Origin: Paracoccaceae bacterium
GTDB lineage: Bacteria > Pseudomonadota > Alphaproteobacteria > Rhodobacterales > Rhodobacteraceae
Direction: 5' to 3'
Assembly (NCBI GenBank): GCA_004153385.1
Contig: SDAL01000004.1
Coordinates: 124,001 to 188,000, forward strand
DNA length: 64,000 bases
Positions 1 to 64,000 of this stretch are shown piece after piece (the stretch's first letter is position 1; the number at the start of each line of letters is the position of its first letter). Below the pieces are notes generated by a model that was not told the DNA's origin, ran no database searches, and saw nothing but the letters and a program-made list of their open reading frames with translations. The position numbers and the translations under genes were made by a program.

Positions 1-1070
1 CCATCTACAGTCCTGCCCTGCCGCTGATCGCGGTCGCCTATCGCGCCACGCCCGAAGAGGCCGCGCAGACCCTTTCCCTGTGGTTTGTCGGCTTCGCCTT
101 CGGCGTCGTGAGCTGGGGACGGATATGCGACCTCATCGGCCGCCGCCCCGCCCTGCTTGCTGGCCTCGCAGTTTACGCTCTCGGCGCGGGCTGGGCGATG
201 ATTGCCCTGGATTTTCCGCAACTTCTGCTCGCACGCCTCATCTCGGCCTTCGGGGCGGCGGTAGGCTCGATCGTCACGCAGACCTCGCTGCGCGACAGCT
301 GCCGCGGAACGGACCTCTCCCGCGTCTTTGCACTGCTGGGCCTCGCCCTTGCGGTCAGCCCGGCCATCGGCATGTTCCTCGGCCAAGCGATCTCCGCCCA
401 TGCCGGTCACCAGGGCGTATTTGCCGGACTTGGCCTGCTCGCGGTCTTGCTTTTCATCCTGAGCCTTGTCTTCTGGCCCGAAACGCGGCCCCCCGATATT
501 CAGCCGCAGCACTTTCTGCCGACCCTGCAAGACATGTTGTGGGACGGCCATATCTGGCGCAATGCAGTGCTGATCGCGGTCTTCAACCTCGCCATCTTCG
601 GATACTATCAGCTTGGACCCTTCCTGTTCGAGCGCCTGGAAGATCCCTGGCTGGAGTTCGGGGAGAGCGGCCTTGTCCTGGCGGCGGCATCGCTGCTCGG
701 TGCGATTGCGAATTCGCGTCTGCTGCGCCGCGGCACACCCGCCCGAGGCCTTGTCGGGTATGGCGTCCTGCTGCTGGCCATCGGCGCACTCCTTCTGGGC
801 CTGCTTGCATCCGGCCCCGCCTTTGTGATCGGCATGGCCGTCGTGGCCATAGCCTATGCCATAGCAATCCCGAACATCCTTGCGCAGGCCCTGCAGAACT
901 ATACGGACAGGCTCGGTACGGCTGGCGCCATCTTTAGCATGCTTTACTATACGCTCCTCGGACTGGGCCTCGTTGTGGCCGGCTGGTCCCAGAGGCTGGA
1001 TATTCTCGTCCTCGCCTGCGCCATGCTTGGGGCCCTTGCTTTTCGGGGCGGGCGATTGACCCGAAAGTGA
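1..1070 (+). CDS. MFS drug exporter, Bcr/CflA type (5' end cut by window)
   Basis: Inner-membrane proton-driven exporter, 3' part only; the reading frame is already open at base 3. The first residues read IYSPALPLIAVAY, matching the end of transmembrane helix 1 of the Bcr/CflA branch (PALP motif). They are followed by the loop motif DLIGRRPALLAG after the second helix, typical of MFS 12-helix drug transporters. About eight further hydrophobic stretches follow up to the stop at 1068-1070, so about 355 residues are present of a family length near 400. Substrate is unknown. Nothing downstream for 2.6 kb looks intact, so this gene marks the edge of a decayed region. Confidence 0.85.
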   Translation, partial: IYSPALPLIAVAYRATPEEAAQTLSLWFVGFAFGVVSWGRICDLIGRRPALLAGLAVYALGAGWAMIALDFPQLLLARLISAFGAAVGSIVTQTSLRDSCRGTDLSRVFALLGLALAVSPAIGMFLGQAISAHAGHQGVFAGLGLLAVLLFILSLVFWPETRPPDIQPQHFLPTLQDMLWDGHIWRNAVLIAVFNLAIFGYYQLGPFLFERLEDPWLEFGESGLVLAAASLLGAIANSRLLRRGTPARGLVGYGVLLLAIGALLLGLLASGPAFVIGMAVVAIAYAIAIPNILAQALQNYTDRLGTAGAIFSMLYYTLLGLGLVVAGWSQRLDILVLACAMLGALAFRGGRLTRK

Positions 1071-1329
1071 CCGTGTGCCGTCCCGCAGAACTGTCCGTTG
1101 CGAGGGGACGGCATCGGCGCCTCTGTTCCGCTCTCCGCACTGTGAGGTGCCCCCATTCCTTGTACGGGATCTGGCGCTTTTTACTCTCTGATCGGGGTGC
1201 GTGGTTTCGTTTTGCCGCGAGCAGATCACTGCCGGCAATTGGCCGCCAAGGGCTTTGTGCGGGCGGGGGAGATTCCAGAACTCCATCCTTTGCCGGACAA
1301 CCGCGCGGGCCTGCCACCCGGTCAGCCAG

Positions 1330-1860
1330 ACATGCAGGTATCGAGGCGGGTATCCAGCCAGAGATCATACTATGCCGGTGCGGAGCGGGGTCGGTCAACT
1401 GTCGCGGCCATGATCTCGGGGCGAGATCGCGCAGCCGGGTCGCGCGGTCGAACCTCTCGGCGGGCCAGGCGACCTCTCAAAGCGGCACGAGAGGGCGGTG
1501 GGCGCCAGCAGAGATTGACAGACGCAATAGCCAGTCTCCCCGCATCGCCATCAACAGCGCCGCATGGCCGGGCGCCGCCCTGGCGTCCTCTTGTGGGCAT
1601 AAAGGGCAGCCTCGGATGACCGGATTGCGCAGGGCCCGCGAGACAAAGACCTCACCTTCTGTAAAACACCCCGACATCGCCGACGGTCACACCGGCTCAG
1701 GACACAAGATCAACGCGGATCTCAGGTTCCGGCCTTGCTGTTTTGGCCAGCCGATCAAGGGCAGCGGGATCCAGCTCCGGAAGGCGGCGAACTCTCTAAA
1801 GGTCATATTCTGCGGAACATGGGTGAAGGATCTGTCTCGGGCCCGGGCGGATCATCACCA
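1330..1860 (-). pseudogene. TniQ-like remnant A
   Basis: Read on the minus strand, three frames in turn give pieces of one protein. Around 1700-1800 the text reads ELDPAALDRLAKTARPEPEI, then VGDVGVFYR. From 1677 to 1477 comes VSRALRNPVIRGCPLC with a two-cysteine motif and MRGDWLLRLSISAGAHRPLV. Near 1340-1400, in another frame, is DLWLDTRLD. This order matches TniQ-family proteins, the target-selection partners of Tn7/Tn5053-type transposons, with their zinc-binding CPxC region. Several frameshifts and a stop at 1477 show it is dead. No tniA or tniB partner is seen. Limits are approximate. Confidence 0.55.
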
Positions 1861-2199
1861 AAGAACAGCTCACCAATGCTAAGACACGCGCGCATAACCC
1901 TCGAGAACAATGCAAAAATCCGTCCGCAGCCGGATGGGGAGAACGCGATCGCTGAGGCAAGTGGCGGGCGGATAGGATTCGAAAGTCCGGTTTCGCATCA
2001 GCTCTTTAGGTCGTTCGCGCTTACAGCGAACGGCCGCCTCCCGCAGTTTGTTTGAGCGTCTTGGTTAACTGAACCTCCGCACGCGTCGCGACCGCCACGA
2101 AACTGTCATTTGTTCTGCGGGCAACTGACGGTCCGGATCAGCTCATAGGGTCGCGTCAAAAGAGGCTGACCAACGCCGTCACGTCGCCCCCGTCCTGAG

Positions 2200-2514
2200 A
2201 CAGCTAGGGTCAGCGACGATATCGGCGCACGGGCAGTGTTAAACCGCCTGCCGAATGCCGACTGGCGGCGCAGGGATCGCGGATATGACGCCGACAGGGT
2301 CAGAGAAGCGTTCAAAGACAAAGGGATACGCGCCTGCACCCCGGGCCGGAAACAGCGCAAAAAACCCGTCAAGTACGACAAACGTCGCAACCGCATCGAG
2401 ATCATGCTCACAAGGCTCAAGGATGGGCGGCGTGTGGCACCCCGGTACAACCGTTGCCCCGAGGTTTTCCTGTCAGAAATCGCACTTGCTGCACCCGTCA
2501 TGTACTGGCTATGA
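2200..2514 (+). pseudogene. IS5-family transposase, C-terminal remnant
   Basis: The frame from about 2209 reads VSDDIGARAVLNRLP, then DRGYDAD, KDKGIRACTPGRKQRKKPVK, RNRIEIMLTRLKD and APVMYWL before a stop at 2512-2514. These are the signature C-terminal blocks of IS5/IS1031-type DDE transposases: the second Asp lies in DRGYDAD and the catalytic Glu in RNRIEIM. A few residues are missing between the KYDKRR and RNRIE blocks compared with intact members. The N-terminal two thirds are absent, with stops and frame changes upstream of 2200. It is a dead fragment; no terminal inverted repeats were recognised. Confidence 0.7.
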
Positions 2515-2655
2515 GCCCTGCCCCTTAGAGGCACGCGAAGAAGGGCACGAAACGCCCCGCGGCTTACATCTGGACTTTCATCGCCGGCATCGCTCAGAAT
2601 GGTAAAGGGGTCATCGCTCGCAAGCGGGCCAGCCGAGGCGTAACGGAACATGTGG

Positions 2656-3054
2656 TTATGCGCGAGGCACATCTTGATCGTTCGACACAACCAGCGGCTC
2701 TATCTCCCTATATACCCTATGACGCCGAGGCGGGCGCGGATCATCGCTTTCGCCGCGCAGGCAGATCGGGCAGCCTCGCATAATCGGGTGGCGCACAGCG
2801 CGGGACACCATAATCTCATCGCGGACACATATACGGACCGCGCCAACGCTCTGCCCCGTCCCTGCAAGGAACTGGGCAAGCTGGTCATCCGCCTGGCCCG
2901 CCTTGGCTACAAAAATTTTGATCGCGTCCGGTTCATACTCCATGATCGGCCTGAAATTAATGTCGATATCCAGCGCAAAACCGATGACATCCGTCCCTTG
3001 AAGCGCCGCAATCCCCGAGGAGCGAGGAGAACGAGAGCAAAGTCTCGCGCTCAT
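2656..3054 (-). pseudogene. TniQ-like remnant B
   Basis: A 132-codon open stretch on the minus strand encodes FRPIMEYEPDAIKIFVAKAG, QLAQFLAGTGQSVGAVR and MVSRAVRHPIMRGCPICLRG. This is the N-terminal to zinc-finger part of a TniQ-family protein. It covers the same CPxC block as remnant A but with a different sequence, so it is a second, diverged copy and not a duplication of A. After the CPIC block the frame runs out of similarity. No intact start or TniQ C-terminus is visible. Possible further remnant lies upstream to about 3230. Confidence 0.5.
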
Positions 3055-3700
3055 GTCGTGCGACAGTCAGTGAAAATTGCCGGATCAAAGGTCAGGACCA
3101 AGACGGAGCTTTCCTACGACATGCTTCGTGAGGCCGGAAGATCGAAGCATACCGCTGCGTCCACGTTGGCGCTTACTTCTCCCGATGGCGTCAATATCCA
3201 AGCCGATATTCTCGTACCAAAGCTTGAAACCTGTGGGTCATTTTTCCGTTTTCAACTGGAGGAGTACCCGCGGATCAGAGACCTTTCCCCGACCGGAGAA
3301 CCGCCCTTGGCTGCGACTTCTACGAAGACCTGCAAAACGCAAGACGCAGACGTGGCTGCAGTATCATCCATGCCTTGGCTTTCCGGAGCTTCCGGCCCTT
3401 TTGGGACGTTCACCGCGGCGCCCATTGCGGCAGCGCGGTTCGTCGACCCCGTCATGCGCAAAGGTATGGGGGCCCGATCGCAACCGACCTGTCGCTGCGT
3501 TGGATAGAGCCGAGTTTTGCCCAAGCGTCGAACCCCGGCCTTGCGGCGCTCCAGCTTAGGGACTGGTTTTCCAACCTCAACGTCTCGGCTGCGCCCGCTT
3601 GTCATGATCGATCACCGCCTGTTCGATTGGTCCGGCAGCACTGCGTCGTGCATGGCTGACGGACCTTTCCACTGCCGTGCTGTACGGTGTCGTCGGCGGA
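3055..3700. other. Intergenic, no recognisable gene
   Basis: Several overlapping open frames exist on both strands, but their translations are low-complexity and arginine/proline-rich, with no family I recognise and no ribosome binding site. It is treated as decayed sequence between the TniQ-like remnant and ridA. Confidence 0.4.
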
Positions 3701-4102
3701 TCACTTGCCGGGAATGCGGGCCACAACCTTGATTTCGAGGTCGAAGCCGGCCAGCCACGTTACGCCGATGGCGGTCCAGGCCGGGAACGGCCTGCTGGGG
3801 AAGTACCGCTCCTTGACGGACATGAGATCAGGCAGCTGCGCTTCGGGATCGGTGTGAAAAGTCGTGACATCGATGATGTCATCAAAGCTGCACCCTGCTG
3901 CGTCCAGCACAGCCTCGAGGTTCGTGAAGGCCCTCTCGACCTGTCCGGGATAGCTTTCTTCGGGCGAGCCGTCCTCGCGGCTCCCGACCTGACCGGAGAC
4001 GAACAGCAGGTCGCCCGATCGCACGGCGGGGGAATACCCGTGCTGATCGTAAAGCGCATGGCGTGCAGAAGCTGCAGGATAGATCGGTTCACGGGTACCC
4101 AT
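3701..4102 (-). CDS. RidA family protein (enamine/imine deaminase-like)
   Basis: Predicted cytosolic protein of 133 residues, the normal size of the YjgF/YER057c/UK114 (RidA) family, which hydrolyses reactive enamines/imines or related small molecules. Family blocks seen: YSPAVRSGDLLFVSGQVG near the N-terminus, NLEAVLDAAGCSFDDIIDVT in the middle, and a C-terminal PAWTAIGVTWLAGFDLEIKV. The canonical catalytic arginine block (R-ANVPV) is not clearly present, so it may be a RidA subfamily member with another activity. The start at 4102 is preferred over an upstream ATG at 4177 because AGGAC lies just upstream and homology begins there. Divergent from the TetR gene and probably repressed by it. 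Confidence 0.85.
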   Translation of the reverse strand: MGTREPIYPAASARHALYDQHGYSPAVRSGDLLFVSGQVGSREDGSPEESYPGQVERAFTNLEAVLDAAGCSFDDIIDVTTFHTDPEAQLPDLMSVKERYFPSRPFPAWTAIGVTWLAGFDLEIKVVARIPGK

Positions 4103-4174
4103 GGGGGGAGTCCTTTTTTCAATTTTGATGCACTGCGACGGTCGCGTAATGGCTTTCATGCGGCGTGAAATTCG

Positions 4175-4218
4175 CATACGCTCCGTATGTCAGAGCTATT
4201 CACATACGCCCCGTATGT
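4175..4218. promoter_or_regulatory. Two palindromic TetR-type operators
   Basis: Two similar inverted repeats lie between ridA and the divergent TetR gene. Site 1 is CATACG-CTC-CGTATG at 4175-4189. Site 2 is ACATACG-CCC-CGTATGT at 4202-4218, perfect 7-bp arms with a 3-bp spacer. Their centres are 28 bp apart. Repeated sites of this kind in a divergent TetR promoter region are the usual autoregulatory operators. The binding assignment is inference. Confidence 0.65.
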
Positions 4219-4254
4219 CAATTCTAAACGCACGGAATTTTGCAGGAGAGAGGC

Positions 4255-4863
4255 ATGGCAAAACGAACACGTTCAACAATGATGGATGAGACCCGACGAA
4301 AGTTACTGGCATCGGCCCGAGCGGCTTTTGCGGAAAAGGGGTTTCACAAGACGTCGATGGACGATCTCACCTTCGCAGCCGGCTTGACCCGCGGTGCGCT
4401 TTACCATCATTTCGGAGACAAGAAGGGGCTGTTTGCGGCCGTGGTCGATCAAATCGATGCCGAGATGGCGGCCCGCGCCCGCAGCCTTGCGGGGGACGAG
4501 GGGACGGTGTGGCAGGCCCTTTTGGCAGAGGGCGGGGCCTATATCGAGATGGCCCTCGATCCAGAGGTGCAGCGCATCGTCCTGCGCGACGGGCCCGCCG
4601 TGCTGGGGGATCCGGCCCATTGGCCCAGCCAGAACCGCTGCCTTGACGCGACACGCGAGGCGGTTATGCAACTGTCGACCGACGGAGTGCTGCGTCCCGT
4701 GGACATCGAGGCGGCGTCCCGCCTTCTGAACGGAGCGGCGCTCAACGCAGCCCTATGGATCGCATCCTGCGAAGACCCGGCGGCAATGCTGCCCAAGGCG
4801 CAGGACGCTTTCCAGATGCTCGCGGAGGGGCTGCTGTCTGCAGATTTTCGATCAAACAAGTAA
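4255..4863 (+). CDS. TetR/AcrR family transcriptional regulator
   Basis: A 202-residue DNA-binding repressor. The N-terminal TetR helix-turn-helix is clear (residues about 15-60): FAEKGFHKTSMDDLTFAAGL followed by TRGALYHHFGDKKGLFAAVV. The C-terminal ligand/dimer domain has no assignable ligand. The ATG at 4255 is chosen because AGGAGAG sits a few bases before it; an upstream in-frame ATG at 4240 lacks this. Divergent from ridA across a 152-bp region with two CATACG-N3-CGTATG palindromes, so it most likely represses itself and ridA. Confidence 0.85.
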   Translation: MAKRTRSTMMDETRRKLLASARAAFAEKGFHKTSMDDLTFAAGLTRGALYHHFGDKKGLFAAVVDQIDAEMAARARSLAGDEGTVWQALLAEGGAYIEMALDPEVQRIVLRDGPAVLGDPAHWPSQNRCLDATREAVMQLSTDGVLRPVDIEAASRLLNGAALNAALWIASCEDPAAMLPKAQDAFQMLAEGLLSADFRSNK

Positions 4864-4986
4864 GGAACCGAAGCGTTAGCCTGATAGTCGTTTGCCCGCT
4901 CAAGACGCGAATGGCCCCAAGCGGACATTGATCTCGCGGCGCGACTACGAAGCTTTTCCGAACCGGCCATTCGTAGCATCGTGCAA

Positions 4987-5493
4987 TTATATCGCAGGGG
5001 TGAAGGTCATAGATCGGCGATTAAGAGGCTCTATTTCGGTTGCCTCGTCCGCCACGATGGCGGCTTGCTCAAGCAGCCTGCGGACGGCCGTGTCGCTCAA
5101 GTTTTTTTCTTTTTTCCGGTTGTCTTGGGTCGGTGCGCCGATTTGGATGATCAGATCAAGGCCGATTGCACCACCTGCTTCAAGGTGCTCGCGCAGCCGC
5201 GCGTTCCATCGCAGATGGGTTGCCTGCGTCGATCCCGGCGCCCTGTAGGCGCCAAAGCGCCCGCGTAAGTGGGAACTCTCACCGATATAACAGCGCGATT
5301 TATTTTCACTCGTAAGTCGGAATCGGTCGCCCCCACTTCTTTTGGGGGCATCCGTGACCATCAGTTTCCCGTCCTGCGAAAGTGTGACGCCTTCGCTTGA
5401 TACCCAATCCGCAGTCAGAGAAATCACACTACCAGCCCAGAAGATAGTGGGAGAGGTTGGCGCGGTAATGCATATGAAACCGATCCGTTCCAT
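4987..5493 (-). CDS. GIY-YIG-like nuclease domain protein, possibly frameshifted
   Basis: A 168-residue protein. Its middle reads RCYIGESSHLRGRFGAYRAP, followed by a basic segment and RRLLEQAAIVADEATEIEP. This resembles GIY-YIG nucleases: the YIG tyrosine-glycine block, an arginine helix, and a late Glu that could be metal-binding. No clear ribosome binding site precedes the ATG at 5493. The same frame stays protein-like upstream (WWGYNDQGGKRDSFARLNAG) without a start codon until a stop near 5607. A different frame from an ATG at 5641 encodes MGIKEIIGQNLTSEFKD. The original gene therefore probably began at 5641 and has a frameshift near 5565-5600. Function unknown. Confidence 0.5.
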   Translation of the reverse strand: MERIGFICITAPTSPTIFWAGSVISLTADWVSSEGVTLSQDGKLMVTDAPKRSGGDRFRLTSENKSRCYIGESSHLRGRFGAYRAPGSTQATHLRWNARLREHLEAGGAIGLDLIIQIGAPTQDNRKKEKNLSDTAVRRLLEQAAIVADEATEIEPLNRRSMTFTPAI

Positions 5494-5641
5494 CTCTAGG
5501 GCGAGGTTTTCAGCACGCCATCCAGCATTCAGCCTAGCAAATGAGTCTCTCTTTCCGCCTTGGTCGTTGTATCCCCACCACGCTGGATACGTCCTTGAAC
5601 TCGGAAGTCAAATTCTGGCCAATGATCTCTTTGATGCCCAT

Positions 5642-6026
5642 GACGCTTCATTTTACAGTTGTGACATTCAGGGACGACAGGCAGGCCTGCAAGGGGTCGT
5701 AAATGCTCAAAGAACCACTCCGAATGGGTGCCGCTGAGAGCCTAAACCTGAAAATCCGCTTGATCATTGACCTCCAGATTCGACGCGACGTCGTCTTGCG
5801 GGAATACGGCAGGCAGATTTGTCGCGCCAAGCGACTACAAGACACACTCGCCCCGAAGCCGACCTTTAAACTGGATGAACACGCCGCCGCGCCGCGCCAC
5901 CAAACAAGCCATCCGACATGCTGCGCAGCATCAAATGTCTTCTAGGCGGGACGTTTCCAGCATTGGTCGCGCGCCCTTACCAGCAGGCGATCAGCGGCAT
6001 GGGATGAATTCTGGCGCGGTGCCGCT
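5642..6026. other. Intergenic, nothing recognised
   Basis: No open frame with family resemblance, no tRNA-like fold and no obvious terminator were found between the GIY-YIG-like gene and the TetR gene, both of which read leftward. Confidence 0.4.
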
Positions 6027-6662
6027 TCAACAGCACGCAAGATTTGTAGGGCTTTCGTTCAAAGCGGGCAACACGACCTGGTCGACCAAGCGGGTTAGCA
6101 GGTCCCTGTCGATCGCGACCCTCAATATCAGGGCGCGATAGGCGGCCATGGAGGGGATGATCTGGGCGGCCAGTGCGATATCTGCTGTTGCGGGGATCTC
6201 GCCGCGCGTCATGGCGCGCTCCATCAAAATCGTATTCGCCGCGATCCATGGCTCGAAGATCGAATAGTCACCCGTTTCGGCCAGGCCCGGTGCCTGACTG
6301 ATCATCGACACGACCCCCGCCATGGCGCGCAAGATCCGGTCCACCTGCGCGCGGTCTTGAGGCTGGAACAGGGCCAAGAGATCGCCCCGCAACGATCCGG
6401 TGTCCGGCAGCGCGTCAAGGTCGATCTGCTGCGCCTTCATATGCGCAACCGCATCAAGCACCAGATCGGTCTTCGTCGGCCAGCGCCGATACATCGTGCC
6501 TTTGCCCGCCTGCGCGCGATCTGCAACTTTCGCCGTGCTCAGCCCGTCATAGCCGACCTCCGCCAGCAGATCGATCGTCGCCTCCAGAATGGCGACGTCG
6601 CGCTCGGGGTCGCGCCTGCGACCTCTCGTGGCAGGGGGAAAATCATGTTCAGGCATGGACAT
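6027..6662 (-). CDS. TetR/AcrR family transcriptional regulator
   Basis: About 211 residues. The N-terminal helix-turn-helix reads AEVGYDGLSTAKVADRAQAG followed by KGTMYRRWPTKTDLVLDAV, a textbook TetR DNA-binding domain. The C-terminal part resembles the TetR subgroup with a late LLTRLVDQVVLPAL helix. Start choice is between ATGs at 6662 and 6656 (a TTG lies at 6668); none has a strong ribosome binding site. The gene is divergent from the aldo/keto reductase operon and is the likely local repressor of it. Confidence 0.85.
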   Translation of the reverse strand: MSMPEHDFPPATRGRRRDPERDVAILEATIDLLAEVGYDGLSTAKVADRAQAGKGTMYRRWPTKTDLVLDAVAHMKAQQIDLDALPDTGSLRGDLLALFQPQDRAQVDRILRAMAGVVSMISQAPGLAETGDYSIFEPWIAANTILMERAMTRGEIPATADIALAAQIIPSMAAYRALILRVAIDRDLLTRLVDQVVLPALNESPTNLACC

Positions 6663-6670
6663 TCTCAATT

Positions 6671-6704
6671 CGATACTACATGGTTCCGTAACTGATTGGT
6701 ATCG
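6671..6704. promoter_or_regulatory. Candidate operator between TetR and aldo/keto reductase
   Basis: CGATAC at 6671-6676 and GTATCG at 6699-6704 form a 6-bp inverted repeat with a 22-bp spacer in the divergent promoter region. The size suits two half sites or a paired operator; this is weaker evidence than at the ridA locus. Confidence 0.35.
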
Positions 6705-6743
6705 TATATGCCGAGCGGTAAAATCACAAGCGGAGCTTCACCC

Positions 6744-7799
6744 ATGCGCTACAATACCCTTGGCCGAACCGGCCTCTTCGTGTCCGAGATGTGCATCGGC
6801 ACCATGACCTTTGGCCAGAGCGGCAGCCCCTATGCAGCCGCCAGCGGCGTGATGCAGGACAACGCCGACGCGATCCTGCGCCGTGCTTTCGACGCGGGCA
6901 TCAACTTCATCGACACGGCCAACGTCTATGCAGGCGGGCAGTCGGAAGAGATCGTCGGGCGGGCCCTGTCCTCGCTCGGGATCGCACGCAAGGACGTGGT
7001 GCTGTCGACCAAGTTCGAGCACACCACCGGCGCAGGCCCGAACGATGGCGGCGCCTCGCGCCAGCATATCCTGCACGAGGTGCATGGCAGCCTGAAGCGT
7101 CTCGGCACCGACTACATCGATCTTTATCAGTTGCACGGCTTCGACCCCGCCACCCCGGTCGAGGAAACGCTGCGCACCCTGGACGATCTTGTCCGGCAGG
7201 GCCTTGTCCGTCACATCGGCGTGTCGAACTGGGCCGCGTGGCAGCTGGCGACCGCCCTTGGGGCGGCGGATCGTCGGGGGCTGGAACGGTTCCAGAGCTA
7301 TCAGGGCTACTATTCACTGGCCGGGCGCGACATGGAGCGCGAGATCGCACCCCTGATTGAGGCCGAAGGCCTGGGCCTGATGGTCTTCAGCCCGCTCGCC
7401 GGTGGCTATCTGACCGGCAAATATCGCGGCGCATCCGAAGGGCGTCGCGCCACGATCCCGTTTCCCCCGGTGAACGAAGAGCGCGGCGCGCCGCTTCTGG
7501 AGGTGATGGACGCCATCGCCGCGCGCCATGACACCAATCTCGCGGCAATCTCGCTGGCGTGGCTTCTGCACCAAAAGGTCGTCACCAGCGTGATCCTTGG
7601 CCTGAAGCGGATCGAGCAACTGGAGGAGAACCTGAAAGCCGCCGAGGTGGCGTTGTCCGAGGGCGATCTGGCGGATCTGGATGAGGCCAGTGCCCTGACG
7701 CCGGAATATCCCGGCTGGATGATGGCCTCGGGCGAAGGCCCGCGCCGCAGCCTGATGGAAACCGGCAGGATGCCGACGGCGCAGTGGGGGTCCGAATGA
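6744..7799 (+). CDS. Aldo/keto reductase
   Basis: NADPH-dependent oxidoreductase of 351 residues with the AKR (alpha/beta)8 barrel. It has the N-terminal RYNTLGRTGLFVSEMCIGTM and the catalytic tetrad in context: Asp in FIDTAN, Tyr in VYAGGQSEEI, Lys in LSTKFEH and His in YQLHGFDP. The cofactor region is near VILGLKRIEQLEENL. The ATG at 6744 follows CGGAG; an upstream ATG at 6696 would add residues not typical of the family. First gene of a rightward operon: its stop overlaps the next start (ATGA). Probably controlled by the divergent TetR. Physiological substrate unknown. Confidence 0.9.
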   Translation: MRYNTLGRTGLFVSEMCIGTMTFGQSGSPYAAASGVMQDNADAILRRAFDAGINFIDTANVYAGGQSEEIVGRALSSLGIARKDVVLSTKFEHTTGAGPNDGGASRQHILHEVHGSLKRLGTDYIDLYQLHGFDPATPVEETLRTLDDLVRQGLVRHIGVSNWAAWQLATALGAADRRGLERFQSYQGYYSLAGRDMEREIAPLIEAEGLGLMVFSPLAGGYLTGKYRGASEGRRATIPFPPVNEERGAPLLEVMDAIAARHDTNLAAISLAWLLHQKVVTSVILGLKRIEQLEENLKAAEVALSEGDLADLDEASALTPEYPGWMMASGEGPRRSLMETGRMPTAQWGSE

Positions 7800-8662
7800 C
7801 GATCCTTGTCACCGGAGCCACCGGCCAGATAGGTCGCGCGATCCTTGATCGTCTGGACGGGGCAGAGATCCGTGCGCTGACCCGCGACCCCGAGCGTCTG
7901 CAGGGGCGCGACGGGATTATGGCGGTTCAGGGTGACCTGTCCGACCCGGTGTCGGTCGAGGCCGCCTTGCAGGGCGTCGACACGCTGTTCCTGCTGGCGA
8001 CCGTCAGTCCGCAGGAGGCAAGCCAAGCGATGATGGCCGTGAACCTTGCGAAAGCGGCAGGGGTGCGCGGCATCGTCTATCTGTCCGTCAGCCACGCGGA
8101 CCGCTATGTCGACACGCCCCATTATGCCAGCAAACATCTGGTCGAGCGCATGATCGCGGCGGCAGCACTCCCCGCAACCATCCTGCGCGCGAATTACTTC
8201 ATGCAGAACGATCTGACGGCAAAGGACGCGCTGCTGCAAGGGGTCTTTCCCCAGCCGATCGGAGATGTCGGCGTGGCGATGGTGGACATCCGCGACATCG
8301 CGGACGCGGCGGTGGCCGAAATCCTGCGGCGTCATCGGGCCGACGCCCCGCTGCCTGCCACGCTGATCGAGGTCTGCGGCCCCGAAGTTCTGACAGCCGC
8401 GGATGTGGCGACGATCTGGACCGATACCCTTGGCCATCCGGTCTCGCCCGGTCCGGCTGACTTGGGCGCATTCGAGGCTGGCCTGCGCGACCGGATGCCC
8501 GCCTGGATGGCCCATGACCTCGCGCACATGTTCGGCGGCTTTCAGCGCGAGGGGATGGTTCCGGCGCCGCAAGCTGCGTCCACCATGGAGGCCGTGATCA
8601 GTCATCCGCTGCGGCGCTATCGCGACTTCGCGCAGGAGGCCGTGGCGTCATGGCGCGCCTGA
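7796..8662 (+). CDS. NmrA-family NAD(P)-binding protein
   Basis: A 288-residue atypical short-chain dehydrogenase. It opens with MTILVTGATGQIGRAILDRL, the Gly-rich nucleotide-binding motif GxTGxxG of NmrA/HSCARG and SDR_a proteins. It continues with VQGDLSDP and YLSVSHADRYVD, then YASKHLVERMI, in the position of the SDR active-site Tyr-x3-Lys. Such proteins act as redox sensors or as reductases of quinones or flavonoid-like compounds. The start at 7796 overlaps the preceding stop, so it is translationally coupled to the aldo/keto reductase. Confidence 0.85.
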   Translation: MTILVTGATGQIGRAILDRLDGAEIRALTRDPERLQGRDGIMAVQGDLSDPVSVEAALQGVDTLFLLATVSPQEASQAMMAVNLAKAAGVRGIVYLSVSHADRYVDTPHYASKHLVERMIAAAALPATILRANYFMQNDLTAKDALLQGVFPQPIGDVGVAMVDIRDIADAAVAEILRRHRADAPLPATLIEVCGPEVLTAADVATIWTDTLGHPVSPGPADLGAFEAGLRDRMPAWMAHDLAHMFGGFQREGMVPAPQAASTMEAVISHPLRRYRDFAQEAVASWRA

Positions 8663-9303
8663 GGCCCGCAAGCCGCCGTCGGCTGATCGTGGAAATGGGG
8701 GCCGTCTTCGTGGCGGCCCCCATGCTGATGGCGTTCATCGCGACGCCGGGGCAGCTGTTTCCCTCTATCCTGCCGCTTCTGGGGCTCGGGCTGGTCCTGC
8801 TGCACTGGACACCCGGCTTCAGGTGGTCTTCCATCTTTGATGGCTGGCGCAAAACGCGCGTCCCGCTCATCGCGGCCGCCGGGCTGGCGACGCTCCTCGC
8901 GGGCTGGATTGCGATCGGGTGGCTGCAACCCTGGGCGACATTCTGGCTCTGGCGCGAAGAACGGAGCGTGTTCTGGGGCCTGTTTCTGGCCTACCCGCTG
9001 CTGTCGGCCTTGCCGCAGGAGCTCATCTACCGGACGCTTTTCTTTCAACGCTATGGCGCGATCCTGCCGGAGGGGCCCCGTGCCATCGTCCTGAATGCAA
9101 CGCTCTTTGCGCTCGCGCATCTGATGTTCTGGAACTGGGTGGTTCTGTGCGTGTCGTTCGTGGGCGGGCTTCTGTTCGCCCGGTCCTACCGCCAGCGCGG
9201 CCTGCTCGAGGCCTGGATGCTGCATGGCCTGACGGGGTTCGTGCTCTTTGCCGTTGGCGTCGGCTGGTATTTCACGCCAGAGGCGTCGGCCCGTCCGTTC
9301 TGA
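8650..9303 (+). CDS. CPBP family intramembrane metalloprotease-like protein
   Basis: A 217-residue multi-pass membrane protein of the CPBP (CaaX protease and bacteriocin-processing, Abi) family. Motif 1 reads QELIYRTLFFQR (EExxxR in most members; the first Glu is Gln here). Motif 2 is LFALAHLMFWNW, with the metal-ligand His, and motif 3 near the C-terminus includes MLHGLTGF. About five to six hydrophobic helices. The Gln substitution could mean altered or lost protease activity. The start overlaps the NmrA gene by 13 bp, so it belongs to the same operon. Confidence 0.8.
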   Translation: MARLRPASRRRLIVEMGAVFVAAPMLMAFIATPGQLFPSILPLLGLGLVLLHWTPGFRWSSIFDGWRKTRVPLIAAAGLATLLAGWIAIGWLQPWATFWLWREERSVFWGLFLAYPLLSALPQELIYRTLFFQRYGAILPEGPRAIVLNATLFALAHLMFWNWVVLCVSFVGGLLFARSYRQRGLLEAWMLHGLTGFVLFAVGVGWYFTPEASARPF

Positions 9304-9336
9304 CCCTTCCCGCTCTCTCTTCAAAAGATCCAACAC

Positions 9337-9738
9337 ATGCTCACATCATTCCTTGATATCAATTGGCTCGCCGTGCTTGCCGGTGTCATCGTCTTCTTCC
9401 TGCTGGGGGGGCTGTGGTTCCAGTTTGTCGTGGGCAAGGCCTATGAGGCCGCTCTGGGCGTGGCACAAAAGGAGGGCCTGCTCTCGCTTGCGGGACCGCT
9501 CGGGTGTCTTTGCGTCATCACGATCGCAAACGCCTGGCTGATGGCTGCCCTTGGGCTGGAAGGCCTGCAGGCGACCGCCGGGTTCGGCCTGATTGTCGGC
9601 TTGGGATACCTCCTGCCCATGACGCTGAACATCGCAATCAACCCGCTTTTCCCCCGACCGTTCTACTACACCGCCCTCAATGCGCCGTTCTTCATCGGCG
9701 GCTCGGTCTTGAGCTGTGTTGTCATAAGGCTCATCTGA
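9337..9738 (+). CDS. DUF1761 family membrane protein
   Basis: A 133-residue protein with four hydrophobic segments. The N-terminus INWLAVLAGVIVFFLLGGLW with a following WF and late YYTALNAPFFIGGS match DUF1761, a small inner-membrane family of unknown function. It lies 33 bp after the CPBP gene and is the last member of the operon. No terminator was found; the decayed IS region begins after it. Confidence 0.8.
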   Translation: MLTSFLDINWLAVLAGVIVFFLLGGLWFQFVVGKAYEAALGVAQKEGLLSLAGPLGCLCVITIANAWLMAALGLEGLQATAGFGLIVGLGYLLPMTLNIAINPLFPRPFYYTALNAPFFIGGSVLSCVVIRLI

Positions 9739-10062
9739 CACGCGCTGAAGCAGCGCCAGCCTTCCGATTGATCCGGGCCGATCGCATCCTGTCCTGCGCG
9801 CAATATCGAAAACGCGAAGCCCTTTATGAAGACCCATTCCGGGCGCCGAGCGGGCGTGCGGCGATGCCGAAGAAAGCTTGATCTTAGTCTGCTTCGAAAG
9901 CCGGTTCGTTTTATTTGAATGATCCGATTGCCACTGCAGCGGAGGGCAGCTTCAAAGGCGGAAAATTCAGATTGCAGCGGACGGGTGCATTTCACCGCTA
10001 ATAGCGACTGCACTCTACATCTTGATGGAGGTCATTCGATCTCTGCTCCGCGAGATCGTCCC
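9739..10062. other. Intergenic, no supported gene
   Basis: Open frames on both strands are short, without a ribosome binding site or family resemblance. The stretch borders two IS remnants and is probably decayed sequence. Confidence 0.4.
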
Positions 10063-10347
10063 TCAGCCACGCGAAATGGCGTACACGTCCACGCGATTTA
10101 GCCTAAAAGCCTCGACCAGGGAGGACATAGTTGCCCGCAGATTTCCACCCTCTTCACGACCGATAAGAAGGCTGCCTTTGCACTGCAGGATGATCGGCTT
10201 GAGGTGACATTCAACTGGATAGGTATCGAGGTCTATATATCCTTTTCTCAAGGAACACGTCAGCCAACCCCATCGTTCAAGCCCACAATGACTGGCCTTT
10301 CCGCGGCTGTTTGTTTGAGCCATCGAGCAGCGCGTTTCCCTCCGCAC
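10063..10347 (-). pseudogene. IS66-family transposase, C-terminal remnant
   Basis: The minus-strand translation contains WLTCSLRKGYIDLDTYPVEC, then HLKPIILQCKGSLLIGREEG and TMSSLVEAFRLNRVDVYA. This corresponds to the IS66 transposase end (typically ...DGRIEIDNNxVERxIRPIALxRKNxLFAGxxxGG...SLIETxKLNGVDPxAYL). The aspartate/glutamate of the VE(R) block is kept, but Cys and His replace usual residues and the frame is short. Only the last about 85 codons survive; no orfA/orfB or ends are seen. Confidence 0.55.
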
Positions 10348-10537
10348 CCCCCCCCCTTTTCAATGAGGCCCAGCCGTAGAGTGCAGGCGGCTGTTTCCCA
10401 TTTGATGGCAGATGACATGCCGCCGATGGACAAATTGGGTCGCTCATTGTTGTGAGGCCGGCGCCATTTCGTTGCTTGGTCGTGTGACCCCGCATGGTTT
10501 CAACGATGAATTGTCCAAGCCATTCGCCGCGAATTGT

Positions 10538-10844
10538 CTACGGCTGGCCGCACCATTCAATGATCTGGTTTAGGCTTCTGACAACTCTCTTTGCGGGCAG
10601 TGAAACGTCCAATTCGATGCAAAGGCCCCCACGATCAAAGGCATCCAGAGCGCCTATCCGCCAGCTGATCAGGCACAGCCAGAGGCTGCGGCTTGTCGCG
10701 CTGCAATCGTTTCTTGGGCTTGATACGCAGGTTTGCCTCCAGTTCGCCGTAGATCCGCTTGTGGTTGCACCTGTGGCATTGGACGTCGCACAGATACGCA
10801 ATGCATAGCCCGATGCCCCGCGCCACGTGGCCGCTTTCACTCAC
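10538..10844 (-). pseudogene. IS3-family OrfB transposase remnant, frameshifted
   Basis: Two minus-strand frames give consecutive OrfB blocks. First comes NHKRIYGELEANLRIKPKKR with LAVPDQLADRR (within 10635-10844). Then, after a frame change and a deletion, comes GGLCIELDVSLPAKRVVRSL with NQIIEWCGQP (10538-10640). Intact IS3-family proteins read NHKRVYR...LELNLRIKPRKR...LADGR...REGLGIEVDFSLPAERVIR...QIIEWRGKP. The stretch that should hold the first catalytic Asp is lost. Dead fragment next to the polysaccharide locus. Confidence 0.6.
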
Positions 10845-10925
10845 CCCTCAAGCTTGACACAGACCAATGTCAGATCGCGTGTGTCTCGCTACAACCGGTG
10901 GGGCCGGTCGCAGACAGGCCGGATA

Positions 10926-11747
10926 TCAGCGTTTGGCCGCCCAGCTTACCGATTCATGCTGGCGGGTATAGAATTCGCCCATCAACCCGAGCATCAGCAA
11001 AGACAGGCCGACATAAAGCGCATAAGGCCACGACGAGAAATGCGGGTCATAGTTGATAAAGGTGAAACCGCGTGCCTGATCTATTGTATGAAACAGCGGA
11101 TTCCAGCTGAACAATACCAGCAATTTATGGGGGAGTGTATTGGCCAGAAACATCTTTCCGGACGTGATCATATTGGCGCGCATATACACGCTTTGGACCA
11201 CCCCCACCACACCGGGTGCCCATGGTTTCAATGCCAAAAACACCATACCGATAGCCACGCCGGTGAACCAGCTTAGAAGGACCATGCCCAGGGCGCCCAC
11301 CCAATTGTAAATCTCGATCGGGGTGAAGGCGGCATGATACACATACAGCACCAATAGCATCGACAACATCTGGATGTAGAGCGCACTGAGCGCGCCTGCC
11401 GAGATTGCGATTGCTGTCGTCATCGGGGCGTGTTTCATCATGGCCGATGTGGCCCCGTCAGCGCCTGCGACCGCACTCATGGCTTTGTTATGCGTCATGA
11501 ACATGAACACACCGCTCATCACATACAAAAGGAAATCTCCCCGCACCGCCACCGTGCGCAGTCCCAATATGGTGAACATCAGGTAGAAAATAGTGACCAG
11601 CATGACGGATTGCACAAGATTGAGCAAAAGCGCGATCACCGCATTGCCATGCGCCATACGCACCTGACGCACGGCTGCATGATAGATCAGCTCCAGAATG
11701 CTGAAACTAGATCCGATGGTAGAGTTACTCTTGCGCGCCTTGAACAT
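10926..11747 (-). CDS. ABC-2 type polysaccharide export permease
   Basis: Inner-membrane component of a capsule/O-antigen ABC exporter (KpsM/Wzm type): 273 residues with about six hydrophobic segments. It has an N-terminal amphipathic start (ILELIYHAAVRQVRMAHGNA) and a late SWNPLFHTIDQARGFTFINY, the typical 'NP..H..E..R' region of polysaccharide permeases. The ATG at 11747 is preferred to a TTG at 11774. The partner ATPase (KpsT/Wzt) is not next to it: upstream is divergent cysQ and downstream is an IS graveyard. Its partner is therefore elsewhere or was lost. Shares a promoter region with the cysQ-kdsB operon. Confidence 0.8.
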   Translation of the reverse strand: MFKARKSNSTIGSSFSILELIYHAAVRQVRMAHGNAVIALLLNLVQSVMLVTIFYLMFTILGLRTVAVRGDFLLYVMSGVFMFMTHNKAMSAVAGADGATSAMMKHAPMTTAIAISAGALSALYIQMLSMLLVLYVYHAAFTPIEIYNWVGALGMVLLSWFTGVAIGMVFLALKPWAPGVVGVVQSVYMRANMITSGKMFLANTLPHKLLVLFSWNPLFHTIDQARGFTFINYDPHFSSWPYALYVGLSLLMLGLMGEFYTRQHESVSWAAKR

Positions 11748-11872
11748 GAAAGAGAATGTGCCCCGACTAAACAATTACACAGTAGAAAACTTGCCGTTTG
11801 ACAAATTGACTACCATAACTAGCACCTGAGAGCACATTAAACTTGGCCATACACGGCTTGATTGGAGATAAA

Positions 11873-12667
11873 ATGGATTTTGAAAAACTTGTGCCCATCA
11901 TGCGGCGTCTGGCGCTCGAGGCCGGTGACAAGATCATGGAAATTTACGATGGTCCTGATTTCGAGATCAAATCCAAGTCCGACGACAGCCCCGTGACCGC
12001 AGCCGACGAAGCCGCCGATGCGATCATCTCCGACGGTCTGCGCACCGCGTTTCCCGATGTTGCTCTGGTCACCGAGGAACAAGCCGCCAGCCACACACAG
12101 ACCGCATCGAGTTTCTTGATTGTGGACCCGCTGGACGGAACAAAAGAATTCATCAAGCGCCGTGGCGAGTTTACCGTCAACATCGCCTATGTCGAAAACG
12201 GTGTGCCGAAAGCCGGCATCGTGTATGCGCCTGCCATTAAACGCCTTTTCTATACGCTGGCCGATGGCCGCTCGGTCGAGGAAAAAGGTGCATTTGCCAA
12301 AGACGCTCCGGGTGAATTGTCGCCGATAACTGTGTCAACGCCTGACAATCGCGCGCTGATGGTGGTTGCATCCAAATCGCACCGCGATGCCGCGACCGAT
12401 GACTACATCGCACAATATGGCGTGAAAGACATGACCTCGGCCGGATCTTCGCTGAAATTCTGCCTTGTGGCGACGGGCGAGGCCGATCTTTATCCGCGAC
12501 TGGGCCCGACCATGGAATGGGACACCGCCGCAGGCGATGCTGTTTTGCGCGGCGCAGGCGGGGAAATGGTCTTTTTCGAGGATCACAAAACCTTCACCTA
12601 TGGCAAGCCAGATTTCCGCAACCCGTTCTTCATTGCCTACGCCCCGGGCGTTTTGTTGGTAAAGTAA
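11873..12667 (+). CDS. cysQ: 3'(2'),5'-bisphosphate nucleotidase
   Basis: Magnesium-dependent phosphatase that hydrolyses 3'-phosphoadenosine 5'-phosphate (PAP) to AMP and phosphate, removing the product of sulfotransferase and PAPS reductase reactions. 264 residues with inositol-monophosphatase fold signatures: DSPVTAADEAAD, VTEE, metal-binding DPLDGTKEFIKRRGEFTVNI, SAGSSLKFC and the C-terminal motif EWDTAAGDAVL. The ATG at 11873 follows GGAGATA. Its stop overlaps the kdsB start. Placement in a cluster with a sulfotransferase suggests it serves glycan sulfation, besides any role in sulfur assimilation. Confidence 0.93.
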   Translation: MDFEKLVPIMRRLALEAGDKIMEIYDGPDFEIKSKSDDSPVTAADEAADAIISDGLRTAFPDVALVTEEQAASHTQTASSFLIVDPLDGTKEFIKRRGEFTVNIAYVENGVPKAGIVYAPAIKRLFYTLADGRSVEEKGAFAKDAPGELSPITVSTPDNRALMVVASKSHRDAATDDYIAQYGVKDMTSAGSSLKFCLVATGEADLYPRLGPTMEWDTAAGDAVLRGAGGEMVFFEDHKTFTYGKPDFRNPFFIAYAPGVLLVK

Positions 12668-13464
12668 TGTCAGTTCTGATCGTAATTCCGGCGCGTTATG
12701 CTTCAACCCGCTATCCCGCCAAGCCGCTTGTCGGGTTGAGAGGGGCCGGCGGCACGTCAAAAACCCTGATCCAGCGCAGCTGGGATGCGGCCATGTCGGT
12801 GGAGGGCGATCTGCGGGTGGTCGTGGCCACCGATGATGCGCGCATCGCCACGCACGCCGAAGGCTTCGGCGCCGAGGTGGTAATGACATCGCCGGAGTGC
12901 AAGAACGGCACTGAACGCTGCGCGCAAGCCCATGAAAACTTGGGCGGCGGGTTCGAGTATATCGTGAACCTGCAGGGCGATGCGCCGTTGACGCCACCGT
13001 GGTTTATCAGCGCGCTCATCGATGGGATCAAAGGCTCTGATGCCGATCTGGCGACCCCTGTTTTGCGATGCGAAGGGGCGATGCTGCACGCGCTGAAAGA
13101 GGACCGCAAACAGGGGCGGGTCGGCGGCACAACAGCCGTGTTCAATGCCGAAGGACATGCGCTTTATTTCTCCAAAGAGGTCGTTCCTTTCACCTCCGAA
13201 AACTATGGTGCCGATGTTCCGACGCCGGTGTTCCACCATGTAGGCGCCTATGCCTACAAGGCCGGCTCTCTTGCGCAATATCCCTCGTGGACAACGGGTC
13301 CGCTTGAAACGTTGGAGGGGCTGGAGCAACTGCGGTTTTTAGAAAATGGCCACGATATTTTATGTGTCGAGGTCGAGGCACGGGGCCGGCAGTTCTGGGA
13401 ATTGAACAACCCTTCCGATGTCCCGAAGATCGAGGCGATGATGGCGCAAATGGGGCTCGACTAG
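12667..13464 (+). CDS. kdsB: 3-deoxy-manno-octulosonate cytidylyltransferase
   Basis: Cytosolic enzyme that activates Kdo with CTP to CMP-Kdo, the donor for lipid A core or for Kdo linkers of ABC-exported capsules. 265 residues. Motifs seen: VIPARYASTRYPAKPL at the N-terminus (nucleotide-binding), VATDD, GTERCAQA, NLQGDAPLTPPW (family NLQGDEP with Glu replaced by Ala), and HVGAYAYKAGSL with ETLEGLEQLRFLENG near the end. The start overlaps the cysQ stop by one base (TAATG), so the two are coupled. Location beside a capsule permease suggests a capsule role; it could also be the only kdsB, serving LPS. Confidence 0.9.
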   Translation: MSVLIVIPARYASTRYPAKPLVGLRGAGGTSKTLIQRSWDAAMSVEGDLRVVVATDDARIATHAEGFGAEVVMTSPECKNGTERCAQAHENLGGGFEYIVNLQGDAPLTPPWFISALIDGIKGSDADLATPVLRCEGAMLHALKEDRKQGRVGGTTAVFNAEGHALYFSKEVVPFTSENYGADVPTPVFHHVGAYAYKAGSLAQYPSWTTGPLETLEGLEQLRFLENGHDILCVEVEARGRQFWELNNPSDVPKIEAMMAQMGLD

Positions 13465-13906
13465 ATCCCGCCACATCCGTACCGATCCGGTGCGCCCCTT
13501 GTCGTGATCGGCGGGGGCGCCTCCGCTTGGCGCTTTGATCAAAAACCAAGCCTACCAGCTTCGGCAAACCGATTCGTAAGGGCTGGTCTGATTCGGAAAT
13601 CCTGCCGCTCGGGCGTTCAACACCGTCCCCGCCCCTGCACCGCGTCATCAAGATGCATGCAAATCCTTTGATCGTATGTCGGGTTTTCTGGTATGCTTTT
13701 CGCGGGACACCGGCCAGAATTGAAATTTCGGGTCGCTTGACTCATTTTTTTAACGGGTTCTTCGTTTTTCATGTGAACCAAACCCGCCCCTTCGGCGTTA
13801 TTTCGCGCCCGCAGCATCGCCTGACTTGTCTCAGCTCCGCTTTCGGGCATAACATGTTTTTGATTGAATAGAGCCCTATAAACGCTTCCAACAATAAAGG
13901 TGCCTA
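13465..13906. other. Intergenic, AT-richer, nothing coding
   Basis: The 442-bp gap between kdsB and galU holds no convincing frame. It contains T-runs around 13746-13776 and AT-richer sequence just before galU that probably carries the galU promoter, but no clear -35/-10 pair can be assigned. Confidence 0.4.
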
Positions 13907-14812
13907 ATGACACGTAAGGTCACGAAAGCGGTCTTCCCCGTTGCCGGTCTGGGAACACGTTTCCTACCCGCAACCAAATCCATTCCTAAAGAAATTCTCA
14001 CGCTTGTGGACCGTCCGCTGATCCAATACGCGATTGACGAGGCCCGTGCCGCCGGCATTACCGAATTCATTTTCGTTACCTCGCGCGGGAAATCCGCACT
14101 CGAAGATTACTTCGATGACGCGCCCGAACTGGACGCCTCGCTGCGCCGCAAAAACAAGACCAGCATCCTTGAAGAGCTTGAGAAAACCAACATGCCGTCG
14201 GGTGCGATTGCCTATGTCCGCCAGCGGCGTGCACTGGGTCTGGGCCACGCTGTATGGTGCGCGCGCCGGATGATCGGCGACGAGCCCTTTGCCGTTATCC
14301 TGACCGACGATGTCATTGCAGCCGACAAGCCCTGCCTGTCGCAGATGATCGAGGCCTATGAAGAAAATCCGGGCAACTACGTGGCCGCGATGGAAGTCCC
14401 GCAAGACAAGATCTCGTCCTATGGTGTACTGGATTGCGAAGCTGTGAAAGGCGACACCTACAAGGTCAACGGTATGGTTGAAAAACCCGATGCCGCTGAT
14501 GCGCCGTCAAATCTGGCCGTGATCGGTCGCTACATCCTGACGCCGGAAATCCTCGATAACATCGACCGCGCAATCGAAACCGAAACCACCGGTGCAGGCG
14601 GTGAATACCAGTTGACCGATGCGATTGCTGAAGAAATCGAAGCAGGCCATCCGGTCTACGGTTTCCGTTTCAAAGGCCAGCGTTACGACTGCGGCTCGAA
14701 AGCGGGCTTCTTGCAGGCCACCGTGGCCTTCGGTCTGGCACGCGACGATCTGAAAGACGAGTTCGCCGAGTATCTCAACGACGTGATCTCGATGCGCACG
14801 GCTGCGGAATAA
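13907..14812 (+). CDS. galU: UTP--glucose-1-phosphate uridylyltransferase
   Basis: Makes UDP-glucose from UTP and glucose 1-phosphate, a precursor for surface glycans. 301 residues, the usual GalU length. The N-terminus KAVFPVAGLGTRFLPATKSI is the nucleotidyltransferase signature with its KE pair after SIP. Further blocks are ALGLGHAVWCARRMIGDEPF, VILTDDVI, VEKP and GEYQLTDAI. An AAAGGTG ribosome binding site precedes the ATG. galE starts 3 bases after the stop, so the two genes form one unit supplying UDP-glucose and UDP-galactose to the glycosyltransferases downstream. Confidence 0.95.
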   Translation: MTRKVTKAVFPVAGLGTRFLPATKSIPKEILTLVDRPLIQYAIDEARAAGITEFIFVTSRGKSALEDYFDDAPELDASLRRKNKTSILEELEKTNMPSGAIAYVRQRRALGLGHAVWCARRMIGDEPFAVILTDDVIAADKPCLSQMIEAYEENPGNYVAAMEVPQDKISSYGVLDCEAVKGDTYKVNGMVEKPDAADAPSNLAVIGRYILTPEILDNIDRAIETETTGAGGEYQLTDAIAEEIEAGHPVYGFRFKGQRYDCGSKAGFLQATVAFGLARDDLKDEFAEYLNDVISMRTAAE

Positions 14813-14815
14813 CGC

Positions 14816-15802
14816 ATGGTCCAACATGTTTTGGTAACAGGAGGTGCGGGCTACGTTGGCTCGCACGCCTGTAAAGCCCTCAAGCGCGCGGGCTATGTGC
14901 CCGTGTGCTACGACAATCTTTCCACCGGGTGGCGCAACGCGGTGAAATTCGGTCCGCTTGAAGAAGGCGACCTCCATGACCGCGCCCGTCTGGACGAGGT
15001 CATCGCGCACTATAAACCCATCGCCATCATGCATTTTGCAGCGCTCTCGCTGGTTGGCGAGTCGATGAAGAACCCCTCGAAATACTGGGCGACCAATGTG
15101 AATTGCGCCCTCAATCTGATCGAGGCGGCAATTGATGCCGGGATCGACAAATTCGTATTTTCGTCGACCTGCGCGACATATGGCGATCAGGACGGGGTTG
15201 TGCTGGACGAGACCACACCGCAGTTTCCGATCAATGCCTATGGCGGCTCCAAACGGGCGATCGAGGATATGCTGCGCGACTTCGGTGCAAGCCACGGATT
15301 GCGTTCGGTGATTTTCCGCTATTTCAACGTGGCGGGCGCCGATCCCGAGGCCGAGGTGGGTGAACAGCACGTACCCGAAACCCATCTGATCCCGCTGATG
15401 CTGGATGCGATTGCCGGTAAACGCGCAGCGCTTACGGTGTTCGGCTCGGATTACGACACCGCGGACGGCACCTGTATCCGCGACTATGTGCATGTGTCCG
15501 ATCTGGTCGATGCGCATGTTCTGGGCCTGAAATGGCTCGAGGAGGGCAATCCGTCAGAGGTGTTCTGCCTAGGTACCGGCAACGGATTTTCGGTGCGTGA
15601 TGTGATTTCCCAATCGCGCAGCGTAACCAATCAGGAGGTTCCGATCATCGAAGGCGAACGCCGTCCTGGTGATGCGGTTGTTCTGGTTTCGGGCTCGGTG
15701 AAAGCCAAGGATGTTTTGGGATGGCAACCGCAACGGACTGATCTGGGCACGATGATCGGCGATGCATGGCGTTGGCATCAGGCCCCCGAATATGAGGCAT
15801 GA
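14816..15802 (+). CDS. galE: UDP-glucose 4-epimerase
   Basis: NAD-dependent extended short-chain dehydrogenase interconverting UDP-glucose and UDP-galactose in the cytosol. 328 residues. Motifs: VTGGAGYVGSHACKALKRAG (GxxGxxG), YDNLSTG, the serine triad block SSTCATYG, catalytic NAYGGSKRAIEDML (Tyr-x3-Lys), and FRYFNVAGA with IRDYVHVSDL. Follows galU by 3 bp. The next glycosyltransferase starts inside its last codons, which argues for one transcript and use of the nucleotide sugar in the same pathway. Confidence 0.93.
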   Translation: MVQHVLVTGGAGYVGSHACKALKRAGYVPVCYDNLSTGWRNAVKFGPLEEGDLHDRARLDEVIAHYKPIAIMHFAALSLVGESMKNPSKYWATNVNCALNLIEAAIDAGIDKFVFSSTCATYGDQDGVVLDETTPQFPINAYGGSKRAIEDMLRDFGASHGLRSVIFRYFNVAGADPEAEVGEQHVPETHLIPLMLDAIAGKRAALTVFGSDYDTADGTCIRDYVHVSDLVDAHVLGLKWLEEGNPSEVFCLGTGNGFSVRDVISQSRSVTNQEVPIIEGERRPGDAVVLVSGSVKAKDVLGWQPQRTDLGTMIGDAWRWHQAPEYEA

Positions 15803-16829
15803 CCCCTTAGGGGAGATGGACCATACCGGCGCAGGCGCAGCCTACAAGCTGCGCCTGAAACGCCAGATGCTGCTGTGGCGCGCCCTGCGTGCCCGACACG
15901 CACTGGACCGTATCTCGGACAGATCGGCTGCGATCGGCCGCAACGACATTCTTCTGTTTGCCACGATGCGCAACGAAGCCTTGCGTCTACCCTATTTTCT
16001 GGATCATTACCGCGCCCTTGGGGTAACGCATTTCCTGATTGTGGCAAATGACAGCACGGATGGTACGCTCGACCTGCTGCGCGAGGCACGCGATGTGTCG
16101 GTGTGGCAGACTGCAGGCAGTTATCGTGATGCACGCTTCGGTATGGATTGGATCAACTGGTTGCTTATGCGCCATGGATCAGGGCACTGGTGCCTGACGG
16201 TCGATGCCGACGAGCTATTTGTATATCCCGACCACCACACCCGAAAACTGGCCGAACTGACCCGATGGCTGGATCGGACGGGGGCACGTGCGATGGGTGC
16301 GGTGATGTTGGACATGTATCCCGAAGGGCCGCTTTCCGCCGCGCGGTATGACCCGGGCGACGATCCGATCAAGGCCCTGCCGTATTTTGATGCAGACGGC
16401 TATACGTGGGAATATCAACCCAAGTATCGCAATATCTCGATCCGTGGGGGCCCCCGCAAACGGGTGTTTTTCCATCATACGCCGGAGCACGCCCCGCATC
16501 TGCACAAGCTTCCATTGGTGCGCTGGCATTGGCGCTACGCGTATGTCAGCTCGATGCATATTGCCCTGCCGCGCAAGCTGAATACAGCGCTGGATATCCG
16601 CAACTCCCTGCCAAGCGGGGCCTTGCTACACACCAAATTTCTTGATGGTGCCTTGGATCGCGCCGCAGAAGAGCAACACCGTGGCGAGCACTTCACCCAC
16701 CGCGAGCGGTATGACAGCTATTATTCCGGTATCTTGCAAGATCCGGTCCTGAAACACTCCGGATCGCGACGTTACACCGGCACGGATGATTTACTACGCA
16801 CGGGTATTATCCGGCGCGGTCTTTGGTAA
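15792..16829 (+). CDS. Glycosyltransferase family 2 protein (Glyco_tranf_2_4 type)
   Basis: About 345 residues. The core reads LLFATMRNEALRLPYFLDHY, then GVTHFLIVANDSTDGTLDLL and the DxD-like LTVDADELFVYP, as in the Glyco_tranf_2_4 group of GT2/GT92-like transferases. No transmembrane helix is visible, so it probably acts at the cytosolic membrane face. The start is placed at 15792, overlapping galE by 11 bp. An ATG at 15816 has AGGGGAG directly before it but with almost no spacing. Clearly paralogous to the gene at 17003. Sugar specificity unknown; UDP-glucose or UDP-galactose is plausible from the operon. Confidence 0.8.
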   Translation: MRHDPLGEMDHTGAGAAYKLRLKRQMLLWRALRARHALDRISDRSAAIGRNDILLFATMRNEALRLPYFLDHYRALGVTHFLIVANDSTDGTLDLLREARDVSVWQTAGSYRDARFGMDWINWLLMRHGSGHWCLTVDADELFVYPDHHTRKLAELTRWLDRTGARAMGAVMLDMYPEGPLSAARYDPGDDPIKALPYFDADGYTWEYQPKYRNISIRGGPRKRVFFHHTPEHAPHLHKLPLVRWHWRYAYVSSMHIALPRKLNTALDIRNSLPSGALLHTKFLDGALDRAAEEQHRGEHFTHRERYDSYYSGILQDPVLKHSGSRRYTGTDDLLRTGIIRRGLW

Positions 16830-16867
16830 GCAAACAATATGACGCAAATTAAAAAATTATAATCGTC

Positions 16868-16892
16868 ATATTAAAATATCGCATTTTAATAT
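16868..16892. repeat. Perfect AT-rich inverted repeat
   Basis: ATATTAAAAT at 16868-16877 and ATTTTAATAT at 16883-16892 are perfect 10-bp arms with a 5-bp spacer ATCGC. It lies in the strikingly AT-rich 173-bp gap between the two GT2 genes. There is no T-run after it, so it looks like a regulator or nucleoid-protein site more than a terminator. Confidence 0.5.
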
Positions 16893-17002
16893 TAATTTAA
16901 ATTAGGATTGCATTGCCCCCTTCCAAGAGGCGAAATAAAACGCATTATATCGCTTGGCTCATGTGCGATTAAAAATGCCTAATCTTCGGGAGGATCACTG
17001 CG

Positions 17003-18013
17003 TTGAGCATCAGGGAACGCTATCGTATGCGCTTAAAGCGCAAGCGCACCTTGATCCGCGCATTTCGCAAACGCCGCGAATTGAAATGCCTCGTCAACCG
17101 CACTGAAACGATAAAAAAATCAGATATAATTGTTTGTGTCTGCCTGCGCAACGAACGTATCAGATTACCTTTTTTTCTGCGGTATTATCGCGAAATGGGG
17201 GCGCATCATTTCCTGATCATCGACAATGATTCCACCGATGGTTCGGCAGAGTATCTGAACGAACAGCCAGATGTTTCCCTGTGGCACAGCAAAGCAAGCT
17301 ATAAACATTCGCGTTTCGGTCTGGATTGGCAAAACCATCTATTGCGAAAATACGCGACGGGGCATTGGGTTTTAACCGTCGATCCGGACGAATTCTTCAT
17401 ATATCCGTTTTGCGACACCCGCCCGATCAATGCTCTGACTGACTGGCTGGACACCTATAAGATCCGCGCGTTTCCAGCGATGCTGCTGGATATGTACCCC
17501 AAAGGTCCGATTGAGGCAGAGCCCTACCGCGAAGGGCAAAACCCTTTCGAAATCGCCTGCTGGTTTGACAGCGGAAACTATACATTTTCCAAAAACCATA
17601 GCCTGCGCAACCTGTGGATTCAGGGCGGGCCCCGGGCGCGCACCTTCTTTGCCGATACGCCCGAAAAGGCGCCCTCGCTTAACAAACTGCCGTTGGTGCG
17701 GTGGGAACGGGGCTATTGTTATATGTCCTCCACCCACATGCTTTTGCCACGCAGGCTCAACAATGCCTATGACGAGCGCGGTGGCGAAAAACCGGCCGGA
17801 TGCCTGCTGCATGCCAAGTTCCTGTCCGTGCTGACCGACAAGGTCGAAGAAGAACTGAGCCGTGGCCAGCATTATGCCGGATCACGCGAATACATGGCCT
17901 ATGCCAGAACTCTGGGCGATCAGGGGGAGTTGTGGTGCAACTGGTCCGAGCGCTACATCAACTGGCGCCAGCTAGAGATTTTAGGCCTGATGTCCAAAGG
18001 CAACTGGGCATGA
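17003..18013 (+). CDS. Glycosyltransferase family 2 protein (Glyco_tranf_2_4 type), paralogue
   Basis: 336 residues; paralogue of the transferase at 15792. Shared blocks: CLRNERIRLPFFLRYYREMG, HFLIIDNDSTDGSAEYL, LTVDPDEFFIYP, MLLDMYPKGP, then KLPLVRWERGYCYMSSTHM and LLHAKFLS. The N-terminus is very basic (RMRLKRKRTLIRAFRKRREL), as in its neighbour, and may bind membrane or nucleotide phosphate. The start is a TTG at 17003, supported by GGGAGGA 7 bases upstream. Its own AT-rich upstream region suggests a separate promoter. Its last codon overlaps the next gene (ATGA). Confidence 0.8.
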   Translation: MSIRERYRMRLKRKRTLIRAFRKRRELKCLVNRTETIKKSDIIVCVCLRNERIRLPFFLRYYREMGAHHFLIIDNDSTDGSAEYLNEQPDVSLWHSKASYKHSRFGLDWQNHLLRKYATGHWVLTVDPDEFFIYPFCDTRPINALTDWLDTYKIRAFPAMLLDMYPKGPIEAEPYREGQNPFEIACWFDSGNYTFSKNHSLRNLWIQGGPRARTFFADTPEKAPSLNKLPLVRWERGYCYMSSTHMLLPRRLNNAYDERGGEKPAGCLLHAKFLSVLTDKVEEELSRGQHYAGSREYMAYARTLGDQGELWCNWSERYINWRQLEILGLMSKGNWA

Positions 18014-19716
18014 GCATCGGGTTCATCATGATGTGCCATACGGCGCTGGATCGTGCCGAACAGGTCGCGCGCTACTGGGCAAACCAAGGTGCCCCCGTGG
18101 TGGTCCATGTTGACAGGCGCGTCAAAAAACACGCCTTCGACAGTTTCAGGGACGCCCTCGGCGACTTGCCCGATGTGTCGTTTTGTCAGCGCCACGCCTG
18201 TGAATGGGGCACATGGTCACTGGTCGCCGCCGCACAGGCGGGTGCAGAACAGATGCTGAAACGGCATCCAGATATACGCCACGTCTATCTTGCCTCGGGG
18301 CTGTGCCTGCCTCTGCGCCCGCTTGACGAGTTGCGTGCTTATCTTAACGCACGCCCATGGACCGATTTCATTGAATCCGTCACCACATCCGAGGTCGGCT
18401 GGACCCAAGGCGGCCTTGATATGGAGCGCTTCACCTTGCGGTTCCCGTTTTCATGGCAGCGCCATAAATGGCTTTTTGACCGCTATGTCCGCCTGCAGCG
18501 CCAGCTCAAGGTCAAACGCGCCATCCCCGCCGGTATCGTGCCGCATATGGGCAGCCAATGGTGGTGCCTGACCAGCGCCACCTTGCGTGCGATTTTGCAA
18601 GACCCTGCTCGGGCTGATCATGACCGGTATTTCAAAAGCGTCTGGATACCGGATGAAAGCTATTTCCAGACGCTTGTCAGGCTTTATGCAACCTCGATTG
18701 AAAGTCGTTCTCTCACTCTGGCTAAATTCGATTTTCAGGGTAAACCGCATATTTTCTATGACGATCATCTACAGCTTTTGCGGCGATCGGATTGTTTTAT
18801 GGCCCGAAAGATATGGCCCAAAGCCGATAGGCTGTATGCGCATTTCCTTCAACCACGAAAGGCCGCCAAAAAACCTGCCGAACCCAATCCAGCAAAAATT
18901 GACCGGCTTTTTACACAAGCCGCCGAACGGCGCATACGCGGACGGCCCGGGCTTTATATGCAATCGCGCTTTCCGTTAAAGGATCTGGAAAACGGCAAAA
19001 CATCGGCGCCCTATTCTATATTCCAAGGGTTCACGGATGTATTCGAGGATTTCGATATCTGGTTGCGCAAATATGTCTCCGCAAGGGTGCACGGGCATCT
19101 ATTTGCGCCCGAGCGTGCGGAATTCTCCGGCAGGGAACGGATGTTTAACGGCTGCCTGACAGATGATGCGGCCTTGCGCGATTATAATCGTAAAGCGTTT
19201 TTAACCAACCTGATCTGGAACTCGCGCGGTGAACGGCAGTGTTATATGCTCAGCCCCCGCGATCAGGTGCAATCTCTCGATATGGACTGGTTCACGGCCA
19301 CCGATCCCAATGCCCAAATCTCGATCATCACCGGCGCGTGGTCCATCCCCCTGTTTCAGGCCAACAAACGGTTCAACATTGTCCGCAAGGAGGCCGCAAT
19401 CCTGCAGCGTCGCGAACTGCAACAACTCGAAGTTTTGCGCTCCACCTACATCAAGGCGCGGGTGCGTGTATGGAATTTGCAGGAATTCGTTGAAAACCCG
19501 ATGGAGCCGCTTCAGACCATTATCGACGAGTTGAGCCCCCGCACATCCAGACGCTTGACCGAGGCCCCGAGGATGGTCGATCTGAACGGTTTCGGGCAAT
19601 TTCTACAAAACTTGAAAAACCAAGGTATGCAGCCGCAACGGATGGGTGATTTTCCTGTCGCCGGTGACCTTAAACCCTATTCTACGCGCCGCAGGCGCCC
19701 TTATCTGGTGAAGTAA
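18010..19716 (+). CDS. Branch-type (GT14) beta-1,6-N-acetylglucosaminyltransferase-like protein with long C-terminal domain
   Basis: 568 residues. Residues 1-290 resemble the Branch/GT14 domain (core-2/I-branching enzymes): IGFIMMCHTALDRAEQVARY, VVVHVDRRVKKHAF, CEWGTWSLVAAAQAGAEQML, ASGLCLPLRPL, GSQWWCLTSATLRAI and WIPDESYFQTLV (the acceptor/base region). Residues from about 330 to 568 form a separate domain of unknown function, with SRFPLKDLENGKTSAPYSIF and a late NLQEFVENPMEPLQTIIDEL. Related alphaproteobacterial proteins carry the same kind of extension, to my recollection. The start overlaps the preceding stop and the sulfotransferase follows after 3 bp, so the three genes are probably one transcript. 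Confidence 0.75.
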   Translation: MSIGFIMMCHTALDRAEQVARYWANQGAPVVVHVDRRVKKHAFDSFRDALGDLPDVSFCQRHACEWGTWSLVAAAQAGAEQMLKRHPDIRHVYLASGLCLPLRPLDELRAYLNARPWTDFIESVTTSEVGWTQGGLDMERFTLRFPFSWQRHKWLFDRYVRLQRQLKVKRAIPAGIVPHMGSQWWCLTSATLRAILQDPARADHDRYFKSVWIPDESYFQTLVRLYATSIESRSLTLAKFDFQGKPHIFYDDHLQLLRRSDCFMARKIWPKADRLYAHFLQPRKAAKKPAEPNPAKIDRLFTQAAERRIRGRPGLYMQSRFPLKDLENGKTSAPYSIFQGFTDVFEDFDIWLRKYVSARVHGHLFAPERAEFSGRERMFNGCLTDDAALRDYNRKAFLTNLIWNSRGERQCYMLSPRDQVQSLDMDWFTATDPNAQISIITGAWSIPLFQANKRFNIVRKEAAILQRRELQQLEVLRSTYIKARVRVWNLQEFVENPMEPLQTIIDELSPRTSRRLTEAPRMVDLNGFGQFLQNLKNQGMQPQRMGDFPVAGDLKPYSTRRRRPYLVK

Positions 19717-19719
19717 CCT

Positions 19720-21126
19720 ATGGCAAAGTTTGACAGTTTCGTAATCCTCGCAGAAATGCGGACGGGTTCGAACCTTCTCGAGGCAGCTGTTAACATGCTG
19801 CAGGATGTGCATTGCCATGGCGAGGCATTCAATCCGGTGATGATCGGGTATCCCAACCGGCACGAGATCCTCGGAATCAGCAAGGAAGAACGCGACGCCG
19901 ATCCAAAGTCACTTTGGAAAGCCATTCGCAAGGCGCCCGGGCTGAACGGATGCCGCTATTTCCACGAACACGATCCGCGCGTGCGCGACATGATCCTGCG
20001 CGATCAGAAATGCGCCAAGATCATCCTGACCCGCAATCCGGTTGAAAGCTATGTCAGCCTCGAGATCGCACGCGCCACGGGGCAGTGGAAGCTGGGCGAT
20101 GCCAAAGGCCGCAAAACCGCCCGTGCAGCATTTGATGCTGAAAAATTCGAAAACCACCTGCAAACCCTACAGAATTTCCAGATCCTGATTATGAACGCGC
20201 TACAGGTCACCGGCCAGTCCGCCTTCTACATCGACTACGAGGATGCCCAGAATGTGGAGGTACTGAACGGGCTGGCCAACTGGCTGGGGCTGGAGGACGG
20301 GCCCGACAGCATGCCTGCCAATATGGTCCCGCAAAACCCCGAACCGCTTGAAGCCAAGGTCGAGAACTATCCCGAGATGGAGGCGTCGCTTGCGCGGCTG
20401 GACCGTTTCAACCTGTCACGCACACCCAATTTCGAACCCCGCCGCGGGCCGAATGTGCCCGGCTTTATTGCCTGTGAAACGGAACACAGCGGCCTTTTAT
20501 ACATGCCGATGCGCCCCGCGCTGTCAGATCAGATTCAGGTGTGGATGGCACAGATCGGACCGCTGGTTGAAAGCTTTTCGCAAAAAACATTGCGCCAGTG
20601 GAAGCGCCAGCACAACGGCCACCGCAGCTTCACGGTGCTGCGCCATCCGCTGATGCGTGCCCATCTGGCCTTTGATGCCGTGCTTGAGCGGCAGAGCTTT
20701 TCCGAGACCCGCGAGGTGCTACGCACCACCTACAAACTGAACCTGCCAAAACCGGGCCAACGCCTGCCCGCTGCGGATTATCCCGACGTTCTGGAGGCCT
20801 TTATCCGGTGGCTGAAATCCAACCTCAACACCCAGACGAGCCTGCCTGTCAGTCCGCTTTGGGCCAGCCAGTCCGCATTGCTGCAAGGGTTTTCGAGCTT
20901 TGCCGCGCCGGACCTTCTGGCGCGTGAGGAGCAACTGGCAGACGATCTGGCCTATATCGCGCAGGCGGCCGGTATCAAAGCACCGCGCCTTGCGGTGGAT
21001 GGGGGCGACAGTGCGCGCATCAAGCTGGCCGATATCTGGTCACCCGCGCTGGAGAAAGCCGCACGTGAAAGCTTTACACGCGACTATATGCAATTCGGCT
21101 TTGGTGACTGGCAGCGGGGCCAATAG
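19720..21126 (+). CDS. Large sulfotransferase, apparently two sulfotransferase-like halves
   Basis: 468 residues, about twice the usual bacterial sulfotransferase. The N-terminal half looks NodH-like: FVILAEMRTGSNLLEAAVNM (5'-phosphosulfate loop; family SxRSGTTLL) and IILTRNPVESYVSLEIARAT (3'-phosphate binding). The C-terminal half (from about 245) has FTVLRHPLMRAHLAFDAVLE, VLEAFIRWLK, SQSALL and ARESFTRDYMQFGF, resembling the Sulfotransfer_2 layout. Predicted to move sulfate from PAPS to a glycan. CysQ, encoded in the same cluster, would degrade the PAP formed. Last gene of the locus; a bidirectional terminator follows. Confidence 0.75.
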   Translation: MAKFDSFVILAEMRTGSNLLEAAVNMLQDVHCHGEAFNPVMIGYPNRHEILGISKEERDADPKSLWKAIRKAPGLNGCRYFHEHDPRVRDMILRDQKCAKIILTRNPVESYVSLEIARATGQWKLGDAKGRKTARAAFDAEKFENHLQTLQNFQILIMNALQVTGQSAFYIDYEDAQNVEVLNGLANWLGLEDGPDSMPANMVPQNPEPLEAKVENYPEMEASLARLDRFNLSRTPNFEPRRGPNVPGFIACETEHSGLLYMPMRPALSDQIQVWMAQIGPLVESFSQKTLRQWKRQHNGHRSFTVLRHPLMRAHLAFDAVLERQSFSETREVLRTTYKLNLPKPGQRLPAADYPDVLEAFIRWLKSNLNTQTSLPVSPLWASQSALLQGFSSFAAPDLLAREEQLADDLAYIAQAAGIKAPRLAVDGGDSARIKLADIWSPALEKAARESFTRDYMQFGFGDWQRGQ

Positions 21127-21150
21127 CCCACGCGGCGCTTTTAGGCATTA

Positions 21151-21174
21151 AAAAGGGGGCCGACGCCCCCTTTT
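21151..21174. terminator. Bidirectional rho-independent terminator
   Basis: Arms AAAAGGGGGC (21151-21160) and GCCCCCTTTT (21165-21174) pair perfectly around a 4-base loop, with A/T tails on both sides. It separates the rightward polysaccharide genes from leftward ptsN. Confidence 0.85.
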
Positions 21175-21202
21175 GCCAACCTGACCCTGATCCCGTAACC
21201 GG

Positions 21203-21664
21203 TTAGGCAGCAAGACCTTGGGTGGCTGTCAGAACACCATGCAAGGCTGCCGGATCAGTGTTGGAACGCAGCTTCTTGCACGTGTCTTCGTTCCGCATAG
21301 TGCGTGAAACCAAAGCCAGCGCCTTGAGGTGATCCACACCCGAACTGCTGGGGGCAAGAAGACAAAAGACCAGATCCACAGGCTGGCGATCAACCGCATT
21401 GAAATCGAGCGGCTTTTCCAATCGCAGGAACACCCCCACGACCTTTTCCAACCCGTGCAACCGCGCGTGCGGCAAGGCGACGCCATGGCCCACACCTGTC
21501 GGGCCAAGGCTTTCGCGTTCTTGCAAAGCGTCCACGGTCAGGGCTGCATCAAGCCCGTAGGCCTGCGCAGCCAGTTCCGCGAGATCTTGAAACAGGCGCT
21601 TTTTGCTCGCCACATTTGCCACTGCACGAACGGCAGAGGGACGAAGCAGAGATGATAGATCCAT
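21203..21664 (-). CDS. ptsN: PTS IIA-like nitrogen-regulatory protein
   Basis: Cytosolic EIIA-Ntr phosphocarrier of the regulatory PTS (153 residues), acting on nitrogen, potassium and carbon balance and not on sugar transport. The phosphorylated His is in GVGHGVALPHARLHGLEKVV. Flanking ALTVDALQERESLGPTG and VDLVFCLLAPSSSGVDHLKA match the family. The ATG at 21664 is chosen over one at 21688 because AGGACAG directly precedes it and homology begins with MDLSSLL. Downstream of hpf on the same strand, as in many proteobacteria. Confidence 0.92.
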   Translation of the reverse strand: MDLSSLLRPSAVRAVANVASKKRLFQDLAELAAQAYGLDAALTVDALQERESLGPTGVGHGVALPHARLHGLEKVVGVFLRLEKPLDFNAVDRQPVDLVFCLLAPSSSGVDHLKALALVSRTMRNEDTCKKLRSNTDPAALHGVLTATQGLAA

Positions 21665-21699
21665 CTGTCCTTTTTCTGCGCCTGCCATGGATCAGACGC

Positions 21700-22278
21700 T
21701 CACTTGATGTTGCGCGGGTCAATCCAACCGATATTGCCGTCATCGCGCTGATACACGACATTGACCCCGCCATGTTTCTCATTACGGAAAACGAGAATCG
21801 ACTTATTCGCCAATTCCATATGCATAACGGCATCCCCGACAGAAAGCGTATGAACCTGTGTTTCCATTTCGGCAACAATCGCAGGTGCATCGCCGCCTTC
21901 GGCGCCGGTTGATTCATCTTCCTCTTCTGGAGCCAGCACATAAAGGCCTGCCGCTTCGAATTCAACCGCCGTGGCACGCTCGTTTTGATGGTCTTTCAAC
22001 CGGCGCTTGTGGCGGCGCAGCTGTTTGTCCATCTTCTCCTGCAAGGCGTCGAAGGCGGCATAAATATCGGTGGCCACGCCCTTGGCTTGGGCCGTCAGTC
22101 CGGTGGACAAATGAACCGTTGCTTCACACGTGAACTCATGCGCGTTCTTGGAAAACACGACGGTCGCATCGGTCGGACGCTGAGAGTATTTCTCGACCGT
22201 TGTGCCCAGCTCGGTTTCGACATGGGTCTGCAGAGCTTCCCCGATATCAAGCTGCTTGCCGCTGATTTGGTAACGCAT
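21700..22278 (-). CDS. hpf: Ribosome hibernation-promoting factor, long form
   Basis: A 192-residue protein that binds the 30S decoding site and dimerises ribosomes in stationary phase or stress. The N-terminal S30AE domain (residues 1-100) starts MRYQISGKQLDIGEALQTHV and has the basic helix KMDKQLRRHKRRLKDHQNE. An acidic linker (APEEEDESTGAEGGD) joins the C-terminal long-HPF domain, which ends MELANKSILVFRNEKHGGVN and IGWIDPR. The ATG at 22278 follows GGAGACG. Between lptB and ptsN; the rpoN gene that many relatives carry here is absent. Confidence 0.93.
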   Translation of the reverse strand: MRYQISGKQLDIGEALQTHVETELGTTVEKYSQRPTDATVVFSKNAHEFTCEATVHLSTGLTAQAKGVATDIYAAFDALQEKMDKQLRRHKRRLKDHQNERATAVEFEAAGLYVLAPEEEDESTGAEGGDAPAIVAEMETQVHTLSVGDAVMHMELANKSILVFRNEKHGGVNVVYQRDDGNIGWIDPRNIK

Positions 22279-22530
22279 GGCGTCTCCTTCCATAGTGACC
22301 GGTAGCCACGGTGCGCCGCACCGGGTTTACGGTCGGTTAAATTCTCCGAGGGGATACACCTTCATGCGCAAATCCGGCGCCATAAACGGACGGGCGGCCG
22401 CGATGGGGGCCGCGTCAGACAGTCGATTTATGATAACCAGACTACGCATTTATCTTATTTGGGTCCCTTCCCGAAGGGAAGTCAACTATCCAAACACGCT
22501 GCGGCGCAGCACAAACGCCGTTCCCACGAA

Positions 22531-23310
22531 TTATTGAAATTGGAAATCCTGACCAAGGTAAACCCTGCGGACGTTTTCATCGCGTACCACCTCATCGGTG
22601 CGCCCCGACATCAACACCTGCCCGTCGTGCAAAATATAGGCGCGGTCCACAATCTCCAGCGTTTCGCGCACGTTGTGATCGGTGATCAGCACGCCAATAC
22701 CGCGATCCTTCAGCTGGCCGACAAGGTGGCGGATTTCCCCGACAGCAATCGGATCGACACCTGCGAAAGGTTCATCAAGCAGCAGATAATTCGGATCCGC
22801 CGCGAGGCACCGCGCAATTTCACACCGCCGTCGCTCCCCCCCCGATAGGGCCAACGCAGGGGCACCGCGCAGATGTTCGATGGAGAAATCGCCCAAAAGC
22901 TCTTCCAGACGCTCGCGGCGCCGATGACGGTCAGATACCGCGACCTCAAGCACCGCCATGATATTTTGCTCAACCGTAAGCCCCCTGAAAATAGAGGCCT
23001 CCTGAGGTAAATATCCGATGCCGAAACGCGCGCGGCGATACATCGGCAAGCCGGTCACCTGACGGCCGTCAATGACTACCTGCCCCGCGTCTGGGGTGAT
23101 CAGGCCGGCAATATTGTAAAAACACGTGGTCTTGCCAGAGCCGTTCGGCCCAAGCAGCGCCACGACCTCGCCGCGCCCCAATTCCAGCGACACATCCCGC
23201 AACACTTGCTTGCGGCGATAGCTTTTGCGCAATTGGACCACCCGAAGCCCGTGAGTGTCGTCCACCTTCGACGTGGACTGTGGCGCGGTTTCGCTGTGCT
23301 GTTCCATCAT
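22531..23310 (-). CDS. lptB: LPS export ABC transporter ATP-binding protein
   Basis: Cytosolic ATPase of the LptB2FGC complex that extracts lipopolysaccharide from the inner membrane. 259 residues. Walker A is GPNGSGKTTCFYNIAGLI, the Q-loop is YLPQEASIFRGL, the ABC signature is LSGGERRRCEIARCLA, Walker B is LLLDEPFAGVDPIAV and the H-loop is ITDHNVRETL. A 20-residue N-terminal tail precedes the ABC domain. The start overlaps the lptA stop (ATGA), so LptA and LptB are co-translated. Part of the lptC-lptA-lptB unit. Confidence 0.95.
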   Translation of the reverse strand: MMEQHSETAPQSTSKVDDTHGLRVVQLRKSYRRKQVLRDVSLELGRGEVVALLGPNGSGKTTCFYNIAGLITPDAGQVVIDGRQVTGLPMYRRARFGIGYLPQEASIFRGLTVEQNIMAVLEVAVSDRHRRRERLEELLGDFSIEHLRGAPALALSGGERRRCEIARCLAADPNYLLLDEPFAGVDPIAVGEIRHLVGQLKDRGIGVLITDHNVRETLEIVDRAYILHDGQVLMSGRTDEVVRDENVRRVYLGQDFQFQ

Positions 23311-23798
23311 CGTCCCCCGGGCGTCAGGATCGTGCGCACCCGCCCATCCATCTGCCCCTTGCCGGTTTCCATATCCACCGTCAGCCGCGTGCCGGAAATC
23401 GCGTTCTGGCCTTGGGTCAAAAGAACATCGCCGGTCATCACCAGCGTGCCGCTGCGCAGATCATAGACAGCATCGCTTGATTCTGCGGCATTGCTCTGGG
23501 CGACCAAAGTCACACCACCGCTGGCCAGCAGGCGATTGATCTCGCTTTGCTCCTCATTGCCGTATTCCACCTGCAATGTGCCCGCCTGTAGCCGCATATC
23601 ACTCTGGATAACCAGCACATTACCGGAGAACACCGCCTGCCCTGTGGTCTGATTCACATTCAATGAATCAGAGGTGATTTCGACCGGGGCAGAGGTATCT
23701 GTTTCCAGCCCACCGAAGGCCACTTGCTGTGCCATCGCCCCGAAAGGCGCCCAAAGCGCACATCCAACGCTGATAATCCGAAGCAAACGAAATGTCAT
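23307..23798 (-). CDS. lptA: LPS transport periplasmic protein LptA
   Basis: Periplasmic bridge protein carrying LPS across the envelope; 163 residues. A signal peptide ends near AMAQ (residues 1-24). The mature part has the OstA/LptA beta-jellyroll: PVEITSDSLNVNQTTGQAVF, GNVLVIQSDMRLQAGTLQVE and VYDLRSGTLVMTGDVLLTQG. Overlaps lptB by 4 bp and follows lptC by 6 bp. Length and order match the usual alphaproteobacterial lptCAB set. Confidence 0.93.
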   Translation of the reverse strand: MTFRLLRIISVGCALWAPFGAMAQQVAFGGLETDTSAPVEITSDSLNVNQTTGQAVFSGNVLVIQSDMRLQAGTLQVEYGNEEQSEINRLLASGGVTLVAQSNAAESSDAVYDLRSGTLVMTGDVLLTQGQNAISGTRLTVDMETGKGQMDGRVRTILTPGGR

Positions 23799-23804
23799 GT
23801 GTCC

Positions 23805-24407
23805 TCAATCCTTTGGCTGGTAAACCAGCTTCACACCTTTGGTGAAAATAAGATCATGCGCCGCGCCGGGTTCGGGCTGCGCCAGTTCCATCGCACCGGC
23901 GTGCAAGGTGCCCATCGGGGCCTTCGCATCCACTGGCCCGGGCGACACCAACCGCGAACGGTCGGTCGCCATATCAACGCGGTCTGTCGTGACCTGATAC
24001 CCGCTTGAAAGCTGCAAGGCGACGTCCTGATCCAAGGTCACCTGATCGCTTTGTGGTTGGAACTGCCCTGATTTCGCACTCAGATCCGCCACCAGACCAT
24101 CGCGCATTTGCAGCTTTGCCACCATTTGCGTCGCCTGCGCGCCGCTTTGTTGCGAATCCCCCAGCACCGCAGAGGCAGCCCTCACCGACAAGGCGGCGCC
24201 ATCTCTCGTCACACCTGAATATTCCGGCGCGTTCAGCTGTGGCTCATTGGCCAATTGCTCCAGATTGACATTGGAATAGGATAAAATCTGGCCCTGATCG
24301 CCCGAACGCCCCACCATGAACACCATCGACAACAAAACCAGCGCCGCCAGTGGCAGGGCGATTTTCGCCCAAGTGACCATCATGGAATGGCGGTTGTCAT
24401 AGCTCAT
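23805..24407 (-). CDS. lptC: LPS export protein LptC
   Basis: Bitopic inner-membrane protein that passes LPS from LptBFG to LptA; 200 residues. One N-terminal transmembrane helix, IALPLAALVLLSMVFMVG (about residues 16-33), is followed by a periplasmic jellyroll with APEYSGVTRDGAALSVRAAS and DLSAKSGQFQPQSDQVTLDQ. The ATG at 24407 fits the family better than an upstream start at 24446. Downstream of the exonuclease gene, 19 bp apart, same strand. Confidence 0.88.
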   Translation of the reverse strand: MSYDNRHSMMVTWAKIALPLAALVLLSMVFMVGRSGDQGQILSYSNVNLEQLANEPQLNAPEYSGVTRDGAALSVRAASAVLGDSQQSGAQATQMVAKLQMRDGLVADLSAKSGQFQPQSDQVTLDQDVALQLSSGYQVTTDRVDMATDRSRLVSPGPVDAKAPMGTLHAGAMELAQPEPGAAHDLIFTKGVKLVYQPKD

Positions 24408-24426
24408 GTGTTCACCGCCCCCGAGG

Positions 24427-25062
24427 TTAATGGTGGAAAATATCATTGGGCTCGGCCCAGCCCATCAGATCCAGTTGCGCCCGTGCGGGCAAAAAGTCAA
24501 AACAAGCCTGCGCCAGCGCCAGCCGCCCTTCACGTTCCAGCCGCGGCACAAGCCCGGCCTTGAGACGGTGCAGATACAAAACATCAGAGGCCGCATATTC
24601 CTTTTGTGCATCGCTCAGTTTCGGCGCGCCCCAATCCGACGTTTGTTGCTGTTTGGAAATATCGACGCCCGCCACCTCATGCAGCAAATGCTTCAAGCCA
24701 TGACGGTCTGTAAATGTGCGGATCATTTTAGAGGCAATCTTGGTACAAAACACTGGCGCGGTCACAACGCCGAACGCATTATAAAGGGCCGCCACATCGA
24801 ACCGCGCAAAATGAAACAGCTTTTCCACATTCGAATCAGCCAACAAGGCGCACAGGCGTGGCGCCTTGCGCTGCCCTTTGGCGACCTGCACCAAGTGGGC
24901 ATTGCCGTCGCCCGCACTCAATTGCACAAGACACAAGCGATCGCGTCGCGGATCCAACCCCATGGTTTCGGTATCGATCGCGACAACCGTTCCCAGATCG
25001 AGCCCTTCGGGCAGATCGCCCTGATGCAAATGAATGGTCAAACAAACTCTCCCGCTGCTCAT
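24427..25062 (-). CDS. RNase D-like 3'-5' exonuclease
   Basis: DEDDy-type exonuclease of about 211 residues without the HRDC domain of full RNase D. The catalytic acids are visible: Asp and Glu in VAIDTETMGLD, Asp in LFHFARFDVAALYN, and the Tyr-x3-Asp of EYAASDVLYLHRL. Short RNase D proteins of this kind sit upstream of lptC in many alphaproteobacteria and probably trim structured RNA 3' ends. Start uncertain: the ATG at 25062 has no good ribosome binding site, while a TTG at 25041 follows GGGAGAG and gives the common MTIHLHQGDLP start. Confidence 0.88.
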   Translation of the reverse strand: MSSGRVCLTIHLHQGDLPEGLDLGTVVAIDTETMGLDPRRDRLCLVQLSAGDGNAHLVQVAKGQRKAPRLCALLADSNVEKLFHFARFDVAALYNAFGVVTAPVFCTKIASKMIRTFTDRHGLKHLLHEVAGVDISKQQQTSDWGAPKLSDAQKEYAASDVLYLHRLKAGLVPRLEREGRLALAQACFDFLPARAQLDLMGWAEPNDIFHH

Positions 25063-25114
25063 TCACATATAGGATGTTTTTACGGCGGTTGCCAACGCAC
25101 GGGTTGAAGGCTGC

Positions 25115-25969
25115 GTGCAGAAAGGGTCTGCTGAAATCGCACAATCAAGAGGTCGCATTTTGGAACACTTAGCACAGGCAGGGGCCGCCCTTTTGGGCGA
25201 AACTTTACGCGACTGGCAGGCCCTGAGCGGCGGTGACATTTCCTCTGTCTTGCGGATCACAACAGGGTCCGGCAGGCGCTCGGTTGTGAAAAACGGGCCT
25301 GCCCCGCGAACCGAGGCCGCCATGCTACAGTGCCTTGCTCAGGCAGGTGCCCCCACCCCGCAGGTGCGTGCAGCCAGTGCCGAGACATTGGTCTTAAACG
25401 AACTTCGTCATGATGGCGGACTGGATCAACGTGGCTGGGCCGAACTGGGACAGGTTTTGCGCACCATGCACGCCCATCATGGCACGCGCTACGGCTGGCA
25501 CGAGGATTATGCCTTCGGCCCGGTCCCAGTGCACAACGCCGAAATGCGCAACTGGCCGGATTTCTGGGCTGAATGCCGCCTGCTGCCGGAACTGGACCGG
25601 ATTTCCGCAGGATTAAGTCGTCGGATCGAAGCCTTGGCCAAGGATCTTCCCAACCGGCTGCCCGCCGCACCTCCCGCTGCACTTTTGCATGGCGATCTGT
25701 GGACAGGCAACGTGATGGCATATCGGGGTGGACTTTGTGCATTGATCGATCCCGCCTGCTATTACGGTGATGGCGAAGTGGATTTGGCCATGCTTCAACT
25801 TTTCGGGCGGATCGGCGAGAGCTTTCACGAAAGCTACGGCACGCTTGCGCCGCATGCAGATGAACGGCGCGCAATCTATCAGCTTTGGCCAGCTATCGTG
25901 CATTTACGATTATTTGGAGCAGGCTATCGCAACATGGTCGATGGGCTTTTGACGCAAGCCCGCGCGTAA
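25115..25969 (+). CDS. Fructosamine kinase family protein
   Basis: A 284-residue kinase of the fructosamine-3-kinase/APH fold, which phosphorylates ketosamines on glycated proteins or free Amadori compounds. Motifs: GGDISSVLRITTGSGRRSVV (nucleotide loop with VVK), catalytic LLHGDLWTGNVMAYRGGLCA (HGD..N) and metal-binding LIDPACYYGDGEVDLAMLQL. The start is a GTG at 25115 without a clear ribosome binding site; internal starts are possible. Single-gene unit convergent with fliL and divergent from the exonuclease. Confidence 0.88.
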   Translation: MQKGSAEIAQSRGRILEHLAQAGAALLGETLRDWQALSGGDISSVLRITTGSGRRSVVKNGPAPRTEAAMLQCLAQAGAPTPQVRAASAETLVLNELRHDGGLDQRGWAELGQVLRTMHAHHGTRYGWHEDYAFGPVPVHNAEMRNWPDFWAECRLLPELDRISAGLSRRIEALAKDLPNRLPAAPPAALLHGDLWTGNVMAYRGGLCALIDPACYYGDGEVDLAMLQLFGRIGESFHESYGTLAPHADERRAIYQLWPAIVHLRLFGAGYRNMVDGLLTQARA

Positions 25970-25991
25970 CCCTGCCAATACGAGGGCCAGA

Positions 25992-26456
25992 TCACATATC
26001 CTGACGCAAGATATCCGATACCAACACATCAGAGACATCACGGCCCAACACTTTTCTGGCAGCCTCCAAAAGCGCGCGGCGCAGGGCTGTCATATTGTCA
26101 CTCGCGGTAAACACGCCGCGAAACCCGCCTGAATTTGCGTGATCAAACAGGACCTGTAGGAAATTATCGCGCAGCTTCGGCTCTATGGCATAAACCTGCT
26201 CTGTCGCCCCCACAGGCACTTCCAAAGATAGGGACATGATGACAAGCGAACTGACCCGCGCCTGCTCAACGATGGGCACAACAAACTGGTTGTTCAGCTT
26301 CACATATTCCAAGGTTGGATCCTGTTCCTCCTCGGCTTCACTCTCCTCATGGCTTTCCGCTGCCGGCTCGGAAGGGTCGGGCCGCAGGAAGATACCCGCC
26401 CCTGCGCCAGCGCCAATACCAATGACTATTAATAAGATAGGCAGTATTTTACCCAT
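25992..26456 (-). CDS. fliL: Flagellar basal body-associated protein FliL
   Basis: Inner-membrane protein at the stator/basal body that supports motor function; 154 residues. It has one N-terminal helix (ILPILLIVIGIGAGAGAGIF), then a very acidic periplasmic linker (ESHEESEAEEEQ). The FliL domain follows, with YVKLNNQFVVPIVEQARVSS and LLEAARKVLGRDVSDVLVSD. Last gene of the leftward flgB-to-fliL operon, 9 bp after flgH. Confidence 0.87.
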   Translation of the reverse strand: MGKILPILLIVIGIGAGAGAGIFLRPDPSEPAAESHEESEAEEEQDPTLEYVKLNNQFVVPIVEQARVSSLVIMSLSLEVPVGATEQVYAIEPKLRDNFLQVLFDHANSGGFRGVFTASDNMTALRRALLEAARKVLGRDVSDVLVSDILRQDM

Positions 26457-26465
26457 GCATCCCCC

Positions 26466-27191
26466 TTAAAACGGCATAACGATATCGGCGATCTGTGATC
26501 CGATACGGGGTTGCTGCACATCCGAGATCTGGCCGCGCCCACCATAGGAAATGCGTGCGCCTGCAATTTTGTCATAGGTAATTTCGTTCTGGCGGCTGAT
26601 ATCTTCAGGACGCACGAAGCCCGTTACAACCAGTTCGCGGACCTCATAGTTCACACGCACTTCCTGACTGCCCTGAATGCGCAGAACGCCATTGGGAAGC
26701 GCATCCAGAACGGTCGCGGCCACCCGCAGTTCCAACTGTTCGTTTCGTGACACAGAGCCATCGCCCTGAAACGAAGAATTGGAGTTGGTAGAGACAGCGT
26801 TCGCCATATTTGCCCCTTCTGGTAATGCCTTGTTGATCTGTTCCGGCAGCCCAAAAAGCGAAGGGATTCCCATGGATTGCGCATCCGTACGGCTACGCCC
26901 GGTGGTGTTGGATATTTCTGCGCTATCATCGATTTCGATCACAACGGTCAGAATATCACCGCGTTGTGCGGCACGCCTGTCGCCCAACAAAGAGCGCGGG
27001 CGCCCCGACCAAAGTGAGGCAGCCCCCACCGGCGCGCGGTCTTGCGCCACCTCCGGCATGGGAATGGTGTTCATCGCAAAGTATTCGTTTCCGTCTTCTA
27101 CCGGCGTGAAATCCGGTGCGCGGCCCACGTCCTCCAGACGCTGGCATCCGAGCGTCACTAGCATAATAAAAATCAAGCCTACCAATCGCAT
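26466..27191 (-). CDS. flgH: Flagellar L-ring protein FlgH (lipoprotein)
   Basis: Outer-membrane L-ring subunit around the flagellar rod; 241 residues. The lipobox LVTLGC places the lipidated Cys at residue 16. FlgH blocks: SLWSGRPRSLLGDRRAAQRG, DILTVVIEIDDSAEISNTTG and the C-terminal RPEDISRQNEITYDKIAGAR with ISYGGRGQISDVQQPRIGSQ. Downstream of flgA by 5 bp; the matching P-ring gene flgI is not in this stretch. Confidence 0.94.
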   Translation of the reverse strand: MRLVGLIFIMLVTLGCQRLEDVGRAPDFTPVEDGNEYFAMNTIPMPEVAQDRAPVGAASLWSGRPRSLLGDRRAAQRGDILTVVIEIDDSAEISNTTGRSRTDAQSMGIPSLFGLPEQINKALPEGANMANAVSTNSNSSFQGDGSVSRNEQLELRVAATVLDALPNGVLRIQGSQEVRVNYEVRELVVTGFVRPEDISRQNEITYDKIAGARISYGGRGQISDVQQPRIGSQIADIVMPF

Positions 27192-27196
27192 GCGGG

Positions 27197-27619
27197 TCAG
27201 TCCTTCTGAACATAGGCGGTGCCATCCGCGGCAATCGTGGCACTCAAAGTGGTCTTGGACGCAACATTCATCACCCGAATCGTGTCGCCCCGGGCTGCGC
27301 GTTGCAGCGCGCGCCCTTCCGTGATGATCATCAGCCCCCCCCGCCGATACGCGAGCGAAACCTTCTGGTTGCGATCCACGATAGCAGGCTCGCTCAAATG
27401 CTCGGGGCGGATCGGTCGGCCGGCATAAATGGCCACACGCGTTTCCAGTCCGACCGCGGAAATCGGATCACGCAGCGCGCCTGCGACATCTTGAGAAGAA
27501 ATCGAAAGATCTTCTGGCGCGACAAGCGTATTGGCGCGCAGGGTACGCGCGGCGATCACGGTTTCGGCCACGGCAGGAGATGCAAATAAAAGGGCGCAAA
27601 AAAGCGATAGGACGCGCAT
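27197..27619 (-). CDS. flgA: Flagellar P-ring assembly chaperone FlgA
   Basis: Periplasmic chaperone for P-ring (FlgI) assembly; 140 residues, the short form common in Rhodobacterales. A signal peptide ends near PAVAET. The SAF-type part reads TVIAARTLRANTLVAPEDLS, and the C-terminus carries GRALQRAARGDTIRVMNVAS. The ATG at 27619 overlaps the flgG stop (TGATG), so it is translationally coupled to flgG. Confidence 0.88.
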   Translation of the reverse strand: MRVLSLFCALLFASPAVAETVIAARTLRANTLVAPEDLSISSQDVAGALRDPISAVGLETRVAIYAGRPIRPEHLSEPAIVDRNQKVSLAYRRGGLMIITEGRALQRAARGDTIRVMNVASKTTLSATIAADGTAYVQKD

Positions 27620-28404
27620 CACCGTACCTGTACGGTGGCCGAAAGTATCTGATCAGCTGCAGTAATCACCTTGGAGTTCAACTCATATCCGCGTTGCGCT
27701 TTGATCAGTTCAGTGATTTCGCGCACGGGATCGACGGAACTTTCCTCCAGATACCCTTGCCTTAGCGTCCCCAAACCATCCTCGCCCGGCGTGCCGACCA
27801 CGGGCGGACCAGAGGCACCGGTTTCAAGAAACAGGTTGGACCCCATCGCCTCCAGGCCTTTTTTGTTGGAGAAGTTTGCAAGTGTCAGCTGCCCCATCAG
27901 CTGCGGCTCGACCTGATCGCTGAAATAGGCGTAAACTTCCCCCGAGGCATTGATCGCGATCGAGCGTGCATCCTCCGGAATTGTGATGTCGGGCACCACA
28001 GGATACCCATCGGATGTCACCACCTGGCCATCGCCTGACCGTTTCAGACCGCCGTCGCGTGTATAAGCCGAGATGCCGGAGGGCAGCGTAACCTCCAGAT
28101 ACCCCAACCCCTCGATCGCAACATCCAGATCGCCGCCGGTGCTCAACACCGTGCCTTGCTCCAGAATTTGCGTAACGCTGGTGGGGCGCACCCCTAGGCC
28201 CAGCTGGACGCCCGCAGGGACCACAGTCCCGTCACTGGCGTTGATTGTGCCCGGGCGCGTCATTTGCTGATAGTGCAAATCCGCAAACTCCGCACGCCGC
28301 GCATTGTAGCCCGTGGTGGACATATTCGCGAGGTTGTTGGAAATGACTTCAACCCGCATTTGCTGGGCGCTCATTCCGGTGGCCGCAATTTGAAGCGCAC
28401 GCAT
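27619..28404 (-). CDS. flgG: Flagellar distal rod protein FlgG
   Basis: Structural distal rod protein exported by the flagellar type III system; 261 residues, the typical length. The N-terminal rod motif is ALQIAATGMSAQQMRVEVIS followed by NNLANMSTTGYNARRAEF. The C-terminal helix is VREITELIKAQRGYELNSKV with ITAADQILSATVQ. Follows flgF by 10 bp. Confidence 0.95.
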   Translation of the reverse strand: MRALQIAATGMSAQQMRVEVISNNLANMSTTGYNARRAEFADLHYQQMTRPGTINASDGTVVPAGVQLGLGVRPTSVTQILEQGTVLSTGGDLDVAIEGLGYLEVTLPSGISAYTRDGGLKRSGDGQVVTSDGYPVVPDITIPEDARSIAINASGEVYAYFSDQVEPQLMGQLTLANFSNKKGLEAMGSNLFLETGASGPPVVGTPGEDGLGTLRQGYLEESSVDPVREITELIKAQRGYELNSKVITAADQILSATVQVR

Positions 28405-28414
28405 GATATTCTCC

Positions 28415-29128
28415 TTATTTCACCAAACTGGAGACAACAGAGCGAATGCGCTCGTCCTCTCGATCAAGGAATTTCTGACCCATTTCATAGGCACGCTGCA
28501 CCTCGATCATGCGTGCGACCTCCGTCAGTGGATCAACGTTTGATTCCTCGATAAACCCTTGCAAAACCGTTGGGTTATCCGCAGGCAGCGGAGCCTCTTC
28601 GGTACGGAAACGTGTGCCGCCCACATGGATCAGCCCGTTCGGATCTGCCGGAGTATAGATGCCCAGTTGCGCAATCGGCGCGCCATTCACAGACATCGTG
28701 CCATCCGCCGCCACGGCCAGCGCGCCTTCGGGTGGAATAAATATAGGTCCGCCGCCGCTATCAAGCACCCGATAGCCGTCCTGTGTTACCAATTCGCCTT
28801 CTGCCGAGGGGCTAAAGCTTCCGGCACGGCTAAGTTGATCGCCCTGCGGTGTTTCGATCAGGAAAAAACCATCGCCCTCAATTGCGAAATCATGGCTGTT
28901 GCCAGTGGCCGTCAGCGCCCCTTGCAATTGGGAAATTTCGCGCCCGTTGGCATAGGCCATCGACAGCGAAGGCTCTTCGCCAGAAAGCGCGGAGATGTAT
29001 TCCGAAAAAATAATCCCTTCTTTGCGAAAACCGGCAGTAGAAACGTTCGAGATGTTGTTCGCCACCACCTGCATTTCTCGCATCAAACCCGATTGCCGGG
29101 TCAGCGTGGTGTATATTGCATTGTCCAT
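28415..29128 (-). CDS. flgF: Flagellar proximal rod protein FlgF
   Basis: Rod protein linking FlgC and FlgG; 237 residues. It begins MDNAIYTTLTRQSGLMREMQ, then NNISNVSTAGFRKEGIIF, the conserved N-terminal rod block. It ends VDPLTEVARMIEVQRAYEMG, the C-terminal coiled helix. 3 bp from fliQ and 10 bp from flgG. It differs from flgG in lacking the MSAQQ start. Confidence 0.92.
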   Translation of the reverse strand: MDNAIYTTLTRQSGLMREMQVVANNISNVSTAGFRKEGIIFSEYISALSGEEPSLSMAYANGREISQLQGALTATGNSHDFAIEGDGFFLIETPQGDQLSRAGSFSPSAEGELVTQDGYRVLDSGGGPIFIPPEGALAVAADGTMSVNGAPIAQLGIYTPADPNGLIHVGGTRFRTEEAPLPADNPTVLQGFIEESNVDPLTEVARMIEVQRAYEMGQKFLDREDERIRSVVSSLVK

Positions 29129-29131
29129 AAG

Positions 29132-29401
29132 CTATCCTCCGGCGATCATTGGAATGATGTCGGCTGTGAAAAAATCCACCAAACGCTCCGTCATGAAAGA
29201 CATCGACACCCAAAATACGGCCAACATTGCGCCCACTTTCGGCACGAAGGTCAGCGTCATCTCCTGAACGGAGGTCAGGGCCTGAAACAACCCGATTGCG
29301 ACACCTGCGATCAATGCCACGCTTAGCATCGGGGCAGAGATCATCACCGCGATCCAGAGCCCCTCGCGAAGCGTGTCGAAAAACAGAGCATCCCTCAGCA
29401 T
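29132..29401 (-). CDS. fliQ: Flagellar export apparatus protein FliQ
   Basis: Small inner-membrane part of the flagellar type III export gate; 89 residues with two hydrophobic helices (VALIAGVAIGLFQALTSVQE and a late MLAVFWVSMSFMTERLV). The QALTSVQEMTLTFVPK block between them is the family signature. The start is next to the fliE stop (1-bp overlap) and flgF follows directly, a compact rod operon order seen in Rhodobacterales. Confidence 0.92.
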   Translation of the reverse strand: MLRDALFFDTLREGLWIAVMISAPMLSVALIAGVAIGLFQALTSVQEMTLTFVPKVGAMLAVFWVSMSFMTERLVDFFTADIIPMIAGG

Positions 29402-29709
29402 CAGACAGGCATCCTGAGGATTTCCTGATAGGCTTCCACAACCTTGTTGCGCACAGTGACCGCGGTTTCCACAGCCAGTTCTGTTTGTGCAAGCGCCTGA
29501 ACAAGCTGATGAGGATCGGCCTCCCCCATCATCGCGGATTTCGCGGTAGTCTCGCCTTGTTTTACCGTATCTACGAAACCCTGTGCCAGCGCTGCAAAAG
29601 GCGACTCTTCCGATTGCGCGGGTTTGTTTGTTGTTCCCGCCCCGCCGGGCTGGACCAAGGATCGCCCTTGGGCGTAACTTTGGGCGGCAAGAGAAGTCTT
29701 CACGTCCAT
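29401..29709 (-). CDS. fliE: Flagellar hook-basal body complex protein FliE
   Basis: Adapter between MS ring and rod; 102 residues. The C-terminal half is characteristic: KSAMMGEADPHQLVQALAQT, then ELAVETAVTVRNKVVEAYQE and ILRMPV. The ATG at 29709 is chosen over a GTG at 29718 because GAGGTG sits at the right distance. Lies 21 bp after flgC. Confidence 0.9.
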   Translation of the reverse strand: MDVKTSLAAQSYAQGRSLVQPGGAGTTNKPAQSEESPFAALAQGFVDTVKQGETTAKSAMMGEADPHQLVQALAQTELAVETAVTVRNKVVEAYQEILRMPV

Positions 29710-29730
29710 TCTAGACACCTCGTTTGTGGT

Positions 29731-30123
29731 TTATCGACGTAAAAGCTCAAGCAAGGCAGACGACATCTGTCGCGTTTGCTCAAACATTTTCAGATTGGCT
29801 TCATAGCTGCGCTGCGCCTCGCGAGCGTCGGCGATTTCCATCACCAGATCGACGTTCGAGCCGTCAACATAGCCGCTTTCATCTGCCATGGGGCTACCAG
29901 GGTCATACACACGGTCCAGTGCACTACGATCCAGATCGACCCGGCCCAAACGCACGGCACCTTGCGCGCCCTGACCAGTCATCACCTCTTCGAACTGTGT
30001 CGTTTTGCGATGAAACCCCGGCGTATCGGCATTGGCGATATTTTCAGATACATAGCGTAGCCGCGCGGCCTGCGCCTTCATGCCGGAGGCCGCAATCGAG
30101 AACGCGCTGTTGAAATCTGTCAT
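29731..30123 (-). CDS. flgC: Flagellar proximal rod protein FlgC
   Basis: 130-residue rod protein. N-terminal block: FSIAASGMKAQAARLRYVSE, then NIANADTPGFHRKTTQFEEV. C-terminal: VDLVMEIADAREAQRSYEAN, then LKMFEQTRQMSSALLELL. Immediately follows flgB (2-bp gap). Normal family length. Confidence 0.94.
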   Translation of the reverse strand: MTDFNSAFSIAASGMKAQAARLRYVSENIANADTPGFHRKTTQFEEVMTGQGAQGAVRLGRVDLDRSALDRVYDPGSPMADESGYVDGSNVDLVMEIADAREAQRSYEANLKMFEQTRQMSSALLELLRR

Positions 30124-30125
30124 AC

Positions 30126-30512
30126 TTAGCTCCTAGAAGCGCTGGTGCGTAAAATGTTCATCGCGGATTTGTAGATTGCGAGGGACAGGTCGTGCTGACG
30201 CTTCACCTCCACCGCTTTCACCATCTCCGTTTCCAACGACACCGTATTTCCGTTTGGCGACGCCGTTCCCGGATCGGACCGCGTAATAACATCGGCCCGA
30301 ACCCCGCCCGAGGCACCGATATGGCCCGCCCGTGTCGCCTTCAGCGCCATCCCTGTTTGATCCGCATAGGATTGCGCAAACGGCACCACATCGCGCGCCT
30401 TGAAACCGGGCGTGTCGGCATGGGCCATATTGCGCGCAACCGTGGTTTGGCGCAGCGCGGCATGGCGTCCCATCGACTGGGCCAAGTTCATTATTTCAAT
30501 ATGCTCAAACAG
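30126..30512 (-). CDS. flgB: Flagellar proximal rod protein FlgB, probable CTG start
   Basis: Proximal rod protein exported by the flagellar type III system, about 128 residues, first gene of the leftward operon. Homology (FEHIEIMNLAQSMGRHAALR, ARNMAHADTPGFKARDV, and C-terminal SLETEMVKAVEVKRQHDLSL) begins right at a CTG codon at 30512. The strong GGAGGAG site lies 6 bases before that CTG. The only in-frame ATG (30491) would cut into the conserved helix, and a TTG at 30539 would add a basic nine-residue tail and has a poor site. A CTG start is therefore the best reading, though unusual. Confidence 0.85.
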   Translation of the reverse strand: MFEHIEIMNLAQSMGRHAALRQTTVARNMAHADTPGFKARDVVPFAQSYADQTGMALKATRAGHIGASGGVRADVITRSDPGTASPNGNTVSLETEMVKAVEVKRQHDLSLAIYKSAMNILRTSASRS

Positions 30513-30556
30513 GGGGCTTCTCCTCCGTATCTCAACCAAGGCTTAAGGGAGATTCC

Positions 30557-30571
30557 TTAAAAAACATTTAG
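30557..30571. promoter_or_regulatory. CtrA-like half-site pair
   Basis: TTAA at 30557-30560, seven bases, then TTAG at 30568-30571: one mismatch from the CtrA box TTAA-N7-TTAA, in the 79-bp region between flgB and fliI. CtrA controls flagellar genes in Rhodobacterales, so a site here is plausible; a single short match is weak evidence. Confidence 0.3.
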
Positions 30572-30591
30572 AGAGACACAGGAGGACCAGA

Positions 30592-31926
30592 ATGGCGCTC
30601 ACAGAATTGGCACGGCTTAGCGCCTCGCTCGATGATATCCGGCTGACCCATGTGGTGGGCCGCATCAGCAGGGTGGGGCAAAATATGCTCGAGGTGCGCG
30701 GCCTGTCGCATTGCGCGACCCTTGGTGATCGCGTCGAGGTCCGTGGCGCCTCGGGCACCGTAATCGGCGCAGAGGTTCTGATCCTGACACAAGGCGCGCT
30801 GCAGCTGCTTACCGACGAGCCGACCGACGGGATCGCGATCCATGATCGCGTGACGCTGCTGGGGGCCGTGGGGATTGCCCCCGATGACTCATGGATCGGG
30901 CGTATCATCGATCCCTTCGGGCAGCCGCTGGACGGCAAGCCGCTGCTGGCAGGACAGTGTGCCCGCAAGCTACGCGCCTCCCCCCCTGCTGCCGCGCGTC
31001 GCAACCGCTTGGGCGCACGGCTGGAAACCGGTCTGTGCGGCTTCAACACGCTTTTGCCATTGGTGCGGGGCCAGCGCATTGGCCTGTTTGCCGGCTCCGG
31101 CGTCGGGAAATCGTCGCTGCTGGCAAAATTTGCCAAAGGGGTGGCAGCGGATGTCGCGGTGATCGCCCTGATCGGCGAGCGTGGCCGGGAATTGCGGGAA
31201 TTTGTCGAGAATGTGCTGGGGCCGGAAGGTATGGCACGATCTGTCGTGATTGCGGCCACATCAGATCAGTCCCCCTTGGTCAGGCGACGCTGCGCATGGG
31301 CCGCGATGTGCGTGGCAGAGCACTTTCGTGACCAAGGGCAGCATGTGCTGTTTCTGGCAGACAGCATCACCCGCTTTGCAGAGGCGCACCGCGAGATCGC
31401 GCTCGCAGGCGGCGAAGCGGCAAGCCTGCGCGGATTTCCTCCCTCCACCTCGCACCAGATCATGTCGCTGGCCGAACGCGCCGGCCCGGGCACCGAGGGT
31501 ACCGGAGATATAACGGCGGTTTTCTCGGTTCTGGTTCCGGGATCGGATATGGAAGAACCTGTGGCAGATATCTTGCGCGGGGTCTTGGATGGCCACGTGG
31601 TGATGGATCGCAAAATCGCTGAGCGGGGCCGCTATCCCGCGATCGATCTGTTGCGCTCTGTGTCCAGAGCTTTGCCAGCCGCCGCTAACGCAGAAGAAAA
31701 CGCAATGATCCAGATGGCGCGCCGATTGCTTGGGGCATATGACCGTGCCGAAATGATGGTCCAAGCGGGTCTTTACACCGCAGGATCAGATCCGGAAGTG
31801 GATGCGGCCTTGCGCATCTGGCCTGCGCTCGACGGGTTTATCGCGGAAGATGAACCGGACAATACCGCCGCGAGTTTCCGGCGCCTGCACAGTATTCTGG
31901 CCCGGGCAAACCTGCGCCCGGGCTAA
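30592..31926 (+). CDS. fliI: Flagellar export ATPase FliI
   Basis: Cytosolic ATPase that energises and loads substrates for the flagellar type III export gate; 444 residues. The F1-beta-like core has Walker A GLFAGSGVGKSSLLAKFAKG, DVAVIALIGERGRELREFVE, Walker B VLFLADSITRFAEAHREIAL, and the T3SS/FliI signature GFPPSTSHQIMSLAERAGPG. An AGGAGG site lies before the ATG. It is transcribed alone, divergent from flgB and convergent with the stress kinase gene, instead of sitting beside fliH/fliJ. Confidence 0.94.
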   Translation: MALTELARLSASLDDIRLTHVVGRISRVGQNMLEVRGLSHCATLGDRVEVRGASGTVIGAEVLILTQGALQLLTDEPTDGIAIHDRVTLLGAVGIAPDDSWIGRIIDPFGQPLDGKPLLAGQCARKLRASPPAAARRNRLGARLETGLCGFNTLLPLVRGQRIGLFAGSGVGKSSLLAKFAKGVAADVAVIALIGERGRELREFVENVLGPEGMARSVVIAATSDQSPLVRRRCAWAAMCVAEHFRDQGQHVLFLADSITRFAEAHREIALAGGEAASLRGFPPSTSHQIMSLAERAGPGTEGTGDITAVFSVLVPGSDMEEPVADILRGVLDGHVVMDRKIAERGRYPAIDLLRSVSRALPAAANAEENAMIQMARRLLGAYDRAEMMVQAGLYTAGSDPEVDAALRIWPALDGFIAEDEPDNTAASFRRLHSILARANLRPG

Positions 31927-31934
31927 GGCGCGGC

Positions 31935-33731
31935 CTAGACCGCGTCGTCTTCATCGGCTTCGTCGTCGGTGTCATCGTCGTCACGGGCATGGCGCAACTC
32001 CGCCTCCTGCAACTCGGCGAGTTTGAACTCGGACACGATGCTGTAACGTGCCCCGACCGTTTCCGATGTCAGCGTGCCGTTCAACTGCTGCACGAAAGCC
32101 TTGGCGAGCTGTGAGCCCAACCCGGAACTTGTATCAGACGACACCGGGCCGGCATTCTCGTCAATCGAGTTTTCCAGACGCAAGCGGACATATCCGTCCC
32201 CTATCTTGGTCAGGGCAATGTGCAGATCCGGACGGCTTCCATCCGTGGTCGCTGCATATTTCATTGCATTTGTCATCGCCTCGGTCAGCAACAGCGACAA
32301 CGGCACGGCCTGATCAGGGGTCAGTCTGATCTTGTCGATATCACAAGAAATATCGATCCGGCGTTCTGGCCCCGTGGCCAATGCCGAAATCTGGCGCACG
32401 ATATCAGGCAACAGCTCGTGGGCAGTGATATCTGTCAGACCCGACGTCTGATACAGCCCGCGATGGATGGTGGCCAAGCTGATCACACGTTCCTGGAGCC
32501 CCTTCATCAGCTCTTTGGCCTCGGGCGAGCGTGATTTGCGGATTTGCATGGAAATAATCGATGCAATCAGCTGCAGGTTGTTTTTGACCCGGTGGTGCAC
32601 TTCGCGCAGCAGCACCTCCTGATGATGGATCATGTCCTCCAGCTCGGCCTCGTCATGCAAGATGGTTTCCGTCATCTTTTCATAAGACTTGGCCAGATCC
32701 TGAATTTCCTTGGGCGCACCGTCGTAATTCAGATTGCCGACGCGCCGCGACCCTGATGCAAAGCCGCGCAACGCCCGCGAAAGCCGTTTGATATGGCCGA
32801 TCACCAATTTCTGCATGGCGAAGAATGCCACCAGCAAGCTGGCCAGCCACATAAGACCCGGCACCAGTATGGGGGAAATATCGGCCACAGGATTCATTGA
32901 AATAGACGACCGCGCCGGCCAGCTTCCCATCGCATAAAGCTGGCCCGGCAGCAGTTCGATCACCGAATATACGCGCTCGCGCCCCGACACAGCCTGAGCG
33001 GTAAATGTCAGCGCCTTGGACCCTGCGAGCGCTTTCAACGCGCGATTGGCCGGCAGGGCCTGGGGCGCGTCATCAAGCGAGCCAGAAGAGGTCAGCACAT
33101 TGCCTTCGGTATCAAATGTGAGGATGGTCAAAGCGTTATCGACATCATAGCCCAGCGTATCTTCGTGATGCTTCAGCGCCGAATGCGGCAGGCTCAGCGA
33201 GACAATCCCAAGCCGGTTGCCATCATCATCAAAAACCGGATGCACCGCTGCAATCACCGCCGTGCGAGAAATCGGCCCCTCGGGATTGAGCACGAAGGAA
33301 GGCTCGTCTTTATTCAGAAGCGCGCGTACTGTCTCATTGTCGGAAAAGTCATACGTCACTTCGCGCGAGGAACATCGCATCTGCGCATCAGTCCCGACAA
33401 CTGCCGCGAGCGACAAAGCGGGATCGGCCTCCACCACCTGCCGCATCTGCGCATTGCAGGCCTCGGGATCATCCAGCAGCGGCTTTAGGCTATGGGCAAG
33501 CAACCGCGCCTCCGCCTGTGCCTGCTGCAAAATACGCGTTTCTCCTGTGACGGCCTGCAGGGTTTCCCCCATCAAGGCAGCCTCTGAACGCGCACGCGCC
33601 TCCTTCAGCAGTGAACTCGACTGAATTGCCGATATCAAAAGCAGAGGAAATAGCGCCACCGCGAGAAATATCGCGAGGCGCACGCCGAGTCGGTCGATAA
33701 ACGACCCTGTCGACCTTTCCGTTTTTGTCAT
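31935..33731 (-). CDS. Membrane sensor histidine kinase, HisKA_2 type (general stress response)
   Basis: 598 residues. Transmembrane helix 1 is LAIFLAVALFPLLLISAI (about 19-36) and helix 2 is VPGLMWLASLLVAFFAMQKL (about 290-309), enclosing a periplasmic sensor of about 250 residues. A HAMP-like linker follows, then the HisKA_2 box LREVHHRVKNNLQLIASIIS with the phospho-acceptor His. The ATPase region has LLLTEAMTNAMKYA and SGLGSQLAKAFVQQL. The last 20 residues are strikingly acidic (DDDDTDDEADEDDAV). The start overlaps the ecfG stop (ATGA). By position and type it is the likely kinase for PhyR. Confidence 0.88.
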   Translation of the reverse strand: MTKTERSTGSFIDRLGVRLAIFLAVALFPLLLISAIQSSSLLKEARARSEAALMGETLQAVTGETRILQQAQAEARLLAHSLKPLLDDPEACNAQMRQVVEADPALSLAAVVGTDAQMRCSSREVTYDFSDNETVRALLNKDEPSFVLNPEGPISRTAVIAAVHPVFDDDGNRLGIVSLSLPHSALKHHEDTLGYDVDNALTILTFDTEGNVLTSSGSLDDAPQALPANRALKALAGSKALTFTAQAVSGRERVYSVIELLPGQLYAMGSWPARSSISMNPVADISPILVPGLMWLASLLVAFFAMQKLVIGHIKRLSRALRGFASGSRRVGNLNYDGAPKEIQDLAKSYEKMTETILHDEAELEDMIHHQEVLLREVHHRVKNNLQLIASIISMQIRKSRSPEAKELMKGLQERVISLATIHRGLYQTSGLTDITAHELLPDIVRQISALATGPERRIDISCDIDKIRLTPDQAVPLSLLLTEAMTNAMKYAATTDGSRPDLHIALTKIGDGYVRLRLENSIDENAGPVSSDTSSGLGSQLAKAFVQQLNGTLTSETVGARYSIVSEFKLAELQEAELRHARDDDDTDDEADEDDAV

Positions 33732-34309
33732 GCAGCGGCTGTCCCTGATCTGCCGAGAACAGCCAGCGAGGAGGCATCCACGCCGGACAGAAGGTGTTCG
33801 CCTTCTTCCAGATGGAGCATCTCTGCCAAGCGCGCACGCGCCCGGTTAGCCCGGCTTTTCACGGTCCCTACCTTGACCCCCATGGTCTCGGCAGCTTCCT
33901 CATATGAAAAGCCCGACGCACCTACAAGGATTAGTACCTCACGGTGTTCTGGCGAGAGCTGATCGAAGGCCCGCATGAAATCGTTCATGGCAAGGCGGCC
34001 GTCATGCGCAGGTTTTTCGCACAGGCTTGCCGCGTGGACGCCTTCGGGGTCTGCCACTTCGCGCTTGCGTTTACGGCGGTCGGAATAAAACGTATTGCGC
34101 AAAATGGTGAACAGCCATGCCCGCATGTTCGTGCCGACTTGGAACTTCTCGATATTCGACCACGCCTTGACGATTGTATCTTGAACAAGATCATCAGCAG
34201 AGGCGGAGTTACGGGTCAACGACATGGCAAAGGCACGCAAAGCCGGCAGATGTTCTGGCAATTCATCGCGCGGATCAGCGTTTGCAGTTTGCGTGGAGGG
34301 CGAACTCAT
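33728..34309 (-). CDS. ecfG: General stress response sigma factor, EcfG family
   Basis: 193-residue ECF sigma factor directing RNA polymerase to GGAAC...CGTT promoters. The sigma-2 region reads FAMSLTRNSASADDLVQDTI, then VKAWSNIEKFQVGTNMRAWL with FTILRNTFYSDRRKRKRE. The sigma-4 region reads LSPEHREVLILVGASGFSYE followed by VGTVKSRANRARARL. The start overlaps the nepR stop by 4 bp, so anti-sigma and sigma are co-translated. Held by NepR and released when phosphorylated PhyR captures NepR. Confidence 0.93.
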   Translation of the reverse strand: MSSPSTQTANADPRDELPEHLPALRAFAMSLTRNSASADDLVQDTIVKAWSNIEKFQVGTNMRAWLFTILRNTFYSDRRKRKREVADPEGVHAASLCEKPAHDGRLAMNDFMRAFDQLSPEHREVLILVGASGFSYEEAAETMGVKVGTVKSRANRARARLAEMLHLEEGEHLLSGVDASSLAVLGRSGTAAA

Positions 34310-34464
34310 TTACCGCCCTCCTTTTTACGCAACTGCGCCAGCAAATCATTGAACCGATCTGGAACATCCTCGTTCAAAGCCGTTTCATAAGCTTTTTTGA
34401 GGTTTTGATTGATCTGCTCCTTAATGCTGGCCTTGGACTTGTCGTCAGCCATTTCATTCGTCAT
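34306..34464 (-). CDS. nepR: Anti-sigma factor NepR
   Basis: A 52-residue anti-sigma factor for EcfG. The helix signature IKEQINQNLKKAYETALNED, then VPDRFNDLLAQLRKKE, is the NepR core, which binds either EcfG or the sigma-like domain of PhyR. The ATG at 34464 gives a normal short NepR; an upstream start at 34515 would run through its promoter and add an atypical Cys/Trp-rich tail. First gene of nepR-ecfG-kinase, transcribed from the divergent EcfG promoter region. Confidence 0.9.
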   Translation of the reverse strand: MTNEMADDKSKASIKEQINQNLKKAYETALNEDVPDRFNDLLAQLRKKEGGK

Positions 34465-34496
34465 ATCTAGGTTCCGATCACGCCAGTGTTTTACAT

Positions 34497-34522
34497 GGAA
34501 CCAAACGCAGGACAATGGCGTT
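34497..34522 (+). promoter_or_regulatory. EcfG-type promoter for phyR
   Basis: -35 element GGAAC at 34497-34501, 17-base spacer, -10 element CGTT at 34519-34522: an exact match to the EcfG consensus, 36 bp before the phyR start codon. It overlaps the opposite-strand promoter of nepR almost completely. Confidence 0.8.
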
Positions 34523-34528
34523 AGTTCC
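34504..34528 (-). promoter_or_regulatory. EcfG-type promoter for nepR-ecfG-kinase
   Basis: On the minus strand GGAAC is at 34528-34524, followed by a 16-base spacer and CGTT at 34507-34504, 40 bp before the nepR start. It gives autoregulation of the sigma factor operon and shares its DNA with the phyR promoter. Confidence 0.8.
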
Positions 34529-34557
34529 CCGCAATACGAAATTTTGGGAGTTTCTAC

Positions 34558-35355
34558 ATGCCCACCGATATCGCCGGCGCAATTTCAGCGAACCTGCCGT
34601 ATCTCCGTCGCTACGCGCGTGCCCTGACGGGCAGCCAGGATACCGGCGACCGTTATGCGGCGGCGACCCTGGAAGCGATTCTGGCCGAAGATGCTATTTT
34701 CAAAAGTGAAACAGACCCGAAGGTTGCTTTGTTTTACGCGTTTCACCTCGTCTGGGCCTCGTCGGGCGCGCCGCTTGGTGAAGCCGAAAGCTCTCTGGAG
34801 TCGAGCGCACAAGATCATATGGCCAATCTGACGCCGAACACGCGCGAGGCGCTGTTGCTGCACACGATCGAGGGGTTCCGCTACGAGGAAGTCGCAAAGA
34901 TCATGCAAATCGACAGCCGTGAAGCCGAAGAGCTTGTCGAGATTGCCCTGCGGGAGATGGAAAGCTCTGTCGCAGGCAAGGTTATGATCATCGAGGACGA
35001 AGCCATCATCGCGATGGATATCCGCGCCATCGTTGAAGAGCTTGGCCATCAGGTCACCGGAATTGCCCGTACGCGCACCGAAGCCGTGGAACTGGCATCG
35101 CGCGAGAAACCCGATCTGATTCTGGCCGATATCCAGCTTGCCGATAACAGCTCGGGCATTGATGCGGTCAACGATATTCTGGCCCAGTTCGAGGATCTGC
35201 CGGTGGTATTTATTACCGCATTCCCCGAGCGACTGCTCACCGGCGAACGCCCCGAGCCCGCATTCCTGATCACCAAACCCTATACCGAAACACAGGTGCA
35301 ATCTGCGGTCAGTCAGGCGATGTTCTTTAGCTCGACCGAGACACTTATGGCGTAG
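34558..35355 (+). CDS. phyR: General stress response regulator PhyR
   Basis: Anti-anti-sigma response regulator of 265 residues. The N-terminal sigma-like domain (1-135) contains LPYLRRYARALTGSQDTGDR and LTPNTREALLLHTIEGFRYE. The C-terminal receiver contains VMIIEDEAIIAMDIRAIVEE (acidic pocket), LILADIQLADNSSGID (phospho-Asp), VFITAFPERLLTG (Thr) and LITKPYTETQVQ (Lys). When phosphorylated it sequesters NepR and frees EcfG. Transcribed from its own EcfG promoter, divergent from nepR; a rho-independent terminator follows. Confidence 0.95.
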   Translation: MPTDIAGAISANLPYLRRYARALTGSQDTGDRYAAATLEAILAEDAIFKSETDPKVALFYAFHLVWASSGAPLGEAESSLESSAQDHMANLTPNTREALLLHTIEGFRYEEVAKIMQIDSREAEELVEIALREMESSVAGKVMIIEDEAIIAMDIRAIVEELGHQVTGIARTRTEAVELASREKPDLILADIQLADNSSGIDAVNDILAQFEDLPVVFITAFPERLLTGERPEPAFLITKPYTETQVQSAVSQAMFFSSTETLMA

Positions 35356-35377
35356 TAAGCTCACAATTGGATGCTGC

Positions 35378-35407
35378 AAAAAAACCGGCCCCTGCGCCGG
35401 TTTTTTT
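35378..35407 (+). terminator. Rho-independent terminator after phyR
   Basis: Arms AAAAAAACCGGC (35378-35389) and GCCGGTTTTTTT (35396-35407) pair perfectly around a 6-base loop, with the T-run on the phyR transcript. Confidence 0.85.
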
Positions 35408-35452
35408 GTGCGCATATTTGCGCGACCTTCCGCCTATGGTGCAGGCGTGGCC

Positions 35453-35478
35453 GGAACAATCCGATATATCGCGGCGTT
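35453..35478 (+). promoter_or_regulatory. EcfG-type promoter for the periplasmic protein gene
   Basis: GGAAC at 35453-35457, 17 bases, CGTT at 35475-35478, exact consensus, 48 bp before the start codon at 35526. Confidence 0.75.
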
Positions 35479-35525
35479 CTTCCTGAGATGGGCGAGACCC
35501 CTCGCTCCTATATCTGGAGACAGAC

Positions 35526-36014
35526 ATGAAACGCATTTTGATGATGTCCGGTGCCCTCGTCCTTGCCGCAGGTGCTGCGATGGCCGATGTAACGCCAGTA
35601 AAAGACGTAAAAGTCGAAACCGATATCAAAGCACTCAGCGACCCAGCCGCCCAAGCCTTCTATGAAGGCATGGCAAGCGATCTTGAGGCTCAGATCATTG
35701 CGGATCTGGGCACTGCGTATAATCCCGATAACGCCGCCGGTGCGCGACTGAGCGTCGATATTGACGAAGCCGAACTTGCCAGCACATGGGAGAACCTGAC
35801 AGATGTGGGCCAATCGCGTTTGGGCGCACAGGTCAATGTGTACTCCGATACGGACAACTCGGATTTCAACAACTATACCTTGAGCGTGAGCTATCCTGAT
35901 ATCGCGGTCTACCTGCCCCCCAATTCGGACATCAGCGCACTGACGGTTGATGATCCCGCCTATTATCAGGCCATGATCGAACTCTTCGCACATGAGGTCG
36001 TCGAGCGTCTTTAA
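35526..36014 (+). CDS. Small secreted/periplasmic protein of unknown function, EcfG-controlled
   Basis: 162 residues. The signal peptide MKRILMMSGALVLAAGAAMA ends at an Ala-x-Ala-like site. The mature protein is acidic and mixed alpha/beta: IKALSDPAAQAFYEGMASDL suggests a helix, and repeated short strands follow (ARLSVDIDEAELAS, LTLSV-like and VNVYSDTDNSD). No cysteine, no lipobox, no recognised domain. TGGAGA precedes the ATG. It has its own EcfG-type promoter and its own terminator, so it is probably a monocistronic general stress gene made for the envelope. Confidence 0.8.
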   Translation: MKRILMMSGALVLAAGAAMADVTPVKDVKVETDIKALSDPAAQAFYEGMASDLEAQIIADLGTAYNPDNAAGARLSVDIDEAELASTWENLTDVGQSRLGAQVNVYSDTDNSDFNNYTLSVSYPDIAVYLPPNSDISALTVDDPAYYQAMIELFAHEVVERL

Positions 36015-36043
36015 CGCGATTTCGCTTGTTATAATTCTGCGCG

Positions 36044-36072
36044 AAAGCCCTGACTTCGGTCGGGGCTTTTTT
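36044..36072 (+). terminator. Rho-independent terminator
   Basis: Arms AAAGCCCTGAC (36044-36054) and GTCGGGGCTTT (36059-36069) with one G-T pair and a TTCG loop, followed by T residues to 36072. Ends the periplasmic protein transcript. Confidence 0.8.
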
Positions 36073-36141
36073 CATGGCTATTTTCTAGACCGATCTGGAT
36101 AACCGCACCTGCCAACGCCAGTCTGACAAAAGGACCGCCAT

Positions 36142-36173
36142 GAAAAAGGCCGGTGCATATCCATGCACCGGCC
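36142..36173 (-). terminator. Rho-independent terminator after dps
   Basis: Arms GGCCGGTGCAT (36148-36158) and ATGCACCGGCC (36163-36173), 4-base loop; on the minus strand a run of five T follows. It lies 26 bp after the dps stop. Confidence 0.8.
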
Positions 36174-36198
36174 ATTAAATCTGAAGTGGTTTATCTGA

Positions 36199-36696
36199 TT
36201 ATTTTGTCAGATGCGCGCGTAGCATCCATGCCATCTGTTCCAACTGGCCGCACACGCCGCCTAGCAGGTCATCTGTTGCGTGGTCGTTATGCTCGTCCGC
36301 CAGCTCGCACACGTCTTGGATACGGGTCGCAATGGCTTCGTGGTCTTTGACCAGATCGCTGATCATTTCTTCAGCAGTGGGTTTGCCATCCAGCTCTTCG
36401 ATCTGCGAGAAGTTGTTGAGCTGTTTAAGGTTCATAGGCGCCAATTCACCCAATGCCCGCACACGCTCGGCCACATCATCGGCGGCTGCAAACAGCGCGC
36501 CATACTGCTCTTCGGTCAGCAGGTGCAGCGGACGGAAAAGCGGGCCTTCGACGTTCCAGTGGTAGAACTGGGTTTTGATCGCCAGCTTGAACACATCGGA
36601 GGCGACTTGGTTCACGGCCTTCGCCATGACCTTCTTCTTCTCGACGCCGGTTTTGACGGTTTCAGCTTTCGGTTTTGCTTGCAGTACATCAGCCAT
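36199..36696 (-). CDS. dps: DNA starvation/stationary phase protection protein Dps
   Basis: Ferritin-like dodecameric protein that binds DNA and oxidises iron(II), lowering peroxide damage; 165 residues. The ferroxidase ligands lie in FYHWNVEGPLFRPLHLLTEE and QYGALFAAADDVAERVRALG. A basic N-terminal tail (KPKAETVKTGVEKKKVMAK) could bind DNA. AAGGAGAG precedes the ATG. An exact EcfG-type promoter lies about 96 bp upstream, so it is a general stress regulon member; own terminator downstream. Confidence 0.95.
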   Translation of the reverse strand: MADVLQAKPKAETVKTGVEKKKVMAKAVNQVASDVFKLAIKTQFYHWNVEGPLFRPLHLLTEEQYGALFAAADDVAERVRALGELAPMNLKQLNNFSQIEELDGKPTAEEMISDLVKDHEAIATRIQDVCELADEHNDHATDDLLGGVCGQLEQMAWMLRAHLTK

Positions 36697-36791
36697 GTGG
36701 CTCTCCTTGGTTTTCCGCGCGGCACGCTCAAACCCTGTCTCGAGTGAGGTGGGGAGCTTGGGGCCCGCGCGTTCATCTATTTCATCCCCTC

Positions 36792-36817
36792 AACGACAAA
36801 GGGTGCGGGACCGTTCC
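36792..36817 (-). promoter_or_regulatory. EcfG-type promoter for dps
   Basis: Minus strand: GGAAC at 36817-36813, 17-base spacer, CGTT at 36795-36792. The -35 element falls exactly in the loop of the hairpin at 36799-36830. Confidence 0.75.
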
Positions 36818-36830
36818 GTCCCGCACCCTT
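36799..36830. terminator. Strong hairpin between usp and dps
   Basis: Perfect 13-bp arms AAGGGTGCGGGAC (36799-36811) and GTCCCGCACCCTT (36818-36830) with the 6-base loop CGTTCC. It lies 57 bp after the usp stop, so it should end the sulP-usp transcript; only three T follow on that strand, while six T follow on the plus strand. Confidence 0.65.
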
Positions 36831-36886
36831 CATTTTTTAAATTTTCTCGCGCGATGCATACACCCACAAGGGGCGTCGCCCGTTTT

Positions 36887-37735
36887 CTAGCGCATCAACA
36901 GCACCGGCACCTTGCAAGACCGGATCATGGCGGTGGTTGTGGATCCGATGATCAACGACCGGATACGCGAGTGGCCATAGGCCCCCATGACCACCATGTC
37001 GAAACCGCGCGCCTCGACAAAGTCGGCCAAGGCGACATCCGGCTCGCCGGTCAGGTTCTCATGCTGGGCATTGATGCCTGCATCCGACAGTAACGCTTGG
37101 GCATCGTTCAATCGTTCGAGAACATGGGCATCGCCGCCGACGGTGACCAATGTCACATCGATATCCTTGAAGATCGGCGAGGACGCCAGCGTTTTCAGGG
37201 CCTTGATTGCAGACGTGCCCCCGTCATATGCCAGACAGACCTTGTTGACCGGATGGAAGGTACCGTTGGCCACCAGAACAGGGCTGGTTGTGGCGCGGAT
37301 CAGACGTTCCATATTGCTGCCCAAGTGATCCTGAGCCGCCTCATGGCCCTCGCCACGTTTACCGATCACCATCAAACGGGCATCCGCGCCGCGCTCTGCG
37401 ACCGCCTCGACGATATCGCCGTTGCGCAGCTGCGTTGAGGGTGCGGTATGGCCATCACCGCGCACACGGGCGCTTGCATCTTCCAAAATCGCACGCCCGC
37501 GGTGGCTGGAAAGCTTGGCCTGCTGCGCATCCAGATTGGCCAGATCCGCCATAAGCGACGACCGCGCGCCAAGCGCGATCGTCCCTGACAGTTCTGATGT
37601 GGCCTTCTCGCGCCGGCCCAGAACGTGGATCAGCTCCACATTCGCGCCCAACCGGTCCGCCGCCCACGCGGCATAATCGCACACGCTGGCCGAATATTGC
37701 GACCCGTCCACGAAAGCTAAAATCTTTTTGTCCAT
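36887..37735 (-). CDS. Universal stress protein, tandem Usp domains
   Basis: 282 residues with two Usp folds. Domain 1 begins KILAFVDGSQYSASVCDYAA and includes LMVIGKRGEGHEAAQDHLGS. Domain 2 begins KVCLAYDGGTSAIKALKTLA and ends VVMGAYGHSRIRSLIIGSTT, the G-2x-G-9x-G(S/T) ATP-binding pattern. The ATG at 37735 follows GGGGAAAGA and lies 10 bp after sulP, so the two are co-transcribed. Usp proteins beside SulP transporters are frequent and may tune transport. Confidence 0.9.
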   Translation of the reverse strand: MDKKILAFVDGSQYSASVCDYAAWAADRLGANVELIHVLGRREKATSELSGTIALGARSSLMADLANLDAQQAKLSSHRGRAILEDASARVRGDGHTAPSTQLRNGDIVEAVAERGADARLMVIGKRGEGHEAAQDHLGSNMERLIRATTSPVLVANGTFHPVNKVCLAYDGGTSAIKALKTLASSPIFKDIDVTLVTVGGDAHVLERLNDAQALLSDAGINAQHENLTGEPDVALADFVEARGFDMVVMGAYGHSRIRSLIIGSTTTAMIRSCKVPVLLMR

Positions 37736-37745
37736 TCTTTCCCCC

Positions 37746-39233
37746 TCAATGCTCCAGCATCTTGTCCAGCGCGCCGGGCTTATCGGCCATGCCAAGCCGC
37801 CCCACGATAGACGAAGATGACGCGTCCATGCCCAGAACCTCGACCTCGGCCCCGTCGCGACGGAATTTCAGCACTGCCATGTCGAGCGCCGATACAGCCG
37901 ATAAATCCCAGATTTTGGCATCGCTGACATCGATCACAACACGATCAAGCGTTTCATGGAAATCAAATGCAGCCATGAAATCCTCGGTCGCACCATAAAA
38001 CAGCTGACCATGCACCCGATAGGTCCGTTCACGCCCGTCGGGCGACAGCGCAGAGGTCAGGTGGAACTGGCGCGCGATCTTGGCGGCAAAGAAGATGCCA
38101 GACAACAGCACACCCACCAGAACACCGATGGCCAGATTATGGGTGGCGACCACAACCACAACCACCGCCAGCATCACAACACTGGAGGTTTTGGGGTGGA
38201 TGCGCAGCTCCCTGATCGAAGACCAGCTGAACGTCCCCACAGACACCATGATCATGATTGCAACCAACGCCGCCATCGGGATCTGGCTGACCCAAGGCCC
38301 CAGCACGACACAGAAGATCAGCAGCATCACGCCCGCGACCATGGTCGACAGCCGTCCGCGCCCGCCGGATTTTACGTTGATCATCGACTGGCCGATCATG
38401 GCGCAGCCCGCCATACCACCGATAAAGCCGGTGATCCCGTTGGCCACGCCCTGACCAATACACTCCTGATTGCGGCTGGACGTGGTGTCGGTCAGATCGT
38501 CGATCAGGTTTTGCGTCATCAGGCTTTCCAGAAGCCCGACAATGGCCACCGCCAGCGAATAGGGGAAGATAATCTGCAAAGTCTCGAAATTCAGCGGAAT
38601 ATCGGGGATCAGGAACACAGGCAGCGTATCAGGCAGCGCGCCCATATCGCCCACTGTGCGCACATCCCAGCCAAAGAACATCGACAGGCCGGTTAACACA
38701 ACAATCGCCACCAAGGGCGAGGGAATGGTTTTGGTCACACGCGGCAACAGATAGATCACGGCCAAGGCCGCCACAATCAGCGGATAGGTCAGCATCGGTA
38801 CACGCGACGGGTCCATCTCGGGCAGTTGCGCCAGAAAGATCAAGATCGCCAGCGCATTGACGAAGCCGGTCATCACCGATTTCGACACAAACCGCATAAC
38901 GAAGCTGATCCGGCTCACACCGACAGCGATCTGGATCACACCCGCCAGCACCGTAGCGGCCAGCAGATATTGCAGCCCGTGGTCGCGCACCAAAGTGACC
39001 ATCAGCACTGCCGTGGCCGCGGTGGCGGCGGAAATCATTCCCGGCCGCCCCCCCACAATCGCCGTAATCACCGCGATCGAGAAACTGGCATACAGCCCCA
39101 CTTTCGGATCGACCCCGGCGATGATGGAAAAGGCGATGGCTTCGGGAATAAGCGCAAGCGCCACAACAAGGCCAGACAGGACATCCGCACGGATGTTGCC
39201 GACCCAAGATCTACGATAAGCATCAAGGTTCAT
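37746..39233 (-). CDS. SulP family anion transporter with STAS domain
   Basis: Inner-membrane anion transporter of 495 residues. The transport domain (about 1-390) has [20 protein letters not shown] and [20 protein letters not shown] near the start (SulP signature), then about ten more helices and [20 protein letters not shown]. The C-terminal STAS domain includes [20 protein letters not shown]. Substrate may be sulfate, bicarbonate or another anion. The ATG at 39233 follows TAGGAAAA; an in-frame extension to 39335 would pass through the structured leader and is rejected. Confidence 0.9.
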
Positions 39234-39320
39234 ATATTTTTTCCTACCCGTTGTGGCCCGAAACAGGCCGCGCGGACTTCTAGGTTTTGAATTGTGTTCG
39301 GGTTTATCCGGCGGATCGGC

Positions 39321-39434
39321 GGCCGGAAGAGCCACCCGGGAGTCGCACCCGGGTCCTGATGATTACCGATTTCATACGAAACCGTGACCAAAAGGGCAAT
39401 GCACCAGTTCCATTTCACCACATGCGTTGCGGCC
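39321..39434 (-). ncRNA. Candidate structured leader of the SulP gene
   Basis: On the minus strand, ahead of sulP, several stems can form. GGCCG (39434-39430) can pair with CGGCC (39325-39321) enclosing the element. ATTGCC (39400-39395) pairs with GGTAAT (39367-39362). Inside that, GGTTTC/GAAATC (39383-39378 and 39373-39368) has a GTAT loop. ACCCGGG/CCCGGGT (39354-39348 and 39340-39334) has a 7-base TGCGACT loop resembling a tRNA T-arm. It ends 88 bp before the start codon. Could be a riboswitch or a tRNA-like regulator; a 'sul1' motif has, to my recollection, been reported before such genes in alphaproteobacteria, but I cannot check it. Confidence 0.4.
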
Positions 39435-39478
39435 TTGCCCGTTAATCGCTTAGCTGTTGGCAAGCACTGGGGGATCAC

Positions 39479-40357
39479 GTGAAGTTCATTTACAAGTTCG
39501 GCCTTGGCCTTATGGGGCGGATGGCAACCACGAATATCGGACTGATCGCAGCCGGCGTGGCCTTTTATGCCATGCTTGCCGTGTTTCCCGGAATTTCGGC
39601 CATCATCGCGATCTGGACTGCTTTTGCAGACCCATCCACCATCCGCACCTATCTTGCGGTCGCCGATGATTTCATCCCGCCCCAAGCGTGGCAGCTTTTG
39701 AACGACCAGATCCAAAGCTGGCTGATCAGCCCGCACGAATCGATTGGCGTCGGGACAGTGATATCGCTGGCGGTCACGCTGTTTTCGGCCCGTGCGGGTG
39801 TAGGGGCCCTGGTGTTGGGGCTGAACCTGATTCACGGCGTCAAACCCCGCAACACGATCTGGAGCCTGCTTTTCGCCTATTTCATGACCCTTGCGCTTGT
39901 CGGTGTCATGCTGGTGGCGTTGGCCACCATCGTGTTGGTGCCGATCATCGTAAATTTCCTGCCCTTTTTGAACCTCGGCCCGATCCACGACTATACCGAG
40001 ATCATGCTATCGGCATTGCCTTGGGCGGGAATGGTCTTGCTGATGCTTTCGACGCTGGGGCTGTTATACCGGTATGGCCCGCGCTCCAGACGGGGAAAAC
40101 GCGATCCGCTTCTTACCGTTGGGGCCTTTGTGGCGGCGGGCGTGTGGGGCGCAGCAAGTTTCGGCCTGACATTTTACCTTACGAATTTTGCCAATTATTC
40201 GAAAGTATACGGCTCCATCGGGGCGGTGATTGCACTGTTATTGTGGCTGTATCTGTCGGCATTTGCAATTCTGCTGGGAGCTGCGGTGAATGCAGAATTG
40301 CGCAACCGAAGGTCCGGTGAAATCGCCCCTGCCACGCAGGAAGGCGATGCCCGCTAA
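39479..40357 (+). CDS. YihY/virulence factor BrkB family membrane protein
   Basis: 292-residue inner-membrane protein with six hydrophobic segments. The family N-terminus AAGVAFYAMLAVFPGISAII, a middle FSARAGVGALVLGLNLIHGV and the C-terminal TNFANYSKVYGSIGAVIALL with LWLYLSAFAILLGAAVNAEL match the YihY/BrkB family (function still unclear; often mis-called RNase BN). The start is a GTG at 39479 after GGGGGA. Divergent from sulP; a terminator follows. Confidence 0.9.
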   Translation: MKFIYKFGLGLMGRMATTNIGLIAAGVAFYAMLAVFPGISAIIAIWTAFADPSTIRTYLAVADDFIPPQAWQLLNDQIQSWLISPHESIGVGTVISLAVTLFSARAGVGALVLGLNLIHGVKPRNTIWSLLFAYFMTLALVGVMLVALATIVLVPIIVNFLPFLNLGPIHDYTEIMLSALPWAGMVLLMLSTLGLLYRYGPRSRRGKRDPLLTVGAFVAAGVWGAASFGLTFYLTNFANYSKVYGSIGAVIALLLWLYLSAFAILLGAAVNAELRNRRSGEIAPATQEGDAR

Positions 40358-40385
40358 GGCGCGCGCGCCCAACCGGACTGCATAA

Positions 40386-40414
40386 AAAAACGGGGCCAGC
40401 GCGGCCCCGTTTTT
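40386..40414. terminator. Bidirectional rho-independent terminator
   Basis: AAAAACGGGGCC (40386-40397) and GGCCCCGTTTTT (40403-40414), perfect arms with a 5-base loop; separates convergent yihY and tamB. Confidence 0.85.
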
Positions 40415-40441
40415 CATATTTTGATGACCGCTTTAAGGGCT

Positions 40442-43400
40442 TTAGTAGTCCTTCTCGACAAACAGCCCGATACCGCTGTTGCCATCCGACCCGACACTGC
40501 CACGCGCAGTCACACTATCGGAGATATCAAGGTTCAGGTGGATTTCCGTCTGCCCGCCTGTGCCCAGCTCCACATCGGTGTATAGCTTGTCAGAGATGTA
40601 TTTGCCTGCCGTCACGGTGGCGTTGCCCTCGTCATCTGTGCCCACGTTCAGATCATCCAGACCGGTGCTGTTGCGCAGCCGCGACATGATCCCGTTATCG
40701 TTGCGCCCCGCAAGCGTTGCCACTGCGGATGCAAGCTGCGCGGCCTGCAACGCGGAGATGTTTTCCAGCCCACGACCAAAGAGCAACTGCGCCAAAACCT
40801 CTTCTTGCGGCAATTCTGGGGCCGAACTGACAGACAGCTCCGGCTCGTTTGCATCGCCGTAGATCGAGAGGGTGATGGCATAGTCGCTTTTCGTCGTGGT
40901 CGCGGCAAAGTTGATATAGGGCACGAAATTGCCCTGAAGCGAGATCGACCCCTGATCAAGGGTGAACCGCTGGGTCAGCACGTCCAGCCGCCCGCGCACC
41001 AGATCGAATGTCCCGATGGGAACGATATTGGCCGTGGTGCCGGTCAGGCGCAATTCGCCGCCCAACTCCGCATCCAGACCGCGCCCACGCACAAAGATCT
41101 GGTTGGGGGCACGGATTGTGATGTCCAGCGGATAAACCGCACCGCCACCCGAACCGCTCTCGCCGCCGCCGGTATCTTTTAGCAGGCCTGCGCGTTCGCG
41201 CGTCTGGCGGGTCTGGGCGGATTCCGCGACGTGATCAATATCGGGAATATCCTCAATCCCGCCCAATCCGGTGGATGGCACACGAATCTCCGTATCTGCC
41301 AGCGCCAGATCACCGGTGATACGCGCGCCGCCCGTCAGGGCACCGTTCACACCGATTTGCCCCGTAACACGGGTATCGTAAAGGTTGGGGTCGCGCAGGC
41401 GCGCACGATCAAGCGCGATGTTCAGCTGTGCGTTGAACGGCGCCGACAGCGTGATGGGACCGGTCACAGACAGCCTGCCCCCATCCTCGAACCGTGCATT
41501 TGTATCAAGGTTCAGACGTCCGCCCGACAGATTGGCATTCACGGCCATATCCTGCAACGCCAGCCCCAAGGTAGGGGCCGACACCCGCAAGCCGCTGCCT
41601 GAAATCGTGCCGCTCAGCGAATTAAGCGCAAGCGGCCCGTTGAGCGCCAGATCGAACTGCAACGGCCCTTCGACCGAGCGCGGCTCGATAAACGCATTGG
41701 CCAGCGCCGATTGCGTCGATCCGTTGAGACGCAGGTTTGCTTTGGCGAAATTGGACGCAAGCGTGCCCGACACCGCCGCCCGCGTATTTGCCGGACCGGT
41801 TGCATTGATGTCCAGCGCATATTGCGTGCCATTGTCGCGAACCTGACCGTTCACGCTGACTGCGCCGGGAAAACCCGGAGCCAAAAGCGCAAGGTTGTTC
41901 AGGCGTGCGTTCATGTCGATCTGGCGATTTCCATCGGCGATGCGCCCTTTTGCGCTGGCCGTCAGCTGCGGGTTGTTCAGTTGGAAATCCTGCAACTGGA
42001 TTGTCGTGCCGTTCTGAAGCGCCTGCACCTGCAGAACCGTTTGCCCCGCCAGCAACCGGTCTGCCTGCGACTGCCCGATACCAAGGTTGTTGGTCGTGGC
42101 GCGCAGGTCGATCTGGTTGCCATCCGCGCCCGCGCTAAGCGTAGCGGTTGCATTCAAACGGCCGCGATATCCACCGCCCAGCCCCGACAGATCGCCATCA
42201 ACCTTGGCGTTGATCTGGCCTGCGCCGTCAGCAATCTGGCCATCCGCGCTGGCGGTCAGATGCGGATTGTCGACATTGAGCTGGTTGATCGTGATCTGGC
42301 CGTCTTTTTCAAGCACATCCAGATCGATCACCGTGCGTCCCGACATCAGGCGGTCCGCCTGTGCCTGACCGATCGATACGTTCTGGCCGATCGCGTTCAT
42401 CTTTACACGCCGACCCTCATCGCTTTCAGTATAGCTGGCCTCGGTGGTCACCGAGCCACCATAGCCCGCGCCAAGCACAGACAGATCGGCCCGCGCGGTT
42501 GCGTCAATCTGGCTGCGCCCCGTGGCCAGCGTGCCCGACGCCTGCGCGGTCAATGCGCGTGCATCGGCGGTGAACGAGCGCAATGTTATGCCCGTCTCAT
42601 CACGTTTGGCCGACAGGGTGATTTTGGATGTGCCGGCAAGGGCTGCATCCGCCTGTGGTTGGCCCACCGTCAGATCCTGACCGGTCAGATCGATATTGGC
42701 ATCGAATGCACCGGCAAGCGCTGTGAACGTGCCGTCGACATCACCGCGCACGGACCCCGACAGCGGCCGTCCGGACACCCCCGACAGGCGCGACAGATCA
42801 TCATGGCGTATGGTGGCCTTGGTGGCGATATCCAGCCCCTTGGCGAGGTCCTGAAACTGGACCTGTCCCTCGACACCGTAATCGCGTCCGATGGCGCGCA
42901 GCTGCGACAGGCGCAAGGGCGCGCCTTTCTGCCACGAGAACACCGTCTTGGCGGTCAGGAACGGCCCCACAGCCTCTGCCAGATCAGGATCGGACATTTC
43001 GATCCCGGTGCCGTTGATCAATACGCTTCCGTCCACCGCCGGATCCTGTCCGGTGTTCTGTGTGATCTGTCCGGATCCTTCCAGCCGCACTTCCTTTAGC
43101 GCCATGGACTGTGTCACCAGCTGCGCCACCTGCCCCTTCAGGCTCCAGCCATCCCCCTGACTGCGATCATACGACAGCTTCAGCGCCGCATTGGCCAATG
43201 TGGTCTCGCCGCCGGACACAGGCAACACCACCTGCTCGCCCGACGCCAGTCCGACATTCACATCCAGATCGATCACATCGGGCATCCGTGAGGGAAGCAA
43301 GATCACAGATCCGTGCAGATCGACCGCCTCTGCCTTCATATCCAGCTGGCTCAATTCGATACCGCCGCTGGGTTTCAACGCCCCTTCCACATCAAGGCGC

Positions 43401-44344
43401 ACATCATTGCCAAAGAAGCTATGGTACTGCGCATCCAGCATGGGTGTAAGATCGCCGGACAGTTTCACGACAAAGGTCTTGTCGGGCGCGGTGCCTGCGG
43501 GGGCCTCTTCGGGCACCCGATCTGCAAGGCTCACCTTGCCTGTCAAACGCTGCTGACCATCCGTGGCCAAGGAAATATCGGCGCTGAAATCGCTCAACGG
43601 TCCGTCGCCCGCCACAGCCAGCGTGACCGGCGGCTCGCCCGGCAATCCGATAAGGCCGGACACAAGCCCGCCCTGCCCCTCTTGCGCAAGCAGATCGACC
43701 GACAGCGCCTGCGTATCGTTTTCATAGCTCGCCTTGAGCGAGAACTCCCCCGATACATCGTCGGTGCGTGTGATATTCAGTTCAGCCTGACCATCGCCGC
43801 CCGCCAGCCGGACAGAGCCATTGGCCGAAAACTCCAGCGGTTGGCCGATGACCGTCTTGCCAAGCGTCACCTTCTTCACATCCAGCTTGCCGACATCAAT
43901 CGACACCGGCAATTCGGGCAGCGAGAACGGCTTGGCCTCTGCCGGCGGAAGATCCACGCCCTCAGCCGGTTCCGGCAGGCGTGATAGCTCGATCTCGTCG
44001 GCGGATAATTCCTTGATATCCACCTCGCCCCGCAGCAAGGCAGAGCGGTTCCATTGCAGGCCCGCATTGCGGATGACCAGCCAAGGGCCTTTGCTGTCGG
44101 ATATGGTGAGGGTTTCAAAAGTGGCGCGCGACGAAAGCGCGCCCTTGAACCCGTCAAGCCGGATCGTGCGCCCCTCACCGGAGAGTTTATCCTCGATCAG
44201 GCCGGTCAGGTAGGATCTGTCACGGTCGGATTGGGCGGGGGCTGCGGCCCCTGCGGGCGCAGATGTATCCGCGCCGGTGGCATCTTGTGCAAACCCGGTC
44301 ATGGGCCACAAAACGATGAATACGATTGCGAGTTTCTTAATCAT
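40442..44344 (-). CDS. tamB: Translocation and assembly module protein TamB
   Basis: Large periplasm-spanning AsmA-like protein (1300 residues) anchored in the inner membrane that works with TamA in outer-membrane protein insertion and phospholipid transport. An N-terminal signal/anchor is followed by a long beta-repeat body with many motifs of the type GQAQADRLMSGRTVIDLDVL and GIGQSQADRLLAGQTVLQVQ. The C-terminal DUF490 domain has IFVRGRGLDAELGGELRLTG, GRLDVLTQRFTLDQGSISLQ and VGSDGNSGIGLFVEKDY. The start overlaps the tamA stop by one base. Confidence 0.92.
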   Translation of the reverse strand: MIKKLAIVFIVLWPMTGFAQDATGADTSAPAGAAAPAQSDRDRSYLTGLIEDKLSGEGRTIRLDGFKGALSSRATFETLTISDSKGPWLVIRNAGLQWNRSALLRGEVDIKELSADEIELSRLPEPAEGVDLPPAEAKPFSLPELPVSIDVGKLDVKKVTLGKTVIGQPLEFSANGSVRLAGGDGQAELNITRTDDVSGEFSLKASYENDTQALSVDLLAQEGQGGLVSGLIGLPGEPPVTLAVAGDGPLSDFSADISLATDGQQRLTGKVSLADRVPEEAPAGTAPDKTFVVKLSGDLTPMLDAQYHSFFGNDVRLDVEGALKPSGGIELSQLDMKAEAVDLHGSVILLPSRMPDVIDLDVNVGLASGEQVVLPVSGGETTLANAALKLSYDRSQGDGWSLKGQVAQLVTQSMALKEVRLEGSGQITQNTGQDPAVDGSVLINGTGIEMSDPDLAEAVGPFLTAKTVFSWQKGAPLRLSQLRAIGRDYGVEGQVQFQDLAKGLDIATKATIRHDDLSRLSGVSGRPLSGSVRGDVDGTFTALAGAFDANIDLTGQDLTVGQPQADAALAGTSKITLSAKRDETGITLRSFTADARALTAQASGTLATGRSQIDATARADLSVLGAGYGGSVTTEASYTESDEGRRVKMNAIGQNVSIGQAQADRLMSGRTVIDLDVLEKDGQITINQLNVDNPHLTASADGQIADGAGQINAKVDGDLSGLGGGYRGRLNATATLSAGADGNQIDLRATTNNLGIGQSQADRLLAGQTVLQVQALQNGTTIQLQDFQLNNPQLTASAKGRIADGNRQIDMNARLNNLALLAPGFPGAVSVNGQVRDNGTQYALDINATGPANTRAAVSGTLASNFAKANLRLNGSTQSALANAFIEPRSVEGPLQFDLALNGPLALNSLSGTISGSGLRVSAPTLGLALQDMAVNANLSGGRLNLDTNARFEDGGRLSVTGPITLSAPFNAQLNIALDRARLRDPNLYDTRVTGQIGVNGALTGGARITGDLALADTEIRVPSTGLGGIEDIPDIDHVAESAQTRQTRERAGLLKDTGGGESGSGGGAVYPLDITIRAPNQIFVRGRGLDAELGGELRLTGTTANIVPIGTFDLVRGRLDVLTQRFTLDQGSISLQGNFVPYINFAATTTKSDYAITLSIYGDANEPELSVSSAPELPQEEVLAQLLFGRGLENISALQAAQLASAVATLAGRNDNGIMSRLRNSTGLDDLNVGTDDEGNATVTAGKYISDKLYTDVELGTGGQTEIHLNLDISDSVTARGSVGSDGNSGIGLFVEKDY

Positions 44345-46155
44345 TAAAATGCCTGCCCCAAGCCAACATACAGCTGGATCCCGTCGCCTGTGTCACCATC
44401 AACCGGCCCGGCCACATCAAGACGGATCGGACCGATACCGGTTTTATATCGCAACCCTAGCCCTGCACCCGAATGCCAGTCGCCATCGCCATCGGCTGCA
44501 ACATAGCCCGCGTCATAAAACGCCACCGCCCCGATTGACTCTGTGATGCCGGCGCGGAACTCGCCTGAAAAGCCGACAAACTCTGTCCCGCCGGTTTTCA
44601 GCGTGCCATTGTCAAGCTGCTCGACGCCCAAAGATTGGTACGGCTGGCCGCGCACGGTGCCGCCACCGCCGGAATAAAACAGATAATTACGCGGCGTTTC
44701 TTCCAGATCGGAGCCGACAACACTGCCAAACTGGAACCGCCCCGCCATGACATACCGGTCATCACTGCCAAAACCGTAATAGCTGCGCACATCGCCCGTG
44801 GCCTGCAAGCCCGTGCCGGTCTGGCTGTTCAGCCCCACAAACGGCGTCACGCCAAGCTTGGCATAATATCCGCCTGTGGCATCGGTCGCGCTGTCGCGGG
44901 TGTCGACCGTCAGCGTTCCGGGCAGGGCGATCTGGCTGAAATAACTGTTGCCACTATCGTCTGTCACCTTCGAAAAGCTGTATTTCACTCCCAGCTCGCC
45001 GGTGATTTCCTTGCTGAAATACTGCGTAACACCAAAGCCGAGGTTGCCGGTATCCTCGTCGTAGTCTTCCTCTGACAGACGTGCCACGCCGCCTTCAAGA
45101 TAGGCCGAGGTATCAGCGCCGAAGGTCGCTGGCCGATCCAGACGCGCGCCCAGCGAATAATCCGTACCGCCGCTTGACCCGCCAATGCCCGACACTTCGG
45201 CATCAATCCGCAACCGCTCGGCCCCGCCCAGCAGGTTGCGATGCATCCAGTAGCCAGACAGCGTCAAACCGTCGACAGTTTCGTATTCGATCCCTGCGCC
45301 CAGCCTGCGGGTTTTGTTTTCTACGACCCCCAAAGTGTAATCCAGAGAATTATCGGGGTTGAGCGTCTCGGCCTCGGTAAATGTGGTGGAGCTGAACACA
45401 CCCGCACGGCGCAGACGCGTACGCACCAGTTCCAGTTCATCGGGATCGAACACCTCGCCCTCGGGGAAGCCTGCGATCTTGCGCAAACGGCGCGGGTCCA
45501 TCCGCTCGTAGCCCTCAATGGTCAGATCGCCGAATGTCACCTTCGGCCCCGGCGCCAGCGCAATGCTGGAGGCCAAGGTATTGGAGCGGTGGTCTGCGGT
45601 AATTTTCTGGCCGGCCACATTGGCTTTGGCATGGCCCGCATCGCGCCATCCGTCCACCGCGCCCTGCGCCGTCTCGCGGATCACGCTGGTACGTGCCGTC
45701 TGACCGCGCTTGTAACCGTCGGGCAGCTCCGTGCCCTTGGCCACAGGGGCGATATCTGCCTGTGAAAACGTAAACTTGGGGCCGGGATCAACGCTGATCG
45801 TGATCGAACGGATCGCATCGGGCGCATCAAGTGGCGCGATATTCGCCGCCTCGCGACCGTTCACAAGAATGGAGATATTGGGAGAGTAAAACCCCTGATC
45901 GTAGAGTGCGGCCAGCAAACGGGCATAATCGGCGCGGGCAGAGCCGAAAAGATCCTGTGCATCAACGGCGGCGTCTTCGTCTTTTGCCTCTTGTGTGGCC
46001 CCGACCGTTAGCGACGCGGACCGCAGCGCTTCTGTCAGATCCTTATCTCCGCCTGCAACGTTGAAAGAGAGCGTGTCTTGCGCGAAACCCGCACCGCCCA
46101 AGAGCGACAGGATCGCGCCCGCCACTAAAACTTTTGTTCCACGCACTACGCTCAC
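44344..46155 (-). CDS. tamA: Translocation and assembly module outer-membrane protein TamA
   Basis: 603-residue Omp85-family outer-membrane beta-barrel with N-terminal POTRA domains. The signal peptide ends near GAGFAQD. POTRA-like blocks are ITISVDPGPKFTFSQADIAP and KVTFGDLTIEGYERMDPRRL. The barrel shows the conserved YLFYSGGGGTVRGQPYQSLG (the VRGF/Y loop of Omp85 proteins) and the C-terminal strand GIQLYVGLGQAF ending in Phe. The GTG start at 46155 is tentative; another GTG lies three codons later. Forms an operon with tamB. Confidence 0.92.
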   Translation of the reverse strand: MSVVRGTKVLVAGAILSLLGGAGFAQDTLSFNVAGGDKDLTEALRSASLTVGATQEAKDEDAAVDAQDLFGSARADYARLLAALYDQGFYSPNISILVNGREAANIAPLDAPDAIRSITISVDPGPKFTFSQADIAPVAKGTELPDGYKRGQTARTSVIRETAQGAVDGWRDAGHAKANVAGQKITADHRSNTLASSIALAPGPKVTFGDLTIEGYERMDPRRLRKIAGFPEGEVFDPDELELVRTRLRRAGVFSSTTFTEAETLNPDNSLDYTLGVVENKTRRLGAGIEYETVDGLTLSGYWMHRNLLGGAERLRIDAEVSGIGGSSGGTDYSLGARLDRPATFGADTSAYLEGGVARLSEEDYDEDTGNLGFGVTQYFSKEITGELGVKYSFSKVTDDSGNSYFSQIALPGTLTVDTRDSATDATGGYYAKLGVTPFVGLNSQTGTGLQATGDVRSYYGFGSDDRYVMAGRFQFGSVVGSDLEETPRNYLFYSGGGGTVRGQPYQSLGVEQLDNGTLKTGGTEFVGFSGEFRAGITESIGAVAFYDAGYVAADGDGDWHSGAGLGLRYKTGIGPIRLDVAGPVDGDTGDGIQLYVGLGQAF

Positions 46156-46383
46156 CCTACTCGCCCGATTTTCTTTTCACAGTTGCAGCAAAACGGATAA
46201 ATTTCCAGTGTTGAGAGTCTCTGCGCGCAATGTTTCGGGTTCAAATCCGCGATATATCGCGGCTGTTGTTTTATAGTGACGATGCACCACCCGACCGCGG
46301 CTGCCCCTTATACGGGGATAGGGCGACAAGGTCCGTGCCATCCCCTTGGGCCAGCCCCCGCTTTCCGGCGGCTCAGGTCCGGA

Positions 46384-46902
46384 TCAGGTGCGAAAAATAA
46401 GGCCCATCGGTGTATCAAGGTAAACCGCCAGCCAGCGGGTGTAGGGACGCGGATCGCGGTGGATATCGCGCGCCAGGTCCGCCAGTTCAACCCAGCGGGT
46501 TGCCGACACCTCTGCGGGGTCGGGCTGCAAGGTCATCGTCTCGTTGGCTTGGGCCACAAAAATATCAACGACCTCGTGCTCGATCAGGCCACAGCCCACA
46601 TCGGCACGGTATTCCAGCCGCTGGGTGTGAACAGGGGCCAGTCCGGTGATACCCAGTTCTTCGTGCAAACGGCGCGTGGCACAATCGCGCGGGTCTTCCC
46701 CCCATCTTGGATGGGTGCAGCATGTGTTGGCCCACAACCCTGCGGAATGATATTTGCCTGTGGCGCGCTGCTGGACCAGCACCTGAGTGCCGCGCATGAC
46801 AAACACCGATACGGCCTTGTGACGCAGCCCCAAACGATGCACGGCCAGCTTCTCAACCGCCACAAGGTCATCGCCGCGCCACGCGGGGATCATCTCGTCC
46901 AT
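46384..46902 (-). CDS. idi: Isopentenyl-diphosphate delta-isomerase, type I
   Basis: Nudix-fold enzyme of 172 residues that interconverts isopentenyl and dimethylallyl diphosphate for isoprenoids and carotenoids. Catalytic Cys block AGLWANTCCTHPRWGED, Nudix region RDCATRRLHEELGI, and LIEHEVVDIFVAQANETMTL with the catalytic Glu region. Length matches bacterial Idi-1. Same strand as secB, 110 bp downstream with a hairpin between, so it may have its own promoter. Type I Idi often accompanies carotenoid-making Rhodobacterales. Confidence 0.92.
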   Translation of the reverse strand: MDEMIPAWRGDDLVAVEKLAVHRLGLRHKAVSVFVMRGTQVLVQQRATGKYHSAGLWANTCCTHPRWGEDPRDCATRRLHEELGITGLAPVHTQRLEYRADVGCGLIEHEVVDIFVAQANETMTLQPDPAEVSATRWVELADLARDIHRDPRPYTRWLAVYLDTPMGLIFRT

Positions 46903-46921
46903 TACAGATCCTTATATGTAA

Positions 46922-46952
46922 ACGCCGCCGCAAGCGTGGCTTGTGGCGGCGT
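46922..46952 (-). terminator. Hairpin terminator after secB
   Basis: 14-bp arms at 46922-46935 and 46939-46952 (one G-T pair) around GTG; TTT follows on the minus strand. Short T-run, so termination may be partial. Confidence 0.6.
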
Positions 46953-47012
46953 AGAATGGTCGCAAAGCAAGGGCAGACAGCCTCTACCGCCTGCCCCCCT
47001 TGGTCACGGCTC

Positions 47013-47546
47013 TCAGTTCGGCTGTTGTGTCGTATCGGCTTGCTGCGCCTCGGCACGGCGGGCCAGTTCGGCCCGGTACAGCTGTACGAAATCAACCATA
47101 TCGAGATTGAACGGCGGGAAGCCACCATCACGGGTTACATCCGACACGATGCGGCGCACGAAGGGGAACAACTGGCGCGGGCATTCGATCAACAGGAAAG
47201 GGTGGATCTGATCGGCCGGCACACCTTCGATGTGGAAAATTCCGCCATAATCAAGCTCCAGAAGGTATAGCGGCGTCTCGTTGCCCTTGTTTTTCGAGGT
47301 CACCTTGAATTTGCAGATCACCTCGTACTGGTTTTCAACCTGACGTCGCTTGGCATCAAGGCTCACCTGAACCTGCATTTCGGGCTGGACGTCGGACGAT
47401 TGCAACCCCTTTTGCGCCACCATATTCTCGAACGACATATCCCGCACATATTGCGCGAGGATTTTCATCTTCATCGCTTGTTGCTGCTGGGTCTGCTCGC
47501 CGTTCTGGGCTTCGGGGGCGGCTGTGCCGTTGGTCTCTTCGCTCAT
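47013..47546 (-). CDS. secB: Protein-export chaperone SecB
   Basis: Cytosolic tetrameric chaperone that keeps preproteins unfolded and hands them to SecA; 177 residues. Core blocks: ILAQYVRDMSFENMVAQKGL, KFKVTSKNKGNETPLYLLEL, DYGGIFHIEGVPADQIHPFL, and IECPRQLFPFVRRIVSDVTR with GGFPPFNLDMVDFVQLY. The Gln-rich N-terminal (QNGEQTQQQQ) and C-terminal (AQQADTTQQP) tails are variable in the family. 56 bp after fxsA on the same strand. Confidence 0.95.
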   Translation of the reverse strand: MSEETNGTAAPEAQNGEQTQQQQAMKMKILAQYVRDMSFENMVAQKGLQSSDVQPEMQVQVSLDAKRRQVENQYEVICKFKVTSKNKGNETPLYLLELDYGGIFHIEGVPADQIHPFLLIECPRQLFPFVRRIVSDVTRDGGFPPFNLDMVDFVQLYRAELARRAEAQQADTTQQPN

Positions 47547-47602
47547 ATTTTACTGCTCCTGTTGGACTTTGCAAAAATCTCTAGCACCCGCGGCGCTTCG
47601 GC

Positions 47603-48148
47603 TCAATGCTGTGTCCAACCGGAATTGCCCGGCCGTGGCGGCGTTTCATCGGAAATTTCTTCATATTCGCCGTCAATGACGGTGGGGCCATGTCCACGCG
47701 GGGGCGAGGCAGGGTTGGGGCGCGGCCCACCCGGACCGTGGCCGCCCATGCCAGCGGGGTTCGGGCCACGCGGTGCGCCCCCCCCCATCTGGAAGCTCTG
47801 GACCTTGACCCGTTGGGCCACTTGCTTGAGCACCATGTCCCGCACCTTCGGCACCAGAAGCAACAGTCCGCATGTGTCGGTGAAAAAGCCCGGCGTTAGC
47901 AACAAAGCCCCTGCGAAAAGGATCATCGCACCATGGGCCAAAGGCTGGCTGGGGTCCCCGAGCTCCGCCATCGAACGTCGCAGATCATTCAAGGCGCGCG
48001 CGCCCTGACTGCGCACCAGCGATGTGCCAGCGACGGCTGTAATAATCACAATGGCCAGCGTCGGCCACAGGCCGATCAAACCGCCCACCTGAATGAACAG
48101 GCCGATTTCGATCAACGGGACCAGAAGAAAGGCCAGAAAGATCCACAT
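47603..48148 (-). CDS. fxsA: FxsA family membrane protein
   Basis: 181-residue cytoplasmic-membrane protein. The FxsA domain (1-125) opens MWIFLAFLLVPLIEIGLFIQ and contains VGGLIGLWPTLAIVIITAVA and LLLTPGFFTDTCGLLLLVPK. The C-terminal tail is Gly/Pro-rich (APRGPNPAGMGGHGPGGPRP), probably disordered, and ends with an acidic GEYEEISDETPPR segment. In E. coli FxsA overproduction relieves F-exclusion of phage T7; its normal role is not known. Divergent from the Tim44-domain gene. Confidence 0.88.
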   Translation of the reverse strand: MWIFLAFLLVPLIEIGLFIQVGGLIGLWPTLAIVIITAVAGTSLVRSQGARALNDLRRSMAELGDPSQPLAHGAMILFAGALLLTPGFFTDTCGLLLLVPKVRDMVLKQVAQRVKVQSFQMGGGAPRGPNPAGMGGHGPGGPRPNPASPPRGHGPTVIDGEYEEISDETPPRPGNSGWTQH

Positions 48149-48281
48149 GGTTTATCCTTTTCTCTTCGTCAGTAATCGCCCCGAACATACCGATACTCGG
48201 TGGCATGGACTTGAACGCATCGGTATCTTACATATGTTCACATTGTCCGAAAACAAACCCGTCAGCCCCAAAGGGATTCAG

Positions 48282-48941
48282 ATGAACAACGCCGTCATTC
48301 AGCTCATCGTGCTTGCAGCGATCGCTATCTTTCTGATCTTACGGCTGAAAAGCGTATTGGGCACACGCGAAGGGTTTGAAAAAACGCCAGAGCCCGAAGA
48401 AACCGTCACACCGGTCAGCGAACGTAAATTCGAGGTGATCGAGGGTGGCCCGGACCGCGATATCATCGATCATGTGCCCGAAGGCTCGCCGTCGGCCGTG
48501 GCTTTGGGCCAGATGAAGCAGGCCGAGCCTTCTTTCGAGGTCGCAGGCTTCCTCAAGGGTGCGCGTGGTGCCTACGAGATGATCCTGATGGCTTTCGAAA
48601 CCGGCGATCTGGAAAAAATCCGCCCGTTCCTGTCTGCCGATGTCTTCAGCGCCTTCGAGGCCGCAATCGAACAGCGCAACGCGCGCGGCCTGACGGTTCA
48701 CGCCAATTTTCTGGGGCTGAACGATCTGGCCATGCAGGAGGCGACATTCAACACGGCCACGCAAGAGGCAGAGCTTTCCGTGCGCTTTGGCGCAGAGCTG
48801 ATCTCTGTCGCCAAGAACGAGGCAGGCGAGGTCGTCGAAGGCGATCCGAAATCCCCCCGCAAGCAGCGCGACATCTGGACATTTGCCCGCAAAATGGGTG
48901 CCGCAGATCCAAATTGGCAACTGGTTGCCACGGATGGCTGA
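48282..48941 (+). CDS. Tim44-like domain protein
   Basis: 219 residues. One N-terminal transmembrane segment, VIQLIVLAAIAIFLILRL (residues 4-21), a charged linker, then the Tim44/MBA1-like domain from about residue 85: FLKGARGAYEMILMAFETGD, LEKIRPFLSADVFSAFEAAI and late RDIWTFARKMGAADPNWQLV. In alphaproteobacteria (TimA) this protein is thought to work at the membrane, related to mitochondrial Tim44. The ATG at 48282 places the membrane helix at the N-terminus; upstream in-frame ATGs would cover the promoter. A hairpin terminator follows. Confidence 0.88.
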   Translation: MNNAVIQLIVLAAIAIFLILRLKSVLGTREGFEKTPEPEETVTPVSERKFEVIEGGPDRDIIDHVPEGSPSAVALGQMKQAEPSFEVAGFLKGARGAYEMILMAFETGDLEKIRPFLSADVFSAFEAAIEQRNARGLTVHANFLGLNDLAMQEATFNTATQEAELSVRFGAELISVAKNEAGEVVEGDPKSPRKQRDIWTFARKMGAADPNWQLVATDG

Positions 48942-48996
48942 CGATGTGTCGCTCCTCCTGCGTTCCGCCTGATTACATAGATTTGCGTATAACATG

Positions 48997-49022
48997 CGCC
49001 GCCCTCATGGGGGCGGCGTTTT
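48997..49022 (+). terminator. Rho-independent terminator after the Tim44-domain gene
   Basis: CGCCGCCC (48997-49004) and GGGCGGCG (49011-49018), 6-base loop, four T residues after the stem (49019-49022). Confidence 0.65.
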
Positions 49023-49050
49023 GCATGCGCACCAGCCATCGGGGGGCGTG

Positions 49051-49692
49051 ATGGGGCGCAAACGCAAACTAAGCCCCGAAGAACGGGATCTGTGGGGCCG
49101 CGTCGCCAAAACGACACAGCCCTATGATCCCAACCGGCGCAATCTGGCGGGCGAGTTTTCCAGCGCCATGCGCGCGGCGGATGAAATACCCCCACCCCCT
49201 GCTCAGGCACCACAAAAGCCCAAACCCGCGCCACCGCCAGCGCCGGTTGATCTGGGCAGGCTCCGGCTGGCTGGAAAGCCACCGCGCGGCCCGTGGTCGC
49301 ACACGCCTGTCGCAGCCTCCACCCACGTCCCGCCCGACCAGCCGCTGCGCATGGACCACAAGGCCCATCGCAATATGACGCGGGGCCGGATCAAACCCGA
49401 TGCGCGCATCGACCTGCACGGCATGACCCAAAGCGAAGCACATCCGGAGTTGATCCGCTTTATCCTGCGTGCCCAAGACCATGGGCACCGGCTGGTTCTG
49501 GTGATCACCGGCAAGGGCAAACAACGCGAGGATTGGGACCCGATCCCGCAACGAATGGGTGTTTTGCGCCATCAGGTGCCACAGTGGCTGCGCATCGCGC
49601 CGCTTGGCCCTGTGGTCATGCAGATATCGCAAGCGCATCAACGTCACGGGGGTGAAGGGGCATATTACGTCTATCTGCGTCGGCTGCGTTGA
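49051..49692 (+). CDS. Smr/MutS2 C-terminal domain protein
   Basis: 213 residues. The N-terminal half is Pro/Ala-rich (PPPPAQAPQKPKPAPPPAPV) and likely disordered. The C-terminal Smr domain has the LHG motif in DARIDLHGMTQSEAHPELIR and the GKG-type motif in RLVLVITGKGKQREDW, followed by PQWLRIAPLGPVVMQISQAH. Smr domains often nick nucleic acid, but the target is unknown here. The start is at ATG 49051; a terminator precedes it, so it is probably a separate unit. No mltA gene lies between this and the Tim44-domain gene. Confidence 0.88.
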   Translation: MGRKRKLSPEERDLWGRVAKTTQPYDPNRRNLAGEFSSAMRAADEIPPPPAQAPQKPKPAPPPAPVDLGRLRLAGKPPRGPWSHTPVAASTHVPPDQPLRMDHKAHRNMTRGRIKPDARIDLHGMTQSEAHPELIRFILRAQDHGHRLVLVITGKGKQREDWDPIPQRMGVLRHQVPQWLRIAPLGPVVMQISQAHQRHGGEGAYYVYLRRLR

Positions 49693-49967
49693 ATGCGCGC
49701 CCTTGCAGGCATCCGTCTTGCGAGGGCGCGTTTGGGCCGGCTTACGCGGATCTGGGGCCTGTGTAGACCGCGTGCCGCAGCAGACAAACCACAGCTCCGC
49801 CCGATGGTGCCCGCAAGATTGCCGCCCTCCCCCGAGCAGCTGCGCGCGCCGATGCGGCACAAACCTGCACGCAGGCCAGCGCGGCGCCCATCTTCCACAG
49901 ACCGGTTATCCGCCCATGCGTGTGGACCCGATAAGGGGAGCACGGCACAAGCCCACGCTCCATGAGA
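49693..49967. other. Intergenic, nothing coding recognised
   Basis: GC-rich stretch after the Smr gene; frames on both strands are compositionally biased and unsupported by ribosome binding sites. A heptanucleotide repeat follows it. Confidence 0.4.
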
Positions 49968-50015
49968 CACGGAGCACGGAGCACGGAGCACGGAGCACGG
50001 AGCACGGAGCACGGA
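49968..50015. repeat. Heptanucleotide tandem repeat (CACGGAG)n
   Basis: Six perfect copies of the 7-bp unit CACGGAG run from 49968 to 50009, then six bases of a seventh (50010-50015). It sits between convergent Smr and hslU, so no gene frame seems to be switched by it. Confidence 0.9.
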
Positions 50016-50072
50016 CGATATAGGCCGTAAGTGGTACGTAGTCAGGCATTTTCTGGCTACGCCACATGATAA

Positions 50073-50100
50073 ACGGCGCGAGGATTTCCCCTCGCGCCGT
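50073..50100 (-). terminator. Rho-independent terminator after hslU
   Basis: ACGGCGCGAGG (50073-50083) and CCTCGCGCCGT (50090-50100), perfect 11-bp arms with a 6-base loop; on the minus strand TTTATC follows. Confidence 0.75.
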
Positions 50101-50157
50101 CTTTCAAACCACAAAAACAGCCCCGCGCCTGCTTCACAAGATGCAGGGCAGACGGGC

Positions 50158-51465
50158 CTAAAGCACGTAACGGCTCAAATCAGTGGATTTGGCCAATTCG
50201 CCCACTTCCTTTTCAACGAAAGCGGCATCGATGCTGACGTTCTCGCCGCCCCGATCCGGCGCGGTAAACGACAACTCCTCGAATACCCGCTCCATCACGG
50301 TATAAAGCCGCCGCGCCCCGATATTCTCGACCGTGGCATTCACCTCTGCCGCAATTCTGGCCAGCGCCTCGATCCCGTCTTGGGTAAATTCGACGCCGAC
50401 CTCTTCTGTCTTCATCAGCGCGGAATACTGACGGGTCAGCGCATTGTCGGTTTCGGTCAGGATGCGGACGAAATCAGCCTCTGTCAGGGCTTGCAATTCC
50501 ACACGGATAGGCAAGCGGCCCTGCAATTCGGGCAACAAGTCAGACGGTTTCGCAATATGGAACGCACCTGAGGCGATGAACAGGATATGGTCGGTTTTGA
50601 CCGGCCCGTGTTTGGTGGAAACGGTTGTGCCTTCGATCAGGGGCAGCAGATCGCGCTGCACCCCTTCGCGCGACACATCGCCGCCACGGGCCTCCTGGCG
50701 GGCGCAGACCTTGTCGATCTCGTCGATGAACACGATCCCGCCATGCTGCACAGCCTCCAGTGCTGCGGTCTTCACTGCCTCGTCATCCAGCAGCTTGTCA
50801 GCCTCCTCCGAGATCAGCAACTCGTAGCTTTCGGCCACGGTCACCTTGCGGCGCTGTTTTTTGCCGGTGTTGAAGGCCTTGAACAGATCTTGTAGCCCCT
50901 GCATCTGCTGCTCCATACCGGGCTGGTTGCCCATCATGCCCAGAGGGGAGCCGCCGGAGGGGTCGCTGACCTCGACCTCGATCTCCTTGTCGTCCAAGAT
51001 CCCGTCGCGCAGCTTCTTGCGAAACATCTCGCGGGTGGATTCGCGCGCATCGGTGCCTGCCAATGCCTCGACCACACGCTCCTCGGCGGCGCTATGGGCG
51101 CGCGATTTCACATCCTCGCGCATGTATTCGCGGGTTTCGGCCATCGCGACATCGGTCAGGTCGCGGATGATCTGTTCCACATCGCGCCCGACATAGCCCA
51201 CTTCGGTGAACTTCGTGGCCTCGACCTTCAAAAACGGGGCTTTGGCCAGTTTTGCCAGACGGCGCGAGATTTCGGTTTTACCAACGCCGGTCGGCCCGAT
51301 CATCAGGATGTTTTTGGGATAGACCTCTTCGCGGATATCATCGCTGAGTTGCTGGCGCCGCCAACGATTGCGCAATGCGACCGACACGGCGCGTTTTGCC
51401 GCCTTTTGGCCAATGATAAAGCGGTCCAGCTCGGACACGATTTCGCGGGGTGTAAGATTGGTCAT
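50158..51465 (-). CDS. hslU: ATP-dependent protease ATPase subunit HslU
   Basis: AAA+ unfoldase (435 residues) that feeds proteins to the HslV peptidase. The N-terminal [20 protein letters not shown], Walker [21 protein letters not shown], an inserted I-domain (about 110-230) rich in charged residues, Walker [21 protein letters not shown], and C-terminal [20 protein letters not shown] (sensor 2) are all present. It ends [11 protein letters not shown]-like, the tail that docks HslV. Separated from hslV by a DUF2157 gene but on the same strand with 3-bp spacing to it. Confidence 0.96.
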
Positions 51466-51468
51466 GGA

Positions 51469-52578
51469 TTACTCCGTTGCATAGGGTGGCAAACGCGACT
51501 TGCCGGGGAACCCGGGCAAAATCCGCATCACATGCAGCCTGAGCGCGGTCCAGAAGGCCCCGAGCACGGTCAGCATGATGCCAATGAAGAAAAGAACCGG
51601 GGCCGAGATTTCAAACCAGTTGAGATCGGGGCCGCTATGGTCTGTCAGATAGCTTACAAGAAAGATCAGATAGCCGATGGCGGCGGTCAGGAAAGATCTG
51701 CGATCAATCACCAACGCCATCAGGGTAATCAGCGCCAGCGCCAGCGCCAGCAACGCATAACCGAGCCCCGGCCCCATCTGGATGAACGTCATCGCGATGG
51801 TGTTGACCAAGGCAGGCGCGGCGCACAGATGCAGCCAGAAGCCGCTGGCCGATGCCCGCCCCAGACGATGCGGGTCACGCATGTCGAACCACATTCCACC
51901 GGCAAAAGCGACGATCCCGAAGATCAGCGTGCCGATTGCCAGCGAGGAGTTGCGCAGATCGAGCGCCGTGTCGAACCCGCGCATGGGGCTGGGGAACACA
52001 TCCTGCGGCGTGCCGAAAATCGTGAAACACGCAGCAAAGCCGCATAATGCGATCAGCACCATTGTGAACGGCAGGCGAAACCGCCGGTACCAGCCAGTAA
52101 GGGCCGCCACGACCAGAACAATCACGCTCAGGATCACGGATCTGGGATTGCTTTCAAGACTGAAGACATGACCGAGCAGCCAGATCGTCAGTGGCAAGAG
52201 CGCCCAGAAAAAGGTCAGCACCAGCAGGATCGATGGCAAAACCATCCGCCGTCTGCGTGTGAAATATTCAGCCATCGCCCAAAGGGCGACCACCCACACT
52301 GCATAGTTGAACGCAAGCGTCGCCCCGACAGGGCCGCCGGCGCTGGGGATCAGATGGCCAAACAGCAGGCTTAACCCGAAGGCGCCCGCAATCAGGATCG
52401 CCAGCCCAACGGTCACGAATATCTCGGAGAAGCCGCGAAACAGTTCGAACGGCTCGTCCTCGGCGGCGCGGTGGCCTGCGCGCGCATCCGCAAGCGCCAG
52501 AACGCTGGACGCCTGGGCTTCGTTCAGATGCCCTGCGGCGACAGCCGCGCGCAGATCGTCACGGGTTAAATCAGCCAA
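51469..52578 (-). CDS. DUF2157 family membrane protein between hslV and hslU
   Basis: 369 residues. The cytosolic N-terminal part, [20 protein letters not shown] then a [20 protein letters not shown] segment, matches DUF2157 proteins (a helical domain before the first membrane span). About nine to ten hydrophobic helices follow (for example [20 protein letters not shown] and [20 protein letters not shown]). Function unknown. It overlaps the hslV end by 8 bp and precedes hslU by 3 bp, so all three are co-transcribed. Confidence 0.82.
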
Positions 52579-53125
52579 TGCTCTCGACCGTCAAATTACC
52601 ATTTGTATAAACACAAATATCGGACGCGATTTTCATCGCCTTGCGCGCGACGCCTTCGGCATCCAGATCACTTTCCATAAGCCCGCGTGCCGCCGCCAGC
52701 GCGAAGTTCCCGCCAGAGCCGATGGCCGCGATGTCATGCTCGGGTTCAAGCACATCGCCCGCACCAGTGATCACGAACAGGTCCTTGCCATCGGTCACGA
52801 TCAGCATCGCTTCCAGATTTTTCAGGTATTTGTCCGTGCGCCAGTCTTTGGCAAGTTCAACGCAGGCGCGGGCAAGCTGACCCGGGGCCGCTTCAAGTTT
52901 GACTTCCAGCCGCTCCAGCAGCGTAAACGCATCGGCGGTAGAACCCGCAAACCCCGCGACCACATCATACCCGCCGGGTGACAGCCGGCGCACCTTGCGG
53001 GCCGTGCCCTTGATCACCGTCTGTCCAAGGCTGACCTGACCATCACCGGCCACCACGACCTTGTTGCCTTTGCGCACACCGATAATCGTCGTGCCGTGCC
53101 AACCTGGAAATTTTTCGTCCGACAT
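52571..53125 (-). CDS. hslV: ATP-dependent protease peptidase subunit HslV
   Basis: Threonine peptidase of 184 residues, proteasome beta-like, forming the dodecameric core of HslUV. The catalytic Thr is the first of the pair in [20 protein letters not shown], exposed after removal of a short propeptide. [20 protein letters not shown] and [20 protein letters not shown] are conserved. The ATG at 53125 follows GGAGG at good spacing; upstream in-frame starts at 53137 and 53164 are less likely. First gene of hslV-DUF2157-hslU. Confidence 0.95.
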
Positions 53126-53224
53126 AGATACCTCCATTTGCGCACAGATATGTAGGCGCAGCAAAAGGCTTGCAACCCTACGAAGGCTCTTGCTGTTTTG
53201 TGCGGGGGATGGCTAGCTTGCGCC

Positions 53225-54154
53225 ATGACGCATGAACACCTCTCGCTGTACCTCGACAAGGCCGCCCTGACACGGGTGAATGCCGGCACGCATAATTTCT
53301 TTCACCGGCTGGCTGGCGCGGTAAAAAGCGCAGGCTGGACGGTCAGCGCAGAGGAAAACACGTTGTCTGCACGGTTTTCGGCGGCCACGCGCAAAGGCTA
53401 TGCCTTATACCATATGGAGCCGCCGTCACATGATCGTGCGCTGACGTGCCGTCGCACCTATACCGGGGCGTTCTGGCATATCGAAGCCGAGGCAGAGCGC
53501 TGGAACTGGCCTGTGGCGCAAACAGCCTTTGATCCCGCGCAGATCGACCTGCCCGAGGCCGAGCGTTTCTTCGAGACCACGCGCAACCGGATGTTTGGCG
53601 ATGTGCCAACGACCGCCGATCACGGCTTCATCCTGATGCCACTGCAAGGCCGCCTGTCAGAGCACCGCTCGTTTCAGTCGATGAGCCCGCTGCAGATGAT
53701 AGAGGAGGTGATGGTGCGCGTTGAAAAACCCGTGCGCGCGACACTTCACCCCAACGAGACCTACACACCGGCGGACCGGCAGGCGCTGGTCGCACTGGCC
53801 AACAGGTTTCCGCATTTTTCGGTAGAAGAGGGGAATTCGGCCGAATTGCTGCGCAACTGCAGCTATGTCATCACCCAAAACAGCGGCGTCGCGTTCGAGG
53901 GCTATCTGCTGCGCAAACCCGCGGTATTATTTGCCAAGATCGATTTCCACCACATTGCAGGTTCGGTGCCGCAAACGGGCGTGGATGATGCGTTCGCGCG
54001 GATCGAACAGCCGATTGCATTCGAGCGTTATATCGCTTGGTTTTTGCAATCCAACGCGCTCAACGCCGGTCGGCCGGAATTCGAGACACAGATACTGGCC
54101 CATCTGCGCGAGAAGGGATGGCCGATCTGGGCCAGACAGACGAGCGATACCTGA
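53225..54154 (+). CDS. Capsule synthesis-like (Capsule_synth fold) protein
   Basis: 309 residues, no membrane helix. The C-terminal half resembles KpsC/KpsS-type capsule proteins: FILMPLQGRLSEHRSFQSMS, MIEEVMVRVEKPVRATLHPN, then SAELLRNCSYVITQNSGVAF and EGYLLRKPAVLFAKIDFHHI. This is the 'HP...N(S)SV..EA....KP' pattern of these Kdo-transferase relatives. It may act on the surface glycan predicted at 10.9-21.1 kb, but it is 32 kb away and alone. Divergent from hslV; a bidirectional terminator follows. Confidence 0.6.
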   Translation: MTHEHLSLYLDKAALTRVNAGTHNFFHRLAGAVKSAGWTVSAEENTLSARFSAATRKGYALYHMEPPSHDRALTCRRTYTGAFWHIEAEAERWNWPVAQTAFDPAQIDLPEAERFFETTRNRMFGDVPTTADHGFILMPLQGRLSEHRSFQSMSPLQMIEEVMVRVEKPVRATLHPNETYTPADRQALVALANRFPHFSVEEGNSAELLRNCSYVITQNSGVAFEGYLLRKPAVLFAKIDFHHIAGSVPQTGVDDAFARIEQPIAFERYIAWFLQSNALNAGRPEFETQILAHLREKGWPIWARQTSDT

Positions 54155-54219
54155 GCATGCAGACGGGGGGAACCTGACAGTGCCCCCGGCCCCGCCTACG
54201 TCCTTGGCCGGTTCACAAA

Positions 54220-54247
54220 AAAGACGCCCCGATCAAGGGGCGTCTTT
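54220..54247. terminator. Bidirectional rho-independent terminator
   Basis: AAAGACGCCCC (54220-54230) and GGGGCGTCTTT (54237-54247), perfect arms with a 6-base loop, A-run on the left; ends both the capsule-like gene and leftward trxA. Confidence 0.85.
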
Positions 54248-54282
54248 GAAGGCTATCTCACAGCGCATAGAATGCGCCATCA

Positions 54283-54603
54283 TCACAGTGCGTCGTTGAT
54301 CCAGTTTTGCAGCGCGGCTTTTGGCGCGGCGCCGATCTTGTTGGAGACGACTTCGCCGTTTTTGAACAAAAACAGCGCCGGAATGCCACGCACGCCAAGT
54401 GCGGCAGGGCTTTCGGGGTTTTCATCGACGTTGATCTTGGCAATTTTCACCTTGCCGCCCATTTCTTCTGCGATTTCTTCAAGCGCAGGGCCGATCTGGC
54501 GGCACGGGCCGCACCATTCTGCCCAGAAATCGACAACCACAGGAACATCGGACTGACGCACTTCGGCGTCAAAGGTCGCATCGGTAACGGGAACTGTAGC
54601 CAT
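54283..54603 (-). CDS. trxA: Thioredoxin
   Basis: 106-residue disulfide reductase of the cytosol. Active site [20 protein letters not shown] (CGPC), cis-Pro region [15 protein letters not shown] and family length all match TrxA. GGAG lies before the ATG. Downstream of addA by 55 bp on the same strand, the common addBA-trxA order of alphaproteobacteria. Confidence 0.96.
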
Positions 54604-54658
54604 TGGCGGTCTCCTGAATTTTATGTTGAAGCGAACCTATGTACGGCCCGCCGGTCCG

Positions 54659-57600
54659 TCAAGATGGGCCAACGGTGCGCAGGGCGGCATCCATCTGTGC
54701 GTCATCAAGCCAGTCGATGCGCGCGTTTGCGGTCCACAGCAGGCCGCATTCGATTGGTCTGTCAGTATAAATCTGGCGCAAAGCCGCCCTGTAGGCGGCC
54801 AATTGGCGCACCAGACCCAGCGGGATTTGCGACAGATCGTCCGGCACAACAGCGTTGGATTTATAATCCACAAGCCGTACACGATCCGGTGTAACAAGCA
54901 ATCTGTCGATCACACCATGCATGCGGGCGCCGTTTGCCTCCGCCAGTTCTGCAGTCAGTTCTACCTCCGCCAGGGCATCAGGGCCAAGGAACGGCTGCAT
55001 TTCTGGCGCATCCAATACGCCGCGGGCCTCGGCCATAAGGGCGGGGATATCATCATCATGGGCCGCGTCCTCGCCGGTAAGCAGCAAATCGCGCGCCCAG
55101 TCATCCCAGCACTCCGCAGGCCAGTTCGGCAGATGCTCCAACAACAGGTGCAACTGGCGCCCGCGCCGTTTTGCAGACTCCTCGTCCAGATGCGCGCCGT
55201 CCCCGGGCAAGGCTTTGGCTCCGCCAAGATCGGAGGGCGAAATCGAACGCGGCGGTGGCTCGGGTCGCTGTGCATGGCGCGTGGCCCACTCGGGGACCTC
55301 AGGCAGGATGTCTTGCGTGACACTCGCCCGCGCGCCGTTCGGCGGCCACGCGCCATGCCCGAACCGGCGGATCTGGCCCAGATCGGACAGCGCAGCAGAA
55401 AACGGTGCGGCCGTGGTATCGCCCGCCTGCGCAAGCCCTGCCGACACAAGCGAATACCAACTGTCACCGGCATCACCCGGATCGCCCGGACATGCAACGA
55501 TCAACCATTTTTCGGCCCGCGTCATCGCCACGTAGAGCAGCCGCATTTTTTCTTCGATCTGGCGCTCGGCGTGATCGGCTTGGGCCTCTGCTTCGGCCTC
55601 GGGGCGGTCATCGCCGCTGCCGGCCCAGGCGGCGATATCGTCAGGGCCCAAACGGTAGACCTCGCGCTTGCGCGGCGGGCGCGGCTTGGCGGTATCGGGC
55701 AAGATCACGACGGGCGCCTCCAGCCCCTTGGAGCCGTGCACGGTCATCACCCGGATCGCGCGCCCCGCCCCTTCCAGCTGGCGCTTGACCTCCACATCAT
55801 CGGCATCCAGCCAGACCAGAAAACCGGTCAGGCTGGGCACCTCGGCCCGCTCGAACGCCAGAGCCTGCGATATCAGCTCGTCGATCCCGTCCTCGGCCTC
55901 GACACCCAGACGCGCGATCAGTTTCTGTCGTCCGCCATGGCGGGTCAGCAGGCGTTCGATCAGATCATGCGGTCGCAGGAAATCCGCCTGATCGCGAAGG
56001 TCCTGCAGCACCCGCAACGTCTCTGGATGCGTCTCGGTTTTGCGCAGCGCCTGCCACAGATAGCCTTTTCGCGGCTGCGCCAAACTGTAAAGATCCTGCT
56101 CCGTCCAGCCGAAAAACGGCGATTTCAGCGCCTCCGCCAGTGACAGATCATCCTCTGCGGTGGCCAGAAATGCCAAAACGGCGCGGATATCTTGCACGGC
56201 AAGTTCCGCGCCCAGTTTCAGCCGGTCGGCCCCCGCAATCGTCAGCCCTTCGGATTTACACGCGCGAATGATCTCGGCAAAAAGCGGCCCGCGCCGCTGC
56301 ACCAAAATCAGGATATCACCCTCATGCATAGGCCGCGCGCCCGTGCCCGAGGCATCGGGCAATTGCACACCTGCATCAATCATCGCGCGGATTTCTGCGG
56401 CAATCGTACGGGCCAGAATAACGGTGGGATGGGTGTCTTCGACCTGATCGACCGGATCTTCCCAGTTTTCCTCATGCGGGTTTTGGGTCTTTTCGATCAG
56501 CGGCCACAGATCGACCCGCCCCGGCATATCGCCAAAAAACGAGATGTGCTCGGGCGTGCCGCCAAGACCGACATTGGCCGGCCCCGCAAACGTCAGATCA
56601 GTCATACCCAGAACAGCATGTGAGGAACGGAACGAATGCTGCAACTGGCTTTCCTGCAAGGGCCGGCCGATGGCTGCGAATTTATCGGAAAAATGGCGCT
56701 GCATGGCCTCGAACGCACGCAAATCGGCGCCTTGGAACGAATAGATCGACTGTTTCCGGTCGCCCACCACAAAGATGGTGCGCGACTGATCGCGCGCGCC
56801 CTCGCCAGCGGTAAACTCGTCGGCCAGACGTTCGATGACATGCCACTGGCTGGGGCTGGTGTCTTGCGCCTCGTCAACCAGAATATGATCAATCCCGCCA
56901 TCAAGGCGGAACAACACCCATTGCGCCAAGGCCGAATCCGACATCAAACGCCCAGCGCGCAAGATCAGATCATCGAAATCCAGCCAGCCGCGGGCCGCCT
57001 TGGCGGCCTCAAGGCGGGGCAGAAAGGCATTGGCAAACCGGTGCAGGGCCTCGGTGCGTTCTGCGGCGGCAAGCCCCAGCCTGAGCGGCCTTGCGGCCTC
57101 CACCCGCTCCATCAGCGCCTCCAGTTCAGGCATGAAACTGGCGGCGGCGGTCTGGGTTTTCTTGGTGGGAAACTTTCCGATCTTGGCCGTGAAAGGCGCG
57201 GTGGCTTTTGCGCCCGTCAGAAACAGGCCCTCCAACAGGGTCAGTCCGGCCATATCGGCTGCGCGCAACTGGCCCAGCTTTTCGGCGGCTTTCACATCCG
57301 TCGCACTGCCCGCGGCCAAAACCGGTACCAGCTGGCGCAACATGGCCAGATCATCGCGGTCAAACACATCCCCCAGCAGGGCATCGCGATCAAATTCGGG
57401 CGGCAGACCGAAGAGGGTGCGAATTTCATCGCCACTCGGGCGCGTGGCAAACCCGTCCCGATTACGGCTGATATCCGATAGGATCCCGCTCAGGTCATCT
57501 GTTGAATAATACCGCACCAACTGGTCGAGTACCGCACAATCGGGACCGGTGGCGATATCTTCAAGAATCTGGCCGCGCAGCAGATCAGCGGCACGATCGT

Positions 57601-58045
57601 CCATTTCCCGAAACCCGTGCGGGACGCCCGCCTCCAGCGGAAACCGCCGCAAAAGCGCCGCGCAAAAGCTGTGAATCGTCTGGATTTTCAAACCGCCCGG
57701 CGTTTCGATCGCCTTGGCAAACAAACGCCGCGCTTCGGCCAGACGCTCTGCATTGATCTGGGCCTCTTCGCCCAGATCAATCAACTCGGCCCGCAAATCG
57801 GCGTCCGGCAACATCGCCCATGCGCCCAACCGCTTCAAAAGCCGGTTTTGCATCTCGGTCGCGGCGGCCTTTGTGTAGGTCAGGCATAAAACCTTCTGCG
57901 GCTCGGTCCCGCCAAGCAGCAGACGCGCGACCCGGTCGGTCAGCACGCGTGTCTTACCGGACCCCGCATTGGCCGAAAGCCATGTGGACTGGTCTGGCGC
58001 TGCGGCACGGATCTGGCGTTCTGTCGCATCATTGCGCGGGCTCAT
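54659..58045 (-). CDS. addA: Double-strand break repair helicase AddA
   Basis: UvrD-like helicase/nuclease subunit of AddAB (1128 residues), which processes DNA double-strand ends for RecA loading. Walker A STWLSANAGSGKTRVLTDRV, motif II ILVDEAQDTSPSQWHVIERL, VVGDRKQSIYSFQGADLRAF, IRVMTVHGSKGLEAPVVILP and LLYVAMTRAEKWLIVACPGD (motifs V-VI) are present. The C-terminal nuclease core is RVRLVDYKSNAVVPDDLSQI (DxK). The ATG at 58045 overlaps the addB stop (58042-58044), so the subunits are co-translated. Confidence 0.95.
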   Translation of the reverse strand: MSPRNDATERQIRAAAPDQSTWLSANAGSGKTRVLTDRVARLLLGGTEPQKVLCLTYTKAAATEMQNRLLKRLGAWAMLPDADLRAELIDLGEEAQINAERLAEARRLFAKAIETPGGLKIQTIHSFCAALLRRFPLEAGVPHGFREMDDRAADLLRGQILEDIATGPDCAVLDQLVRYYSTDDLSGILSDISRNRDGFATRPSGDEIRTLFGLPPEFDRDALLGDVFDRDDLAMLRQLVPVLAAGSATDVKAAEKLGQLRAADMAGLTLLEGLFLTGAKATAPFTAKIGKFPTKKTQTAAASFMPELEALMERVEAARPLRLGLAAAERTEALHRFANAFLPRLEAAKAARGWLDFDDLILRAGRLMSDSALAQWVLFRLDGGIDHILVDEAQDTSPSQWHVIERLADEFTAGEGARDQSRTIFVVGDRKQSIYSFQGADLRAFEAMQRHFSDKFAAIGRPLQESQLQHSFRSSHAVLGMTDLTFAGPANVGLGGTPEHISFFGDMPGRVDLWPLIEKTQNPHEENWEDPVDQVEDTHPTVILARTIAAEIRAMIDAGVQLPDASGTGARPMHEGDILILVQRRGPLFAEIIRACKSEGLTIAGADRLKLGAELAVQDIRAVLAFLATAEDDLSLAEALKSPFFGWTEQDLYSLAQPRKGYLWQALRKTETHPETLRVLQDLRDQADFLRPHDLIERLLTRHGGRQKLIARLGVEAEDGIDELISQALAFERAEVPSLTGFLVWLDADDVEVKRQLEGAGRAIRVMTVHGSKGLEAPVVILPDTAKPRPPRKREVYRLGPDDIAAWAGSGDDRPEAEAEAQADHAERQIEEKMRLLYVAMTRAEKWLIVACPGDPGDAGDSWYSLVSAGLAQAGDTTAAPFSAALSDLGQIRRFGHGAWPPNGARASVTQDILPEVPEWATRHAQRPEPPPRSISPSDLGGAKALPGDGAHLDEESAKRRGRQLHLLLEHLPNWPAECWDDWARDLLLTGEDAAHDDDIPALMAEARGVLDAPEMQPFLGPDALAEVELTAELAEANGARMHGVIDRLLVTPDRVRLVDYKSNAVVPDDLSQIPLGLVRQLAAYRAALRQIYTDRPIECGLLWTANARIDWLDDAQMDAALRTVGPS

Positions 58046-61014
58046 GTCAGATCCTCCGGTTCGGGCGTATCGCTCAACTCCCATTCGCCATAGCGCGACA
58101 GGTGATCGTAATCACTTACATCGCGGGTTGCCTGCATGGCACGCCGCGCGGTGTAGCCCTGTCCGGGGTCCTGATAGCGCGCGATCAGTTTGCAAAACTT
58201 CGCCCACGCCTCCTCGGCGGTTTCGGTCTGCGTGGGGGCATCCTTCTGACGCGGGCTGTATTCGATGGTCGTGGTGTAATGGCGTGTCTCGCCCTCGCCT
58301 CCCAGCCGGATGTAGCTGACGCCTTCCACATCGCGTGGACCGATCTGTGCAAAGGCACCGCGCGCCGTCATCGCCGCCTCCAGCAGCATCTGCTTGTCGA
58401 AATGGATCATGTCCCCCGGGCCGGGAGGGGCGCCGGATTTATAATCGAAGATGCGCACCCGACCATCCGCGCGCATATCAATGCGGTCGGGTTTGGCCGT
58501 CAGGGTGAAATCCAGATCTGCGACCTTTGCATGGCCTTTTTCTTCGATAATTGCCGGCGTACCTTCGGACAAGCGCACCGCCTCGTCTGCCACAAACCGC
58601 GCCGCGATCCGCCCGATCCGCGCCAGCCATAACCGCTGTACAGACGGCCAGGGCACATTTGCGACCAGAACCGCTTCGGCAATTCGCATCAGGCGCTGAC
58701 GGGCGTGATCTGGGGCCTCGCCCTCCTCGGGCCGCTCCTTGACGAATTGCTCCACGATCTCGTGCAGGATGTTCCCGCGCAGCATCGGGTCAGGCTCGGG
58801 ACGCAGCGCATTCAGCGGATACAGCCGCAAGACTTTGCGCGCATAGATCGCATACGGGTCCCGGATCAGTGTTTTGATCTGGGTGACTGACAGGTTGTCG
58901 GGCCGCGTGTGTGCGGGCGGGCGCGGAGAGGGGCGCAAGGCCTGCGGCAATTGTTCTTTCGGCGCATCGACCACCTCTGCCAGTTTCAGCCAGTGCGTGC
59001 CGCGCGCGCGCATGGCATCTAGTGCGTCGGGGCCATGTCGTGCAGGCAGCCCCTGCATCAGGTTCACCATCCGGTTGAGCCAGCGAGAAGGCACGGTTTC
59101 CGCCTCCGCATCGCGGCGCGCACGGCTTAGCACCACACGCGGGGCGGCCACCGCCTGCTGGAAATCATGCGCGGACAGACCCGTTTGGCGTTCGGGCAAC
59201 AACAGCCCCGCATCAAGACGCATCTGGCGGCTGAGCCATGGATCAGGCTCTGGCGCCTCCGGCCATGACCCTTCGTTCAGACCGGCAAGAATAACCAGCC
59301 CAGCGCCCTGAACGCGGGCCTCAAGCGTGCCCCAGATCGCGATGTCGCGATGGGCGGCCTGCCCCGCGCGCGTCATCGAGCCCTGTAGCAGGTGATTGAC
59401 CAGATCGGTATAGGAGGCGCGGGTATAGACCCCGCCATGCGGGGCCTCGCGGCGCAGTTCCTCGAATACACGCAAGGCCTCACGGCCACCGTCTTGCAAC
59501 CACAGCTCGCTTGCGTCCACCACCCCCCCCGGACCGGCTGCAAGCGTGGTCGCCAGTGCCAGATGATGGGTCACGCAATCGGGCAACGGGGCCTCATAAG
59601 GTGCCGCCATCATGGCAATGGCTTCGCCCAGCCATTGCGCCCAGACCTGTTTTTCGGTGTCCTCGGCGGCCCACCGGTGCAGGGCGCTGGCATCGGGGAA
59701 GGCCGGACCATTGCGGCGCAGCTCCAGCTCCAGCTCCCGCGTGTAACGCAGGTGGGTGCCGCGCAGGGTGGAGCCTGTCGCAGTCAGCGGATGCTTGAGC
59801 AAGATCAACAGCGCATCGAGCGACAAGGCCTCGCCACGCATCGCCGCCAGATGTCGTAACAGCCGCCCCGGTGCGGTTTGCTGCAGGGGCTGGCCTGCGG
59901 AATCGTCGGGGATAATGCCCCAGCGGTCCAGCGCCACGGCCACACGCCGCGTCAGCAGCCGGTCTGGGGTAATCAAGGCGGCCTTTGTGCCATCGGCGGC
60001 GGCTTCGCGCAAAATCAAGGCGATGGCATTGGCCTCGGCACGCGGATCTTTCGCCTCGATCAGGGTCATGGCCTCGCACGGGGCCATCAAATCGGGCAGA
60101 TCACGCCCCTCCAACATCCACTGATCCGTGACCGGTGCGGGACGTAACGCCAGTGATATCAGTTGATTACGCTCGACCGATGGTTCCGGCCGATCATGCC
60201 AGCGGACCACGTCAGCCGGTGTGGCCTCCAACTGGTCCAGAAGCGCGCGATACCGGTATTGCGGGTGATCCTCTATCGGGTATGCACCAGCCCGCAGGCT
60301 GTGCCACGCATGATCGGGCATATCGAAATCATAACCCGGCAGCACCAGCGCCCCCTGCGGCAGGCGGGCGACCTGCTGCATGAAAAGCGAGGTGGCACCG
60401 CGTGACCCCGTAGAGCCTGCCACAATGACCGGATCACGGGGCGGGTCGTCTTGCCAGCGGGCAATGATATCGTGCACCACACGGCGCTGACGGGCCTCGG
60501 GATCGGGGATCGCATCAGCTTCGAAATAGCGCGCCACGATGCGGATGAAATCAAGGCTCAGCCGCCAGTGCTGGGCGTGGGTTTCAGCAATCTCCAGCGC
60601 CTCCAGATCATCGGGGGTCACACCTTCGCTTTGCATTTCTGCCATCAAGGTGGCGAGACTGTCTGCCAGCCCGAAAATCCCGTGACCGGCCTCAAACCCC
60701 GGCAGCCGTTCGACCAGCCCGCCCACAAGCTGCGCCAACTCCAGCCTGCGGCGCAACGCAGGCTCGGCGGGGGGCAGGCCCCGCAGCGGCGCACGCCCCA
60801 GATCCGTCACCAGTTTAAGCTGCGGCAAAAACCGCGCGCCATGTGTATCGAACTCTTCGCGGACACTCCGCAGCATACGCCCCGAGTTAAGATAAAGCTG
60901 GACACGCGCCATAGCCTCGGGGGGGCGGTTTTCCATGCGCGTGATCAGACCTGCGACCAGCTCTTTGGGGAAATCCACACCACATGGCAGGGCGTAAATA
61001 TGATTATCGAACAT
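58042..61014 (-). CDS. addB: Double-strand break repair protein AddB
   Basis: 990-residue partner of AddA with a degenerate helicase and a second RecB-type nuclease. The N-terminus reads MFDNHIYALPCGVDFPKELV. VIVAGSTGSRGATSLFMQQV is the inactivated/retained P-loop area. VILAGLNEGSWPEAPEPDPW and LSVTQIKTLIRDPYAIYARK are typical AddB blocks. The nuclease motif is RVRIFDYKSGAPPGPGDMIH. The four-Cys iron-sulfur cluster of Bacillus AddB is not evident. The start at 61014 overlaps the preceding gene by 11 bp. Confidence 0.93.
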   Translation of the reverse strand: MFDNHIYALPCGVDFPKELVAGLITRMENRPPEAMARVQLYLNSGRMLRSVREEFDTHGARFLPQLKLVTDLGRAPLRGLPPAEPALRRRLELAQLVGGLVERLPGFEAGHGIFGLADSLATLMAEMQSEGVTPDDLEALEIAETHAQHWRLSLDFIRIVARYFEADAIPDPEARQRRVVHDIIARWQDDPPRDPVIVAGSTGSRGATSLFMQQVARLPQGALVLPGYDFDMPDHAWHSLRAGAYPIEDHPQYRYRALLDQLEATPADVVRWHDRPEPSVERNQLISLALRPAPVTDQWMLEGRDLPDLMAPCEAMTLIEAKDPRAEANAIALILREAAADGTKAALITPDRLLTRRVAVALDRWGIIPDDSAGQPLQQTAPGRLLRHLAAMRGEALSLDALLILLKHPLTATGSTLRGTHLRYTRELELELRRNGPAFPDASALHRWAAEDTEKQVWAQWLGEAIAMMAAPYEAPLPDCVTHHLALATTLAAGPGGVVDASELWLQDGGREALRVFEELRREAPHGGVYTRASYTDLVNHLLQGSMTRAGQAAHRDIAIWGTLEARVQGAGLVILAGLNEGSWPEAPEPDPWLSRQMRLDAGLLLPERQTGLSAHDFQQAVAAPRVVLSRARRDAEAETVPSRWLNRMVNLMQGLPARHGPDALDAMRARGTHWLKLAEVVDAPKEQLPQALRPSPRPPAHTRPDNLSVTQIKTLIRDPYAIYARKVLRLYPLNALRPEPDPMLRGNILHEIVEQFVKERPEEGEAPDHARQRLMRIAEAVLVANVPWPSVQRLWLARIGRIAARFVADEAVRLSEGTPAIIEEKGHAKVADLDFTLTAKPDRIDMRADGRVRIFDYKSGAPPGPGDMIHFDKQMLLEAAMTARGAFAQIGPRDVEGVSYIRLGGEGETRHYTTTIEYSPRQKDAPTQTETAEEAWAKFCKLIARYQDPGQGYTARRAMQATRDVSDYDHLSRYGEWELSDTPEPEDLT

Positions 61015-61699
61015 CGGTGTGGTCCAGCATGGCTTCTGCAAGCGGAATACTTTCAGGTTGGCCTACATCACACCACCGCCCCGGATAAACAATGCCATAC
61101 ACCCGTCCTTGTGCCAACAGCCGGTCCCAAAGCAGGTTTATAGAAAAAGAGGTTTCATTTATATCAGAAATTTCAGAAGGATCGATAAGTTGTGCGCCGG
61201 TATATATAAATCCGGGGCCACGCTGCAATGTTCCATCTGCAGCGCACATGAAATCCCCCGTACCGCGATGACCCGCGGCTTGGGTGGGGGGCACCAGCAT
61301 CAGCAGCGCCGACATACGCGCAGGGTCCCATGCCGCCCTGAGCGCCGCAACAGGATTGGGGCCGGACCAGACGGCATCGGTGTTCAGGGTGAACACCGGC
61401 CCCGCCCCCAAAAGCGGCAAGGCGTTACGCAAACCACCACCAGTTTCCAGAATTTCAGACGTTTCATCAGACACCAGAACGGGGCGGTCTTGCAGATGCG
61501 CTTTGATCTGCCCGCCGCGATAATGGATATTGGCAACAACAGTCGAGATGCCTGCCTCGGTCACCAGATCCAACGCATGGTCGATCAATGGGCGACCTGC
61601 CACAGGGACCAGCGGCTTGGGACGGTCCTTGGTCAGCGACCCCATACGGGTGCCAAAGCCGGCGGCGAACAGCATCAGGGCGTCGGGCGGGTTCCGCAT
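61004..61699 (-). CDS. Nucleotidyltransferase, MurU-like
   Basis: 231-residue sugar-1-phosphate nucleotidyltransferase. Signature ALMLFAAGFGTRMGSLTKDR followed by PKPLVPVAGRPLIDHALD; later FTLNTDAVWSG (DxD metal site) and WCDVGQPESIPLAEAML. Best functional guess is MurU, which makes UDP-MurNAc from MurNAc 1-phosphate, because the preceding gene resembles its partner kinase AmgK; a mannose-1-phosphate guanylyltransferase role is the alternative. GAGGAG lies before the ATG at 61699. Overlaps amgK-like by 25 bp and addB by 11 bp. Confidence 0.8.
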   Translation of the reverse strand: MRNPPDALMLFAAGFGTRMGSLTKDRPKPLVPVAGRPLIDHALDLVTEAGISTVVANIHYRGGQIKAHLQDRPVLVSDETSEILETGGGLRNALPLLGAGPVFTLNTDAVWSGPNPVAALRAAWDPARMSALLMLVPPTQAAGHRGTGDFMCAADGTLQRGPGFIYTGAQLIDPSEISDINETSFSINLLWDRLLAQGRVYGIVYPGRWCDVGQPESIPLAEAMLDHTDVR

Positions 61700-62679
61700 T
61701 TTTGACGCATCTCCTCAATCATGGTTTGGCTTGGCGCGTGTAGCCCCGCATCGACAAGTTGCTTCAGATCGTCTAGCGCGGGATGGCGCAGATTGGCCTG
61801 AAGATGTGCCCAGACACGCGGCATAAATTCCAGATATCGCGGCTTGCCATAGCCCAGACACAGCCGCGCGAAAATCCCCAGTATCCGCAAGGCGCGCTGC
61901 GCACCCAACAGCGCGTAGATCGCGCCGAACCTGCTTGGATCATACCCGGCCTGCGTACAAAACCGTGCGATCTGCGCCGCAGCGATCTGCGGATCGACAT
62001 CGCGGCGCGCATCTTGCAAAGCGGAAACCAGATCATAGGCGGGATGGGCGCGCACCGCATCCTGATAATCCAGAATACCCAGCCGCGCCATGCCCTGACG
62101 ATCCGGCAACCACAGTGCATTTTGTGCATGGAAATCGCGCAGTGAAACAACCCGCGCGCCATCATCGAGCGCATCGAACAGCGTGGCGATAGTGCGCGCA
62201 AGCGGCACAGAAGATGTGGCCCGATGCGGATACCATTTTTCGGTCAATTCAGTCAGATGGGCCAGCTGCCCCCCCTCCAGCGGCAGCAAAACATCGGGCG
62301 GGGGGCGCGATTGCAAGGCGATCAGGAAATCCACCACATGCCCATACAGCGGCCCTTCGCGCGCGCGATCGCGGGTCACCAGATCGAAAATCAGATCGTC
62401 GCCCAGATCCTCCAGTAGCAAAAGCCCCACCTGTGGCGCGCGCGCCAGAATGTCCGGCGCGGAAAATCCCGCAGAGCGTAGCCAGTCGGTCATATAGATA
62501 AAGCGCGACAGCTCATCGCCCGGCACGGTGTCCATCAAGACCCCACGCCGCCCAGCAAGCGACACACGTTCATACCGGCGCGCCGATGCATCACCTGCAA
62601 GAGGCGCACGGCGCGCCCCCTGCCATCCGCTTGCTGCCAGAAAATCCGTGATACGGGTATCGGGGGGCGCGGCAGTCAT
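61675..62679 (-). CDS. Aminoglycoside phosphotransferase-fold kinase, AmgK-like
   Basis: 334-residue kinase of the APH fold. Blocks: WQGARRAPLAGDASARRYER, LLLLEDLGDDLIFDLVTRDR, catalytic VVSLRDFHAQNALWLPDRQG (D..N; usual HxDF reads LRDF) and metal-binding ILDYQDAVRAHPAYDLVSAL. AmgK phosphorylates MurNAc and GlcNAc at C1 in peptidoglycan recycling; the next gene encodes a MurU-like enzyme, which supports this. The ATG at 62679 overlaps the tsaE stop (ATGA) and follows AGAGGG. Confidence 0.82.
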   Translation of the reverse strand: MTAAPPDTRITDFLAASGWQGARRAPLAGDASARRYERVSLAGRRGVLMDTVPGDELSRFIYMTDWLRSAGFSAPDILARAPQVGLLLLEDLGDDLIFDLVTRDRAREGPLYGHVVDFLIALQSRPPPDVLLPLEGGQLAHLTELTEKWYPHRATSSVPLARTIATLFDALDDGARVVSLRDFHAQNALWLPDRQGMARLGILDYQDAVRAHPAYDLVSALQDARRDVDPQIAAAQIARFCTQAGYDPSRFGAIYALLGAQRALRILGIFARLCLGYGKPRYLEFMPRVWAHLQANLRHPALDDLKQLVDAGLHAPSQTMIEEMRQKCGTRPTP

Positions 62680-63167
62680 ATCCATCCCTCTTGCGTCAGG
62701 ATCTTTTGAAGACGCTCTTGCCACTTGGCAGGGCCCGAAAAGGCCACGCTGCGGGCTGCGCCCTGCTCACTCAGGCTGAACTGCATCAAAAGCGCGGCAT
62801 CAGGGGCGAGGTCGCCCAGCCGGTCAGGCCATTCTACAAGGCAGATCGCCTCGTCAAACGCATCCTCCAGCCCCAGCTCAAGAACATCATCCGGATGCCC
62901 CAAGCGATACAGATCACTGTGCCAGATCTCTGGTGATCCGTCATAGACCTGAACCAGCGTGAACGTCGGGGAGGGCACATCCTCGATCCGGCCCAGCGCC
63001 GCCAGACGTGATTGGATCAATGCGCGCGCGAAATGGGTCTTTCCCGCGCCGATCTGGCCGTCCAGCAGCACTGTATCGCCAGCCCCCAGATGGGGCGCAA
63101 GTGTGGCGCCCAAACGGTCAGTGGCCGTGGCATCGGGCAAAGCGAGGGTTAAAAACGGTGCATTCAT
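62676..63167 (-). CDS. tsaE: tRNA threonylcarbamoyladenosine biosynthesis ATPase TsaE
   Basis: 163-residue P-loop ATPase that acts with TsaB and TsaD in making t6A37 of ANN-decoding tRNAs. Walker A is VLLDGQIGAGKTHFARALIQ; VPSPTFTLVQVYDG and IWHSDLYRLGHPDDVLELGL, then EAICLVEWPDRLG (Walker B-like W) are the TsaE signatures. The ATG at 63167 is chosen; an upstream start at 63218 would overlap the preceding gene. Couples by ATGA to the AmgK-like gene. Confidence 0.93.
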   Translation of the reverse strand: MNAPFLTLALPDATATDRLGATLAPHLGAGDTVLLDGQIGAGKTHFARALIQSRLAALGRIEDVPSPTFTLVQVYDGSPEIWHSDLYRLGHPDDVLELGLEDAFDEAICLVEWPDRLGDLAPDAALLMQFSLSEQGAARSVAFSGPAKWQERLQKILTQEGWI

Positions 63168-63207
63168 AGCGGGCAGTTTTATCGTGCCAAGCAGGCACCG
63201 CAAGCCA

Positions 63208-64000
63208 TCACTGTGCAATCACCCGGGAAGGCTTTGGCAAAAGCGGCCCCGACATAGTGCGCAATGACGGGCAGGACGATAAAAACGTAACCATCAGCGC
63301 CCCTGTTTCAAGCGATCGGGCCTGTAATATCAACGCCTCCCCGCTGCGCAGACAAAGCGTATCGCCGAAATCCAGATGCCCATGCCCGTCCCCGAAATCT
63401 TGCGCATGACGCAGCCCGTCCCAGATTGGCGCAGGCTCGCAGGCCTGCGACCAGTACAGGATGGCCTGATTGAGGGTGAGGTATTTCTGCCCGTCAGGGC
63501 GCAAATGTGGCCAAAGCGCCCAGAATGCGGCATTGGCTCGCTGCAATCTTCCCGCTGCATCAAAAACGGCGACGGCTTCGCTCATCGCGTCAAGAATGGC
63601 GTTATTGAGTGCCTGTTCCGCTTGGTGCTGGCGGGTCTGGGCGGTGATCGGGCTGATATCCTCGATCAAAAGCGCAAGCGATCCACCCGGATGCGGCCTG
63701 CCGGTGATACGATAGGTGCGCCCGTCGGGCAACGACCACGTTTCAACATGCCGCCCCATGGACGCCTCGCTTTCCAGCGTGGCCATCCGCTCCCGCCAGC
63801 TTCGGTAATCGTGTGAATCGGGCATTATGCGCGTTTCGCGCAACCTGTCCAAAAACGCATATAGCGTTGGTCGATTTGCCAGAAAGCTGACCTGAAGCGA
63901 GGTCAGATCGGTGAGCGCGGGGTTGAACACATGCAATTCGTGCGCCTGATTGAACACTGCCAGACCGATGGGCAAATCCGCGAATGTTCTGCTCAGGGTC
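63208..64000 (-). CDS. PAS-domain signalling protein, C-terminal part (5' end beyond window)
   Basis: The frame is open to the window end (TLSRTFADLPIGLAVFNQAH at the edge), so about 263 C-terminal residues are seen. Two PAS-like units: one around LPIGLAVFNQAHELHVFNPA, a second at NNAILDAMSEAVAVFDAAGR with LQRANAAFWALWPHLRPDGQ. Between them are SLPDGRTYRITGRPHPGGSL and LIEDISPITAQTRQHQAEQ, a short coiled linker. It ends without a kinase, GGDEF or EAL domain after the last PAS. Upstream parts may hold a sensor. 40 bp before tsaE, same strand. Confidence 0.75.
   Translation of the reverse strand, partial: TLSRTFADLPIGLAVFNQAHELHVFNPALTDLTSLQVSFLANRPTLYAFLDRLRETRIMPDSHDYRSWRERMATLESEASMGRHVETWSLPDGRTYRITGRPHPGGSLALLIEDISPITAQTRQHQAEQALNNAILDAMSEAVAVFDAAGRLQRANAAFWALWPHLRPDGQKYLTLNQAILYWSQACEPAPIWDGLRHAQDFGDGHGHLDFGDTLCLRSGEALILQARSLETGALMVTFLSSCPSLRTMSGPLLPKPSRVIAQ

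Follow-up and report, generated by a model that had tools for sequence, protein, structure and literature searches.

The question raised by this locus is whether two EcfG-type promoters lying on opposite strands of one 32-bp quasi-palindrome, one directed at phyR and the other at nepR-ecfG, are a coincidence of sequence, two ordinary promoters locked together or a device for sharing one sigma factor between an activator and its opposing operon. In the window, i.e. the whole stretch of 64,000 nucleotides of DNA that was analysed, phyR is divergent from nepR-ecfG and a sensor kinase gene accompanies them (Table 1), which is the arrangement that defines an EcfG-PhyR-NepR general stress response locus, and the gene order is the same on pDSHI02 of Dinoroseobacter shibae. 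The nepR product was without match in the NCBIfam search, ecfG is named on the basis of its locus and the Pfam PhyR_sigma2 similarity, and the kinase has PhyK as its top NCBIfam match, with a score under the PhyK cut-off.

A motif scan of the window re-found, with the same coordinates, what a sequence-only reading had reported, namely an exact GGAAC-N17-CGTT promoter on the plus strand and an exact GGAAC-N16-CGTT promoter on the minus strand with 19 bp in common, the former pointing to phyR and the latter to nepR, followed by ecfG and the kinase gene. Both agree with the EcfG-type (ECF15) motif GGAAC-N16/17-CGTT upstream of a gene, exactly so on both strands and with conservation in the family; the motif given in print for R. 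etli is GGAAC-N16-CGTT (PMC3892343). The elements follow one another across the interlock in the order -35(+), -10(-), -10(+), -35(-), and the -10 elements of the two promoters are distinct. The same reading had placed each -35 over the predicted transcription start of the other promoter, which holds under the assumed rule that starts lie 5-8 bases after CGTT.

Table 1. Features of the phyR/nepR locus in window coordinates
Feature	Position	Strand	Evidence or remark
Quasi-palindrome with both promoters, 32 bp	34497..34528	.	GGAACCAAACGCAGGACAATGGCGTTAGTTCC; arms GGAACCAAACG / CGTTAGTTCC
phyR-facing promoter, GGAAC-N17-CGTT	34497..34522	+	exact
-35 GGAAC, phyR-facing EcfG promoter	34497..34501	+	exact motif match; conserved
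-10 CGTT, phyR-facing promoter	34519..34522	+	spacer 17; exact motif match
nepR-facing promoter, GGAAC-N16-CGTT	34504..34528	-	exact
-35 GGAAC, nepR-facing EcfG promoter	34524..34528	-	exact motif match; conserved
-10 CGTT, nepR-facing promoter	34504..34507	-	spacer 16; exact motif match
Segment common to both promoters	34504..34522		19 bp
Predicted phyR transcription start region	34527..34530	+	assumed 5-8 bases after CGTT
Predicted nepR transcription start region	34496..34499	-	assumed 5-8 bases after CGTT
phyR, anti-anti-sigma response regulator, 265 aa	34558..35355	+	ATG 34558; PhyR_sigma2 2.4e-25, Response_reg; PhyR family NF006623 2.6e-109
nepR, anti-sigma factor, 52 aa	34306..34464	-	ATG 34464; Pfam NepR 6.9e-14
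ecfG, ECF sigma factor, 193 aa	33728..34309	-	Sigma70_r2 and r4, PhyR_sigma2; NF009198 'RNA polymerase sigma factor' 8.3e-101
HWE/HisKA_2 sensor kinase, PhyK-like, 598 aa	31935..33731	-	HisKA_2 3.1e-23, HWE_HK 1.2e-7

Other exact EcfG-type sites are present nearby, one at 36792-36817 (-) ahead of a Dps-like gene (36199-36696, -) and one at 35453-35478 (+) upstream of an open reading frame of 162 aa without Pfam match (35526-36014, +); their motif and placement suggest further EcfG targets near phyR. The plus-strand site recurs at a near-equal distance from phyR in one of nine related loci scanned (L188). In six of the nine, an antisense exact EcfG-type pattern occurs within phyR, about 174 bp past its start in L186, L187, L189, L190 and L192 and about 177 bp in L185; it is absent from the window and is possibly a coincidence of coding sequence.

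A single exact EcfG match is weak evidence, because the window's own genome contains 57 matches to GGAAC-N16/17-CGTT and as many as 129 to the reversed control. Genome-wide enrichment of the single motif was dropped as support for the same reason, although the window itself holds eight matches to the EcfG pattern (spacers 15-18) against 2.0 expected. The significance resides in the pairing of the promoters and in its conservation. Ten GGAAC-N20..24-GTTCC dyads are found in the own genome, and only the dyad between phyR and nepR is composed of two exact EcfG sites. A second exact pair on opposite strands, at C4:286456-286483 (L265), has an offset of 2 bp; being self-symmetric, it is a case in which one match largely entails the other. 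It falls in the 3'-terminal part of a long open reading frame on the minus strand, some 120 bp upstream of a response-regulator open reading frame. In mononucleotide-shuffled upstream regions an interlocked pair was obtained in 0 of 1840 cases.

Conservation was followed in 198 family genomes, each from a different genus. The strict dyad pattern GGAACNNAACG-N8..12-CGTT-N1..3-GTTCC, in which both sites are exact and one linker is fixed, occurs in 41 of the 198, at one place in each, and in all 41 that place is 43-129 bp upstream of a phyR match, while the reversed control of the pattern gave no match in the same 198 genomes. The proportion 41/198 understates the share among genomes bearing the locus, since the pattern is overly strict and the PhyR matches of many genomes are weak response regulators. 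Therein, of 97 matches listed with E up to 1e-32, 90 were used as family loci, the seven excluded being partial genes (G114 twice, G142 twice, G031) and weaker second copies (G004:C400, G171:C2). When one mismatch per promoter and spacers of 15-18 are allowed, overlapping opposite sites are present in 79 of these 90 loci, both exact in 41, and 77 of the 79 best overlapping pairs have a spacer of 16 or 17 on both sides. Spacers were limited to 16-17 in the scan of 92 loci (the 90 plus two more family loci), in the states placed on the PhyR tree, in the scan of named loci and in the analysis of element composition. Under that limit and a nearest-pair rule, an outer length of 31-33 bp is seen in 76 of the 92 loci, 40 of them with both sites exact; two have other spacings, and in 13 no pair was found at one mismatch or fewer per promoter. 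One further locus, L082, carries the interlocked pair beside an extra, nearer pair, bringing the interlocked total to 77/92, and the exact counts of 41/90 and 40/92 differ because L082 is tallied under this second, nearer pair in the latter. An extra exact nepR-facing EcfG site outside the interlock is observed about 107 bp upstream of phyR in L082 and about 128 bp upstream in L019.

Loci of named organisms give a similar picture, with 76 of 79 interlocked and 45 with both sites exact; these are the best 80 of 554 confirmed loci, one being dropped for too little upstream DNA, and ten of the 79 have a 60-bp stretch identical to a locus of the first set. The three that are not interlocked come from Oceanicola granulosus, Palleronia aestuarii and Thioclava sp. 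SK-1. Cereibacter johrii, which we take to be a close relative of R. sphaeroides, shares an identical exact interlocked site with the family genome G051. Thus, the comparison across relatives by which the overlap was to be judged finds it kept in most of the family, and not the loss in close relatives that would have spoken against it. On these comparisons of sequence, the two motifs are conserved as promoters for two divergent units and their interlock is not a product of chance.

Within the genus of the window the dyad is kept in all 16 loci, and variation is concentrated in the -10 elements: both are exact in nine of the 16, the phyR -10 reads AGTT in six, and both are weakened (AGTT and AATT) in one locus with 92% PhyR identity. 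The genus includes 17/17 and 16/16 spacer forms, which differ by one base. The closest named record among the best 80 of 554 is Thioclava sp. SK-1 (L185, 92% PhyR), in which the dyad persists with both -10 elements weakened, followed by further Thioclava. The element of L267, a genus member, is the same as that of L185, with AGTT and AATT, and the two are perhaps the same organism.

Natural gene separations assign the site on each strand to its own gene. In three family loci (L036, L039 and L051) phyR has no adjacent ecfG or nepR, and in all three the exact phyR-facing site is kept and the opposite site is gone. A search for ecfG in these three genomes found it elsewhere in two; the third genome, 64% complete, yielded no ecfG. 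The best ecfG copy of G062 comes after a NepR-like open reading frame and is faced by an exact EcfG site, a reverse site being absent. In G173 the exact EcfG site is 234 bp upstream of ecfG; no NepR was identified at this detached locus, and the one-mismatch reverse sites that are present do not stand in a 31-33 bp arrangement with the exact site. As far as such loci can be read from their motifs, the overlap is dispensable for either unit retaining a promoter.

Outside the family, other layouts prevail. The order-level outgroup search listed matches only in genomes of the family (f1), 27 genomes being without match. The class-level search gave 63 matches besides the window's own, of which 62 were fetched (G208:C1:2676043 was omitted), and after removal of two repeats of earlier loci and two family members 58 outgroup loci were available. 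Sites placed back to back, with their -35 elements 6-9 bp apart, are found in 12 of the 58, from eight families, four being exact and the rest having one or two mismatches in total; the interlocked form is found in four, which are the four f30 loci fetched, each of which has a single mismatch, located in the phyR-facing promoter. A further four are self-symmetric with an outer length of 27, in eight the sites are farther apart, and in 30 a scan with spacers of 16-17 found no pair. In S. meliloti, the sites between rsiA1 and rsiB1 are likewise back to back, with the -35 elements 5 bp apart. Polymerases at such back-to-back sites may also touch. Loci with -35 elements 5-9 bp apart are L095, L096, L105, L106, L107, L111, L113, L114, L115, L119, L120, L148 and L183. 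Self-symmetric 27-bp dyads upstream of phyR, with one or two mismatches in total, were observed in L123, L124 and L126 (f25), L144 (f95) and L031 (f1); these mismatched dyads, in L031 and the four outgroup loci, were left out of the interlocked counts. In a PhyR tree with 145 rows, a well supported branch (98) sets the family apart from the rest, and a single change between the interlocked and back-to-back states is sufficient, the tree being unrooted, made by a quick method and weak at 52 of 142 inner branches. An independent origin of the interlock in f30 is not claimed, because one change suffices on this unrooted tree.

The nearest known kind of element is the bidirectional promoter of E. 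coli (Warman, Forrest, Stringer, Wade, Grainger 2026, PMC12825309), which resembles the element described here in that one pseudo-symmetric sequence gives rise to RNAs in both directions and a bound polymerase excludes a second, an exclusion that would be expected here from the geometry. In the E. coli promoters, as far as the available text of that paper describes them, the -10 is common or overlapping and starts are mostly 18, but also 10 or 23 bp apart, unlike the present case, in which two complete ECF promoters interlock as -35/-10/-10/-35, predicted starts lie some 30 bp from each other and a single alternative sigma factor, itself encoded by one of the outputs, would serve both sides. 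By the definition of Warman and Grainger, the opposing elements lie near enough for a clash of polymerases to be predicted, with 19 bp in common, and a shared or overlapping -10 is lacking, so that the element would act like a bidirectional promoter with a different layout. With rsiA1-rpoE2 / rsiB1 of S. meliloti the locus shares genes, orientation and motif. The transcription starts mapped for both S. meliloti units follow RpoE2 (EcfG-type) promoters, and both units depend on rpoE2 (PMC3616915), a sigma dependence that is demonstrated there and presumed here; unlike the element of the window, the S. meliloti sites do not interlock. In alphaproteobacteria both units are described as usually carrying EcfG promoters (PMC4814048), and in Rubellimicrobium thermophilum predicted promoter arrows based on the same consensus are similarly drawn at both GSR loci, with promoter overlap unmentioned in the accessible text (PMC12148442). 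No statement of a phyR/nepR promoter overlap was met in the literature searched, most subscription journals being beyond that search, and absence from print is thereby not established. Known in kind as a bidirectional promoter, the element would appear to be new in that its two complete ECF promoters interlock, and do so at the locus that controls the same sigma factor.

In all likelihood, the element is a genuine bidirectional EcfG promoter. What it does is best described, with a probability that we place slightly above even, as two interlocked EcfG-type promoters with exclusive loading, whose split of firing would be set by sequence rather than by EcfG once loading is frequent. One promoter would drive phyR and the other nepR-ecfG-kinase, both depending on EcfG in this species as well, and the EcfG holoenzyme would load in a single orientation at any time, because the -35 and -10 of each promoter sit within the footprint of the other. 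An RNA polymerase footprint would span the entire element, and loading over the whole 32 bp should therefore be exclusive; the earlier claim that one polymerase footprint would block the other is thus backed by the geometry and by the established footprint size. Under stress, both units would be induced by the same released EcfG, with positive feedback via EcfG and PhyR and negative feedback via NepR, and at frequent loading the proportion of activator versus sigma/anti-sigma firing would follow from the two promoter sequences and not from the amount of EcfG. In an occupancy model with a five-fold difference in affinity, the overlapping pair holds the phyR:nepR ratio at 0.2 at every holoenzyme level, whereas with separate promoters the ratio drifts from 0.21 to 1.0 with the holoenzyme level. 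Hence the firing split would be fixed if occupancy is high, and ratio control is plausible in terms of this model. Of the built-in ratio control or switch that had been proposed from sequence, the ratio part is retained as plausible and the switch part lacks support, the same holoenzyme serving both directions with no favoured side. Measurements in R. sphaeroides argue against a simple constant ratio in that organism: phyR mRNA is reported to rise 2-3 fold in response to singlet oxygen, superoxide and diamide and not to membrane stress, and ecfG (RSP_1272) mRNA to rise only with membrane stress and in a PhyR-dependent manner, as bulk mRNA at 7 minutes (PMC5830050). This pattern may be due to extra promoters or RNA turnover. 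Other points that tell against the sequence-set split are the low competition of E. coli bidirectional promoters at basal strength, the inexact -10 elements in some of the closest relatives, the 13 of 92 family loci in which no pair was found, the second nepR-facing site of L082 and L019, and the lineages with parted units, which evidently do without the overlap.

The strongest competitor to a sequence-set split, and a distinctly possible one although we would not give it even chances, is that both promoters are real and their overlap has no regulatory role, the layout persisting by itself as indels are purged. It is a serious rival because indels in the common spacer alter both promoters, as is illustrated by the 17/17 and 16/16 forms of the genus, where one base changed in the common centre alters both spacers. 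It is also in line with the intact-looking single promoters retained by units that have parted, with the sufficiency of a single state change on the PhyR tree and with the little competition reported at basal strength among the five sigma-70 bidirectional promoters tested in E. coli, for which competition appears once one direction is strongly activated and interference reduced noise at one locus (PMC12825309). On the other hand, extra promoters could free the layout, yet L019 and L082, with their second nepR-facing site, retain the interlock, and the span of distances between the dyad and the phyR match argues that the region is not frozen overall.

A true switch, in which the competing promoters commit cells to either phyR or nepR-ecfG expression, is improbable. 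Physical exclusion is likely and the two units of R. sphaeroides respond to different stresses (PMC5830050), but nothing favours one orientation, since both use the same holoenzyme and their products alter only the common pool of free EcfG, which would yield a split and not bistability; moreover, the R. sphaeroides bulk mRNA could reflect other promoters.

Less probable still is that a dimeric transcription factor uses the quasi-palindrome as its operator, or that the sequence acts as an RNA/DNA hairpin, in place of two promoters. Its arms of 10-11 bp invite this reading, and the element strand folds slightly better than its shuffles do, with a z of -2.41 and 6 of 200 shuffles as good. The composition of 144 interlocked sites, which are conditional on one mismatch or fewer per promoter and fall into eight linker geometries, points elsewhere. 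On both strands of the commonest form (53 sites), GGAACC and the GTT core hardly vary and the base before CGTT is preferentially G, whereas the eight bases at the centre are variable, so that the conserved letters are those of the -35 GGAACC and the -10 (G)CGTT on both strands. Complementarity of mirror positions at four centre offsets was not above shuffles. The one free base per arm is complementary in 45 of 88 cases versus 38.3 expected, a weak excess that 251 of 5000 shuffles matched or surpassed. Symmetry beyond promoter needs, as expected of a transcription-factor operator, was thus not found, and the variable, non-symmetric centre gives the pattern of two promoter constraints rather than of an operator; the half-sites also persist as single promoters after the genes part. 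The operator was set aside as having no extra symmetry beyond the one weak position, and a hairpin or RNA family was set aside given the modest fold and the lack of an Rfam match in a search of 34300-34700. That only one promoter is real and the other a chance match is hardly credible: frequent as single matches are in the genome, both sites are kept jointly across the family.

Returning to the two interlocked promoters with exclusive loading, a wider reading may be put forward tentatively, and we regard it as doubtful: that the family uses a device which places the activator and the anti-sigma/sigma operon on one exclusive landing site, so that DNA sequence would fix how much PhyR is made relative to NepR-EcfG under strong induction and shield this ratio from the EcfG level, possibly with lower noise, and that the back-to-back arrangement elsewhere is an alternative solution to the same wiring. 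Whether the alphaproteobacterial stress response is switched on depends on how PhyR, NepR and EcfG are balanced. If the proposal is true, having activator and inhibitor/sigma transcription exclude one another each time a polymerase loads would set this balance by simple physical means, and the interlocked promoters of one family versus the back-to-back promoters of others would offer a natural comparison for regulatory polymerase exclusion.
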